This document shows, in pieces, positions 1-64,000 of a stretch of DNA of 64,000 nucleotides. The position numbers and the translations under genes are program-made. This DNA comes from Gonatopus flavifemur. Lineage: Eukaryota; Arthropoda; Insecta; Hymenoptera; Dryinidae. Location of the stretch: positions 12,540,501 through 12,604,500 of the forward strand of contig JAFFJZ010000009.1 in NCBI GenBank assembly GCA_018340375.1. The letters run 5' to 3'. Each line of letters begins with the position of its first letter. The first letter of the stretch is position 1. The notes beneath the pieces are model-generated. The model did no database searches. It was not told the origin of the DNA and worked only from the letters and a program-made list of their open reading frames with translations.

Positions 1-67
1 AAAGGGTAAGGAAATTGTATCAAAAAATGATTTAATATGTTTGTTAATTAATGATGTTTGTTTTCAG

Positions 68-791
68 ATTTTCCTTCAAGGGAAAAACCCACTGGCAGAA
101 GCTCAAATGTGAGCAATGGTTTGAACCCACAAGTCTCTGGAGAGACTCATATGGAGGAAAGAAAAGGAGTTTTACACGGATGTAAATGCTGTAAGTATCT
201 CAATATCTTTTTATATATATATATATATTCATATTATTATATATTGAAATAGAAAGATAGATGACTTTTTCCAACTTGTGTATTCAGAAAAAATCATGTA
301 TCTCTCTATGTATGTATGATATGAGAGTGTTCAATGTGTTATTCTAACACATTTTCGCTCTCGATACTGAATATTTGTCCCCTTTTTCACAGATTTTTCA
401 TTTTACAGGTTCGCTAGAGTGAATTTGGGGAGTATCGTCTCCAGCGCTAAGGAGATTTCTCTGACGAAGAGGAGGAAAGACTTCAAATTAGGATTCTATG
501 ACTTCGTTAAGTACTCCAGGTGAGATAGACAATTATATTTATAATTCATTTCCTTCAAATAGTAAGATAGATGATTTTTCAATTTGTATATTGAAAAGTC
601 ATGTATCTTTTTATATATCTATCGTATGAGAGTGTTTAATGTGTCTTTTTAACACATTTTCACTCTCGATAGTGAATATTTGTTCCCTTTTTAATAGATT
701 TTTCTTTTACAGGTTCGATGGAGTGGATTGCAGGTTTAGCGTCTCCAGCGCTAAGATGTTTGTCCTGACGGAGAGGGGGAAAGGCTCCTAA
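68..791 (+). CDS. 3' end of an unrecognised spliced gene with two near-duplicate last exons
   Basis: Three exons can be joined by consensus sites: 68-190 (AG at 66-67, GTAAGT from 191), 393-519 (AG at 391-392, GTGAGA from 520) and 698-791 (AG at 696-697), ending in TAA at 789-791. The phases fit across both introns and no stop interrupts the frame. Upstream exons lie before the window. The first exon codes a hydrophilic stretch ending HGCKC. Exons 2 and 3 are paralogous: both read F-Y-R-F near their start, then VSSAK, then LT[K/E]R, so the gene grew by tandem exon duplication. An AATAAA lies 68 bases after the stop. I recognise no family; no signal peptide or membrane segment is visible in this part. 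It could be a degenerate copy, but the matched phases argue for a real gene. Confidence 0.5.
246..775 (+). repeat. Tandem exon-plus-intron duplication with conserved intronic hairpin
   Basis: The segment 246-556 is repeated, diverged, from 557. Each copy holds an intron then an exon. In both introns GAGAGTG pairs with a distal C[A/G]CTCTC, and inside it AATGTGT pairs with ACACATT, giving a two-step stem about 60 bases before the acceptor. The inner loop differs between copies while the stems stay paired. Confidence 0.65.
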
Positions 792-858
792 CTTTCATCG
801 AGGGATATTATTCTTCGTCGTGGGAATATAAACTAGTGTTGGTTATCGACAAGCAGGA

Positions 859-864
859 AATAAA
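859..864 (+). other. Putative poly(A) signal of the plus-strand gene
   Basis: AATAAA, 68 bases after the TAA at 789-791. No downstream GU-rich element was confirmed. Confidence 0.35.
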
Positions 865-949
865 TACCAACACCTTCTACGAGGGACCTTGAGAAGGGAA
901 TACGTAGTTCCCTTTACTTCATTGGAAGATATGGGTGATGGAATCACCT

Positions 950-1156
950 GTTCGACTTGAAGAGTCGAACAAATAGTGTAAATTTAGTGTTTCGTGTAGT
1001 GTTTTATTGGTGAATCTGGTTTTAAGTTATTTGTCTCCTTCAATCATTCAGAGAATGGATATTTTTCCATTCCTGTAATGATTGATATGGAATTTGTTGA
1101 TTGTCGACCAGGTGTTGGTCGTATAAGTAGATTCATCGATTAGACAAGTCGATGAA
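950..1156. repeat. Cluster of separate perfect hairpins between two convergent genes
   Basis: Three stem-loops can be read: 950-970 (8-bp stem GTTCGACT, 5-base loop), 1041-1084 (outer stem CAATCATT, inner stem GAATGGA, a nested hairpin) and 1132-1156 (8-bp stem TTCATCGA). A weaker one lies near 1103-1122. The loops are not shared. The cluster sits downstream of the plus-strand gene and downstream of the minus-strand gene that ends near 1350. Confidence 0.5.
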
Positions 1157-1353
1157 CCAGATTGTATATCAAGTGTTAGTGATTTAAAGTGATAGTGGTT
1201 TGAGTGTAGTGAAATCTAATGGGATTATTATTATTATTACAACGATGCAAGGTTTGTGGTTAGATATATTCATATATAATTTTATATGTTTTGGGATGGA
1301 GTCACACACGTAGGTTAAATAAAAATTGAAAATTTGCAGACATATGTGGTGAT

Positions 1354-1359
1354 TTTATT
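1354..1359 (-). other. Putative poly(A) signal of the minus-strand zinc-ribbon gene
   Basis: AATAAA on the minus strand, 13 bases after the stop codon of the coding exon at 1373-1839. Confidence 0.45.
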
Positions 1360-1372
1360 TAAAGAATAGAAT

Positions 1373-1839
1373 TTACAAATTCTCGGGGCGATCCCCGAAA
1401 ATTCTCATACAAATCACTCTTTTATTTGCTTCTGGAGTGAAGGTGATAGTTTTAATTTGTTCTAAAGTTAATTTAGCGTATTTATACACAAAATTTTTAC
1501 AAGTGGGGCATTTAAAATATTCTTGCTTTGTTTTGATGCATTCTTCGCATCGCCGGGGTAACTTTGGCCGAAGATGAACCGGTTCTTTGGATGGACGTCG
1601 CTTTTGGGGTTGTGGCTGTTGGTTGGGTTGGAGCAATGTTCCTGGTTGTTTACAGGCTTCTTGATACTCTTTTAAAAATCCTTTATAATTTTCGGTACGT
1701 TGATTTATTTTTTGTTTCGTCCTTTGCAAAGCCGTTTTATTCAAATTATTTCCGAACGTGTTCAATAATTTCCGTTTGGCCGAAATATGCTGTCTATATG
1801 CCCGTAGGTCATATTCTATCTCCTGGATTGATCGAGTCA
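1373..1839 (-). CDS. Small coiled-coil and zinc-ribbon protein, start codon made by splicing
   Basis: The open frame encodes about 155 residues. It has no ATG at its start: the first codon in the genome is GTG directly at an acceptor (TTTATTTTAG, ending at 1840), with an in-frame stop a few codons upstream in the intron. A consensus donor (GTAAGT, 3441-3436) ends an upstream leader exon in A, so splicing would produce A|TG as the start codon. The protein has a charged helical half (residues about 1-62), a Q/P-rich basic linker (about 64-96) and two CxxC pairs (CEEC and CPTC, about 98-115) typical of a zinc ribbon, then a hydrophobic tail. A TATA box at 3635-3627 and AATAAA at 1354-1359 complete the unit. 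I recognise no family. The 1.6-kb intron contains the hairpin array. Confidence 0.55.
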
Positions 1840-2029
1840 CTAAAATAAATCAGATAAATCCACAATTGATTACACTCGGGGTTGTTTAACCTATTCTTGC
1901 AAATGTAGAGTTGCGACAATGAGAATGAAAACTTCAAAGGGATGGTGATATGATACTCATATTATGTTTATGTTGATTAAAAAGGAAGATCTTGTGCAAT
2001 TGAATGAGGATATATTTTATGATCACGAT

Positions 2030-2721
2030 CGCGTGTATCGTGACCAAAATTGTGATGTCTTTTACTGTTAACAATCGCGAGTATTGTTAACAGTGAAGAA
2101 ATATCACGAGTATATTTCTGTACAAATGATCACGAGTATCATAAGAATTTTTAAGATTTGATCACGAGTATCATATCTTGAATGTGGAAGGTATATGGAT
2201 AACGTATATTCTGATAACGACCACGAGTTTCGTTATCAGGGAAAAGGACAGAAATTCGAAAGGATTAAGACTAGATCGCGAGTATCTCGTCTTAAAACAA
2301 GGAAAATTGTATAGTATGTTCTGAAAACGACCGCGAGTATCGTTATCAGGGAAAAGGATAGAAGTTTGAAGGGATTAAGACTAGATCGCGAGTATCTCGT
2401 CTTAAAACAAGGAAAATTGTGTAGTATGTTCTGATAACGACCGCGAGTTTCGTTATCAGGGAAAAGGATCGAAATTTGAAGGGATTAAGACTAGATCGCG
2501 AGTATCTCGTCTTAAAACAAGGAAAATTGTATAGTATGTTCTGATAACGACCGCGAGTTTCGTTATCAGGGGAAAGGATAGAAATTTGAAGGGATTAAGA
2601 CTAGATCGCGAGTATCTCGTCTTAAAACAAGGAAAATTGTATAATATGTTCTGATGCCGACCGCGAGTTTCGTTATCAGGGAGAAGGATAGAAATTTGAA
2701 GGGATTAAGAAGAAATAAAAT
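2030..2721. repeat. Hairpin array block 1 (692 bp)
   Basis: Starts at the first base of the CGCGTGT loop of hairpin 1 and runs to the base before the CGCGTGT loop at 2722-2728. It contains hairpins with five distinct stems, then four copies of the 110-bp two-hairpin unit (starts near 2263, 2373, 2483 and 2593). Confidence 0.85.
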
Positions 2722-3413
2722 CGCGTGTATCGTGACCAAAATTGTGATGTCTTTCACTGTTAACAATCGCAAGTATTGTTAACAGTGAAGAAATATCACG
2801 AGTATATTTTTGTACAAATGATCACGAGTATCATGAGAATTTTTAAGATTTGATCACGAGTATCATATCTTGAATGTGGAAGGTATATGGATAACGTATA
2901 TTCTGATAACGACCACGAGTTTCGTTATCAGGGAAAAGGACAGAAATTCGAAAGGATTAAGACTAGATCGCGAGTATCTCGTCTTAAAACAAGGAAAATT
3001 GTATAGTATGTTCTGAAAACGACCGCGAGTATCGTTATCAGGGAAAAGGATAGAAGTTTGAAGGGATTAAGACTAGATCGCGAGTATCTCGTCTTAAAAC
3101 AAGGAAAATTGTGTAGTATGTTCTGATAACGACCACGAGTTTCGTTATCAGGGAAAAGGATTGGAATTTGAAGGGATTAAGACTAGATCGCGAGTATCTC
3201 GTCTTAAAACAAGGAAAATTTTATAGTATGTTCTGATAACGACCGCGAGTTTCGTTATCAGGGGAAAGGATAGAAATTTGAAGGGATTAAGACTAGATCG
3301 CGAGTATCTCGTCTTAAAACAAGGAAAATTGTATAATATGTTCTGATAACGACCGCGAGTTTCGTTATCAGGGAAAAGGATAGAAATTTGAAGGGATTAA
3401 GAAGAAATAAAAT
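2722..3413. repeat. Hairpin array block 2 (692 bp, same length as block 1)
   Basis: Same order of hairpins as block 1 with roughly ten substitutions, including one that changes a loop to CGCAAGT. Its first hairpin is hybrid: the left arm (AATAAAAT, before 2722) belongs to the array's last hairpin and the right arm (ATCGTGACC) to the first, so it cannot fold. Confidence 0.85.
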
Positions 3414-3441
3414 CGCGTGTATTTTATTCTTTTGAACTTAC

Positions 3442-3604
3442 TTTGTGGTTTTTGATGAATAAAACTTCCCAATTAAATGATGGTTGAGTATATTCGAAAA
3501 TTATCAAGTACAAGGAACTTAACTTTGAGATTATAACGTATGTAATTTTTTGAATTGAACTATAATAGTGAATGTATATAAGTTGAGAAAAATTTGAGAG
3601 TGAG
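3442..3604 (-). other. ATG-free leader exon of the minus-strand zinc-ribbon gene
   Basis: Inferred from a TATA box about 30 bases upstream and a GTAAGT donor at 3441-3436. The exon contains no ATG on the minus strand and ends CACAAA, supplying the A of the start codon. Confidence 0.45.
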
Positions 3605-3626
3605 TGTCAAAGGGCACGAGGTGGCT

Positions 3627-3635
3627 CCTTATATA
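3627..3635 (-). promoter_or_regulatory. TATA box of the minus-strand zinc-ribbon gene
   Basis: TATATAAGG on the minus strand in a locally GC-richer stretch, with a likely start site near 3604 (TTGACACTCACTC). Confidence 0.5.
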
Positions 3636-3649
3636 CTGTTCTGGGAGCT

Positions 3650-5340
3650 GCCCTCCAAGTGGGGGTCAGTTGTTGAGGAAAGAAGGAAATATTTTTTCAT
3701 TCTTTCTATGGCTCGACAGTTTTTTTCATATAGGTTTTCCTACGTATCAATGCTTCTTGTGTTCGCATAGCTTTTCCTCGTAGACTCGAGTTAAAAATAA
3801 TAGATTTTCTAATAATAATTGTTCAGAATTACAATGATAATGATCTTATATGATATATTTGTTGGTCTCTCATAGTTTAAATAGATTTTCCCAATGAGAA
3901 GCAACATAGAAATTGTTGAATCATAATTTTAATGTTTTTGAATAGTTTCTTGAACCTTGTTATATCCTAGTTATATATTTGTTATAAAAATATCATGGAG
4001 ATATTCTATTGAGTAATATTCATCAAAAATATGATTCACTACAATTGAATATTTTCAGAATTCGTTTAAATTTGTGAAAAATATGTTTTAAATATTGCTC
4101 AAGTTGGAAAAAAACCATTTTCAATGTATTATATCTATCTATAGCTTCATTTGGGAATTCTAGTCAATATTAAGAATGTAATCTGAACAGTTTATATTAG
4201 ATTTTATAATTCTATTGCATAGATTAATTCTTATCCAAAGTTTGGGGGTTGAGTCATATTGTTAAAGAAAATATATAGTTGATAATAACTAATACTTAAG
4301 AATCTGAATTTGGTTATAATTATTGCCCAATAATATTGCATATCTAAAAATTATTTCTGAAAGTATACATAGAGTTAGGAATGCATGGGTTGACGTGACA
4401 TGCGACGTATCGAAACAGCACAGGCATTGTTCTGGTCTCGAGTTTTTTATAAACGCTTTTCCGTAGCGCACAGGAGTTTCCTTCGAATCTGTCACCCAAA
4501 TGTATACAGAATTTGTATACATTCCGACGTACTTTCAAAAACAATTCAAAGGCGTAGGAAAAGAATATATTTTAAAATATTCGCATTTTTCATTGAATAT
4601 TGATTGAAATTCAAAATTATATAATATATATAAATATATATATATATATGTATATAATTATCTATGTGTACATATATATATATATATAAAGAAAATACGA
4701 ATTATGAGAGAAAAAAAAGAATATATATATATCATGAACGAATGAAAATTACATAACGCGAAAATTTTATTTATATATATTGTTTTATGAATTAATAGAA
4801 GAACTTTACATGAAAGATTGTTACTTGCATGTAATTGGATTGTTACATAGATATATTAGAACCAATTGAAATCATGATTCAAATATAATTTTCCTAATTA
4901 TAAGATTGTTATTCCATGTTATGTAATTTTGATATAATATTTATATAACAATGTTATATGAGTAAAGAGTATGAATATATCTATATCCTGATAGAAGAGA
5001 GACAAAAAAAGTGCGAAAAAAGATGAGGATGTTACATCACTAAGAGAATGAATAAAAAATCACGGTAAGAGAAAATTGAAATGCTCAATCTACCTTATTT
5101 ACTCGTGGAAATTCATTTTAAAGAAATTATTCATGAAATAATTCATATTCAGAGTGCTTGTGTCCTTAAATGTTCACTAATGGGGTCAGTTACCTTACTA
5201 GGGTTTGGGAATGCTTATGCGTGTCACGTCCTGTATATTTCTATACAGAACGGCGAGTAGTTTTTTAATTCCCCAATTTAACTATAACGTAAGGATGGGG
5301 TAGGCGATGGAATGAATGAGACTCGAGAATGAAATTATCT
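3650..5340. other. AT-rich stretch without a recognisable gene
   Basis: Only short random frames. An (AT)n-like tract lies at about 4618-4690. A small stem-loop (CTGTATA/TATACAG) lies near 5232-5250, just beyond the 3' end of the next minus-strand gene. Confidence 0.5.
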
Positions 5341-5358
5341 TGGTGAAATACATAAGTG

Positions 5359-5364
5359 TTTATT
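5359..5364 (-). other. Putative poly(A) signal of the minus-strand gene at 5.5 kb
   Basis: AATAAA on the minus strand, about 160 bases after the stop codon at 5527. Confidence 0.45.
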
Positions 5365-5526
5365 TCTAAAAGTTACAATTTAAAAGAATTGAATTTCTAC
5401 AATTTCCTCGGGTTTCGAATTGATTCTCTTCAACATGTCCAGCGGCATTCCTTGATAGATATTTTTATATTCAGAATATGTTTCGCAATCGAAGAAGGTT
5501 ACCTTAAATTTAATACAAAGTTCACA

Positions 5527-5750
5527 TCATCGGGGTACAGGATATTCATCAATCTGTTGAAGCCATCTTGATGTTTTCAATTCCTCCTCTAATTTGAAGA
5601 GATTCTTTTTATCTTCAATGTGATTTGAAAAGAATTTCGGATAGCATGCGTCAGTTTCCTTGACTTCTCCTGTCCGTAGGCTGCGTCTCCGCTCCTCTAG
5701 GCGAGATCGAATTGCTTTGGTCTTTATTCCCACCGCGGTGATTCCTTCCA
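5527..5750 (-). CDS. Small charged helical protein, start codon made by splicing
   Basis: The frame encodes 74 residues and again begins at an acceptor (TTTTCAATAG, ending at 5751) followed by TGGAAGG. The upstream leader exon ends in AA before a strong donor GTAAGTATC (6203-6195), so splicing would create A|TG. The intron is 453 bases. The protein is rich in E, K and R with a likely coiled coil (RLEERRR region) and a C-terminal part of the form FFSN...DKKNL...EEEL. That tail pattern resembles the small ORF in the LTRs of the large retroelement (FLNN...DEKIL...KELE). TATA box at 6572-6581, poly(A) signal at 5359-5364. Family not recognised. It may be the solo LTR or relic of a related retroelement. 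Confidence 0.45.
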
Positions 5751-6203
5751 CTATTGAAAATAGAACGATGGAAAAATTATTTATGATCGAACCAATAGAG
5801 ATCGTGGATCATGATTCAAAGTACGGGGTCTAGGGTGATGTTAACGAATATTGAGAAAAACAACAGGCGAGAGATAAGTACCTTGGATTACAAAAAAAAA
5901 CTTTGAATGACACAAAAAAAAACTCTGAATCGATCTGCAGATGCAAGAAAAGAAAAAACATAGGGGTTTTCAAATACGCTACTTTAATCAGGACATGTAT
6001 TTAGATACGAATATCCGTATTGATCGTAGAAGTATTTGTTTTCTGGTGAGTAAAAAGAACAGATGAATTGTCTATGCTTTTTACGATAGATTTTTCTTCA
6101 TGCTGTAGTATGTATAAAATTGATATTTGATATACATACACAACAGAAGATCCACCTTTCCGTATGCATTCAATGCTACTACACGAAGGCAGAAGATACT
6201 TAC

Positions 6204-6548
6204 TTAATATTGGTGAATTTATTCGATGAAAAATAGAAGAAATGTCCCCGTAGACGAGGGCGATTTTCTAGTCAGGATGGGTGATGACGTTGGTGGTTCA
6301 AATTTTTGTTTTGGTTGGTTGATCCTTGAAATTGTGGATGGGTCGACCTTTGTTCCGGATAGTTGAATTGTTGTTGTCGTAGTAGATCTTTGTTCCAAAA
6401 GTTGCTTGGGATAGATACTGATTCCCTCGTCAATTTTCAGTGAAAATGAGACGTAAGTTTTTCACTTGAGAGTAAAAATTATTCTTCTTGAGAGAAGGGA
6501 AGTTCTTCTTGGGAGAAGATAATAGCTTAAGAGCAGAATTCTTAATGT
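6204..6548 (-). other. ATG-free leader exon of the 5.5-kb gene
   Basis: From a predicted start about 25 bases after the TATA box to the GTAAGTATC donor. The roughly 345 bases contain no ATG on the minus strand, where about five would be expected by chance in random sequence. It also holds a CAA/ACA-rich part near 6300-6400. Confidence 0.45.
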
Positions 6549-6571
6549 ATCGATTTTGCTTATGTTTCACG

Positions 6572-6581
6572 CCTTTTTATA
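6572..6581 (-). promoter_or_regulatory. TATA box and promoter of the 5.5-kb gene
   Basis: TATAAAAAGG on the minus strand. An ATTGG (CCAAT-type) element lies about 30 bases upstream near 6607. Confidence 0.55.
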
Positions 6582-7056
6582 CATTTTTCTGACCTGTCAA
6601 TCAACCAATCAGAATTGTCCCTCCCGCTTTGATTCTTTAAGGGTAAAAGTATGTGTTATTTTGATTCTTTTTTGGTGTCCTTTGTCGAACGGTAAATTTG
6701 GTCACTTGGATTTTTCTACCTCTTCTTCGGAACCGATTCCTTCACGCCGTTGTTAAGAGTCTTCATCATCTTCGGACTCTCTTAACTATTTTCTATCATT
6801 GTTATTATTTTTATTGACACTAATATCGCACTATTATTATTATTATTATGATTTGTTCTTAACTTGTTGTTATTGTCAATCTAAAAATTCATTTGTTTCT
6901 TGGTGTCGTCATTGTTGATAAACTGTTGATTTTGTTAGTTATTACAAGAAGTTTGTTCACTGAAATCATATTAGTTATTCTATGAAAATTGTTACAAAGT
7001 GTTTTATATTGTTTCAAAAAATTGTTGACTTAGCAATGAAGAGACAGAAAGAAATA

Positions 7057-9088
7057 CAGGGTGGTGCATTTAAAGTGTCGCGGGCGTTTTTTCCAAAAAT
7101 GAAATGAGATACAAGAAAATTTTTCCGACAAAAATTGTAGGGTATCGAGGGGGACATCCGATGGTGGCCTTGGCTTTGACCTCAAATCTCATCTTCAAGG
7201 GCATTCTGAGGTCAACTCTTGTTTTTTAAATAGCATCTCATATTTTTTACTGCAGATTTGGATTCTAGGTCGAAAACCAAGAAACTTTTGTCTGAACCAT
7301 TTTCCTGAGATCCGCAAAGATGACGCTCTAATCGATATTGTTCCATACTGGATCTGACATTAGAATAACTCGAAAACGAAGGGTCTTGGGGGAGAATGTT
7401 TCGGACAAAAGTTGTCTGATTCCAAGGGGGACCCCTTGAACTGAAACGGAGGTGATGGGGTATAACAGACAAAACACAACACATTTCAATCGTCTACATC
7501 ACTTGGATAATTTTAATGCAGTAGATGCTCAAAATGATGGCCTTCGACTTCAATACACATTTCAAAACGTTTTACGAAATATTGCTGAACTCGTGCTGAA
7601 ATATCTTTATTGATGCTCGCGCATGCATTGATGATTCGTTGACGCATATTCTCAGGTGTAGTCGGTGCTTGTTGATGGACTGTATCTTTTATGTATCCCC
7701 ATAGAAAAAAATCTGGAGAAGTAAGATCCGGAGAACGGGCAGGCCAATGAACTGGTCCACGACGTCCTATCCATCGTCCAGGATAATCTCTGTCCAATAT
7801 TTCTCGAGCTGTGACTGCATAATGGGATGGACAACCATCGTGTTGATACCACATATTCAATCGTTCCTGAATAGGTATGTCTTCAAGTAATGTTGGAAGT
7901 ACTTGATCTAAGAAATGTCTGTACTTCTCTCCATTTAGCGTATCTGCAATGAAGTACGGTCCAATTACTCGAGATCGAAAAATACCACACCAAACATTCA
8001 CAGCCCATTGTCTTTGATGCTCTACTTGACGTAACCATCTTGGATTTTCTGTCGCCCAGTAATGCATATTATGTCGATTTACTTGACCATGATTGGTGAA
8101 GATCGACTCATCAGAAAATAATATGTTGATGAAGTTGTTATTGTGCATTTGCGCTAGACCCCATCGACAAAACTGTACACGATTTTCGAAATCATCACCG
8201 TGAAGGTCTTGATGCAAACAAATGTGATACGGATGGAATTTGTGACGTTTCAGTATTCGAAGAACACTTCTTCGAGAAATTCCCGAATGGAGTTCAATTT
8301 CACGAGAGCTCACGTGTGGATTATTGGCTACTGCAGCTAGTACATTAACTTCCGCATTTTCTCCGCTAACAGTTCTCATTCGATGTCGTTTTTTCCTTGT
8401 AACACTTCCCGTTTCTGAGAATAATTTTGTGATGCGTTGGAAATACCTAATGGATGGCGTTGTTCTTTCAGGAAATCGTTCTGCATACAAGTCATATGCT
8501 TGTCTGGGGTTCTTATGCACTTCACCGTAAATGTAGATCATATCGATCTTTTCAGGAACAGTGTATCGGATATCCATGATTTTCAATTTGTCATAAACCA
8601 AGTAATAATCAAATGTAACTGACAAACTGACTTTCAAAATCGTGAATTTTCACTGAACCCCGTCGTTTGTTCACATCGCGTGAGCTCTGAATGGTGGTAA
8701 TGTAGACGATTGGAATGTGTTGTGTATTGACAACTTTTGTACGAAACATTCTTTTGCAAGACCCTTCGTTTTCGAGTTATTCGAATGTCAGATTCAAAAT
8801 GGAACAATATTGATTAGAGCGCCATCTTTGCGGATTTCAGGAAAATGGTTCAGACAAAAGTTTCTCGGTTTTTGACCTAGAATCCAAATCTGTAGTGAAA
8901 AATATGAGATGCTATTTAAAAAACAAGAGTTGATCTCAGAATGCCCTTGAAGATGAGATTTGAGGTCAAAGCCAAGGCCACCATCGGATGTCCCACTCGG
9001 TACCCTACAACTTTTGTCCGGAAAATTTTCTCGTATCTCACTTCATTTTTGGAAAAAACGCCCGCGACGCTTTAAATGCCCCACCCTG
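7057..9088 (-). mobile_element. Tc1/mariner DD41D (rosa-like) element, copy 1, possibly intact
   Basis: 2032 bp, flanked by TA at 7055-7056 and 9089-9090. The termini are CAGGGTGGTGCATTTAAAG and its near-perfect complement. Terminal inverted repeats extend about 365 bp (7057-7425 and 8725-9088) with scattered mismatches. One uninterrupted transposase lies inside on the minus strand. A near-identical decayed copy is 2.3 kb away at 11416-13446. Confidence 0.93.
7513..8577 (-). CDS. DD41D Tc1/mariner transposase, uninterrupted
   Basis: 354 residues counting from the ATG at 8577 (an alternative start codon upstream would add 20). It cuts and pastes its own element at TA sites. The N-terminal half has helix-turn-helix character (PRQAYDLYAERFP; SGISRRSVLRIL). 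Catalytic aspartates are seen in FSDES, HDGCPSHY and SPDLTSPDFF. Counting from the aspartate of HDG to that of SPDFF leaves 41 residues between, hence DD41D, the spacing of the rosa/Visitor group rather than mariner (34D) or Tc1 (34E). No stop or frameshift is seen, so the enzyme could be functional. Confidence 0.9.
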   Translation of the reverse strand: MDIRYTVPEKIDMIYIYGEVHKNPRQAYDLYAERFPERTTPSIRYFQRITKLFSETGSVTRKKRHRMRTVSGENAEVNVLAAVANNPHVSSREIELHSGISRRSVLRILKRHKFHPYHICLHQDLHGDDFENRVQFCRWGLAQMHNNNFINILFSDESIFTNHGQVNRHNMHYWATENPRWLRQVEHQRQWAVNVWCGIFRSRVIGPYFIADTLNGEKYRHFLDQVLPTLLEDIPIQERLNMWYQHDGCPSHYAVTAREILDRDYPGRWIGRRGPVHWPARSPDLTSPDFFLWGYIKDTVHQQAPTTPENMRQRIINACASINKDISARVQQYFVKRFEMCIEVEGHHFEHLLH

Positions 9089-9549
9089 TATAGATGGTTA
9101 TATACAGGGTGTCTCATTTTAATTTTCATATCGGAATAACTCAAAAACGAGGAGTTTTGGAGGAAAATGTTTCCCACAAAAGTTGCGAGATTCCAAGGGG
9201 GACATGTGATGGTGACCTTGACTATGACCTCGGATCTCAACTTCAAGGTCATTCAGAGGTCAACTTTTTTTTCTTGAATGAAATCCCCTCTTTTTGACTG
9301 CAGATTCAGATTTGACGTTGAAAGACAAGAAACTTTCGTCGTAATCATTTGTCCGAATTCCGCACAGATGGTGCTCTAATCGATGAAAAATGAGTTTTAT
9401 GAAACACTCGTATTGCTTTTTGTGTAAAACGACATTCAACTCTCCAGTGTTTTTTTTCCACCTTCTGAGGATTACCGTCGCCATTAGAGTTACCCAATGT
9501 GCACCACGAGGAGGTTGAGCGATCGGTTCTTGCACATCTTTGTGGCCAT

Positions 9550-10740
9550 GGAAAGGGCTGATTGTCTGGACTGTAGAGGTGTGTAATTTTTCACGACAAA
9601 CGCTCTGCGATATGTATGAAAATTCACCGTATCAAATGTTCGATATTTGCACCGTTGACCTGTTGGCATCACCTAATTCGTCTCTGAAAATGTGGTTCCA
9701 ACGACGAAAGCACATCACGTGGAATTGTTCGGCAGACAGTTCGTATTCGGCGTTTCATGTCATCTCTGGTCGTTGGTGGTCTCCCATAAACTACATCTTC
9801 GATGTAATCCCATGAGTTAAAATCCAAAGGGGTAAGATCCGGAGACCTAGCCGGCCAGGCAATTTATCCACCGTGACCAATCCATCTGTGTGGGTAAGAT
9901 GTGTTCAAGAAATTTCTGACAATTGCAGCGTTATGAGGTGGTGCCCCATCATGTTCCGTGTGTAAAGATCAACATCTTTCAACATCCCTGGTAATTTGTC
10001 CCGAATCAATCCCAGATCATTTTCCTTCCTAACAGTATGTTGGAAGAAGTAAGGACCAATGATCTGACCATTCAAAATCCCATACCACACATTCAGAGTC
10101 CAGCGATGTAGATTGTCAACCTGTCGATGCCATCTGAGATTTTCAATTGACCAATAATGACAATTATGTCTGTTCATAACACCGTTACTGCGAAATGTTG
10201 TCTCATCACTAAACATCACGTAATCGGAAAAACCAGGCGGTTGCTCCGAGGCCCATTGACCGAATTCAGCCCTACGTCTGAGTTCATCTCCACTTGATGC
10301 TTGCACCAATGTGATGTGGTAAGGATGATATTCACCAGATCTTAGTATGCGGTGTGTTGTTGATCTTGGGATACCTAATTGGTGATGGATTCCTCTGGTA
10401 CTAACGTGAGGATTCAGGTACACCATTCCTAAATCGGCTACTGAGCGTGCATTCATACGATTCCCATCATAACGCCTTCTGACTCTTGGGATATTCATTC
10501 TTCTAACTCGTCTTCCTATTGAGCGGATCGCCTGAAGTGAAGGCTGGCGTCTATTTGGATACCTCTCTCCATACAATCTTGATGCTGCAGCGTAATTACG
10601 TCAACATTCTCCTAGTATCAGGAGAACATCAAGTATTTCACCCCAGGGATAATCGATGGTATTGAGACCTTCACAACACTGATCAAAGATTTTCTTCAAG
10701 TTTGAATCGTAAATCGGGAGGAATTTATGAATGAATGAGG
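9550..10740 (-). pseudogene. DD41D transposase, broken by stops and frameshift
   Basis: Open part 9905-10576 (223 residues) matches the middle of the transposase (FSDETTF, first aspartate). The remaining motifs HDGAPPHN and SPDLTPLDF are found downstream in another minus-strand frame (9830-9960), separated by 41 residues, so the same DD41D spacing applies. A TGA interrupts the N-terminal helix region near 10600 and another stop lies before SPDL. Inactive. Confidence 0.85.
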
Positions 10741-10854
10741 GATATTAAACATTCCGTTTCACTTATGTTTGTAAACAATGCTCTAGTATAAACTTTCCTG
10801 TTCATGATAAACAAAAGTATTGTTGTGGCCTTGTGTTTGGCAACAATCCACAGT

Positions 10855-11005
10855 AACGGTACTACGAACAGACATAATTGTCAATATTGGTCGATGGGAA
10901 TCCCAGCTAGGTCTCCGGATCTTACCACTTTGGATTTTTACTTATGGGGTTTCATCAAATTCCCAGGGCCACAAAGATGTGCAAGATCCGATCGCTCAAC
11001 CTCCT
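10855..11005 (+). pseudogene. Inverted fragment of the same transposase
   Basis: The plus strand encodes NRHNCQYWS joined directly to PARSPDLTTLDFYLWGF, two motifs that are about 130 residues apart in the full protein. It is thus an inverted, internally deleted copy of the 3' half of the gene, continuous with the right arm. Confidence 0.75.
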
Positions 11006-11415
11006 CGTGGTGCACATTTGGTAACTCTAATGGCGACGGTAATCCTCAGAAGGTGGAAAAAAAACACTGGAGAGTTGAATGTCGTTTTACACAAAAAGCA
11101 ATACGAGTGTTTCATAAAACCCATTTTTCATCGATTAGAGCGCTATCTGTGCGGAATTCGGTAAAGTGATTCGGACAAAAGTTTCTTGTCTTTCAACGTC
11201 AAATCTGAATCTGCAGTCGAAAAGAGGGGATTTCATTTGAGAAACAAAACTTGACCTCTGAATGACCTTGAAGTTGAGATCCGAGGCCATAGTCAAGGTC
11301 ACCATCACATGTCTCCCTCGGACTCTCACAACTTTTGTGGGAAACATTTTCCTCCAAAACTCCTCGTTTTTGAGTTATTCCGATATAAAAAATAAAATGG
11401 GACACCCTGTATATA

Positions 11416-13446
11416 CAGGGTGGGGCATTTAAAGTGTCGCGGGCGTTTATTCCAAAAATAAAATGAGATACGAGAAAATTTTTCCACCAAAAATTGTAGA
11501 GTATCGAGGGGGACATCCGATGGTGGCCTTGGCTTTGACCTCAAATCTCATCTTCAAGGGCATTCTGAGGTCAACTCTTGTTTTTTGAATAGCATCTCAT
11601 ATTTTCTACTGCAGATTTGGATTCTAAGTCAAAAACCAGGAAACTTTTGTCTGAACCATTTTCCTGAAATCCGCAAAGATGGCGCTCTAATCGATATTGT
11701 TCCATACTGCATCTGACATTAGAATAACTCGAAAACGAAGGGTCTTGGAGGAGAATGTTTCGGACAAAAGTTGTCTGATTCCAAGGGGGACCCCTTGAAC
11801 TGGAACGGAGGTGATGGGGTATAACAGACAAAACACAACACATTTCAATCGTCTACATCACTTGGATAATTTTAATGCAGTAGATGCTCAAAATGATGGC
11901 CTTCAACTTCAATACACATTTCAAAACGTTTTACAAAAGATTGTTGAACTCGTGCTGAGATATCTTCATCGATGCTCGCGCATGCATTGATGATTCGTTG
12001 ACGCATATTCTCAGGTGTAGTCAGTGCTTGTTGATAAACTGTATCTTTTATGTATCCCCATAAAAAAAAATCTGGAGAAGTAAGATCCGGAGAACGGGCA
12101 GGCCAATGAACTGGTCCACGACGTTCTATCCATCGTCCAGGATAATCTCTGTCCAATATTTCTCGAGCTGTGACTGCATAATGGGATGGACAACCATCGT
12201 GTCGATACCACATATTCAATCGTTCCTGAATAGGTATGTCTTCAAGTAATGTTGGAAGTACTTGATCTAGGAAATGTCTGTACTTCTCTCCATTTAGCGT
12301 ATCTGCAATGAAGTGCGGTCCAATTACTCGAGATCGAAAAATACCACACCAAACATTCACAGCCCATTGTCTTTGATGCTCTACTTGACGTAACTATCTT
12401 GGATTTTCTGTCGCCCAGTAATGCATATTATGTCGATTTACTTGACCATGATTGGTGAACGTCGACTCATCAGAAAATAATATGTTGATGAAGTTGTTAT
12501 TGTGCATTTGCGCTAGACCCCATCGACAAAACTGTACACGATTTTCGAAATCATCACCGTGAAGGTCTTGATGCAAACAAACGGATACGGATGGAATTTG
12601 TGACGTTTCAGTATTCGAAGAACACTTCTTCGAGAAATTCCCGAATGGAGTTCAATTTCACGAGAGCTCACGTGTGGATTATTGGCTACTGCAGCTAGTA
12701 CATTAACTTCCGCATTTTCTCCGCTAACAGTTCTCATTCGATGTCGTTTTTCCCTTGTAACACTTCCCGTTTCTGAGAATAATTTTGTAATGCGTTGAAA
12801 ATACCTAATGGATGGCGTTGTTCTTTCAGGAAATCGTTCTGCATACAAGTCATATGCTTGTCTGGGGTTCTTATGCACTTCACCGTAAATGTAGATCATA
12901 TCGATCTTTTCAGAAACCGTGTATCGGATATCCATGATTTTCAATTTGTCATAAACCAAGTAATAATCAAATGTAACTGACAAACTGACTTTCAAAATCG
13001 TGAATTTTCACTGAACCCCGTCGTTTGTTTACATCGCGTGAGCTCTGAATGGTGGTAAAGTAGACGATTGAAATGTGTTGTGTATTGACAACTTCTGTAC
13101 GAAACATTCTCTTGCAAGACCCTTCGTTTTCGAGTTATTCGAATGTCAGATTCAAAAGGGAACAATATCGATTAGACCGCCATTTTTGCGGATTTTAGGA
13201 GAATGGTTCAGACAAAAGTTCCTTGGTTTTTGACCTAGAATCCAAATCTGCAGTAAAAAATATGAGATGCTATTTAAAAAACAAGAGTTGATCTCAGAAT
13301 GCCCTTGAAGATGAGATTTGAGGTCAAAGCCAAGGCCACCATCGGATGTCCCCCTCGGTACCCTACAACTTTTGTCCGAAAAATTTTCTCGTATCTCACT
13401 TTATTTTTGGAAAAAACGCCCGCGACACTTTAAATGCCCCACCCTG
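11416..13446 (-). mobile_element. DD41D (rosa-like) element, copy 2, decayed
   Basis: 2031 bp, flanked by TA at 11414-11415 and 13447-13448, ends CAGGGTGGGGCATTTAAAG. Nearly identical to 7057-9088 throughout, including the long inverted ends. Confidence 0.93.
11872..12935 (-). pseudogene. DD41D transposase of copy 2, one frameshift and one nonsense codon
   Basis: Compared with the intact copy, one base is missing near 12581 (AAACGGATACGG instead of AAATGTGATACGG) and a tryptophan codon has become TAG near 12396. Otherwise the two proteins differ by only a few residues, so inactivation is recent. Confidence 0.9.
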
Positions 13447-13480
13447 TATATTCGTGTTTGTGTATAGGAGATTATATATA

Positions 13481-15225
13481 CAGGGTGATTCGAAATTCCC
13501 GCACTCTTTTTTGGGAGTAGATTCCTGATGAGATTCTAAAACGATTTGTCCTTTTGCACAATGCTCTCCGACGCATAATTTCCGAGATATAATTAATTAA
13601 AGTTGACTAATTATGAGGTGGATCCATCGGTCATTCAGGAGCGTCATAACAGAACAAGAGAGGAAGGTGCTTGCAGAGGGCGCTCATACGATCAGCTAAT
13701 CGGTATAATCGATACGATTTACCAACATACAAATTGGTGAATTTCCTATGTAGGACGATTGAATCCATCGACACTGTGAAAAATTGATTATTGTCATGAA
13801 TTCTTATCACGATATGCTGTAGGTGAAAGTTGTAATTTCAGTAATGATTTTTATTACGCAGACAAATGTAAAATAGTGTTATTTCGTAGGGATAGGGATT
13901 CAAGTGGGAGAAAAAAGTATAACTACTCGTTTTCAATCAGAATTTTCATGTAAAAAAGAAAACATGAGAATTTTCATTCATCCGATACCCAATTTGAACG
14001 GTTTGATTAGTAAGTTTAACACAAGAGATTGGATTCCGAATCCTGTATTCTGATTGGTCGAGAATCAATGTATGTTAGATCAATCCTCGGCCGTTTCAAA
14101 TGATTCTTCTGAAGAATGTGTTTTCGACTTATCCCAACCACAACATTGAACAATGATGAATTCATTCGAATTCACCCTTTTTACATCATTCGCTGATTAT
14201 AAAGGGTTCATCGAACGTTAATAAAGGACGGATTTGGTTAATCTTCAAAGACAATTCTTTTTCCATTTGAAATAACAATATGCTCTTTGAAGTCATATGT
14301 GCTTCAAATGAAACTGTTTCGAGCTGTCACCTGATTGGTTGATTCGTATCACGAATGGTTGATTTAAGCCAAACAAACCGTATGTGATTACAATGTCAAT
14401 CAAGTGCAATGATTGGGTCGTATATGATGTCACACCTTGTATTTTCGTCAAAATTGATGGATTCTGCAAGTTGAAGTAAGTTATTAACGTTCGATAAACC
14501 CTTTATAATCATCGAATGATGTAAAAAGGGTGAATTCGAATGAATTCATCATTGTTCAATGTTGTGGTTGGGATAAGTCGAAAACACATTCTTCAGAAGA
14601 ATCATTTGAAACGGCCGAGGATTGATCTAACATACATTGATTCTCGACCAATCAGAATACAGGATTCGGAATCCAATCTCTTGTGTTAAACTTACTAATC
14701 AAACCGTTCAAATTGGGTATCGGATGAATGAAAATTCTCATGTTTTCTGTTTTACATGAAAATTCTGATTGAAAACGAGTAGTTATACTTTTTTCTCCCA
14801 CTTGAATCCCTATCCCTACGAAATAACACTATTTTACATTTGTCTGCGTAATAAAAATCATTACTGAAATTACAACTTTCACCTACAGCATATCGTGATT
14901 AGAATTCATGACAATAATCAATTTTCCCACAGTGTCGACGAATTCAATCGTTCTACATAGAAAATTTACCAATTTGTATGTTGGTAAATGGTATCGATTA
15001 TACCGATCAGCTGATCGTATGAGCGCCCTCTGCAAGCACCTTCCTCTCTTGTTCTGTTATGACGCTCCTGGATGACCGATGGATCCACCTCATAATTAGT
15101 CAACTCTAATTAATTATACCTCGGAAATTATGCGTCGGAGAGCATTATGCAAAAGGACAAATCGTTTTAGAATTCCATCAGGAATCTACTCCCAAAAAAG
15201 AGTGCGGGAATTTTGAATCACCCTG
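13481..15225. mobile_element. Fold-back element with 744-bp arms
   Basis: 1745 bp flanked by TA (13479-13480 and 15226-15227). Arms 13481-14224 and 14481-15225 are near-perfect reverse complements around a 256-bp centre. Ends are CAGGGTGATTC; there is no coding sequence. The terminal CAGGGTG and TA target match the three elements to its left, suggesting mobilisation by a Tc1/mariner-type transposase. Transcription would give a long double-stranded RNA. Confidence 0.92.

Positions 15226-15262
<37 letters not shown>
15226..15262. repeat. (TA)n microsatellite
   Basis: About 18 TA units, beginning with the TA duplicated by the fold-back element. Confidence 0.8.
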
Positions 15263-15264
<2 letters not shown>

Positions 15265-15828
15265 GTATAAGAGTATATGTTTATAATCATTCATATGTAT
15301 ATGTGTTTTCTTATTCGATATGAAGTGTTCGACGAAAAGGCAATTCGTCACATGCGTCATAATGTATGCATATATATTGTCGCTCTTACACAAAGTCTTC
15401 TCTCACAAAGATCCTTTGAGCGATCTTCCCTCTTCTGCATCCCGTTACAACTTCTTCCTGTTGGACTTAGACCCTGCCCTGCATGTACGTTGGGATCCGC
15501 GGTATGTAATGGAATGTACGGTAGTAAGGGAGGATGATGTACAAGATCACCCTACTTTCCTTTCATATGAACGACTTGGAACTATAACATACTTCAAGAG
15601 GAAAAAAATTGAAAAAGGCACTCGACGTCTATGGTGGTTTCCAAGTATATATGTATACATGTTCAGATTGTGAGTATGAAATTGGGCATCAGCGAGTGTA
15701 GAGCTTTTCGTGGTAAAAGGAGAATGGAAACAGAAGGCTTGTGGATGCTGATATCGATTCAAGAGATGACGTTATAAGTGATTTGGAAGGAGGGATATTA
15801 CATGCTTCCTTCAACACTTTTCACACCA
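15263..15828. other. Unassigned stretch between mobile elements
   Basis: Two overlapping plus-strand frames (15277-15537 and 15320-15673) are open, but neither has recognisable motifs, splice support or a promoter. I do not call a gene. Confidence 0.3.
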
Positions 15829-16540
15829 GGGACAAAATTTCTCAAGCGTACCAGCTGGAAAAATTTTACCTCCTCAATCTTTCTGAAATTTCACTGAAAT
15901 GTAGTACTAGTTAGTGACTTTTAATCCTATGAAGGATTTTGCTCCGCTCCCTCTGGTTATCAGACTACAGGGGTCGAAAATTCACAAATTTCATTTAATC
16001 AGCTCTTTTGAAGATATAATTCCTTAAATTACATTTTTTTATAAAATTATTTTCGATATTGTTTTTTGTAGCTTTCTTCTGTTCTTTACAATGGCGTAAT
16101 CTGTTTTCGTGAGAAAGAATTTTTTTCAACAAATTCAGCGAGTTTCAAGTTATTTTTGCATTTTTTTTCAATTTTGATAATTTGGGAAATTTTTTAAGTT
16201 AGCTCATCTGAAAGCTGGATTCTTCAGCTTTGAAATCGTGTAGGAGAAATGATCAGCAAGGAATTTTATCTGGCATTCACAACGGTTTGAAGCACGCGTG
16301 TCGCATATTCCTATTATCTCCTGATACGGTTCGTCATACCGTTGACGCGGAATACAAGTGAAACGAACTGTTTCTCAATGAAATATGATTTTCTCATCAT
16401 ACCAATGATTTCATACAATTTTACCGTACCATTATATTATCAAACTTGATCAATAACAGCTTTTGAAATTATGAAACATAATCATGAATAAATACACATA
16501 ATATAATAAATATGGAATAATTCTGCTCGAAGCAATAAAT

Positions 16541-18309
16541 TTAGCGCAATTTCTTATTCGTATCAATTTTTCTTTTTATTTTCATCTTCGGGAAAACATC
16601 TACATTCAATGATGACGGAAATACTCGTAAATGCGAAGTCATGTTCGAAGTTGGAATGAAACAATGATATTTGAGCGTTCCTGGGATTGTTTTTGCAGTT
16701 TCGAAGCGAGTTTTGAGCTTTTTAGCAGTGATTTCATGATTTTTCTTGGAACTGAAAAAAACAACAGTATCTGATAGATTTCTCTTTGCCCATTCGTAAA
16801 GCGCATCAGGATTCAAAATTTGCTGCTTAGACCTCGCTTGAAGACTCGCTCGAGCTGCCAGTCGTTTCAGATTACCACCGATACCGTCACAAGGCCCTTT
16901 TCCATGAGCGGTTGCATGGTAATGCCATTCAACTGCTATTCCAAAATCTTTGTAATGATACAAAAGATTTTTGAAATGATATCTATTCTTGAAGTGCTGA
17001 GATGCTCCATCCGTAAAATAGAAAATTTTTCTTGGTTGAAAATGCTCTTTCGAATACGCTATTATGATTTCTTGGAATTCGTACACAGTGATCGTATCGT
17101 GATTCAAATTATCCGATGGAATCTTGGAGCAATGCTCCGATTACTGAGTCCGTTTCCTCGTTTGTAATGAATGACAGTGGGGGAAATTGTCGTTTGGTCG
17201 TTGTCCCAGTGGAAACCCTGTGCAGCATTCTGGGCTACAAACGCATAATTTTCCGCGAAATCGCATCAAACTAAAAATTCTCTTTCTTGTGAATAATCCT
17301 TCAAATTCATCAGAAAAGATGACTCCTGTTTCGCAACGAATGAATGTAATTTGAGTTTCGAAAGGCAACGAGAAAGTTTTTCTGAACAATCTTCTGCATC
17401 TGCAACTTCAGTACGCAAAGTGCTACGATCAGTCTGTTGCCAAATTTGATATTCGAGTTTTTCGATGCAATTGTCTTCGAAAACTGTTTGTGAAAAATTC
17501 TGGAAACCCTCTTTGCCAGGACATAATGAACATTCATCGAGATAACATTCGGCACATGGATTCTGACAGAAAAACATTTGGAGAGCATCGTGATGAGTGG
17601 TGATTGGATTATTCGTACCGAATGTTAATTTTTGGATATCTATCGCATCAAGCATTGAATTGACATTCTCGTGATGGATACAAACGCATACAGTATGCGT
17701 TCCACTAGCACCAGCGAGTACGCAATTGCGAGGTTTAAGCTGCGAGAATGTAGAGAGACTGACCGGAACAGTAGAATTCTGATCTTCGAAAGCAAAATAT
17801 AATTCTGAAAGATTGCACAGAATCAATCTCTTTGGTACGTACTCTCGTGATCCGTCTTCTTTTTCAACTGAAACAAAATCTTTCATGCCCGGCATTATAC
17901 GACTATTTTGGTCATCATTATAGAAACTTATGATTTTGTTTTTTATTTCAAAAGCTAAAGCATGACCCTTTCTTGGAGATGATGACGTTAAAATACAATT
18001 TTCTTTCACCAGTTCGATAGCTTTCCTAACTTGGCGTTCAGAAGTCTTAAACTCGTCAGCAAGTCTCTTCCGACCCCAGGATTTCGGCGCAAGCGTGAGG
18101 AGTAATACTCTTCCCGAAGCACTCGAGGAAGTTTTATATTTCTGCTCAATTTGATCAAGAACTTCCATAGCCGATTGATGTTCCTCAATATTACAATCTC
18201 TTGGTTTCTTCTCTAATGGCTGGTAATCATCGTCATTACCATGTTCATCAATACCATCATCATCGTCATCCTGAATTATGTGAAACTTATCGTAGTGATT
18301 AGTTGTCAT
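16541..18309 (-). pseudogene. DDE-like transposase with in-frame stop and frameshift
   Basis: The N-terminal part (18309-17266) has an acidic start, then a helix-turn-helix-like segment (WGRKRLADEF...ERQVRKAIEL) and a Cys-rich patch (CAECYLDECSLC). The frame then meets TGA at about 17266-17268 but continues past it with DFAENY, the likely first catalytic aspartate. A frameshift near 17110 leads to the last segment (17107-16541) with FTDGASQHFKN and HGKGPCDGIGG...KR, which hold the second acidic residue and a conserved glycine-rich loop. An acceptor (CATAATTCAG) near 18275 suggests it was spliced to the upstream zinc exon. Not functional as read. Confidence 0.7.
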
Positions 18310-18404
18310 TCACATGAATGTATTGTTCATTTTCATTGGTGTACAAATTGTGTTCTTAGCAATTGAAAATATGATATCAATACCTCGAGTGAAACATGAC
18401 CGAA

Positions 18405-18617
18405 TTAATCATCTTGTGCATCAATTGGAGGGTTCTCTCCAGAACAAGCAGCAGCTTCTTTTCTACATAACCCACACACTTTTCCATCGGGGAGGATACT
18501 GGCGAACTTTTTTTGTAGATTCGGAGAAATAGTTCTCAAATCTCTTGATTTGAATTTGTGATGGATTTTGTGAAAAGGGTTACAACAACGATCAACGAAA
18601 CTTTGAGTTGCAGACAT
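18405..18617 (-). CDS. N-terminal zinc-binding exon of the long-TIR transposon
   Basis: Begins with ATG at 18617. It has RCCNPF and VCGLCRKE, a CC...CxxC arrangement preceding the transposase. A diverged inverted copy of its second half lies at about 18950-19060 on the plus strand (VCRLCRKEA), next to the right TIR. No good donor is found before its stop, so the copy may be dead. Confidence 0.55.
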   Translation of the reverse strand: MSATQSFVDRCCNPFHKIHHKFKSRDLRTISPNLQKKFASILPDGKVCGLCRKEAAACSGENPPIDAQDD

Positions 18618-19760
18618 TTTTGAGAATCAAGAAATGTTGTGTCAATAATGCTGTATTTCATCTATTAATTGAAATACCTACAAACAAACACAATCACACA
18701 GTTGGAAACGAAGAAATTGATTTTCATCACGAATTGCGAATCATATTTAGAATTGAAACAATTTTACTTACAATTGAAGATCGTATCATGCGATGCGATT
18801 TTCCGTGTCACATCAAGTTGTATGAAGTCTGCGTATAAACAAGGAAAAACAAATGAACATCGTCGATATGTTTGATGTATCGAAGATGTTTACAGAATTT
18901 CAATTGTTCATCGAATTGAGAAAAATTGATCACAAATTCAAATGAATAGATTTGAGAACTTTTTTTCCGAGTCTACAACAAAAGTTTCCCAACATTCTTC
19001 CCGATGCAGGAGTGTGTAGGTTATGCAGGAAAGAAGCCAGTGTATTTTCTAGAGAGCATAATTATTCCATATTAATTATATTATGTATATTTATTCATTA
19101 TTACGTTCCATGATTTCAAAAGCTGTTATTGATACAATTTGATAATATAATGGTACGATAACATTGTATGGAATCATTGGCATGATTAAAAAATCATATT
19201 TCATTGAAAAACAGCACGTTTCACATCAATTCCACGTCAACGGTATGACGAAGCGTATCAGAACGTAGCTGATATATAGGAATATGCGACATGCGCGCTT
19301 CACACCGTTGCGAATGCCAGATAAAATTTTCTTCCCATAATTTCTTCTACACGATTCTGAAGTTGAAGAATCCAGCTTCCAGATGAGCTAACTTAAAAAA
19401 TTTTCAAAATTGTCGAAATTGAAGAAAAATGAAAAAATAACTTGAACCTCGCTAAATTTGTTGGAGAAAAATTTTTCTCACAAAAACAGATTACGCCATT
19501 GTGGGGAACAGAAAAAAGCTACGGAACACGATATCGAAAATAATTTTATAAAAAAATGGTTTTAAGAAATTTCATCTCCAAAAGAGCTGATCAAACGAAA
19601 TCTGTGAATTTTTGATCCCTGTAGTTTAATAACCAGAGGTACCAGAGCAAAATCCTTCATAGGGTTAAAAGTCACTAACTAGTACTACATTTCAGTGAAA
19701 TTTCAGAAAGATTGTGGAGGTAAAAATTTTTGAGGTGGTACGCTTGAGAAATTTTGCCCC

Positions 19761-20984
19761 ACCCATGGGTGGATTTTTGGTTCGGTCTATTGTTCCTAAC
19801 TTGCGTTCCTTGAGGAGAATTCAACAACTCTTCACACTCTAAAAATTCTCACTGTGATTCTCACTTGAAAAATCGACTGAATTCCCAGTTTTTCCCCTAT
19901 ATCAGTACTTGTTTCCGGTTCTCACTCCCATTTGAAACAGAGCTATTTTCAGTTACATCTTGAAATAAGCTGATATTCAGGATGAAGATGAGTTGTACCC
20001 TGTAGATTTTTTATTCCTTTTGAATATTCGATCAAATATAGCCCTGATAAAAATGTTAAACCATGGTTTTGTGGTGAAAATTCAGTGTCGAACACATTCA
20101 AACGTATAGAAACTCATCAAAATCGAATACGTTTCCAAGTGGCAGTTTTATTAGGGGGTGAATTCGCCGAACAAACTCTTCACTGAAGAGACATGATTTG
20201 ATAATCGATAGTTATTTCCATTAATCACTGAAAAGTGACTGACGGTGGTGAAATTATATTCATTTGGCGAAAAGTTCGTTCGGTGAATGCATTCCCCCCT
20301 GTAATGTACTGTTGCAAAGAATTCATTAAATCTTTTAAAAATGCACTGTTATAATATATAATCCCCAGTTCAAATCCACATCAACGCCGTATCAAAATCA
20401 CGCAGAACTATGTAAGACACTTATCTCGCCAGAGAATTTGCATGTTTTCTGTCAAAGCAAAATTAATGACGCTGCATCAAGTTGCCAACGGGAGAAATGA
20501 CGCTAACTGTGTACGGAGTAATTGAAGCTCAAATCCCAATAAGCACTGAAGCAAATAGTTGATACACTAAAACATCACTGTCCTTGCAGTGAGTATTCCA
20601 ATCACTGAATGGAACAGTAAAACTCCTGACTATTCAGGAACTCATCGGTATGCATGATATACCAAGCACGGAGTGCCATATGCATCCACTGTCGTGCACT
20701 GTTGTAACCATATTTTCCGGAATATTTGAGTAATCCAATTGGAAGTTGGATAGTTCTTCATTTCATGCAATACTGATTGATAATCCGTGGGGTTGCTGTG
20801 TGTCTGTCTGTGTGCCTGTGTGTTTGTCTATGTTAAGGATATCTCGTGACCAAATGGACCGAATTGGCTGAAATTTATACGGAATCTTCTTCAAATGCTT
20901 CCCCAGAGTCCGTTTAATTTTTATTGCAATCGAACAAGTCCTTCTATTTTATTATTATCCACTATCTATTGCTCTGGCTCACAT
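19761..20984. other. Non-coding stretch with one short inverted-repeat element and a GT-rich run
   Basis: 20153-20300 is a 148-bp MITE-like unit with ends AGGGGG and CCCCCT and internal pairing of GTGAATTCGCCGAAC with GTTCGGTGAATGCATTC. 20796-20836 is a TGTG/TCTG-rich run. No gene seen. Confidence 0.5.
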
Positions 20985-21687
20985 GAATGGATTTTCATAA
21001 GACATCGGTTCTAGAGGTTTTCCAAAGTGTTGAATCCGAATCTGAAGTAAAAAATCTAATTCAAGACGGTGAACGTGAATTTATTCATTTTCGCATTTAT
21101 GTACAGATTCATATGAGACATCGGTTCTAGAGGGTTTCGAAGGTGCTGAAACCGATTCTGAAGTAACAACTCCAAAACACGATGACGAATCCAAGATGAC
21201 GGACGTGAGTGTAGTATTCCCGCATTTATGGATAGATTCATATGAAACATGGGTTCCAGGGGTTTGGAAGGGTACTAATTCCGAATCTGGAGTAAAGACT
21301 CGAATTCAAGATGGTGAACGTGAATTCAGTTATTCTCGTGTTTATGGAAGAATTTTTATGAAACATGAGTTCTTGGGGTTTTGAAGGCGAGGATTCTAAA
21401 TCTGACGTCAAAAGTGAATTCAAGATGGCGTACCCAATATGGTGGCCGTCAATTTAGTCGTTTTGGCATTCATGGACAAAGTTTCATGAAATATGGGTTC
21501 TACGGGTCTTTGCGGATGCACAATTCGAATCTGACGTCCAAAAATGAATTCAAGATGGTGAACCCAATATGGCAGACATGAATTCAATCGTTTTGGCGTT
21601 CATGAGCATATTTTTATGAAACACGGATTCTAGAGATTTTCAGAGATGTAGAACACGAATCTGCAATCAGAAAATGAATCCAAGATG
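20985..21687 (+). repeat. Tandem repeat, about six units of about 125 bp (family E)
   Basis: Each unit runs ATGAAACA[T/C]GGGTTCTAG, then a GAATC[C/T]GAATCTGA block, then AATTCAAGATGG, then a T-rich part with CATTTATGGA. Units diverge by perhaps 20-30 percent. The same units reappear at 46224-46494, 57307-57476 and 57859-57915, which shows they were one block before later insertions. Confidence 0.75.
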
Positions 21688-22082
21688 CACTGTGAAAAGA
21701 AACTGGAAATTTACTGTGCACCTGGACTGGAAATTTCCAGTGTTAGTACTGGAATATGGATATTCCAGTACATGGACAGAGATTTTGCTGGTACGGGACT
21801 GAAAATTTACCAAGCATAACTTAAAATTCAGTCTTTGTACTGGGATTTTGAAGTTTGAGATTGTGTACTGAAATTTTGCCATGATTTCGCGGAAATTCTA
21901 CTGGCTCGTACTACAATTCTACACGGAAAAAAGAAAACACCACTGGTTACTGTGAATGAGAGCGATCGGTTGAAAAACAAATGAAAACACGCTTGGATAA
22001 TGAGGATTAGCGCGATCACTGTGATGGGTATTGTAATGAAATTCGTCAGTGCTGGCTGGACAGTAATGAGAACTGAGGAACG

Positions 22083-25000
22083 TGTTACGTCAAAACTATT
22101 AGCCTTTTAGTTCTTTATGTAACCTTCGATAGTTAAAGGAAGGCATTGGATCATCGAGTCCAATGTTCCCTTTAATACCCCACTTTAGCTAGGATAAAAA
22201 CCCTAGACGAGGACTGGGGAGAGGATATTGTTTGAAATAATATGAAGATCAATTTTTATACTGAAATGCAAGATGGTATATTCTAAAAAGAAAAACAATG
22301 ATGTCTTGAAATTACAAAGTTACTAAAATAAAATCTTAACTATCATAAGTTCATAAATTCAAATTCAAATTAAGTTAAAGATCTTTTCTGTTCAATATAA
22401 GAAAGAGAAATATTCACTTAATCTTTGAAGAACTTGGATCTTGTTTTAGATGAATTCAATAATTCATCGAATTTCGATTCACTTTAAACAAAACAAAAAA
22501 AAAATAGGGTTAGAAAAGATCAGAAGTGAAAGTGTTCCAAAGAAATAGGAGAAATAACTCTGAGGGTTGCTCAGTAGATTAATTTCTCTTCAATGGAATG
22601 AAAATAGTTTAATTTCATGCATTAGGTTTGAGATTTTCAAAAAAAATACAAGTATGGAAATAAGGGATTTTGGGAAGGGAGATGATCACTCAGAACCCGA
22701 GAAATATTAAGATTTCATAATCGATTTTTCATCAACGTAATCGATGGAAATTTAAGGTAGGGAGAGGAAAGGTAAGAGGAAAAATATCCTGAAAAATAAA
22801 CGTTGTTATCGATTATTCTGAAAGAGAAAATTAAAAGGAATATAAAAGAATAGATTATAGTTAAAATACCTGTTTCTTAAATTCTGAATTTCAGAGCCTC
22901 TTTGAAATTTGATAAATTTTCTAATTCCTTTCTTGAGAATTCTAAAATTTTCTCGTCATAAGAAAGGTTGTTCAAAAATTTATTCCTTGCTGGACCCGAT
23001 GAAGGAATATCATTATCTCTAATTTTCCTATGTTTAATTTTTATTCTTTTGATAATACAAAATATTTTCCTCTCAAGATTGTTAATTCTTTTGTTTACTT
23101 CTTGCTCCACTAAAACCAAAAAGAAAGGAGCAAAAGCTATTAATTAAAATTTCTAAAATATGACTTTATTATTCAGAGTTTTTAATAAAATTCTATATTC
23201 AAAGAAAATATTTGAAAGAAACATTCCTAAATTAGAATTTTCTCTTTCCACATGTATGAAATTATGTTGCAGTCTTTCAAAATCAATCATTAAAGAAAAG
23301 AAATTAGGAAAAAAGTAATAGGAAGAAGGAAAAAGAAAAGATTTTTTACTTACTTTTGTAGAATAACAGGAAAGTTTTCGTTGCTCCACACAAGTCTTAT
23401 TCAAACCTTTATTGAGTGAATGAATATTAGAATCGTGTGTGGAGTTTAACACCTTTTCGAATTCTTTTAATTTCACACAATTTTCCTACTGTAAATTTGA
23501 AATATTAACTTCACTTCACTTTAACTTTTAGAAACGGTAATTAGAATTTGAAATGTTAAAACTTTTCTGTAAGAGTATTGAATTGAGATTTTGAATTTGA
23601 ACTTGTAAATTTTAGAAAACTGATTGAACCTTTTTAAAAGAAAGCACGAACAAGAGTATTGAATTGAGATTTTGAATTTGAACTTGTAAATTTTAGAAAA
23701 CTGATTGAACCTTTTTAAAAGAAAGCACGAACAAGAGTGAGTTATTCATGCATTTCCGCTCAATTCTCAGCTCGGTTTTTAGATGGTGAGGGAAAATTCC
23801 AATAGTAGGGAAATGTGGGTGGGAATAATAGAATTTCAGAAAGAAGAAAATGGAGTTCAGATAGGTTGAAGTAGCACGGAATCGTGCATTACCTGAGGGT
23901 AGGCTTGTCCTTGAAAAGGAAATTCTCCATTTTCTTTAATTGGGACAACCCACTTACCCTTTCTCTTGAGCATAATGCCTAACTTATGCTCTCTTTTTAA
24001 ATGTATATATTTCTCTTTCTTGATGTACTATTCTACAGAATTCTTATTTTAATTCAAAATCAATTATTAATTAGAAAATTGTTAGTTGTCAATGATTATT
24101 TAAATTATTCACTACAAGAACATTTCAAAAAAAATGATAATTTTCTATTCTAATTATTGTAACAAGAATTTCAATATTTATATTCATTTTACTTACCTTC
24201 AACTTACCAATACTTACCATTTCAAGAACGTAAACTTTCATTATTTTAAATAATGCTCCATTCTGGTTTAAACTTAGAATTTTGCATTATAGAGATGCTA
24301 GATTGGGCCAGCATTGGCAGCCAATCTTGAATTTCTAAACCAATGGTTAAATTGGTGTTAGAATCTGAATTTTCATGTGTATTAACATGTTCAAGGCTGA
24401 ATTTAACCAAGATCGACGAAGATCGGCAAACGATACTTCGCCAACCCTGGACCAACCTTGGCCCAACGAAGAGTATTGGGGCTTTTTTTATTATAAATAA
24501 AAAAAAAGAAACAAATTGAATATTTGTCGTATTCTTTATAGTGAATTTACTTGAGAAATTTCCAGACAGAGTTGGCGACACAATTCTTCGCTCTAATCCT
24601 CTGCTGTCTACATTTCAATGAGGTTTTTATTACGGGGTAATTTGGAATTTGATTTTATTTGGAAAAGGATGTAATAAAAGAGGAAGAAAAGGGTCTCTGG
24701 TTTTCCAGATTTACTTGTCCCTTTTACATACGGCACAAACATAACGGGAACACAAGTTGTTCTCAACTTGTGTTTTAAAGGGAGACTTCTTTTTCTCTAT
24801 AATTTGAGTGTAAAGAAATCTTCCTTTACCGTATGTGTAATTCTCCTGGGTCGAATTTATCGATAGGGCAACAGATATTCTGTTTTACCCTATTGATAAT
24901 TCGTTCATAGAAATTTAACAGAAGGGAAAGATTCAAAAAAAAAAACAAATAGAAAAGAGAAAGAGATAAAATTTGGAAGAAATTTTACGTTCTCGTTACA
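22083..25000 (-). repeat. 3' LTR of the large retroelement
   Basis: 2918 bp. It contains two copies of a short direct repeat (about 23571-23735), a 10-bp hairpin (AACACAAGTT, near 24747-24775) and the small spliced ORF at 22877-23109. Flanked outside by AACG and inside by the polypurine tract. Confidence 0.95.
22877..23109 (-). CDS. LTR-resident small helical ORF with splice-made start (3' LTR copy)
   Basis: 79 codons including a start codon that exists only after splicing: acceptor TTTTAG ends at 23110, next bases TGGAG; a donor GTAAGT at 23353-23348 follows ACAAAA, giving A|TG. The intron is 244 bases. The leader exon has no ATG and is itself preceded by an acceptor-like TTTACAG near 23490. 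The product is basic and helical with NNLERKI and a KIL...RKELENL tail. Function unknown. The identical copy in the other LTR is no evidence for selection, since LTRs share one template. Confidence 0.45.
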
Positions 25001-25016
25001 CCTCCCCCCTTTTTTT
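25001..25016 (-). other. Polypurine tract
   Basis: AAAAAAAGGGGGGAGG on the minus strand, directly against the 3' LTR; the primer for plus-strand DNA synthesis. Confidence 0.9.
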
Positions 25017-25192
25017 GACAAAATCCCGTAGGGAATTTGACAAAAGATCAGAGATCGGCATTGGTAGCTGTGGTAAGTTGAATTTGACAAATTATTCTAA
25101 TGATTAAATTGATAATAATAATAATCATAATAATAATAATAATAATTTAAAAAAAATGTCAATATGATTATAATAGTAATAATGATGGAATT

Positions 25193-26296
25193 TTACACAT
25201 TAAGTCCATAGGGGCGTTTTGGCATTTCAGACTCTGTTGGCAATTTGTTTGACGGGTAGAGTGGTTCGTGCTGTTTGTTGTCATCTGTTGGTGATTTTAG
25301 GTCCGGAGTAGGAGCTTCGTTCCGTTTCGTGAGCTTTCTCTGGTTGATGTGCAATAATAGATTGGTAGCAGAATCCCATAGCGAAACCACTAGATATGGT
25401 GACCAGCCATATACAGAATGTAATGCAAAAACATGTATTGCGGTATCAATTATCAACTTGATGATTTTGCAAGTGAGAATAATTCCCAATATTCCTGCAC
25501 TGAATGTTCCGAAAGTACTGAAACCGATCCAGAGCTTGTTCCAGGTTGAATTTGCAATATGCTCCAGGGTCTTCTCATCCAAAATTGAACTCCAGCTTAT
25601 TCCACGTAGTTCTGTAGGTTCTCCAGTAGCTGCGCGAATTATGTTATTCACAATCGATGGTTGGTCAAAAGGCGACATGATATATTTATTGAGCCTTTCA
25701 ATATCGTCTTCAGTGTAAATTCCTTGTTTGGCCAGATTTCCAGGGTTACGGTAGATCCAGGTTGGTGTGGTCAGGGGCTTCATGGTGTACGGTTCGCTAG
25801 TTTCTGATAAAAATGGTAGCAATTTATACCAGACTCCTTCAATTTCATACATTGGTGGAATCAGGTTATTACATGGAATTTCTGTCCCTTGGTTTTTCAA
25901 AATATGTGTTTTAGGCATCATGAAGTAATTATTTTCGCCTTTCTTTACCGGTAGTTCCTGGTAACATCGTGTGGTCGAGGTAATTTTAACTTCCACTGGT
26001 ACGCATTTAATTAGTCGGATGACTTCGCCGGTGATGATTGCGGTATAACCAGGGCCTTTTTGGAAATTGAATGCAAATTCTTCTGGTCTCATTAAAGCCA
26101 GGGTTTGTGCATTTAGAAGAACTTCTCTTTCCAGTTTACATCTCTGCAGCATAACGTCCTTGTATAATCCGTTGATTTGGGTCCGGATGCACTGCTCGAC
26201 GTAAACGAATTTGCTGTTTACGTACGTAAATAGGTCCAGATTTTGAGTATTCATGGGTTTTGGTCGTGAGAAGAAACTCTCACGTCTTCCTTCCAA
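25193..26296 (-). CDS. env: Envelope glycoprotein, C-terminal part with membrane anchor
   Basis: Open frame of up to 367 residues with no proper start of its own. It continues the glycoprotein in another frame after the break near 26365-26400. It contains conserved cysteines in the ectodomain, a stem region, one strong transmembrane segment (around FGTFSAGILGIILTCKIIKL) and a polar cytoplasmic tail of about 100 residues rich in proline and lysine. Taken with the N-terminal part it resembles the chuvirus-type glycoproteins found in other arthropod retroelements. Confidence 0.7.
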   Translation of the reverse strand: MEGRRESFFSRPKPMNTQNLDLFTYVNSKFVYVEQCIRTQINGLYKDVMLQRCKLEREVLLNAQTLALMRPEEFAFNFQKGPGYTAIITGEVIRLIKCVPVEVKITSTTRCYQELPVKKGENNYFMMPKTHILKNQGTEIPCNNLIPPMYEIEGVWYKLLPFLSETSEPYTMKPLTTPTWIYRNPGNLAKQGIYTEDDIERLNKYIMSPFDQPSIVNNIIRAATGEPTELRGISWSSILDEKTLEHIANSTWNKLWIGFSTFGTFSAGILGIILTCKIIKLIIDTAIHVFALHSVYGWSPYLVVSLWDSATNLLLHINQRKLTKRNEAPTPDLKSPTDDNKQHEPLYPSNKLPTESEMPKRPYGLNV

Positions 26297-26364
26297 GATG
26301 AACAGCTTCGGATGTTGAGTCTTGATAATTTGGTATCCGCATAACGATTGTGATCGTTCAGCGG

Positions 26365-27162
26365 TCAGGGCAAAAGTGATGTCTTCGGTTTTGCGGTGTA
26401 TATAGTTTCAGGGTAGTGTTGAGATAAATCCTGTAGTTTTGTAGAGTATCCTTCATAGAGTACTCCATATCGACTGAACTGGCAAATTTCATGGGGTATG
26501 GCGTCCCAGTACATGTATCCTCCGGTGATGTCCATACAATGTCCAATGCTTAAGGTGCATTGTGTTCCTGATTGAAGATATAACACGTTTTTCTCTACAT
26601 CTGTTTTGGCATAGTATTCTATTAAGGTGACTTTAATTGATCCTTGGACGACGACACCATTCCAGTTTCCGTATGGATCACTGTATTGTGTTCCATCACA
26701 ATCTCCATCAGATGTGATTTCTCCCGCTAAAGTTAACGTGAAAGTTGAGGTGGCGTTAACTTTAATTCCGTCGATGGTGTTTGATCCTATGGTTAAGCGT
26801 CCTGTTTCGTGTAATCTTTTGCAGTTGTCCCTGGTAGTCTCTTGAATGTATTCTGCAATCCCTTTGGTTACAGCTCCAGCATGTGAAAATAGTCCGCAAT
26901 GGTGGATTTCTCGGAATATATCCACTTTGCATAGTTGCACGTGGGCAAAACCAAAGTCCATAAGTTGTAATAGTTGAATGTAAGTTGAGGTCTCATTAAC
27001 TATTGGTTCCGGGATATTACAATCTCCTATTTTATTCAAGGAAATTGTCGTGATATTCGCATTGGGAGCTGCACAATCATATGCAATCAATCCGTCAGCA
27101 GATCCTGAGTATAGTCCGATGATGACGATGCTGAATTGCCACAGAACCGTCTGTAGTGCCAT
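26365..27162 (-). CDS. env: Chu-like envelope glycoprotein, N-terminal part, ends in a frameshift
   Basis: The ATG at 27162 is preceded by a splice acceptor (CCCCCAACAG, ending at 27172) directly before an A-run, as expected for a spliced env mRNA. A signal peptide (about 20 residues) is followed by LIAYDC, and later by QLCKVDIFREIHHCG and YSDPYGNWN, a cysteine pattern of the chuvirus/mononegavirus-like class III glycoproteins. The frame stops at 26365, where the ectodomain evidently continues in another frame, so a single frameshift breaks the gene. It could be a real mutation or an assembly error. Confidence 0.75.
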   Translation of the reverse strand: MALQTVLWQFSIVIIGLYSGSADGLIAYDCAAPNANITTISLNKIGDCNIPEPIVNETSTYIQLLQLMDFGFAHVQLCKVDIFREIHHCGLFSHAGAVTKGIAEYIQETTRDNCKRLHETGRLTIGSNTIDGIKVNATSTFTLTLAGEITSDGDCDGTQYSDPYGNWNGVVVQGSIKVTLIEYYAKTDVEKNVLYLQSGTQCTLSIGHCMDITGGYMYWDAIPHEICQFSRYGVLYEGYSTKLQDLSQHYPETIYTAKPKTSLLP

Positions 27163-27495
27163 TTTTTTTTTCTGTTGGGGGTGAGTTGGATTTAATTCAG
27201 AATAAAAATATAATAAGGGTTGAATATAATACAGAATAAAAATATAATAACTAAAATAAGGCTCAAATATTGAGCTTAATTTTAACAACATTAATATTTG
27301 AAAAAAGTTGATTATTCTGTTTTTTTTTTATAGTTTTTATCAAATTTTATCCTTTTTTTTTTTGTTTTTTTTTTTTCAATATATTTTTATATATACTCAT
27401 TTACATGTAAGTAGTGAGGAAAAGAAATATCTGTATTTAGAATATATATATATATATACCCATATATATATATATTCGTGTCGTGCAAAAGAAGT

Positions 27496-29145
27496 TCACT
27501 GTGATTTTGGCATTTTCATACCACAGTTTGAACAAAAGTTAACTGCCATCTGATTAGTTAATCTATACAAATCTATTCCACAGTGCGAACAAAAGATTTG
27601 CTGTGGGTTTGAATTTATTAATGGGGAACACCTGATGGCATATTTATTACAATTTACTTTAAATGAATTATTGCACTTAGAATGTACAGGGAGTCGATTT
27701 GATATTTTTGTAAAGTTTTGAACTTTTGACACTTCTATTGTTACTTCATCTGAAGTTGTTTTATCTTTCTTGTAAGGGTTTATGAATTTACATTTGGATG
27801 GCAACATCAATGGTTTCTCTGCTATGCTCTCATTTGCATCTATGAATCTTTTTGCAATTATATCTTTTGACCTCTCAATGGCAACTTGCAATGCGAATCT
27901 TCTAAACCGCCATTCTAATGCATCTTTTTGATGTACACATATGTAACAAAAATCACGTGTATCAAAGTCATTGAGGAAAGCATGTCCTTGGATCTTGGTC
28001 CAGCTCTTATGATTTGAGTCTTTACAACGCAGGGAATTGAATAATTGTTTATCTACTCCTACAATGGTATCGTCTTTCCAAATGATTTTGTCACAATAGA
28101 TTGTTTTACCTTTGGGTGGCTCTACTGGTTGAAATCTTTCAAAAATACTAGGGATCTTAATTGGGGCAACGTATTTTTCCAAAAAACTACTATCATTATT
28201 AGGAGCGGTATAACGGTAGTATATTGTTAAAATTTCAAGAATTTGGCATCTTCGAGTCCATTCTATCTGATTTGATGATTTTATGCAGATTTCGCAAAAA
28301 TCACGAGGGTTCAAATTACACATACGTGCCTTCATTTGTAATTGAGTTTGATTGTGAGTTTTTTCTTGACATTTTATTTTACTGAACCTAATATTGCCTA
28401 TTCCTTTTATTCCATCTAATTCCCAATGTATTTGGTCGTTCAGTTCATTATCGAACATTCCCTTTTTGGCCAAAATTTTATAATATTCCAAGTCTTTAGA
28501 AAATGAATTTTGGTCGGATTCAAGATGAGCTTTGTTATCAATAAAAATGTTCGAACTCATCAAATCACTGCGAACGGTTGCTAAATACAAGGTGTCTTTT
28601 CGGAATTTCCATTCCCTAATATCCTTTTTATAGACACACAAATGACAGAAATCTCCAAAATAAAGGTCATGTTGGTTGGCTTTTACTTGAATGGGAGTCA
28701 GATCAATATGTTGATGTGAGAGATCACAAGTGAGAGCAGAAAACAGTTTTTCATCCATACCTCTGATGTTACCATTATCCCAAATAAGTCGATTACAAAC
28801 TCGTGTTTGTTTTTGAACGGAATATTCGTGAATCATGGCATTTCTATTGATAGCTAGAATCTTCTCTGGGGGTTCCCCAGTAAAAGTCGCATCATAGATA
28901 TTAACATTTGATTCTCCTCTTGCACAAATTGGGACTGAAACATCTTGATTTCTAGTGAATTTATAATGAATCTCATTAGAATCTACATTTATTTTATCGT
29001 ATTTTAAGAAAAATGACGGTGAAATTAATGGTTTTTCTTCCGTTTTTTCGAATTCCATATCTCCAGGGTCGCTGGATGATAGGGGGTCCTTGTAGTTGTT
29101 TGCAAAATATTCCATAGGGAAGTCTCCGGTTTTTAGGTATTCCAT
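27496..29145 (-). CDS. Accessory protein with three CHCC zinc-like repeats and a C-terminal double zinc ribbon
   Basis: 549 residues, intact, ATG at 29145, between integrase and env. Three repeats (residues about 117-182, 239-300 and 351-416) share C-x3-4-H, then 20-23 residues, then DFCxxC, and exactly nine residues after the last Cys a Trp in [E]W. Repeats 1 and 3 also begin with I-I/L-W...G[M/V]D..LF..L.C. The C-terminus has CSHCG and CSNCG (residues 519-541), a zinc-ribbon pair. An acceptor-like site precedes the ATG (TTTTCCTCACAG near 29190). I recognise no known family. A nucleic-acid-binding or regulatory accessory protein is an inference. Confidence 0.8.
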   Translation of the reverse strand: MEYLKTGDFPMEYFANNYKDPLSSSDPGDMEFEKTEEKPLISPSFFLKYDKINVDSNEIHYKFTRNQDVSVPICARGESNVNIYDATFTGEPPEKILAINRNAMIHEYSVQKQTRVCNRLIWDNGNIRGMDEKLFSALTCDLSHQHIDLTPIQVKANQHDLYFGDFCHLCVYKKDIREWKFRKDTLYLATVRSDLMSSNIFIDNKAHLESDQNSFSKDLEYYKILAKKGMFDNELNDQIHWELDGIKGIGNIRFSKIKCQEKTHNQTQLQMKARMCNLNPRDFCEICIKSSNQIEWTRRCQILEILTIYYRYTAPNNDSSFLEKYVAPIKIPSIFERFQPVEPPKGKTIYCDKIIWKDDTIVGVDKQLFNSLRCKDSNHKSWTKIQGHAFLNDFDTRDFCYICVHQKDALEWRFRRFALQVAIERSKDIIAKRFIDANESIAEKPLMLPSKCKFINPYKKDKTTSDEVTIEVSKVQNFTKISNRLPVHSKCNNSFKVNCNKYAIRCSPLINSNPQQIFCSHCGIDLYRLTNQMAVNFCSNCGMKMPKSQ

Positions 29146-29796
29146 CTCTGGGTGTCAGAGTATGGGATTGGTACGCGTATAAAAAGTGCGTGATTTTACT
29201 GTGAGGAAAAATAATAAAAGATTATTAATAAATGAATTTATGAAAATTATATAAATTTATACTAACTTTTGATTTTATGATAAAAGAAGGAAAAGAAAAA
29301 AAAATTTGTAATTTTAGTTAATATACAATATATTAATTTTGACAGGGAATTTTAAGAAAACTTATTTATGAATATTTAAAAAAAAATGAATTTACATTTA
29401 TTTATAATTATAAAATTGTTATCCCAAATGAATGATAATAATAAAAACAAAGAGAAAAGAAAAAATATAGGGGTGATTATAGTGATATTATATGAAAATT
29501 ATTTAAACAACTAATAAGTAGTTATAAACTGAAATAGTCAGACATTGTTAATAACTTTAAAATTTACGTTAAGATAGATAAATGCGTTTATAGTCTGACA
29601 TATAATTTGAGTTATTTTGCACTATAATATGTATTTTTTTTTTTTTTTTTTTTTAAGAAATATTTTTAGAAAAAGAAAAAGGATAGAAATATGGAGGTTA
29701 AATTTTTTTTATCTGAAAGGTTAGAAATTATATATATACAATCATACACACATTCATACATTCATACATGTGTAAAGATTCAAATTGAATTAATAA

Positions 29797-30243
29797 CTAA
29801 TCATTACTGTTATCATCTTGGTTATTGAATAGAACTATTCTGTCGATAGAAACTACTTTATCTCGTTTTCCTATTTGCAATTTAACGTTCTTATCGTTAA
29901 GAATTTCCATTATCTTGTATGGACCTTCATAAAGATTTTCCAGTTTCATAGGTTTCATTCCTTTTTTCAAAAGAACCATGTCTCCTGCTTTGAATTTTAT
30001 AATCTTAGTTGTTCGATCATAATAATTCTTTGCCTTTTCCTTGGCGATTCGCAAATTTTCTCTGGCTTCACGCTGAAATTTATCTAGACGAGCCATTAAT
30101 TTGATCAAGTATTCGTCATAAGTTTTTAATTGTTCAAACGAAGGCAAAGGTTCACTAGAAGGTAGCAAAGGAAATTTTCCAAAAATTAACTCATATGGAG
30201 TACGTTTCGTTCCTTCGTGTATACTAGTATTATATGACAACAT
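29797..30243 (-). CDS. pol: Integrase C-terminal part with GPY/F-type domain
   Basis: 148 residues: SYNTSIHEGTKRTPYELIFG, a helical linker, then YEGPYKIMEIL, the GPY/F chromatin-contact motif of Ty3/gypsy integrases. It is in a different frame from the catalytic core, with the shift near 30265. Confidence 0.85.
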   Translation of the reverse strand: MLSYNTSIHEGTKRTPYELIFGKFPLLPSSEPLPSFEQLKTYDEYLIKLMARLDKFQREARENLRIAKEKAKNYYDRTTKIIKFKAGDMVLLKKGMKPMKLENLYEGPYKIMEILNDKNVKLQIGKRDKVVSIDRIVLFNNQDDNSND

Positions 30244-30245
30244 TG

Positions 30246-30875
30246 CTAACTCAACCCATTGATCCCATTCGAGTCTCGCGACACATATTGCCGGAGATAT
30301 TCTGCTAAAACAGCATGTGATCTTTCCAAGGAACCGTTGGTTTGTGGGTGGAAAGCAGTTGTATTTAATTGTCTAATTTGTAGTCTTTTAGTTATAGTTT
30401 TCATAAATTTAGAAATAAAATTAGAGCCCTGATCTGTAAGTATTACTTTTGGTGCTCCATAGATGCATACAAAGCGTTTTAGAAAAGCATTCGCTACAGA
30501 CGAAGCACTTGCATTTTGTAAGGGGACTCCTGTACAATGTTTTGTTAACAAACACTGCATCGTGAGTATGTATCGATTTCCTTCTTGTGTAGGCGGGTTA
30601 ATAGGTCCCACAATATCTAGAGCGATTTTTTCAAAAGCATAACCAGGTGTATCGGTTATCATCATTGGTTGTCGAGTTCGGGTTCTAGTAACCTTTTTCA
30701 ATTTACATGGGAGACATCCAGAGATATAATTCTGAACGTCCTCTTTAATGTACTCCCAGTAGTAGTTCAGTCGTAATCTATTGAAGGTTTTGGCTACTCC
30801 TTTGTGTCCTCCAGCAGTGGAATCATGTGCTTCTTCAATTAATTTTCTTCTTATTGATATCTCGTTATTTTTCAC
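30246..30875 (-). CDS. pol: Integrase zinc-binding and catalytic core
   Basis: HH-CC finger (H..GGH then CLPCK), first aspartate in ALDIVGP, second in LTDQGSNF, glutamate in NGSLERSH: the DDE triad is complete. It follows the previous frame across an in-frame TGA at 30879-30881, so it was made as part of Pol. Confidence 0.9.
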   Translation of the reverse strand: MKNNEISIRRKLIEEAHDSTAGGHKGVAKTFNRLRLNYYWEYIKEDVQNYISGCLPCKLKKVTRTRTRQPMMITDTPGYAFEKIALDIVGPINPPTQEGNRYILTMQCLLTKHCTGVPLQNASASSVANAFLKRFVCIYGAPKVILTDQGSNFISKFMKTITKRLQIRQLNTTAFHPQTNGSLERSHAVLAEYLRQYVSRDSNGINGLS

Positions 30876-30878
30876 TAT

Positions 30879-32495
30879 TCAACGAAAAAACTTAATTTTT
30901 ATTGGAATGTGGCAGAATTCTTTATTGAACTCAATCACGACTCTGTCCCAATCGAGTTCATTCGTGATTTCAATTTTCGGGACACAACAACTGCTTATTT
31001 CATTTAGTCTCATGAATAATTTCATTTCTCGGATACAATTTTGTAAATTCATCATGGTTTCTCTCGGTGTAGGGATTCTATCAGATGGTTCAATATAAAG
31101 GCCAAACCACCATCTAATCCCTTTTTTAATTGCGACGCATCTTCCTAGATTTGTTGGTTGGAAACATCCAATGTCGAATTTTTCTGAAAATTTTTGAATA
31201 ACTGGTTCAAAGGGTTTTCCTTGATCATTGAGAAAGAATGTATAGTTATCTTTTTTCAACTCTAAAGGATCTCTCGATTCATATATATTCGAACCTAAAA
31301 TTAGTTTATTCAAATCTTTGTACAAATTCTCATAATTTTCCTCTTCATCAGATTCTTCGTATTCTAAGTTTTCATTCTCATCTATAAATTCAGGTGAATT
31401 TTCATGAACAAATTCATCATCAGATTTTTCACTACATTCACTATGTACAGAAGGTAAGTCATGGCTTAAGTCGTTGTAACCTTCTACCGTATCTCTATTG
31501 AGACGTTCGCAATGTAAATCTTCATTTTCTGATTCATAATTGGGAATTCTTTCTTCGGACTCATTTTGATCCATATCATATATGCTGTTATTGTAATATT
31601 CATGATGTTCAGTTATCAATTCTTGATTATTCGAATGATCAGAATGATTTTTATGTTCATTCAATGGATCTCGATCATCATTAAATTTTTCGATGAAGTC
31701 ATTGAGCTTTTCCAAAGATTCTTTCTCAATTTGACGATTTTTTCTTTTAATTTCGTTGCGGTATTGTTGTCCTTTTTCTGTAAGTTTTGGGATTCTCGTC
31801 GATCTTCTCGGTTGTGGTGCATTTACATTATATAATATTCTAATATCTTCGACTATTTCCTTGTTATTTACAAAATCTTCTCTTAAAAACGGTGGATTTC
31901 TAGAAAGAGCATCTGCATTGACATTTGTCTTCCCAGCTTTATATACGACATCGAAGTCATATTCTTCCAATTTCAATCTCCATCTGGTTAAACGAGAAGT
32001 TGGATCTTTCGCAGTCCTCATCCATATTAGTGGTTTGTGATCCGTTACAATTGTGAATTTTCTTCCATATAAATAAGGACGAAATTGGGACACACTATAG
32101 AGGATCGCAAGTGCTTCTTTTTCGTATGTACTATATTTCATTTCTGTTTGATTTAATAGTCGAGATACATAGGCGCACGGCTGGTCCTTTCCAATTGGTC
32201 CTTGGCTCAAAATGCCGGCTATTGCATAACCACTTGCATCCGTAGTTAGCAAAAATGGTTTGTCACAATCTGGATACTTTAATACAGGTTTTTCGCATAA
32301 ACAATTTTTTAAAGTTTCAAAAGCTTCTTGTTGCTCTTGATTCCATTCGAATGGAACATCCTTCTGTAATAATTTTGTTAACGATTTAGAAATTTTTGAA
32401 AAATTATGAATGAAGCGTCGATAATATCCAGCTAATCCCAGGAATTGCTTGATATTTTTAGAATTCTTCGATCGGAAAATGTCGAACAGCTTCAA
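30879..32495 (-). CDS. pol: RT connection and RNase H, with acidic linker and macrodomain-like tail
   Basis: 538 residues. Begins with the RT thumb/connection (FLGLAGYYRRFI), then RNase H with TTDASGYAIAG, KEALAIL and IVTDHKPL, ending NADALSRNPP. After that come about 65 basic residues, about 130 acidic residues and the macrodomain-like segment. It overlaps the gag-pol frame at 32458-32495 in another frame, which indicates a frameshift there. Confidence 0.9.
   Translation of the reverse strand: MKLFDIFRSKNSKNIKQFLGLAGYYRRFIHNFSKISKSLTKLLQKDVPFEWNQEQQEAFETLKNCLCEKPVLKYPDCDKPFLLTTDASGYAIAGILSQGPIGKDQPCAYVSRLLNQTEMKYSTYEKEALAILYSVSQFRPYLYGRKFTIVTDHKPLIWMRTAKDPTSRLTRWRLKLEEYDFDVVYKAGKTNVNADALSRNPPFLREDFVNNKEIVEDIRILYNVNAPQPRRSTRIPKLTEKGQQYRNEIKRKNRQIEKESLEKLNDFIEKFNDDRDPLNEHKNHSDHSNNQELITEHHEYYNNSIYDMDQNESEERIPNYESENEDLHCERLNRDTVEGYNDLSHDLPSVHSECSEKSDDEFVHENSPEFIDENENLEYEESDEEENYENLYKDLNKLILGSNIYESRDPLELKKDNYTFFLNDQGKPFEPVIQKFSEKFDIGCFQPTNLGRCVAIKKGIRWWFGLYIEPSDRIPTPRETMMNLQNCIREMKLFMRLNEISSCCVPKIEITNELDWDRVVIEFNKEFCHIPIKIKFFR
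30882..31253 (-). other. Macrodomain-like segment inside Pol, between RNase H and integrase
   Basis: Residues about 415-537 of the 538-residue frame. The order FLNDQGKPF..VIQKFSEKF, then a GRCVAIKK strand, then WWFGLYI..., a TPRETMMNLQNCI helix, then VPKIE...ELDW..V...F and a final KIKF strand fits the ADP-ribose-binding macrodomains of the OARD1/TARG1 type. The usual glycine-rich loop before LDW is lost (EITNE). An acidic linker (residues about 265-395) joins it to RNase H. It ends at an in-frame stop. Confidence 0.55.
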
Positions 32496-35400
32496 TCTTC
32501 TTCGGATCTGGTTTTAATCCTTCATCAGAAATTACATGTCCGAGATAGGCAACTTCTCGACATAAAAATTCACATTTATCTGGTTGAAGCTTGAGATTTG
32601 CTTCTCTTAATCTTGTAATAAAATTCAAATATTTCTTCCGATGTTCACTCAGAGTTTTTGCATAAATTACTACGTCATCTAAGTAAACAAATAATTCAGT
32701 TCCTTGCAGCCCAGTCAACACAATATCCATCAGGTGTTGGAAGGTTGCAGGTGCATTTTTTAAACCAAACGGCATTCTTACAAATTCATAATGTCCATGA
32801 GGCGTGGAAAATGCAGTTTTATGTCGGTCCTTATCACTCATTTTGATCTGGTGAAATCCAGATGCAAGATCAAAGGTGCTGAAATATTTTGCATCTCCTA
32901 GTTGATCTAAAATTTCCGTTATATTAGGTAATGGATAAGCGTTATTAACAGTTTTTTCGTTTAACGCTCGAAAATCTAGGACAAGTCTCCATCGTTTGTT
33001 CCCATGACTGTCAGCCTTTTTTGGTACAATCCATACAGGAGTATTGTATGGGGAAGTTGATGGTTGAATTATGTCATTATTCAATAATTCGTCAACTTGT
33101 CTAATAATTTCATCCTTCAAATTTGGAGGAAATCTATATTGTTTTGTGTGAATTGGTTTATCGTCCGTTGTAGATATTTCGTGATCCAATACATCCGTGT
33201 GAGTCAATTTATCTCCAGGAATATGGAATCGATCTAAGCTGTGTTTAATTAGAATTTCAACTTCTTCTCTCTCTTCTTGATTTAGATGGTCTACCCTCAA
33301 TAGTTGTTTCGTTTTTTCAAATCTTTCGTTTTCTTCCCTAGTGAAATTGATGGATTTCTGTGAAATTTTATATAAGTTTCGTTTCTTCCGATTCGTAGTT
33401 CGCCGTCGGATAGTTTGAGTAGTTTCATGGTTCATTTTCTCAATTTCTTCTAATTTGAGTATAGGAATAGATACTTGGACTTCTTCAGTGGTGGTGTTGA
33501 TTATAGGCATGTATATGTATCCATTATGATTTTTGACAACTGCATTACCCATATATACACCATTGGTTATAGTTGCACGGGGTATATAACCTTCCGATGA
33601 ATTGGTCTCTTCAATTTGGATTTTCACAATTTTTCTAATTCGTGGGGGAATTGTATAAACTCTAGTTTCTTGGATGAAAGGAATTTTCTTTGAATTATTC
33701 AATTCTAAACAGTTTTCTGCCCAGTTAATTTTGGCTTTCTGTTCTGACAAAAAGGTGATTCCGATAATTCCATCATGTTTAATGGGAAAATCGTCAGGCA
33801 CTACATAAAATGTGGTTATGTGTCCGATAAAATTCATATCGAATTTTCCTAAAGTTGGCACCTTTTCCGGTGATATTCCTGTTAAATACAGTATCTCATC
33901 AGTATCAATTGCAGTCAAGTCTTCTATCACGTTTTGTTTGATTAGACAAACTCCAGCACCTGAATCTAATAGAAAGGTGACGATTCGAGGTCCGATTCTT
34001 ACTTGAATTGCCGGAGAATGCAATTCCAAAGCTAATTTCACATCAGTGGTTCGATTGTATCTTCCGCGTGGACCATTGCATGGTGTATGCTTTGATTTGA
34101 TCGGATAGTATTTTGAGTTCTCACCATATTCTGATTTTGAGTATTTGCCTCCCTGCGAGGGAGGCTCTGGGAGTTTCGAGCTCCTCAAATTTTGAGCGTC
34201 TTTCCGGACTCTACACTCTTCAATAGTGTGAGTATTATTTTTGCAAAATGTGCAGTAACTTCCATTACTTTGTCGAGATTTCAATTGATAACAGTTTTCC
34301 GCGGTGTGCCCGATTTTTTTACAAAATTGGCATTGCACAGTCGGCCTCAGATTCCTTGTTGGAATTTCCGGACAGCGATCTGCTTCGTGTCCATTTCTTT
34401 TACACAATTGGCAATTGACGGAGCTTCTACAATCTTTTGCAAAATGTCCGAATTTATTGCATTTTAAACAGGTTTTATTCAAAGGACAACTTTCAGTGAT
34501 GTGATTTGTCGAACTACATTTTTGACATCCTCTAGGTTGCATCATTTGGATGGGTACGTAATATCTACATTCATCGGCCCTATGTCCGATTTTTTTGCAA
34601 ATTTGACAGGTGTCCGAACTTCTTTGAAACGAGTCTCTGCACTCGCGGATTGTATGTCCGTATTTTCGACAGTTGTTACATCTCACATTATTTTGACTTC
34701 TGCATGATGTTGCTGAATGTCCGAATTTTTTGCAAATTTGGCATTGAATTTGCTCATTATCTCTGATTTGTTTATATTTGTGGCATTGTGTGGCAGTATG
34801 CCCTTCCTTTTCACAAATTTGACACTGGTCATTGTTTTTGAGCTTTTTCCCGCTTATAATCGGACAGTCACTTGATTGATGTCCAGGTTCTTTACAGAGA
34901 AGACATTTTTCTTCCTTAAGGGCCAATTTTCTCAATAATTTTTGAGCTTCAATCTCCTTTTCTTTCGTAATTGCCTCTGGTCCAGCATTATTTAGATCTT
35001 CTTTTTCTTCCATTTGATTGAATATCTCTGGTTTCAAGCCTCGTACAAAAGCTTTACATACAGCAGTTTCAAGCTCTTGTTTTTTAGCATCTGTGATAAC
35101 ATTGGTATTCTCATTTTTATAAGCTTCGATTATTTTAGAACCCAATCTTCTGGCTCTATTGAAATAAGTGGCCGCGTCTTCATGTGTTTGTTGACATAAT
35201 GTGCCGAGCTTTCCGATAAGATCTATGCTAGATTCACGAGTAGCATAGATTCCTTTTAGAACATTTATTAATTGAGCAACTGTTTCAGAATTTGAGGTGC
35301 GAGCAATATGTAGTGCTCCATCTCGTAATTTTGATCTTATCATAGTAGTGAAATTCTTTTCCATTGCTGGGTCAATAAGTGTCCTAGCATCAGTGCAAGC

Positions 35401-35823
35401 TGCTGCAAATTCGCTGAAATTGGCTCCATCACGAGTTCCTGAAAATACAGGAATCATTGATATGGCATCTTGTATTTTCACATAGTTGTTCGCCATTTTT
35501 GTAGTTTTCCTAGTTTTCTTAGTAGATTGATTTCGTATTTTTCTGTGAAGCTTTTTCTTGCCCTTATTGGTACCAGGAATAGTAACTCTCGAGCTTATAC
35601 TCAGATTACTAGTTGTCACGTTTCCCTTGAGTGGAGTACTAGTGATAACGGTATTTTCCAATGAATTTGACCAGTCGTCTTCCGTTTCTACGTCAGCGTC
35701 GTTTGATAAAACATCAGTTGTAGTATCTTCCAAAGTACTAGTATTTTCCTCTTCTTCAGTATCCTCTTCTTCTGTCTCACTAGTTTCTTCTATTATTTTA
35801 TCAATGGTACTAGTATTTTGCAA
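32458..35823 (-). CDS. gag-pol: Gag-protease-RT polyprotein with ten zinc knuckles
   Basis: 1121 residues. Acidic start, basic patch (residues 88-108), capsid-like region (about 125-260), then ten CCHC zinc knuckles between residues 307 and 537 (the first CLLCKEPGHQSSDC, the last CTFCKNNTHTIEEC). The protease site is LLDSGAG (619-624). RT spans about 895-1121 with LVLDFRALN, FDLASGFHQI, FGLKNAPATFQ and YLDDVV. Gag and Pol share one frame here, without a separate shift. The frame ends near 32458 by a break into the connection domain. The start is not a clean ATG context: the N-terminal basic Gag piece lies upstream in another frame. Confidence 0.92.
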   Translation of the reverse strand: MQNTSTIDKIIEETSETEEEDTEEEENTSTLEDTTTDVLSNDADVETEDDWSNSLENTVITSTPLKGNVTTSNLSISSRVTIPGTNKGKKKLHRKIRNQSTKKTRKTTKMANNYVKIQDAISMIPVFSGTRDGANFSEFAAACTDARTLIDPAMEKNFTTMIRSKLRDGALHIARTSNSETVAQLINVLKGIYATRESSIDLIGKLGTLCQQTHEDAATYFNRARRLGSKIIEAYKNENTNVITDAKKQELETAVCKAFVRGLKPEIFNQMEEKEDLNNAGPEAITKEKEIEAQKLLRKLALKEEKCLLCKEPGHQSSDCPIISGKKLKNNDQCQICEKEGHTATQCHKYKQIRDNEQIQCQICKKFGHSATSCRSQNNVRCNNCRKYGHTIRECRDSFQRSSDTCQICKKIGHRADECRYYVPIQMMQPRGCQKCSSTNHITESCPLNKTCLKCNKFGHFAKDCRSSVNCQLCKRNGHEADRCPEIPTRNLRPTVQCQFCKKIGHTAENCYQLKSRQSNGSYCTFCKNNTHTIEECRVRKDAQNLRSSKLPEPPSQGGKYSKSEYGENSKYYPIKSKHTPCNGPRGRYNRTTDVKLALELHSPAIQVRIGPRIVTFLLDSGAGVCLIKQNVIEDLTAIDTDEILYLTGISPEKVPTLGKFDMNFIGHITTFYVVPDDFPIKHDGIIGITFLSEQKAKINWAENCLELNNSKKIPFIQETRVYTIPPRIRKIVKIQIEETNSSEGYIPRATITNGVYMGNAVVKNHNGYIYMPIINTTTEEVQVSIPILKLEEIEKMNHETTQTIRRRTTNRKKRNLYKISQKSINFTREENERFEKTKQLLRVDHLNQEEREEVEILIKHSLDRFHIPGDKLTHTDVLDHEISTTDDKPIHTKQYRFPPNLKDEIIRQVDELLNNDIIQPSTSPYNTPVWIVPKKADSHGNKRWRLVLDFRALNEKTVNNAYPLPNITEILDQLGDAKYFSTFDLASGFHQIKMSDKDRHKTAFSTPHGHYEFVRMPFGLKNAPATFQHLMDIVLTGLQGTELFVYLDDVVIYAKTLSEHRKKYLNFITRLREANLKLQPDKCEFLCREVAYLGHVISDEGLKPDPKKIEAVRHFPIEEF

Positions 35824-35849
35824 GTCGTTCTGATTTCTTTCACCTTTTC

Positions 35850-36089
35850 CTATAGGATCGAGTTGGGTATTTTCACCAACGTTTTCTCTTCTTTTTCTGC
35901 TTCTACTTCTTTATTATTCCTTTTCTTCTTAGGAGTTCGTGTTATCTTAGATTTTGAAGCGAATGGATCTTTTACGTTGTTGAAATCCTTTTCTTCTTGA
36001 TGTTCCTTCGATGTCGACGGGTCTTGATCACGAGATTTTAACGTTTCCTCTAGTTTCTTCGTTTGACTACGAGTATTAACGCCTGACAT
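35850..36089 (-). CDS. gag: Gag N-terminal piece, 79 residues, separated by a frameshift
   Basis: ATG at 36089; SGVNTRSQTKKLEE start, then Lys/Glu-rich. It stops at 35850, while the gag-pol frame is open upstream to the same area, so the two were probably one frame. No homopolymer longer than four bases is obvious at the break. Confidence 0.6.
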   Translation of the reverse strand: MSGVNTRSQTKKLEETLKSRDQDPSTSKEHQEEKDFNNVKDPFASKSKITRTPKKKRNNKEVEAEKEEKTLVKIPNSIL

Positions 36090-37189
36090 TGACTTTCATT
36101 TGGTTATTATAATTTATTTAATGTAGAATTTATTTATTGCATATTCATTCACAATATGTTGATATTGTAATATTTGACATATGTTTGAATTTATTCGATT
36201 CTCGATTTATGAGAAGATACGTGGCCAAATTACCGAATATAATTGTTCATTTAACAATTCATTAATTTATTTAACAACAATTTATTTGTTTGTTTGTTTT
36301 CAATATCATGTCAAACACATGAAGCGATCTTGTTCGTACGTTTGTCAGAAATTTGTGTTCTGAAGTGATAATTTATTTGTTCATAAAAATTATTTATTTA
36401 GAAAGAAAGAAATTATTTGATATTTTTCGAAGCAAATCGATTGATTTGGTATCATCCAATCTCGTTGGCAATCGTTTCATTTGAATTTTAAAATTGAATT
36501 CATTTATAATTATTTATTTATGAAAAATAATTTTCCTTAACAAATTTGTTATTGATTTTCCGTATATCCATTCAAATCAGCTTATTCCCGTTTACTGAGA
36601 TTTTGAACAAAGAATCCACTTATAATTTGTTTATTTATGAAAATTATTTATAACAAATTGTTGAAACAAATTTTCGACATCTAATATCCAATGTAGTTTT
36701 CTTGGAGAATTCGCGGTTTTATCAAAAATTTTCAAATTATTTATTCATAAAAAAAAGAATTTGTTTTGAAATTTGTTTATTTAACAAATTTTTAATCTGA
36801 GTCTGACCCAATATGGTCCTTTTCTACTTGCAATAAAACAAAAATTTTGATTAAAGATAAATTTTATATAATTGTTTATAACAAATGAAATTTGTTTATT
36901 TAACAAGTTTTCATTGATTCTCAATATAGCTGATAATGAATAGTTCATTAATAAATTTTCATCTGTGCAAAATACTTGCAATTTCCTTCTTCATTTATCT
37001 AATTATTCAAAATACATATACGTGTATAACTCACTCAACTAAAAATCATTCTCAATTTCCAGAACCTATTCAATAATCATTTATTAAATTGTGTTATTAT
37101 TCTCATTATCAATATACGAACGAAATACTTATCGATCTACACCTTGAAATACTCATCAGCAAATTCTCGTAATGCGATAAGCTTCGCGC

Positions 37190-38120
37190 TAGTAAGTTCC
37201 TAAAAGTTACTAGATTTTCTCAAAACACGTGGACGCGTAACACAATGTGAACGCACCACTCTTGAACACGTGTGTTCTCAAGTCGCGTGGACTGCTAGCA
37301 GACGAAAACAAAATAGCGGCGTCTATGTTTCGACCCGTGTGAACAAACCGGCATCGTTATCGCGCATCAAAATACTAATATTTAATATCACGAAGTCGTG
37401 AACGATAAAGTATGTTAAAAGTGAGTGTAGTTTGATAAAGTGCAATGAATCTAGGATTGAAACACGGACCGTGTTTTCGTCACGAGTCAGATAAGTATTA
37501 GAACATTTGAAACAATAATAAAAAGAATTATTGCTTTGTGTCAAAATTTTTAACTCTTTTTTCAGCAATTCAAAAAGTAAGAAGGATGTCGGAGTAATGT
37601 TTCTGGAGGATCAAATATTCGCCTCAATATTGGACAAGTTCAACTGAAAATAATATACACAGTGAGTATTTTTATGCATGTAAAACTTTCAAGCAAACTT
37701 TTCAAAGTTGAACTTTCTAAAAAAAAAATTGAAAGAAAGTTCATACGGTTCAACAAATCCAAGTTTTTATTCTACTAGTGATAAAAATGGAAAAAATCTA
37801 TATAATCGGTAGTAGTTGTTCACGCAATATTCCAATTCAATGATATAGCGAGTATAAAAGAAAGTAGTTAATAGAGTCACATGAACTGTATGTACTCGCT
37901 TTTACTCAAAAAATGATTTATCGTTGGTTAAAGTATCATATTCATCTAATGTATCACATATTTATCGTCCACAGCAGTTAAAACCAGGGATAATCAGTGA
38001 TCCAGAGGACGATTGGTGAAGAGACGTCAAAGAAAAGGATCAATTATGATGAGAGACGACTGAAGCGCACCAGGAATACAAAGTTCTGAGTATGCAGCGT
38101 CAAATATAAAACAGATTTCA
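37190..38120 (+). repeat. Leader duplication copy 1 with plus-strand splice signals
   Basis: GC-richer start with CACGTG words (for example GAACACGTGTGTTC near 37264), then TTTTTTCAG|, an exon-like segment of about 100 bases, GTGAGT, then GTCCACAG| and an exon-like segment ended by GTAAGA near 38266. No ATG-led ORF fits, so it would be a non-coding RNA. Confidence 0.4.
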
Positions 38121-41100
38121 GTCTACCCGTTGATACTCTGAGTCACACACTCCCGTCGTGTATGAACTTTCACCAGGATCACTCTCGGAGGAGGAAATTC
38201 AAGTTCTATCGAGAACATCTACAGTCCATGTTCTTATGATGGTAACGTTATAAGTTTTGAAGATGGTAAGAATAATGGATGCTTTATTCATTCGTTTTCT
38301 ATCAGATATTTATCTTTCTAATAATGATTTCGTTTAATTTGAATTCATGAATCGTTATCTATGTGTATTTATTTGAACCAAAGTTCTTAGACGTTGGTTT
38401 CTTTGATAGAGTTTTAATACTTGAAATTTTATAAATGGTATTTATTTGAATTTTTCAAGAATATACATTGTTCATGAGTGAAATTTATTCATATATTCTT
38501 TTTACAGGGTTCGATTCACTCACGACAACTCTATAGTACCTTAGGAATACTATATCAGTGATTACCGAGTAACGGAGGAAGATTTCAGTTCAAGTTGGGC
38601 TCGGAAGAGGGTGAACACTCTATCTCATTCAACGTACTTCCTATTCTGGATTCGAGATCACTGGAATTTCTATTCCTCAAAGTGAATATTACAAGATAGG
38701 CCAGGAGGAATACTTTGTTAGTGCTACGTGTGTCAAAACAACGAAAGAAAAAAGTTATAGTGGAGTGTTGTGTTAAAAACAACCAAGTGATATGTGCTTC
38801 AAGTGAAAACGTGATTAGTGGATACAAAACAACAAATAATGTGAATTCGTTCTAGAGTGAATTTCTTTTCGAACTTCGTAGTTTTACAGCTTGTTATTAG
38901 TACAAGAAATTAGTTAGTCAAACATTTATTCCATTCAGTTTAATAGCGTGTATGTTCAACTAAGAGTTTAGACTATCTTTGTAGTTAATGTTCTTCTATA
39001 TCCATAGAATTTTCAAATTTTCCTTTCCTCTTCGTGACAAATTTTCCAGATTCACTTCTAACGATTACTTATTCGCTTGATTTTATTATTCATTCATCGA
39101 TAAAATTTGCTTCACTTAAATTTCTTCGTTTCAATATTTCAGACTCTCTATTCATTTGAGTTTTCTTATCGTTATCCAATTTCTTGTTTTAAATTCATTT
39201 ATTCATTCTTATATTGTTCATACCTTTTCAATTTCTTTGATATTCTTTGTATGTTTTCAAATCTTTTATATTTACTTGATTCTTCAAATTCTCAAAACAC
39301 ATCAATTTTTCAATATTCTTTCCCAATTTGAATTCGTTTTCCAATTACTCTTCAATTACTTTTTGTTTCTTTTATGATTTAATGATTCATTTCAAATTTT
39401 TGCAGGATGTACTTCTGCTTTTACTTTTGTTTCTAACTTTCTTTTATGTTTTATTTCAATTTCTTTAATTGTTCATTTCAAATTTCTTTCTATCTTCAAA
39501 TAATTTCATTTACTGTTATTTCAAATCTTACGTAATGCAAATTTTAATTCTTGTGAGTCATTCACGTACATTAACCTTTTAGTTATGGTTGTTATTTGCA
39601 TTTATCGCATTTCAATACTGAGATTTTAGTTTGAAATACGAAAGTTTACCTATCGTGCGGTTGCAGTCAACATTATACGTGAATGAACTTAATTCTTCCA
39701 AATATTGTGAGTTAACCTGTCGTTGCGGTTGTTTTTCAACATTTTACAATATCTGAAAGAGCAAGAATAGAGTAACTTTGCACTTTTATGATATAATCAT
39801 TTAATTGAATTCATTTTTTGTTAGTTTTCATAGAATCTATTCATACGTATACACATATATTCAGTTATTCGCAACGATTCCTGACATTTATAGTCACTTT
39901 TTGCTACGTAACTTCAATTTCTATTCCATTGAATTTGGATATCGATGTAGAATTTATTTGAATTGTTTTAGAGTACACATTTGATAAAACTTTGATATTT
40001 ATTCTATTCATTCGTGGTTGAAATTCAGACACAGTTTATATCTAGTTAAAACTCGCATTTATCACAATCTTTTTAGACAGAAGTAGTTTAGAATCAGTCC
40101 AGGCATCTATGTATTTATGATATTATGAGCAGGCCCTTTTTTTTGAACTCCACTTTATGATCTTTTATGGACGAAAAGGTCTGGACATACAATTATTGTC
40201 AGATTTTATCTTTGATGTTTGCATCGGTTGTCTGTAAATATTCCTTAATCCGGAAATTCTCATTTATCTGTTGTCTCAGGTTAGTTTTTTCTTTAGGTTA
40301 AACCAGCAATACTTCATTTCAATATCACAAATTTCTGTTTTTCATGTACACAGAAGACATATTAGTTGATGATATTCTAACTCTGAATGGATACGCTAAG
40401 AGGCTCAACATATATATACATTTTTAAACGCTTGAATATTTAACAATATTTAAAGAAGAAAGAACGTTTATTTTTCTGGATAAGGATTCATAGAATGTTC
40501 AGTTTTCATGCATCGATTGGAATTCTTTGAAGTTTTAGGTACACAAGAATAGGAAAGTATTCAACGAATACTTGGATAGTCAGTTATCGTGCACCTATAC
40601 GTGGGAAGAAATGGACTCGATGAATAGAATTTTCAAGAATCTTCACATCGTTATTGCATTGCAACTTAAATTTGTTCACGCTTTCATAATTTCTACTTAA
40701 ATCATGGGAATTCAAGCACTTTTCACTTGAAATATTCAATTTCCTATTATAATAAGGTAATTTTCTCTGTTTTTTCTTGTGGAAAGATATATTCCTACAT
40801 AGATTCAATTTTGCAGGCAAAAACAAACTCAAAATCTGTTCAGACCTTTATGGGTTTATGGGGTTTCAGGTCTATAAGGATAGGAGATGTTTTTATCACG
40901 TGCAAGAGATTATCATGTTTTACCAAGGGTTTCTTGGTTAAGACAAGAATAATCATGGAAATGAGAAATACTTTCGGTTTCTCTTTTACAGGTATATACG
41001 TATATTTTCAAGTTATGAAATATACACGTATTACAGGAAATATATATATATAGGAATTTGTATGAAAGAATAAAATTTATACATATTATAGAAGAAAATA

Positions 41101-41169
41101 TCATGTATATTTGAAATTTATGTTTCAGATTTCATTTCCTCTTCAAAAAGAGAAAAACGCAGAAGTTCT

Positions 41170-42110
41170 TAGATTTCTTCTAGACGCGCGAACACACGTT
41201 GTGATAAAAACACACCACCTTTGAACACACCCGCTCTCAAAACACGCGGACTCCTATTATCGTTGTCACGTGTATAAACACACCGGTAAACATAACCGTG
41301 TAATCGCGTGTAATATAATCAAATATAAAATTCCGATGTTAATGAAGTGTATCGATTAATGAATAATTAACAAAAGTGCAACAATTATAAAGGTCTATGC
41401 AAAAGGATATTTTCGTTTGCCGTCACCATCAGATGAGTATACAAAAACTGTGAATTTATAAAAAGAAACTATTTCTTTGTTGAAGAATTTTTTTTTTTAC
41501 TTCTTTTTCAGTGTATGAAAATGGAATAAAAATTACGATGAGCTTTGTCAAATGAAGGGAGAATGCTTCTTCTTATTAGTCAAAAGAAATCCTGATACGT
41601 AAGACCAAAAATGGTATTTGCGGTAAGTAAGTGTATGTATTTTCTTGAAACCGAAGATAGAAATTTTCAGAACATGAATTCTAGATCAATAACAGGTTGT
41701 ATACATTTCGTGGACACCATTAGATTCCTTTCTATTATGAAATAAAGGTCCGAAATCTGCTAATGCAAATAATTGTATCCGTAATATACAATTTAGCGAT
41801 ATAGCGAGTATAGAAAGGTAATCAGTATGGTCAAAAGTGAATTGCATACACCTATAATTGGTCTGAAATTGAATATCGTTACTAAAATATTCATTAAAAC
41901 TGAATATGGTATATGTTTATTGTCCACAGCATTCAAAGTCGGAGACTACATGCTTGGAAGAAAGAAAAAATTCCATTTATCGTGCTGCGCTCTTCATATC
42001 TTGAACTCCAGGGACGCAAAAATTCTATTCTGAAGGATCGTGGCTGGAGTATCGACTTGAAGAGTTGTGTATTATGTGTTTCGGGTTTCATATATTGTGG
42101 ATTTATGGTG
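41170..42110 (+). repeat. Leader duplication copy 2 with plus-strand splice signals
   Basis: Same order as copy 1: CACGTG-containing start (41269 region), TTCTTTTTCAG| near 41511, segment of about 110 bases, GTAAGTAAG near 41621, then TTGTCCACAG| near 41930. Diverged but recognisable, including a shared GATATAGCGAGTATA. Confidence 0.4.
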
Positions 42111-42329
42111 TGAAACGACTAAAGTGAGAAGACTGAGTCGTATAAAGAAGTGAATTAGTGTGTGTGTGTGTGTTCGCTAAAGAAATCTTTTCAATTTTAT
42201 TCTTCGGAACAGCCAATGTGGTTGTACCAACTTTTATTCTTTTAATAAGTGATAGAAGTTTGAAAATAATGATATTTATTCAATATTTGAAAACAGAATT
42301 AGAAACATTTCAAACGATATCCTCGCGTG

Positions 42330-42346
42330 TCCTACCGACTGCGCCA
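42330..42346 (-). other. Primer-binding site, tRNA-Ser type
   Basis: TGGCGCAGTCGGTAGGA on the minus strand matches the CCA-end of insect tRNA-Ser, as used by 17.6/297-type elements. It starts 18 bases after the 5' LTR, farther than usual. Confidence 0.75.
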
Positions 42347-42364
42347 AAATTTTTAACTATCGTC

Positions 42365-45278
42365 TGTTACGTCAAAACTATTAGCCTTTTAGTTCTTTAT
42401 GTAACCTTCGATAGTTAAAGGAAGGCATTGGATCATCGAGTCCAATGTTCCCTTTAATACCCCACTTTAGCTAGGATAAAAACCCTAGACGAGGACTGGG
42501 GAGAGGATATTGTTTGAAATAATATAAAGATCAATTTTTATACTGAAATGCAAGATGGTATATTCTAAAAAGAAAAACAATGATGTCTTGAAATTACAAA
42601 GTTACTAAAATAAAATCTTAACTATCATAAGTTCATAAATTCAAATTCAAATTAAGTTAAAGATCTTTTCTGTTCAATATAAGAAAGAGAAATATTCACT
42701 TAATCTTTGAAGAACTTGGATCTTGTTTTAGATGAATTCAATAATTCATCGAATTTCGATTCACTTTAAACAAAACAAAAAAAAATAGGGTTAGAAAAGA
42801 TCAGAAGTGAAAGTATTCTAAAGAAATAGGAGAAATAACTCTGAGGGTTGCTCAGTAGATTAATTTCTCTTCAATGGAATGAAAATAGTTTAATTTCATG
42901 CAATAGGTTTGAGATTTTCAAAAAAATACAAGTATGGAAATAAGGGATTTTGGGAAGGGAGATGATCACTCAGAACCCGAGAAATATTAAGATTTCATAA
43001 TCGATTTTTCATCAACGTAATCGATGGAAATTTAAGGTAGGGAGAGGAAAGGTAAGAGGAAAAATATCCTGAAAAATAAACGTTGTTATCGATTATTCTG
43101 AAAGAGAAAATTAAAAGGAATATAAAAGAATAGATTATAGTTAAAATACCTGTTTCTTAAATTCTGAATTTCAGAGCCTCTTTGAAATTTGATAAATTTT
43201 CTAATTCCTTTCTTGAGAATTCTAAAATTTTCTCGTCATAAGAAAGGTTGTTCAAAAATTTATTCCTTGCTGGACCCGATGAAGGAATATCATTATCTCT
43301 AATTTTCCTATGTTTAATTTTTATTCTTTTGATAATACAAAATATTTTCCTCTCAAGATTGTTAATTCTTTTGTTTACTTCTTGCTCCACTAAAACCAAA
43401 AAGAAAGGAGCAAAGCTATTAATTAAAATTTCTAAAATATGACTTTATTATTCAGAGTTTTTAATAAAATTCTATATTCAAAGAAAATATTTGAAAGAAA
43501 CATTCCTAAATTAGAATTTTCTCTTTCCACATGTATGAAATTATGTTGCAGTCTTTCAAAATCAATCATTAAAGAAAAGAAATTAGGAAAAAAGTAATAG
43601 GAAGAAGGAAAAAGAAAAGATTTTTTACTTACTTTTGTAGAATAACAGGAAAGTTTTCGTTGCTCCACACAAGTCTTATTCAAACCTTTATTGAGTGAAT
43701 GAATATTAGAATCGTGTGTGGAGTTTAACACCTTTTCGAATTCTTTTAATTTCACACAATTTTCCTACTGTAAATTTGAAATATTAACTTCACTTCACTT
43801 TAACTTTTAGAAACGGTAATTAGAATTTGAAATGTTAAAACTTTTCTGTAAGAGTATTGAATTGAGATTTTGAATTTGAACTTGTAAATTTTAGAAAACT
43901 GATTGAACCTTTTTAAAAGAAAGCACGAACAAGAGTATTGAATTGAGATTTTGAATTTGAACTTGTAAATTTTAGAAAACTGATTGAACCTTTTTAAAAG
44001 AAAGCACGAACAAGAGTGAGTTATTCATGCATTTCCGCTCAATTCTCAGCTCGGTTTTTAGATGGTGAGGGAAAATTCCAATAGTAGGGAAATGTGGGTG
44101 GGAATAATAGAATTTCAGAAAGAAGAAAATGGAGTTCAGATAGGTTGAAGTAGCACGGAATCGTGCATTACCTGAGGGTAGGCTTGTCCTTGAAAAGGAA
44201 ATTCTCCATTTTCTTTAATTGGGACAACCCACTTACCCTTTCTCTTGAGCATAATGCCTAACTTATGCTCTCTTTTTAAAATGTATATATTTCTCTTTCT
44301 TGATGTACTATTCTACAGAATTCTTATTTTAATTCAAAATCAATTATTAATTAGAAAATTGTTAGTTGTCAATGATTATTTAAATTATTCACTACAAGAA
44401 CATTTCAAAAAAAATGATAATTTTCTATTCTAATTATTGTAACAAGAATTTCAATATTTATATTCATTTTACTTACCTTCAACTTACCAATACTTACCAT
44501 TTCAAGAACGTAAACTTTCATTATTTTAAATAATGCTCCATTCTGGTTTAAACTTAGAATTTTGCATTATAGAGATGCTAGATTGGGCCAGCATTGGCAG
44601 CCAATCTTGAATTTCTAAACCAATGGTTAAATTGGTGTTAGAATCTGAATTTTCATGTGTATTAACATGTTCAAGGCTGAATTTAACCAAGATCGACGAA
44701 GATCGGCAAACGATACTTCGCCAACCCTGGACCAACCTTGGCCCAACGAAGAGTATTGGGGCTTTTTATTATAAATAAAAAAAAGAAACAAATTGAATAT
44801 TTGTCGTATTCTTTATAGTGAATTTACTTGAGAAATTTCCAGACAGAGTTGGCGACACAATTCTTCGCTCTAATCCTCTGCTGTCTACATTTCAATGAGG
44901 TTTTTATTACGGGGTAATTTGGAATTTGATTTTATTTGGAAAAGGATGTAATAAAAGAGGAAGAAAAGGGTCTCTGGTTTTCCAGATTTACTTGTCCCTT
45001 TTACATACGGCACAAACATAACGGGAACACAAGTTGTTCTCAACTTGTGTTTTAAAGGGAGACTTCTTTTTCTCTATAATTTGAGTGTAAAGAAATCTTC
45101 CTTTACCGTATGTGTAATTCTCCTGGGTCGAATTTATCGATAGGGCAACAGATATTCTGTTTTACCCTATTGATAATTCGTTCATAGAAATTTAACAGAA
45201 GGGAAAGATTCAAAAAAAAAAAACAAATAGAAAAGAGAAAGAGATAAAATTTGGAAGAAATTTTACGTTCTCGTTACA
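42365..45278 (-). repeat. 5' LTR of the large retroelement
   Basis: 2914 bp, nearly identical to 22083-25000; differences are a few substitutions and run-length changes (for example near 44763). It must contain the promoter; I could not pick a convincing TATA box. Confidence 0.95.
43157..43389 (-). CDS. LTR-resident small helical ORF with splice-made start (5' LTR copy)
   Basis: Same as 22877-23109: acceptor ends at 43390, donor GTAAGT at 43632-43627, A|TG start. In this copy it lies downstream of the element's promoter and could be expressed as a first spliced gene. Confidence 0.45.
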
Positions 45279-45807
45279 AACGCAGTACTGCATGGAATGA
45301 ATTTGAGTTTCAGTGTATTTTTGTGATCCGCATTAACCATTGCTGTTTTCTTTTTTCCGTGTACAGTCTTTGTGCGCCAGAATAAAGTATCCTCTCAAAA
45401 GGATTTGGAAGAAATTTCGAATTTGGGGAAAAAACCTAATCGTTGGTATACTGGAATTACACAGGTTTTGAACTGCCATTTTCAGGTTGTGTGATAGAAT
45501 TTTCCAGGTACTATGCAATTGAATTATACAGGTTTTAAACTACAATTTTCAGGTCGTGTGATGGAATTTTCCAGTTATGTTGGAATTCAATCACTGTTGC
45601 ACTGAAATTTCCCACTTTCATTGGACTTCGTCATTTCTGGCCGGAAAAATTCCAAGAATTTATATTAAAAATTTCCTGATTGAGATTTTGAATAATAATT
45701 GTAATTGTAGCGAATAAAATTCGTATATGAGGTTTTTCGAAGACTTTTTCCTTTGTGTATTCTAAATATGAAGCATATGTAGTAATCCCAGCTGGCCTTC
45801 CAGCATG

Positions 45808-45890
45808 TCGCGCTGTAGCTCATCGGTTAAGTCTTAGGTTTCAGTTGGTAGGCAGATAGGAAAGTGTATGTTCAAATCCCGTGAGGTAGA
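45808..45890 (+). ncRNA. tRNA-like sequence, probably a SINE head or tRNA pseudogene
   Basis: TGTAGCTCATCGGTTAAG resembles a pol III A box, and GTTCAAATCCCG about 45 bases later a B box. The arms do not make a clean tRNA cloverleaf by eye. Confidence 0.4.
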
Positions 45891-46223
45891 TATGACTTTC
45901 ATCCATCCATATGAATGATCAAGTTTCTCAACCATCTTGAAACACAAGACTGTGCAAAATCACTTTGCGTCAGCAATTTTTTTTTTAACTTTCATGAATA
46001 TTTTCAGCGATAATTTTCCAATACATGTCCTAGAAAAGTCCAGTTCGTGTACTGAGAAATTCCAGTACTGATGCTCAGGAAATTTCCAGTTTTGATGCTG
46101 AAATTTCATAACATTTGTACTGAATTTTTGCAATACAAATGTGCTAAAATTCCCCGATGCATGGACAGGTTGATCGCTTCCAGTACATGTACTGGAATTT
46201 TCCGGTGAAATTTTTTTACAGTG

Positions 46224-46494
46224 TGGTGAATCCAATATGGTGGACGTGAATATAGTAATTTTGGCTCTTTTGGACAGATCAATATGAAACACGGGTTCCA
46301 GGGGTTTCCGAAGGTGCTGAATCCAAATCCGACGTCAAAACATGAATTCAAGATGGCGGATACAATATGGCGAACATGAATTTATTCATTTCAGCACTCT
46401 TGGGCAGATTTCCATGAAATTGGGTTTCAGAGGTTTCCAAGAATTTAGAATGCGAGTTTCAAATCAGAAAATGAATCCAAGGTGGCGAATCCAA
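46224..46494 (+). repeat. Family-E tandem repeat, about two units
   Basis: Continues the repeat at 20985-21687 after element K; cut off at 46494 by element D. Confidence 0.7.
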
Positions 46495-46682
46495 CTCACA
46501 CAGCACAAATATATTCTATTCATATGATATAAATATAGTTTTCAAAATATCAAATATTTATAAGATATGTGTTGATATCCAGTCCGGGTGTTTTATATAT
46601 TTTATGTATATTAAAATTATCAATTTTCTATATAGAATTCATATTCAATAAATATTGACCAAATATCGTAAGAATATTGATT

Positions 46683-47132
46683 TCATATGTCTGGCAGCAT
46701 AAGCATATTATATACATATAGTAACATGATGAGGTAGAAAATGTTATTTAGAAGCGCCCAAGCTGATAGTTTTTGTCCCAACATCAAAGTTGAATCACAT
46801 TTTGTTTCCGCTATATCAAGATCAGGAGTACTTTGGAGATGAGAATTATCATTATCATATAAAACAGATCTCGTATCATACAGATTCAAATCAATGGTGC
46901 CATATAAATCATTCGATGCAACAGCTCCCATTCCCAACGTATCATTCTGATTATCCGGTGGTAACATTTTAATTGAATCTGAATTTTCATCATCGAGTGG
47001 AACGTTTTCTAATACTTCATTATGTACATTAACTGCAGTAGAAGCATGTGAAGGACTTTCAATTACGGTTAATGAAGTCGCTAATTTTGTCAATATCTTT
47101 CTTTTTGCATATTTAACCTTATTTTGTGGCAT
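46683..47132 (-). CDS. Unrecognised 149-residue ORF, possibly a transposon gene remnant
   Basis: ATG at 47132; basic start (PQNKVKYAKRKILTKL), acidic Ser/Asp-rich middle, and a hydrophobic tail after GQKLSAWALLNN. The last motif recalls KLxxWAxxxNI segments of transposon-borne proteins, and the hydrophobic tail could be an out-of-frame continuation. Low certainty. Confidence 0.3.
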   Translation of the reverse strand: MPQNKVKYAKRKILTKLATSLTVIESPSHASTAVNVHNEVLENVPLDDENSDSIKMLPPDNQNDTLGMGAVASNDLYGTIDLNLYDTRSVLYDNDNSHLQSTPDLDIAETKCDSTLMLGQKLSAWALLNNIFYLIMLLYVYNMLMLPDI

Positions 47133-47689
47133 GATCTTTGGAATTTGATTTTAATCCTAATCTGGAAATATCAACATGATTTCCATTCGAAATCATTATC
47201 AGGGAAATTTGGACATTGAATTCACACACACTTGTCATAACGTATAATGAATAATCTTAATGAATTAATAAATGTTGGGTTATATTACCCAACAGACACC
47301 GCAGGTCTTGAAGACATCCAAGAGATATCTTTAGGAAGACATCTTTTAAAAAAGTCGAGAAGATATCTTTTAGATATCTAAAAGACATCTCACTAAAGAC
47401 ATCTCCAAGATATACCGAAATGATATTTTTTAGACATCTTTCAGAAATGCTGAAAACATGTCTCGAAGGTATTCCGAAAAGACATATTTTAGATGTCTAT
47501 CAAGCATGGTCGAAAAGACATCTTGGAACAATTTCTAAATGATATCTTTTACATGTCTTGAAAATTATGTGAAAGGTAGCGTGAATATCGCACCATATTA
47601 CTTGTTTAAGGCTATAATAAAATATTTTAATGTGACAAGCTATGGAATTTGCGACTGGAAGTTCATGATGGATTTATGAAATTATTTGA

Positions 47690-49390
47690 CTTGGTTGACA
47701 GATGTGAGGTAAAGTTATTGAAATCAAAACATAAATGTGAATAATTAGGTTTATCATTAGGAAACAAAAAAGTGAATTATTTTAGTGAAATGTGCGGTCG
47801 TTCTTGAATTATCGATCAGAGTACATATCAAGAACATTCATTATTGAGTCAAAAAGAAATGATTGAATCAGTTATAGTTGTTGTAAAACGGTAGAAATCA
47901 TAACTTGTGGGTTCAGTGACAATGATTCTAGTTAAGTACTGAAATCAATATTTCTAAAAAAACTCAAAGGTCCAATTCATTTTGTATTAATATGAGGCAT
48001 GAAGGACTCATTTTATTGAAAATATTTCAAAAGAATAGAGGAATGAATTTCCAAAACTTGCATTATTCACTTGGAGCGCATTGGATGGTTCCACTCTTCA
48101 AGTTGAAGAGTACTATTGCAGTTGAAATTTGGAAATTGCCGGAAAAATTCTTATTTTTTCCCGTGAATTCCTCGTTAGGGTGGTGATATACTGGTGGGAA
48201 GAGTTTGAGGGTTGGGCTGAATTTATATTGATCAGAAAAATCCAAATCGTGTTGAAAAAACTAGAACATCTGCCAACTTTGCTTGCGTCTCTTGGGTAAG
48301 GAGTCAAATGTTCTTTATCAAACCAATTTGAGGTGATCAGAGACACATTTAAAAATGAGTGAATTTAAGTGGATATGAAGTGAAACAGGGAAAAGTATCA
48401 ATTGAAATTCATTGTTTACCATGAAAATGTTGAAAAATAAGGAAAGACTCTAGGGGATCCAACTTGTCTTCCAATATTTTTGTTCCAACAATTTTATATG
48501 TTTTATATGATGTTTCTACAAATACATGTTATTTCATACCAATATGTTCACAGAACAGGTTCAAGGACCATGTTTCTGAACTCATTAGTGAAAAAATACA
48601 CAAACGCACATAATACAAGATTGTTGAAACAAAAACATTGAAAGACAACCAGTTAGATTCTCTATAACCTTCCCTTATTTTTTAACATTTTCATGGGAAA
48701 CAATGAATTCCAATTAATATTTTCTCTTGTCTCACTCCATATCAACTTAAATTCACTCATTTTGATGTCTCTTACATCAATTTGGTTTGATAAAGAACAT
48801 TTGATTCCTTACCCAAAAGACGCAAGCAAAGTTGGCAGATGTTCTAATTTTTTCAACACGGTTTGGATTTGTCTGATCACTATAGATTCCACCCAAACCT
48901 CAAACTCTTCCCACCAGTATATCACCACTCTAACCAGAAATTCACCTGAGAAAATAAGAATTTTTCTGGCAATTTCCAATTTTCAACTCCAATAGTACTC
49001 TTCAACTTGAAGAGTGGACCCATCCGATGCGCTCCAAGTGAATAATCCAAATTTCTGAGATTCATTTGCCTCTATTCTTTTGAAATATTTTCAATCAAAC
49101 GAGTTCTCCATGCCTCGTATTATTGCCCAAATGAATTAGACCTCTGAGTTTTTTTTAGAAATATTGATTTCAGTACTTGAGTAGAATCATTGTCAACGAA
49201 CCCACAAGTTATGATTTCTACCATTTCACAACAACTATAACTGATTTAATAATTCCTTTTGGACTCAATAATGAATGTTTTTGATATTTATTCTGATCAA
49301 TGACTGCAGAACGACCGCGAATTTTATTAAAACAATTCACATTTATGTTTTGATGTCAATAACCTAACCTCACATCTGTCAACCGAGTTG
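47690..49390. mobile_element. Fold-back unit with arms of about 750 bp
   Basis: 47690-48455 is the reverse complement of 48662-49390 (moderate divergence), around a centre of about 206 bp. No coding potential: the frames at 47992-48346 and 48693-48995 are two readings of the same palindrome. Confidence 0.8.
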
Positions 49391-50413
49391 CATTAGTTAG
49401 TTGACTTTTATTGTAATCACAAACACCATACATAAAAAAAACCGAGTTGCAATTTTCACACAGGTTAATAAAGTCTATCAATCTATGGATTGTCATGTTC
49501 AAGCGATAGATCATTAAATCAGATGAGCACGTCATTTATATTGATCTTCTTTTATACTGTACACAGTTGTGCCGGTTCAGCTCAGGTCGTTAAAGTGTTA
49601 GGACATTACGCAGCGTAGCATCCCAAACAGCACCGGAAGTCCTCAAAAAGTTTTAAAAACGTATCCATAGTCCCACAGATGTTGGTTCCCGAAAGTATAT
49701 TTTCTAAACATCTTGAGAACATTCATCCAATGTGCTGGCCCACACAGCACATAATATTGCAGCAATATTACAATATTATATATTGCAATGTAATATCACT
49801 GCAATATTACAGTGTCGATAATATATCATAAATCATAATGAAATATTGCGGTAATATTTTGCAAACAGGAATTTGTAATACATGCCTGAACTTGAATCCT
49901 GGCCAATTTGCATGTGAAAATTAGTCCAAATCGGTTGGATATTGTTTTGTTTTTGTAATCATGAGTGTACGTGAAAAATGAATGAAAATGGAAATGTGTG
50001 TTGTGTAGTAAACTTTAGTAGTAGAAGAACGCACAGAGAAAAGTTTATATTAAAGATCACTATATTTTCATGGTACTCGTGGGATATACTTTATTATGAG
50101 GCTCAGAACTATATTTATTTCAAATTATAACATATTTATCTCCATCCTCACGAGAGAGTATGGTGAATGCTCGTATACTTGTGGTCAATAACAACATAAT
50201 CAAGTATATCCCAAAAGTACAATATAAATATGGTAATATCTAATATGAAATTTTCACTGTGCGGGTTCCTTCTGATTCCGGTTCATTGCGATATTTCAAA
50301 ATCCTTCGGAATGCAAAACCAATACCCCTTCCACAGTTTCATTTTTTCTCAAAGATGGAATATTCCGTAAAATATTATGAAAACATCATTTTAAATTATC
50401 ATACTGTCCCTAA

Positions 50414-53400
50414 CCTCCCCGTGGATGATTGCGGGTCTTCCAGGGGGATATTCATGATACCTGTCCTTGATATCCTTTTTATCCATCCCTGGTGGTATCT
50501 GCTTCCTTTACGTGGTGGGGAGGATAAGTATCTCCGAGTTGGATCTTTTTTTTGAGTGGAATGAACTACTCAAGAGAAAGAATACAAACTGAGAGAACCG
50601 AAATCATCCTGATGCCAGAAACATCGGCAAAAACGGAAGGAAAGCAAGGGGAAACTACCTTCCTTGACATGTTTCAATACTTCCCGAGGAAATGAAACCT
50701 TTTCATAACCTGGAATAATATGTAACAAAAACAAACGAACAAATTAATGAACACATGATGGCGCTCTCTCGGGTAAAATATTCCGGAGGTAAACTAGTCT
50801 CCCGTTCGGATCTCCGGCTGGAGGCTGCTCGAGGAAGCTTCATCAGCAAAGAACGAAAACCGAAGAATAGGATAGGGAAAAGAAACAACATTCTTCGAGT
50901 CGGAGCGTGGAATGTTAGATCACTGAGGCAAGTGGGAAAATTAGAAAATTTGAAATGAGAAATGAATAGGTTGAATATAGACGTAATGGGGATTAGCGAA
51001 ATGAGATGGCCACAAGAGGGCGATTTCTGGAGTGGGGATTATAGAATAATTCATACAGGATCAAAGAAAGGTCGAGCAGGTGTAGGAATTGTAATGCATA
51101 AAAGAGTAGGAAATAGAATAGAAAATTATTTGCAACATAATGAACGTGTGATGATGGTTAGAATCAGAACAAAACCGGTAGACACAGTGATCGTCCAAGT
51201 ATACATGCCCACATCTGCATATTCGGAGGAAGATATTGAAAAAACGTACGAAGAAATAGAAGAAGTGATAGAATATGTGAAGGGAGGAGAGAATTTGATA
51301 GTGATGGGGGATTGGAATGCGGTAGTAGGACAAGGAAAAGAGGACAACATGATAGGAGATTTTGCGTTAGGGAGGAGGAACGATAGAGGACAACGTTTAG
51401 TCGAATTTTGTGAAAATCATAAGATGGTTATCACAAACACTTTATTTGAAAATCATCCAAGAAGAATCTACACTTGGAAAATGCCAGGAGATACAGCAAG
51501 ATACCAAATCGATTACATATTAGTGAAACAAAGATTTAGAAACCAAGTGAAAAACTGTAAAACTTATCCCAGTGCAGATGTAGATAGTGATCATAATATG
51601 TTGATGATGAAATGTTCTCTGAAATTCAAATCTCTGAAGAAGAAAAGGAAAATGCAGAAAAGATGGAATTTGAAGAACCTCAAGCAAAAACAAACACATG
51701 AGGCATTCGAGAAAATGTTGGATGAAAAATTGGGAGATCGAAAAGAGAAAGACTTGGGAATAGAGAGGAGATGGACAAAGATGAAGGGGAATATAAGAGA
51801 ATGTGCGGATAAGACTTTGAAGAACAATGGAGTAGAACCTAAAAACCCATGGATAACGGGAGAAATTTTAGAATTGATAAATGAAAGAAGAAAATACAAG
51901 AATAATGATAGCCAAGAAGGCCAGCAACGATACAAATCATTGAGAAATAAAATAATAAGAGAATCAAGGAAAGCAAAAGAACAGTGGTTAGAAGAGAAAT
52001 GTCAGGAAATAGAAATAAGATTGCATTTAGGAAAAATAGATGAAGCATATAGGATTATTAAAAGATTTTTCGGACAAATGAGATCTAGAAGCAATAAGAT
52101 TAGAAACTATCTAGGACGACAATTGATAAAAACGGAAGAGAAAATAGAACAGTGGATCAATCATTTGGAAGACTTGTATAGAGGAAACGATGATATAACA
52201 CTTTTAGAGAAGGAGGAGGATGTAGATGAGGAAGAATTGGGAGATTCGATATTGAGATCAGAATTCGACAAGGCTTTGAGAGAATTGAAAAATAATAAAG
52301 CGCCAGGCATAGATGGCATAAGTGCGGACCTTATAAAAGCCTCCAGTGAAGGAACTCGTGACGCACTGTTTGAATTGATTAGAGATATGTACGAAAAAGG
52401 CGAAGTACCGGAAGATTTCCAAAAGAATAAAATTGTCGCTATCCCGAAAAAACAAGGGGCAGACAAATGCGAGAACTACAGAACGATCAGTTTAACTTCA
52501 CATGCTTCGAAGATACTGACCAAAATTATATACAGGAGGATGGAAAATAAAATAGAGAGTAGATTGGCAGAAGATCAGTTTGGTTTTAGAAAAAATAGGG
52601 GAACGCGAGAAGCGATTTTAGCACTTAGGGCAGTAATTAGAGAAAAGAATAGCGCTGAAGAAATCTGTGTACATAGGTTTTGTAGATATACAAAAGGCTT
52701 TCGATAATGTGGACTGGGAGAAGATGTTTGCGATCCTGAAGAAGGTGTGAATAAATTATAAAGATAGAAGAATAATATACGAATTATATAAGAATCAAAC
52801 TGCAATAATAGACATAGAGGGTCAGGAAGGGGAAGCACAAATAAGAAGAGGGGTGAGACAAGGATGCTCATTATCGCCACTGATTTTCAATTTATATATA
52901 GAAGAAGCAATGAACGAAGTGAAGGAGGAAATTCAATCGAAATTACAGATTCAGGGAGAAAATATAAGTATGTTGAGATTCGCGGATGACATAGCTATAC
53001 TTGCCACGAGTAGTACTGAGTTGGAAAATATTCTCAACACTATGAGAACAATATTATTGGAGAACTATTGTATGAATATAAATAAAGACAAAACAAAATT
53101 CATGATGTGTACAGCAGCGAAAACAGCTAGAAGAACGAAAATCAAAATAGATACCGAGACAATTGAACAGGTGAAAGAATTCAAATATCTAGGAAGCATA
53201 ATTACAGAAAACGGCAAAAGCGAAAGAGATATAAGAGCAAGAATAGCACAAGGGAAACAGGCTTTTTACCAAAAGAAACAGTTATTATGCTCAAAAAATA
53301 TAAGCTTGGAAGTAAGGAAGAAATTCTTGAAAAATTACGTTTGGAGCACAGCACTATATGGTTGCGAAACTTGGACAATGGGGAAAACTGATCAACGAAG

Positions 53401-53771
53401 ACTTGAAGCTTTCGAAATGTGGTGTTATAGGAGGATGCTCAGAATAAAATGGATAGACAAAGTCAAAAATGAAGAAGTACTCGAGCAGATACATGAAGAA
53501 AGAAATCTTTTGAAACACATCGTGAAAAGAAGAAGCAATCTTATAGGACACACATTACGGCATGAGAGTTTATTGAAAACAATATTGGAAGGGAAAATGA
53601 ATGGTAAAACTGGTAAAGGTAGACCTAGAGTAAGTTATATGAAGCAAATCGTACAAGACAAGGGATGTAGTAGATATGTAGAAATTAAACGTTTGGCGGA
53701 TAATAGACAGGGGTGGAGGGTTTCATCAAACCAGTCGTAAGACTGATTACTTCATGATGATGATGATGATG
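50414..53771 (+). mobile_element. RTE-type non-LTR retrotransposon, dead copy
   Basis: 3358 bp between 11-bp target duplications ACTGTCCCTAA (50403-50413 and 53772-53782). It has a GC-richer 5' region, an apurinic-type endonuclease followed by RT, a very short 3' UTR and a 3' (ATG)n tail, as in RTE elements. Confidence 0.88.
50755..53740 (+). pseudogene. RTE endonuclease-reverse transcriptase, several breaks
   Basis: The N-terminal endonuclease begins RVGAWNVRSL; a TGA follows at about 50956-50958. The main frame 50962-52707 holds MGDWNAVVG, IDYILV and DSDHNML of the endonuclease and RT fingers (NNKAPGIDGI, NYRTISLTSHASKI, EDQFGFRKNRGT). A frameshift near 52670 and a TGA near 52748 precede 52853-53740 with RQGCSLSPLIFNLY, RFADDIAI and the WTMGKTDQRRL C-terminal region. 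It inserted after element C and then decayed. Confidence 0.9.
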
Positions 53772-54032
53772 ACTGTCCCTAATTCGGGTCCTAAAACATA
53801 AAAAAAGATAGAGGAATAGTTGTCTCCTCTGTAGGACTTTTGAATGCCATGAGGAGTAGTAAAAATATGCCTGAACTCACATTTGTCTTCAAGAATCAGG
53901 ATTTTTCCAATTTCACCACTGAGCAATATAAAGAGAAAAAAATTAAGAGTTTTTTTATGACCCAAAAAATTTCATATTCCTTGAAACTCACAAAAGTTAC
54001 AGTTGTTATATAAATTACAAGACTTTGAGATG

Positions 54033-54334
54033 ATACCAGTGCCATGAGATCAGCTGATTCTGTCTGTAAAGTTTTCTGAAACGGGTGAAATACAATTGAA
54101 ATATCTTGACGTACCTTTTTTCTTCACCAATCAAACGAAGCTACATCGAAATATCTATTATATTTCACCGGGCTTGTGATAACCAGGAATTTTTCTCTTT
54201 TTGATTGGTTGTTCTATTTAAAAGAAATGCATCATTGATCAATTGCGTTAGAATTCCCAGTCGAAGCACTTCCCTGTTCATCCCCTTTGCGAAATCTCCA
54301 AAAAAATAATCAGCTGCTCTCATGGCACTGGTAT
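54033..54334. mobile_element. MITE of about 300 bp with 28-bp inverted ends
   Basis: ATACCAGTGCCATGAGA at the left and TCTCATGGCACTGGTAT at the right; the target duplication is unclear. The rest of element C here (53783-55150) shows no gene. Confidence 0.7.
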
Positions 54335-56479
54335 CTGCTTAATCACAATGTTTCGTTCTTCTTCAAGTTGCAAATTACATTTGTCTAGGAACACTGCTGC
54401 TCGTATTTCTTGGAAAGGATACTATAGTGAGGGTGCTATAGCACCCTGATGTTAACCAAATTGTTCATATGAGACTTTTCGAATACCTTGCAATTCATTC
54501 TCAGAATACTGTTCTATGCCTCAATCGTTGATTACTTATATGACTGCAAAGAAATACTTCACAGAGTGATATCCTAAAATTTGTGAAGAATATTCACATG
54601 AACAATTCACTTAGAGGAATGCTAGGGCCGAGACGCTAGCTATTTTGTTTATAACATTCAAAAAATCTTTTGATGAAATCCAAATAACACCGTGTACAGC
54701 AGTTCTTCAATAAATTTTGAAAATTACTGTGTACGGAGAGATATTTTGGTTCTATTGAATTGATTCCATCTAGTTTGTTGTAAATAAAATGACCAAGGTC
54801 CTGGTATTAGTATCACATGCTGTAAGGGGATACCAGTCTACCCTCTGAGCAAATATTCTCTTGGTAAGAATCCTTTGAACTAAATTCATAGAAATAGATG
54901 AAATTTTCAAGGAATAATGTTAAGTACTCTATCGCAGTGCAGAATCCAAATTTTCAATTTCAAACTTTCTCACAGATGTTGGAAAAGAATTTTTTGGAAT
55001 TCGAAAATTTGGGATTAGTATCGCTAATAAAGTATTAACTATTATTCCCTGAAAACCTCAGATACATTCATGAATTCAGTTTGGATAATTCTTAACGAGG
55101 AAATGTTTGTCGAGTCCATATACTGTTATATTTCCAACTGCGTGCAATTAGTGTCCCCTTGAAATATTGTCACAATATTACTAAAATATATAATATCGAC
55201 AGGTGTGAAATATTATTGTGACATCACTGAAATATTGCTGTAATATTGACGTAATACTACAATATTGCTGTGATATTACTGCAATATTACTGCAATCAAT
55301 CTGCGCGGACATGAAATATTACGGCAATATCGCAGTAATATTTCCCTGCAATATCACAAAATAATATTACTGCGATATTACTGAAATATTCTGTGCTGTG
55401 TGGGGGGAAACACGTTTTGGGGACATTGTTCACAAATGCTAGGGTACGTTTCCAGAATGTTCTCGAAACTTTATATGAAAACCAAGTATTTTATTCTAAC
55501 CTGTATAAATTTATATTTATAGTTTTACCAGGGACGAAAGTATCAAACAACTATGAAAGTATGTTTTGTATTGAATATTTGGGAAGATTTCATTTCAGAA
55601 GTCCAAAACTATTGGCAGAATATGAATCATCAACAATTGAGTCAATATATTAATATTCACATAACCTCAAAATTGACGCGAAGCAAAATCTCATTATAGA
55701 CAATGTATTTAACAAGATGCAAATGTGATTTATTGAATCTATCGATGGAAGCCTCACCGCAGTTCATTTACATCGGCTCCAAATGAAGAATATTGAAAGA
55801 TTTGGCACAAGTTTGAACATTAACAAATTCTCATTTTCAATGTCTCATAAACGTTCTATGAAAACCTAAATAAAACTATACCAAACATTCATACATCCCT
55901 GGTATATACATGCGATGTTTCCTGAACGTCCCGAAACATTTTCAGAACATTCCAATGTTTCAGAAGACGTTCCAAGGATATTGATAGAACCTCCCGGTGC
56001 TGTATGGGATTACGTATAATAATCATAGGTAGGTTGGGTTGTAGGTAGGGTTCAATTCCTGTCGAGGTCCAATATTTCCGCTCGATAAGATTGGGATGAA
56101 GTGAACGTGGTGAAATTGATGAAACTATTCCGAAATATGATTCCGCTCAACATGTAATTTTTTTACCCTTGAAAACCTTTTGAACAAAAGCGTAGATATT
56201 TTACTGAATAATCATTGTAATCATTGACATCTAACAGATGTCTTCAACGCATCTGAAAGATGTCTCAATCATATCTTGATCAACGTGTCTAAGAGATATC
56301 TTTCGCAAGACATCTTTGAGACGTCTTAAACTTGTTGACATTTGTTGCACAAGACATCTTTTAGATGTCGAAAAGATATCTTTACGGAAGTCTTTCAAGT
56401 CATCTTCCATGATTTTAAGACATCTTTTAGATTCTAAAAGATATCTTTGTGCTTGTTGGGAAAGCGATGAACATTACAT

Positions 56480-56619
56480 CCCTGGTGAAAATAAAGTGTC
56501 AAAGATGCAACGAATTGTTACGAAAATTGAATGCGGATGTACACCGAGCGGAGTTTCGCGCATTTTTGAATGTAAAATTACAGTCCCTTACACGAACGTA
56601 CTTCATATTTTTACCAGGG
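56480..56619. mobile_element. Element L, 140 bp, AT target
   Basis: CCCTGGTGAAAATA at the left and ATTTTTACCAGGG at the right, flanked by AT on both sides. Isolated ends of the same type occur near 55517 and 55887. Confidence 0.6.
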
Positions 56620-57306
56620 ATACTCGAAAGAATCACCGAATGATTTCTAATTTAGTATTTCAGGGAATGAAAACTTTGAAGTTGTGGTGAAAAAATTGGT
56701 TATGTTTATACTTTCCAATATTCTTTATCAAACAGAATGCCCCGAATAGGCATCTACAATATTGAAAAACAGTAAATTGAGTTATTCACATACATACCTG
56801 ATTAATCCAAGATTAGGAAATTGGATCCCGATGCGATGCCATTCACTAATATCAAAAAAATGCAGTGGACCCAGCAAACACGACCGCTGGTGTTTCAAAG
56901 GGCCAATGACGGCTCTTTAATGGCATTGCAAGGCCATCAGCGGCCCATTGAAATGTCGTTAATCATTGTTTGTAGGGGAGTATTCATTGTTTGATACATA
57001 ACCTTTTCTCAACAATTTGCACGCGCATGATATACGCGCATATATGTGATCCATCAATTACGTGAATATTTATACAATGTAATAAAATATTTATCATCTT
57101 CGTTTGACGTACATTTAAAAATATTGTATCCACCTAATCCCCATACATGTGAAAAATATCATGGACGTTTTCAATATATGTATAGAATATTGATTAATGT
57201 ACTTTTATGAATATTGTTCGTATGATATATTTTGAATATTTTATGTATATAGACAATATTACCACACTTATTTCACATATTGTACAGACATTTTGTGCTG
57301 TGTGGG

Positions 57307-57476
57307 AATATAGTGACGTGAATACAGTGGTTCTGGCCCTAATGGCCTGATTAATCTGAAACACGTGTTCTGGGGTTTTCGATGGTGCTGAATCCAAATC
57401 TGGAATCAGGAAACGGGTCCCAGATGGCACATCCAACATGACGGATGTGAATTCAGTCATTTTCGCACTTGTTGTC
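57307..57476 (+). repeat. Family-E repeat unit, resumed after element D
   Basis: Continues the phase lost at 46494 (GTGACGTGAATACAGTGG...ATCTGAAACACG...GGTGCTGAATCCAAATC). It ends in TTGTTGTC, duplicated by the next MITE. Confidence 0.65.
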
Positions 57477-57850
57477 TAGTGTTGCCGCGATATTATCGTC
57501 GAAATTCAGAAATAATCGATTATCTTAATTTTGACAGGTTTTCATGGATCTTTTAACGCGTAGATCTTCGACTGTGCACGAAATGAAACGGGATAATGGA
57601 TCATCTTGGTCTTTTAAACAAAATGAATCAAAATATTCTTACACTATCGTAACGATAATTATCGATATATCGTAACGATAAATGGAAGCATATCTTGGTT
57701 TATTTTGTGTACAAGTCTGGGATTATTCATTATTCCGTTTCATTATGAGCATAATCGAAGATTCGTGGATTATATATTCCATAGGAACGTGTAAGAATTG
57801 AGATAATCGATTATTCCTCAATTATCGACGATAATATCGCGGCAACACTA
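57477..57850. mobile_element. hAT-type MITE, 374 bp, perfect 8-bp target duplication
   Basis: Ends TAGTGTTGCCGCGATATTAT and its complement; TTGTTGTC at 57469-57476 and 57851-57858. The size of the duplication and TAGTGTTG ends are typical of hAT. Internal ATCGATTAT motifs and a 13-bp palindromic run near 57655-57680. No coding sequence. Confidence 0.88.
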
Positions 57851-57858
57851 TTGTTGTC

Positions 57859-57915
57859 AGATCTTTATGGAACACAGGGTTTTTCGAGTATGTTGAATCC
57901 AAATCTGGGATCGAA
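57859..57915 (+). repeat. Family-E repeat, remaining fragment
   Basis: TCTTTATGGAACACAGGG and GAATCCAAATCTGGGATC match the unit, continuing after the hAT MITE. Confidence 0.5.
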
Positions 57916-58798
57916 TGTTCGAAAAAAATAAGAATACCGATTTTCTCGTGTAAGCTTTTTTGCATCCGAACACTCCTCAAATGCTGGTCGACGTTACGAC
58001 AACTGCACACTAGTGAAAATTCACAGGTGGAGGAAGTAGTTATCGAAATAAATGAAACGTGGAATTGTTCCAATTTATTCCTAAATGACGCCTAGATAAC
58101 TCTACGTTACGCTTAAATGACTCTTAGCTTACGCTTTCGTCGCGCTTGCACACTTCATTCTTACCAGGACAGTTGTCTGACTTCTGCGATTATCCAGAAA
58201 CATGTTTCTCAATCATTTGAAGACGTTATGAAGAATGATAGGCAATCATTCCATTATACATGGAATGGTATAAAGGATTGTAGACAATTGGTTTCAGGCT
58301 TTCTGACTATGATATTCCAAAATTCTTTCTGTTGAGTGAAAAACCGGTGAGTGCCTTTCTATATAGCCCCGGATAACTTAATTGTTTAAGGGGCAAGCGA
58401 AGTGAACATATGTGGGCTACGATTTGTTCAAAATAAGCGGAACGAATTTTGAAGGGAGTCGGACTGCTGAGCGAGGCGGAGCAGTCAGGGGGTGGAGCCC
58501 TCTGTTTCATGCATCAACTAATCATAAAGTAACATTGATAGTCCATAAACCCGGTCAGAGAAATGGGAGGAAGCCCAAACGTTTCAATTTATCACTCGGA
58601 ATTATTTTATGGAAATAAATTCAAAGCCAATGTACTTGACCCGAGATTACATTTCAAAATGCATTCTTGCATTAATTCATAAGCGTGATTTTACTGACAA
58701 ACATGATTCCACATTTTCAATTAGCAATCTGAACTACATTCTAGCAATTTCCTAGGACATCCGGGTGGGAACAGGATAGAAAGTGCGTTATAAAACTA
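57916..58798. other. Unassigned stretch
   Basis: Short frames only; no promoter, splice or repeat structure that I can support. Confidence 0.4.
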
Positions 58799-58989
58799 CA
58801 CCGAGAGATAAAACATGCTCTAACTGCAAGGGAACACTTCACACTCCTAACGCGTTTGTTACAATGTGCGGTGAACGCTTGAGCCCATGCCTTCTAAGCA
58901 TGTTGTCATGCGTTTGAAGCACGTTATGACAACAGCGTTAGAAGTGTTAAATGCTCCCTTGCGTTTAGAGCATGCTTTTTCTCTCGGTG
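58799..58989. mobile_element. 191-bp palindromic MITE
   Basis: CACCGAGAGA...CATGCTCTAA at the left pairs with TTAGAGCATG...TCTCTCGGTG at the right; most of the unit folds on itself, including GCATGTTGTCATGCG at the centre. Confidence 0.75.
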
Positions 58990-59387
58990 AAGCTAGAAAC
59001 CAACTTAACATCTGGGAAACCTAGCTGGGGCTCATCTAACTCCCAATCATAATTTCTACTAGGAAAGTTCTGCACTGATTTTCCTAACAGTAACTAATCA
59101 ATCAAACTATAGTTACTCCTTCACAAACTTCCCTGTTCTGTTACGAATATCGACCCCTCTCACTGTATATCCCGAAAAAAATGAATTAGATCTGAAAAGA
59201 TCAAATTAGATGTAATCAGATCTAATTGGATCTCTTCAGATAAAAAAAATGCACGGAAAGACCGAGTCCATTGGTATTTAGAAAGAATTTGTCAACGTTT
59301 GGAAAAATGACTGTCAATTTAGGGAGAAAGAGGATCGCTGAAAAATATTCGTAGTGAGTCTACCAAACATTTGTAGTCAAGATATTA

Positions 59388-60646
59388 GATTGGTAAGAAA
59401 GTCTTGCGACACACAAAAAAAGTGAAAAAAAAATTTGTATTATTTTCATAATATAATATTATTAAGTGATTTACGCTCTCTCTGCATCTACAACTCGTGC
59501 CCAACGTTCTGGTAAACTTCCCTCCAAATCCTGCCCTCCGTCCAAAATTGTTTTAGTCGTTAGTTAAAAGAGCCGTTCAGCGCATTTTCAAGATCGGCGA
59601 GATCATCAAATTCCTCATCCTGTAAATAATTTATCAATGGCCGGAGAAGATGGTGATCGGTAGGAGCCAAATCTGGTGAATACGGTCGATGTGGTAAAAC
59701 TTCCCAACCCAGCTGCGAAATATAGTCTTGTGTCATCTCAGCTAAGTGGGGTCGAGCGTTGTCATGGAGAAGTCAAACTTGGACACGTCTACGCCTTTTT
59801 AGTTTGATAATTTCAGTCAGTTTCCGCAGTTGTCTGGTGTAAGTCTCCGACGATATCCTGGTTTTAGCTGGTAGCAATTCGTAATAGAGCAAGCCCTCAG
59901 AGTCCCACCAACAAGAGAGTAATACTCTCTGTACTCCGCGAGGCAGTTTAGGGATTGGCTCTGGTTTTTCTCCTTCCGGTAGCTACTGTCGCTTGCGTGT
60001 GTGGTTAACACAAAGCAGCCAACTTTCATCTCCAGTGACGATTTCTCGAAAAAAATCCTTTCTGTTTGGACGATGCAGGTGTGAAAGACATGTAGACACC
60101 CGTGACGTTTTGTTTGATTCACTGAGATTGTGTGGTATCTAAGACGACAAAACTTTTCTATATCCCATCTCTTGTGAATGTTGGAGAATCGTGGGGTGGC
60201 TACAACCGAGTTTGTTGGCTAATTCTCTTGACAAAGTGTTAGGCTTTGCCTTTATAAGTGCACGCAGTCTTTCATCGTTCACAGCTGATTCCCTGCCGGA
60301 CCTGGGTTTGTCTTCAAAAGATGTATCACCTAAACGGAAACGTTGATACCAGCGAGATACAGTTGAATTGATGAACAACGTCCGACTTGAACGCGCTGTA
60401 AATACTAGCGGCTTCAGCTCTTGCAGAATGCCCTTGTAAAAATTCGTAATAACCGATTGCTCGAAGTGCACTGCGTTACATTTTCGCTCGTACTGACTGC
60501 GTGGAACAACTGACTGGTTCATAAACACTGCGATATGGCAGGTTCTAGACTAATCTGGGATAGACGACTCTCGAATGTTCTCGAACTTTGTTATTAGAAA
60601 CATAGATTGATGGAAAAAAAAGTGTCGCAAGATTTTCTGACCAACC
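59388..60646 (-). mobile_element. mariner (DD34D) element, 1259 bp
   Basis: TA at 59386-59387 and 60647-60648. Ends G[A/G]TTGGT[A/C]AGAAA[A/G]TCTTGCGACA, which is the mariner type. It carries a broken transposase on the minus strand and sits inside element H. Confidence 0.92.
59450..60528 (-). pseudogene. mariner transposase, broken
   Basis: The N-terminal helix-turn-helix region is open at 60139-60528 (WYQRFRLGDTSFEDKPRSGR). Further motifs GDESWLL, WWDSEGLLYYELLP, LLHDNARPH and YSPDLAPTDHHLL are present, with 34 residues between the last two aspartates. Stops interrupt it after KRQ (about 59990) and near 59570, plus frameshifts. Inactive. Confidence 0.88.
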
Positions 60647-60965
60647 TAATATCAACAGTTGATAGTTTCATTGGTATTTCTCACAATGAAACTATCAATT
60701 GTTAATACGTCGACTACGAATTTTTAGTAGGCTTACTACGAATATTTCTCAGCGATCCTCGTTTTCTCTAAATTGACAGTGATTTTTCTAAATGTATTAA
60801 TAGACCCGGTCTTTCCGTGTGAAATGCGGTAGATCAGCTGAGATCTAAATGATTCATCTATTTGGATAACAATAGATCTACTAGGATCTGAATGAAAAAA
60901 GTTGTGAACTGACCTAGATCAATTCGCATCTGAATAGATGAATTTAGATTCAAACCGATCTATTT

Positions 60966-61170
60966 CCCAGATAGTAATTTCGCCTTGCTGCAATGTTGTC
61001 AGGGAAACTTGTGACAAGGTTGACATAAGCCTCCTAGTTGATACACGACAAGGCTACAAGCTCACAAAACCCTTGCAGCTGAGGTGTAGCAACCTTACAC
61101 TGACAAGGTTGTCAATCACCAGTCAAAAAAAATCTCATGACAAGTCTGACAAGCTTACATGTTATCTGGG
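60966..61170. mobile_element. Element I, 205 bp, inside F
   Basis: CCCAGATAGTAA and ACATGTTATCTGGG ends; internal TGACAAGGTTG-type words, some palindromic (TTGTCA/TGACAA). It interrupts the AGATCT array. Confidence 0.6.
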
Positions 61171-61532
61171 TTAGATCTACAGAGATTTGAATACGAAGGA
61201 GCTTTGATTTATGCTGAGATCTGCGTAAATCTACCTAGATCTATTTAGATCCAAAGAAATCTACCACATTCCATGTTTTGGATCTAAAAAAATCAAATTT
61301 GATCTTATTAGATCTGTTTAGATCTCATCCATTTGTTCTCGGGATGTTGCTTCACTTTGATAGTTCGACCAATAATATCGGAGTGTAGAAATCAAAACCA
61401 TAATCCAGAGAAATCAAATAACAGTCAGTTCTAGATGAAACATTCACGTACAATTCGTTCTCTCTCGAACGATGCACTTGTACTTCATTTAGTCTATATC
61501 GTGAACAAGTGGTAAACTTTGCGAGGGATAAT

Positions 61533-61581
<49 letters not shown>
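61533..61581. repeat. (GA)n microsatellite
   Basis: About 23 GA units. Confidence 0.9.
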
Positions 61582-61586
<5 letters not shown>

Positions 61587-61801
61587 GGCGAGGTAAATAA
61601 AACGACAGGAGAAATGAAGGGCTTGTGCAGGTAATTGTTCGTTTGCTGACTTGGATTCCGTACAGAGGATTAGTATACTCATCCGAAACTTTTTCAATTA
61701 CGAAAAATCCTCTAGAATTATAACTAATTTCTTCTTTTCTCACTTCTCCTCCAGTAAAGAAGTTCCTACCGCGAAAGGATAAAAAAAAATGTATAGGTGA
61801 G

Positions 61802-61947
61802 ATGAGAAAAATAGACTATTACTCACGTTTAGTTGTTTTGCACGTCTCTGCGAGCATCATCATTCTCGCCTCAGAACTCTTAAAAGAACTCGATAATCCT
61901 TCAGCTCCGAAGGGCACCAGTTACTACATGAAAAACAATGAATACAA
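61802..61947 (+). CDS. Possible first exon of a secreted protein
   Basis: ATG at 61802, a moderately hydrophobic start (RLVVLHVSASIIILAS) and a GTGCGT donor at 61948. No partner exon or promoter found, so this is weak. Confidence 0.2.
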
Positions 61948-61953
61948 GTGCGT

Positions 61954-62805
61954 AACGAGACTTAATTCATATCGTTGTTTCTTTACTTCTCTCTATTCTT
62001 TCATTCTCATTTCCTGTTGGCTTTCTCGTGAGAATTCATATTCGTTCTCACGTAATTTAAATATTTGAATTGTTTGACGCACTTATCGAATCAAATAATT
62101 GAATCGTATATGAAGATGGATGAAAAAAACTTCAGATGAACATTCCCTTTCTCGATATTCAAGATTAGCTTGAGATTTTCTTCAAACTGTCTGACTCTAT
62201 GTGTCGTTCGATCCCGTTCAAGGGGAAAAAGTGATGAGGATTGTTAACGCATCGATGAACTCTTCATAACTTCTGAATTGAAGTTTCCTCTTGTTTTTAT
62301 TCTCTTGGTACAACTATATTTTGGAGTTTCGGAGATACGAAACCTCAATGACGGGACACAAAGTGCGTTGAAAATTCAATTCCGTTGAGGTTTCTCCTAC
62401 TCGCTGTGTAATTCTTTTGTGCCTGTAATCGACAACTCATTTTTGTAATGCTTCAGAGGAAGAGAGTTAGAAAATATCGAGAAAGAACCGGGGAACTGGG
62501 AATAGTTTTCTTTTCTCTCCTGAAGTGTCCGGTTGAGGCTGTCAAAGTGTCTAGATTCCATTTACGAGATACTTTCTTATAACGGTACCGTAAGATACGT
62601 GGTTTCAGTTTGACACGGTGTAAAAGATACGACAGCGTTTCTGTCATATCGATGTTTTATAGCACGAGAGGTAGTTCTGCTCTTGGGGAACAAAAAACCG
62701 AAAGATTGTACCAAGATTTTTGTAACGTTTCAATACTCTAAATCGATTGGAGTTACAATGTTTGGTAATTTACTGAGGGACAGAATAATGTGTTGGTCAA
62801 TTAAA
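61954..62805. other. Unassigned stretch
   Basis: No gene, repeat or RNA structure that I can support. Confidence 0.4.
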
Positions 62806-62807
62806 AT

Positions 62808-63188
62808 CCCGGGAAAAAAAATTCCATATATGGACCCATATATGGATTCATATATGGTCATATATGAAAGTGGGGAATCTATCAGCATTGATCTCACTCC
62901 TCTCTCCTTTGGCTTTTCATCACATTCCATGTAAAATTGTGACATTTTTTTGTCCATATATGGATGTATATGATAATTTATGATTGAATATGATCACATA
63001 TGGCCAGATACAGTCTCATTTATACATGATCATATGTGGCCAAAATCCATATATGCTCATATATGATCTCATATATGTTTATATATGTTCATATGTATTT
63101 CATATGTGTTCATATATGATTCATATATGATTCCTATATGATTCATATACGCTCATATACGACCTTATATGAATTATTTTTTCCCGGG
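62808..63188. mobile_element. Element J with CATATATG arrays, AT target
   Basis: Starts CCCGGGAAAAAAAATTC, ends GAATTATTTTTTCCCGGG, flanked by AT (62806-62807 and 63189-63190). About four CATATATG palindromes follow the left end and about fifteen full or near copies precede the right end, mostly 10-12 bp apart. No coding sequence. The outermost bases match element F. Confidence 0.85.
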
Positions 63189-63706
63189 ATATGATGAAAC
63201 GGAATATCCTTCTCATTTGCATCCAATGAGGTATGAAATTCGAGAATATATTTCATAATAACAAAGATCTTTCCCTGCCCATCGTAGTTGAGGAGAGTTC
63301 AACAGGAGCTTGGAACGATAGAATACTCCATTCACCTCGTTAATCCGATATTTTCTGAACTCACCTGCCGTTCAATGTGTATGTTTACACATATACATGG
63401 GTATTTACACAATACCCTTATCCCGTAGACTCGATTGAATTTAGTTTGGGAAAAAGTTCATTTTCGTATATCGGAATCGAATAATTCCGAACAGGTTATA
63501 AGCTGTTATCAATGAATTCGAAGTTTGCATTGAATGGATTCAAATTCTCTTCGTGTACCGACATTTCGATCGATAAGAATTGGAATTTCCAGGGGTATGC
63601 AGATGATAGAAAATATATTTTATGCGATGATGAGTAAAGGACGGTCACTTTGAATCGAATTTAATTGAAATTCAATTAATACTGAGGTTCAATAGAAAGA
63701 TAATTG

Positions 63707-63946
63707 ATGGAAGTAGTAGGAAGAGAAATAGCAGAGGAAAGAAAGCTGAAGTTTCCACCTGAAAAAGAATCGATTCTACTTCGCATTGCAGAAAAACTCA
63801 TTATGGATGACATACTTCCCCATTCTTGTAATTTGGAAACTGCGGGGATTTACATGAATAACGCATTTGCATTGGAGAAAACTTTACAAACTGGAAAACT
63901 TGGTGGAATAGATCCCAAGTGTGAAGTAACGATCGTTTGGATATGA
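63707..63946 (+). CDS. Unrecognised 79-residue ORF, possibly a host exon
   Basis: ATG at 63707, stop at 63944-63946; charged start (VGREIAEERKLKFPPEK), then mixed composition with two cysteines. An acceptor-like AATAG lies just upstream (63694). No family recognised. Confidence 0.25.
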   Translation: MEVVGREIAEERKLKFPPEKESILLRIAEKLIMDDILPHSCNLETAGIYMNNAFALEKTLQTGKLGGIDPKCEVTIVWI

Positions 63947-64000
63947 ACTCCATATCGCGTCGCTGTGAACTGGGTATCTGAAATGATAAAAGTGAGTTGA

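Follow-up and report, generated by a model that had tools for sequence, protein, structure and literature searches.

A hairpin array with a shared loop in the predicted leader intron of a Ty3/gypsy LTR from Gonatopus flavifemur

The hairpin array and the LTR that carries it

The stretch of Gonatopus flavifemur DNA analysed here (64,000 nucleotides, the window, at C392:12540501) contains between positions 2021 and 3428 a dense array of hairpins that present a common 7-nt loop on differing stems. Twenty-nine loop motifs lie at 2030–3420 (starts 2030–3414), comprising 25 CRCGAGT, three CGCGTGT and one CGCAAGT, and 27 of them have a stem score of at least 5, with those at 2662 and 2722 failing. 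The array is assigned to the minus strand, the loop CRCGWGT of the plus strand being ACWCGYG in the transcript. Outside the array, the window has 14 plus-strand motif sites, none with a stem score above 2. CRCGAGT occurs 37 times on the two strands of the window compared with 4.7±2.05 expected (maximum of 10 in 100 shuffles), and 25 of the 37 sites fall inside the array, all on the plus strand. The loop word CGAGT is common to 14 perfect-stem hairpins of the array, whereas outside it the best 2-kb stretch has four that share any 5-mer. These counts bear out the estimate of the first-pass annotation, about 28 stem-loops in 1.4 kb, and no comparable 2-kb stretch is present elsewhere in the window. 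Rfam covariance models gave no matches to the window at gathering scores.

Much of the array has arisen by copying. A tandem duplication with a spacing of 692 extends over 2028–3411 (99% identity across the compared 300 nt), and a 110-bp unit with two hairpins is nested within it. As read from the sequence, the joint of the larger duplication lies inside the loop ATCGCGTGTAT, which the first hairpin of the array shares with the last, and at 2722, where the joint falls, the hairpin shows no pairing. Because both events copied hairpins, the hairpin number is inflated and only about eight stems are independent. The earlier claim of at least eight unrelated stems stands as a count of distinct stems (∼8), although several are still recognisably akin. 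The first array unit folds better than 20 shuffles (z −5.9 for the plus strand and −10.6 for the minus strand), scores to which repeats within the unit contribute.

The array resides in a solo LTR of a Ty3/gypsy element on the minus strand, which occupies positions 1–5036 of the window and starts 557 bases upstream of it (∼5.59 kb in total). The LTR has TG..CA ends and a TCAC target duplication at the window copy, and the same LTR ends are accompanied by ACAG at L048/L037, in agreement with the 4–5 bp duplications of Ty3/gypsy elements. It was inserted into the LTR of another element; an uninterrupted second copy of that target LTR is found upstream, showing that the window copy is an insertion and therefore a solo LTR. 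Its strand was assigned from the genes of a full-length copy on C26, where the genes enclosed by two such repeats, namely gag, RT, RNase H, integrase and a Monjiviricetes glycoprotein, read opposite to the strand on which the array is written. The C26 pieces L079 and L080 lie between arrays 16.8 kb apart and encode CCHC gag, RT, RNase H and integrase, with both ends matching the LTR; none of the seven ORFs examined from this element showed a protease domain. Near the LTR end, TGGCGCAGTCGGTAGGACC is a candidate tRNA primer site, which we presume can be assigned to a tRNA. The LTR also contains a 310-bp tandem repeat, with two copies in the window (244–482 and 554–786) and apparently three in L037. 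Host exons had been considered at 67–190, 411–521 and 712–790 (plus strand) and were abandoned because 244–482 and 554–786 are copies of this LTR-internal repeat.

Hairpins with this loop are not confined to one locus, so that the absence of other loci, which the first-pass annotation had named as refuting its reading, is excluded. A probe of two loops 15–25 bases apart gave 192 matches in the 636-Mb genome, with at least 44 genome places among the 100 matches listed, and the reversed probe gave none. Thirty copies were read beside the window copy; each contains 8–19 CRCGWGT sites (some copies being covered in part) compared with 28 in the window. The same probe matched five viral and 23 genome loci in viral and bacterial collections, and a wider-spaced loop probe gave one match. 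The multi-match loci examined from these collections, in Paenibacillus bovis (L007) and a cyanobacterium (L006), are stemless tandem repeats built on TCGCGAGTAT or TCACGAGTAT and were rejected as relatives of the array, while two motif sites with 6-bp stems in L018 were taken as chance.

The predicted leader intron and its open reading frame

A TATA box, TATATAAG, is located at 3628–3635 on the minus strand, from which transcription would be expected to start near 3605. TATATAA is kept in 18 of 23 covering sequences, is replaced by TATAAAAA in L082 and is altered in L039, L064, L086 and L088. The predicted exon 1 (3442–3605, minus strand, its start placed from the TATA box) contains no ATG and is followed by a predicted 5′ splice site, GTAAGT, at 3436–3441. 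The predicted intron of 1,602 nt (1840–3441) ends in the predicted 3′ splice site TTATTTTAG at 1840–1848, and some 88% of it is hairpin array. These minus-strand splice signals support the earlier placement of the array in a predicted intron. GTRAGT is present in 19 of 23 covering sequences, and the acceptor TTTTAG|TGACTCGATC is also found in L037, L038 and L039. The layout was further assessed in 16 related loci (L082 and 15 of 20 fetched loci, with L096, L097, L098, L101 and L105 left out), of which 13 have GTRAGT before the array and 10 have AG|TGAC after it, some stretches ending short of the acceptor. In the window copy, the predicted junction would create an ATG from the A of exon 1 that precedes GTAAGT and the TG that follows the acceptor. 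One or two ATGs occur between the TATA box and the donor in five of the 11 related loci measured, the TATA call being uncertain in some of them.

The splice-made ATG would open an ORF of 155 codons at 1373–1839 on the minus strand (beginning MTR after predicted splicing), and a candidate poly(A) signal, AATAAA, one of seven in this part of the LTR, lies just past it at 1354–1359. Such a start codon may hide the ORF from gene finders. The predicted product has two N-terminal helices, a basic linker and a CxxC..CxxC motif. Homologues are encoded 3′ of the acceptor in the array-bearing LTR family (A) and in two related families described below, P (two loci) and Q (three loci), with stops in several copies. 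Identity to the window product is 95% for L037 and 31–52% for four others, three of which are partial. Over the first 58 codons, dN/dS is 0.08 for window/L091, 0.23 for window/L110, 0.10 for L037/L091 and 0.32 for L037/L110, all with saturated dS; it is 0.61 for window/L037, a pair with few changes, and five pairs yielded no dS. Searches of Pfam, PDB and protein collections with the ORF product revealed no relation to a known family and no Rev or Rex match, whereas the glycoprotein, used as a control, gave 448 matches. Residues 95–116 match ribosomal protein bL32 weakly (E 0.48), which at most hints at a zinc ribbon. The two N-terminal helices are fairly confident in an AlphaFold model that otherwise offers little (mean pLDDT 63.3). 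The product was also considered as a relative of Gag, and this was rejected since no relation to the Gag of the element was found.

The array is retained in copies that lack the ORF (L038 and L039) or the donor (L068, L073, L076 and L089), although retention in such decayed copies proves little. In L038 and L039, which are subfamily II LTRs, the acceptor is likewise kept and the ORF frame stops after ∼25 codons.

Pairing, constraint and changes of loop

The first-pass annotation had claimed that pairing is kept while sequence changes. This was assessed by comparing the pairing of each left arm with its own and with the other right arms, at positions 3–9 from the loop for the window and its deep relatives. 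For the eight window stems, own arms form 6.00 of 7 Watson–Crick pairs versus 2.41 for swapped arms (0 of 20,000 permutations), and for 17 stems from three deep relatives the values are 3.53 and 2.26 (p 0.00005). Own arms paired better in all four sets, the other two being families P and Q. Alignments of the stem pairs 2163/2277 and 2076/2222 each contain two double changes that keep a pair. The claim thus holds between distant stems. The further claim that stems vary and the loop does not fails at close range, where between subfamilies I and II loops and stems change alike. Within the young family the evidence on pairing is mixed. At H6, T-A has become A-T in 12 of 140 units, yet T.T is found in 13. 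Subfamily II contains broken pairs, namely C.A in H1 (11 of 27), T.T in H2 (10 of 30) and G.A in H5 (8 of 31), and a single mismatch is present in H5 and H7 in almost all copies.

Among 4,265 pair cells of the young family, counted at sites with a likeness of 20/28 or more to a window stem, 3,897 are Watson–Crick, 74 are G.T, 85 are A.C and 209 are other combinations. Wobble pairs in the array copies hence show no strand preference, and choosing a strand on this basis was given up; it is the splice architecture that points to RNA rather than DNA as the form in which the hairpins act. In forced-loop folds of the deep copies L081–L083, 13 of 17 sites favour the minus strand. An A.G terminal mismatch predicts part of such a preference, and for this reason it was not counted as evidence.

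Constraint was compared in 27 of 31 aligned sequences, 15 in subfamily I and 12 in subfamily II, with L085, L086, L087 and L090 left out as truncated or intermediate. Between the subfamilies, 6.6% of compared cells differ in loops, 5.5% in stems and 19.0% in spacers, so that loops and stems have changed about threefold less than spacers (site permutation, p 0.019 for loop/spacer, 0.0012 for stem/spacer and 0.61 for loop/stem). Within subfamily II the values are 2.8, 2.9 and 10.9%, respectively. Within subfamily I, the youngest, loops vary most (3.7%), followed by spacers (1.9%) and stems (1.1%), which goes against the earlier claim that the loop is kept outright. The loop variation is one-sided: among the single CpG-decay products of CGCGAGT, CACGAGT is found at 99 sites and the others at 10, although these sites share descent and are not independent events.

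Constancy of the loop is limited to a family, because related LTR families use other loops. With L082 as the query, 53 matches were obtained, many of them covering the promoter only, and 20 loci were fetched. Six of these (L091–L095 and L097) have the A loop on stems, while the two A-type motif sites of L096 lack good stems. Seven carry a family P array, with a loop that is mostly TCTATTG or TCTAACG between GTG and CAC (array strand); 62 hairpin sites were listed for this family, only those with at least seven pairs, and L099 contains a 112-bp unit carrying two hairpins. Three carry a family Q array, whose loop, flanked by C and G, is in most cases CACAAGT or CGCAAGT. No array was detected in L098, L101 and L105 by the loop patterns used. 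Swapping the arms lowers the pairing in family P (from 5.45 to 4.70 of 8 pairs, 20 distinct) and in family Q (from 5.47 to 3.13 of 9, 15 distinct), with 0 of 20,000 permutations in each case; the margin in P is small because its stems differ little among themselves. In all three families the array lies between GTRAGT and AG|TGAC. The loop therefore differs by LTR family with the layout unchanged. Kissing of loops through the self-complementary CGYG was dropped as an explanation because the P and Q loops lack CGYG.

Candidate roles of the array

In Rev/RRE and HTLV Rex/RxRE, a structured RNA in an intron or LTR is combined with a small basic protein that the same element expresses from its spliced RNA. 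The array resembles them in its position in a predicted LTR intron and in the accompanying ORF for a small basic protein, predicted to be made from spliced RNA. The RRE is one branched structure, in contrast to the 8–28 separate hairpins with a common loop found here, and database searches revealed no sequence relation between the accessory protein and Rev or Rex. The array most likely serves as a multivalent RNA signal whose loop is read by a protein of the element, either the ORF product or, failing that, Gag. We tentatively propose that, acting in cis from a gypsy-type leader intron, it forms part of a Rev/Rex-like switch, a reading that we rank first while regarding it as somewhat short of probable. 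The LTR promoter would give rise to an RNA that, once spliced, would encode the small basic protein with its CxxC..CxxC module and, left unspliced, would serve as genomic and gag-pol RNA. In the unspliced form the hairpins would present many copies of one loop, which the protein may bind, presumably shifting the balance towards unspliced, exported RNA.

The presence of the array and the accessory gene within one unit is in favour of this Rev/Rex-like switch, as is the lower rate of change of loops and stems relative to spacers between subfamilies. Also in its favour are the splice signals that bracket the array in families A, P and Q, the ATG that would arise at the junction in the window copy, the conserved ORF with its low dN/dS for window/L091 (dS saturated) and the better pairing of own arms in all four sets. 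Family-specific loops with a stable layout would be expected if the partner were encoded by the element and diverged alongside. Evidence against such a switch includes the absence of a wobble strand bias, the excess of loop over spacer variation in subfamily I, the broken pairs in H1, H2 and H5 of subfamily II, the exon 1 ATGs in 5 of 11 relatives, the arrays kept in ORF-less or donor-less copies, the failure of the searches to relate the protein to a known family and its poor model outside the N-terminal helices. The repeated nature of the LTR also calls for caution, because a second array copy would end all transcripts at the 3′ side: were R to extend from the TATA box as far as the AATAAA, every transcript, and not unspliced RNA alone, would carry the array through the 3′ LTR. 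HTLV RxRE is likewise located at the 3′ end of all transcripts.

Gag is another candidate partner, and a packaging signal, ranked second, is possible though not likely: nucleocapsid would read the loops, a site 3′ of the donor would limit packaging to unspliced RNA, and a loop specific to a family would ensure self-packaging. The classic retroviral psi is located just 3′ of the splice donor and consists of a few hairpins near gag, whereas the array occupies a very long leader, in which more than 2.5 kb separates it from the LTR end downstream and hence from the PBS and gag. The first loop is found 21 nt past the predicted donor in the window and 17 nt past it in L082, and no GTRAGW occurs between the PBS and the gag start. 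Retroviral psi is treated in PMC8096270 and PMC10726167, and the array hairpins would share its position if the predicted donor were the major one. Stem-loops presenting a common loop word are also the described form of the multiple packaging signals that RNA viruses and HBV use, the word being RGAG in HBV (PMC7612645); such signals are scattered through the genome, unlike an array dense in one intron with family-specific loops. A packaging role leaves the co-inherited accessory ORF unexplained, and the 3′ LTR would bear the array too. A host RNA-binding protein that controls splicing or export through the loops, or hairpins that merely shorten the distance between splice sites, would fit an array that fills most of the window intron and is intronic in families A, P and Q. 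Compaction requires no common loop, and differences between families would be unexpected with a host factor, yet the loops do differ by family, and we consider these explanations doubtful.

If the hairpins act as DNA, they might form cruciforms in the LTR or serve as a cluster of binding sites there, similar to the gypsy insulator, which consists of repeated Su(Hw) sites. The unbiased wobble pairs agree with this, since pairing is kept equally in DNA terms. A duplex site requires no complementary flanks, however, and the array does not extend beyond the predicted intron, making a DNA element quite improbable. The least probable of the explanations is a mutational by-product, in which tandem duplication and quasipalindrome correction keep the arms alike without function. 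Correction between arms can mimic compensatory change, the 110- and 692-bp duplications (the latter with its joint in a loop) attest to the copying, and the loops of subfamily I vary. Against it stand the roughly threefold lower change of loops and stems between subfamilies, the predominance of CACGAGT among single CpG-decay products (with the shared descent noted above) and arrays that occupy the corresponding position in other families and present different loops.

Beyond the switch itself, we can envisage, as a speculative and rather unlikely extension, an autoregulatory unit in giant-LTR insect gypsy elements. It would comprise a promoter, a leader exon, a loop-coded hairpin intron (8 to 28 hairpins here) and a zinc-ribbon-like protein with a splice-only start that reads the loop of its own family. 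The loop would then be an identity code that was switched between families while the layout and the protein stayed. If the protein does read such a code, these elements would provide a natural system for following the joint change of an RNA signal and of the protein that reads it, one genome containing several loop alphabets, and a splice-gated accessory gene would be added to insect gypsy elements. Even with Gag as the partner, the array would stand out among packaging signals for its multivalency. The bacterial CsrB and CsrC sponge RNAs, which are free small RNAs, also have many hairpins with a single loop word on varied stems; theirs is GGA, which the array loop (CRCGWGT, or ACWCGYG in the transcript) does not contain. 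Each ingredient of the proposed unit has precedent, while searches of open-licence papers, read mostly as listings and abstracts, yielded no description of such a hairpin array, or of a dense hairpin-array intron that is combined with a start codon made by splicing and with a switched loop alphabet.

The glycoprotein gene of the full-length element is an observation in its own right. At 268–2256 of L079, an ORF spans almost all of the Monjiviricetes_fusion profile (PF24664, 1e-245), and among the best 120 of its 448 matches the named proteins are from ants and a sawfly. Anakin elements are Pao elements with a chuvirus (Jingchuvirales-type) glycoprotein, and clear capture of a glycoprotein by Gypsy is not reported in the available part of that source (PMC10084718). 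The element described here similarly has a Jingchuvirales-type glycoprotein but is Ty3/gypsy, whereas Anakin, as presented there, is Pao. The window contains a second Ty3/gypsy element (21900–45400) with LTRs of ∼3 kb at 22083–25000 and 42365–45278, whose Monjiviricetes-type glycoprotein is divided between two frames. This element showed no similarity to the array LTR. Positions 7054–13451 are occupied by repeated and inverted copies with a DUF4817/Tc3-type transposase ORF.
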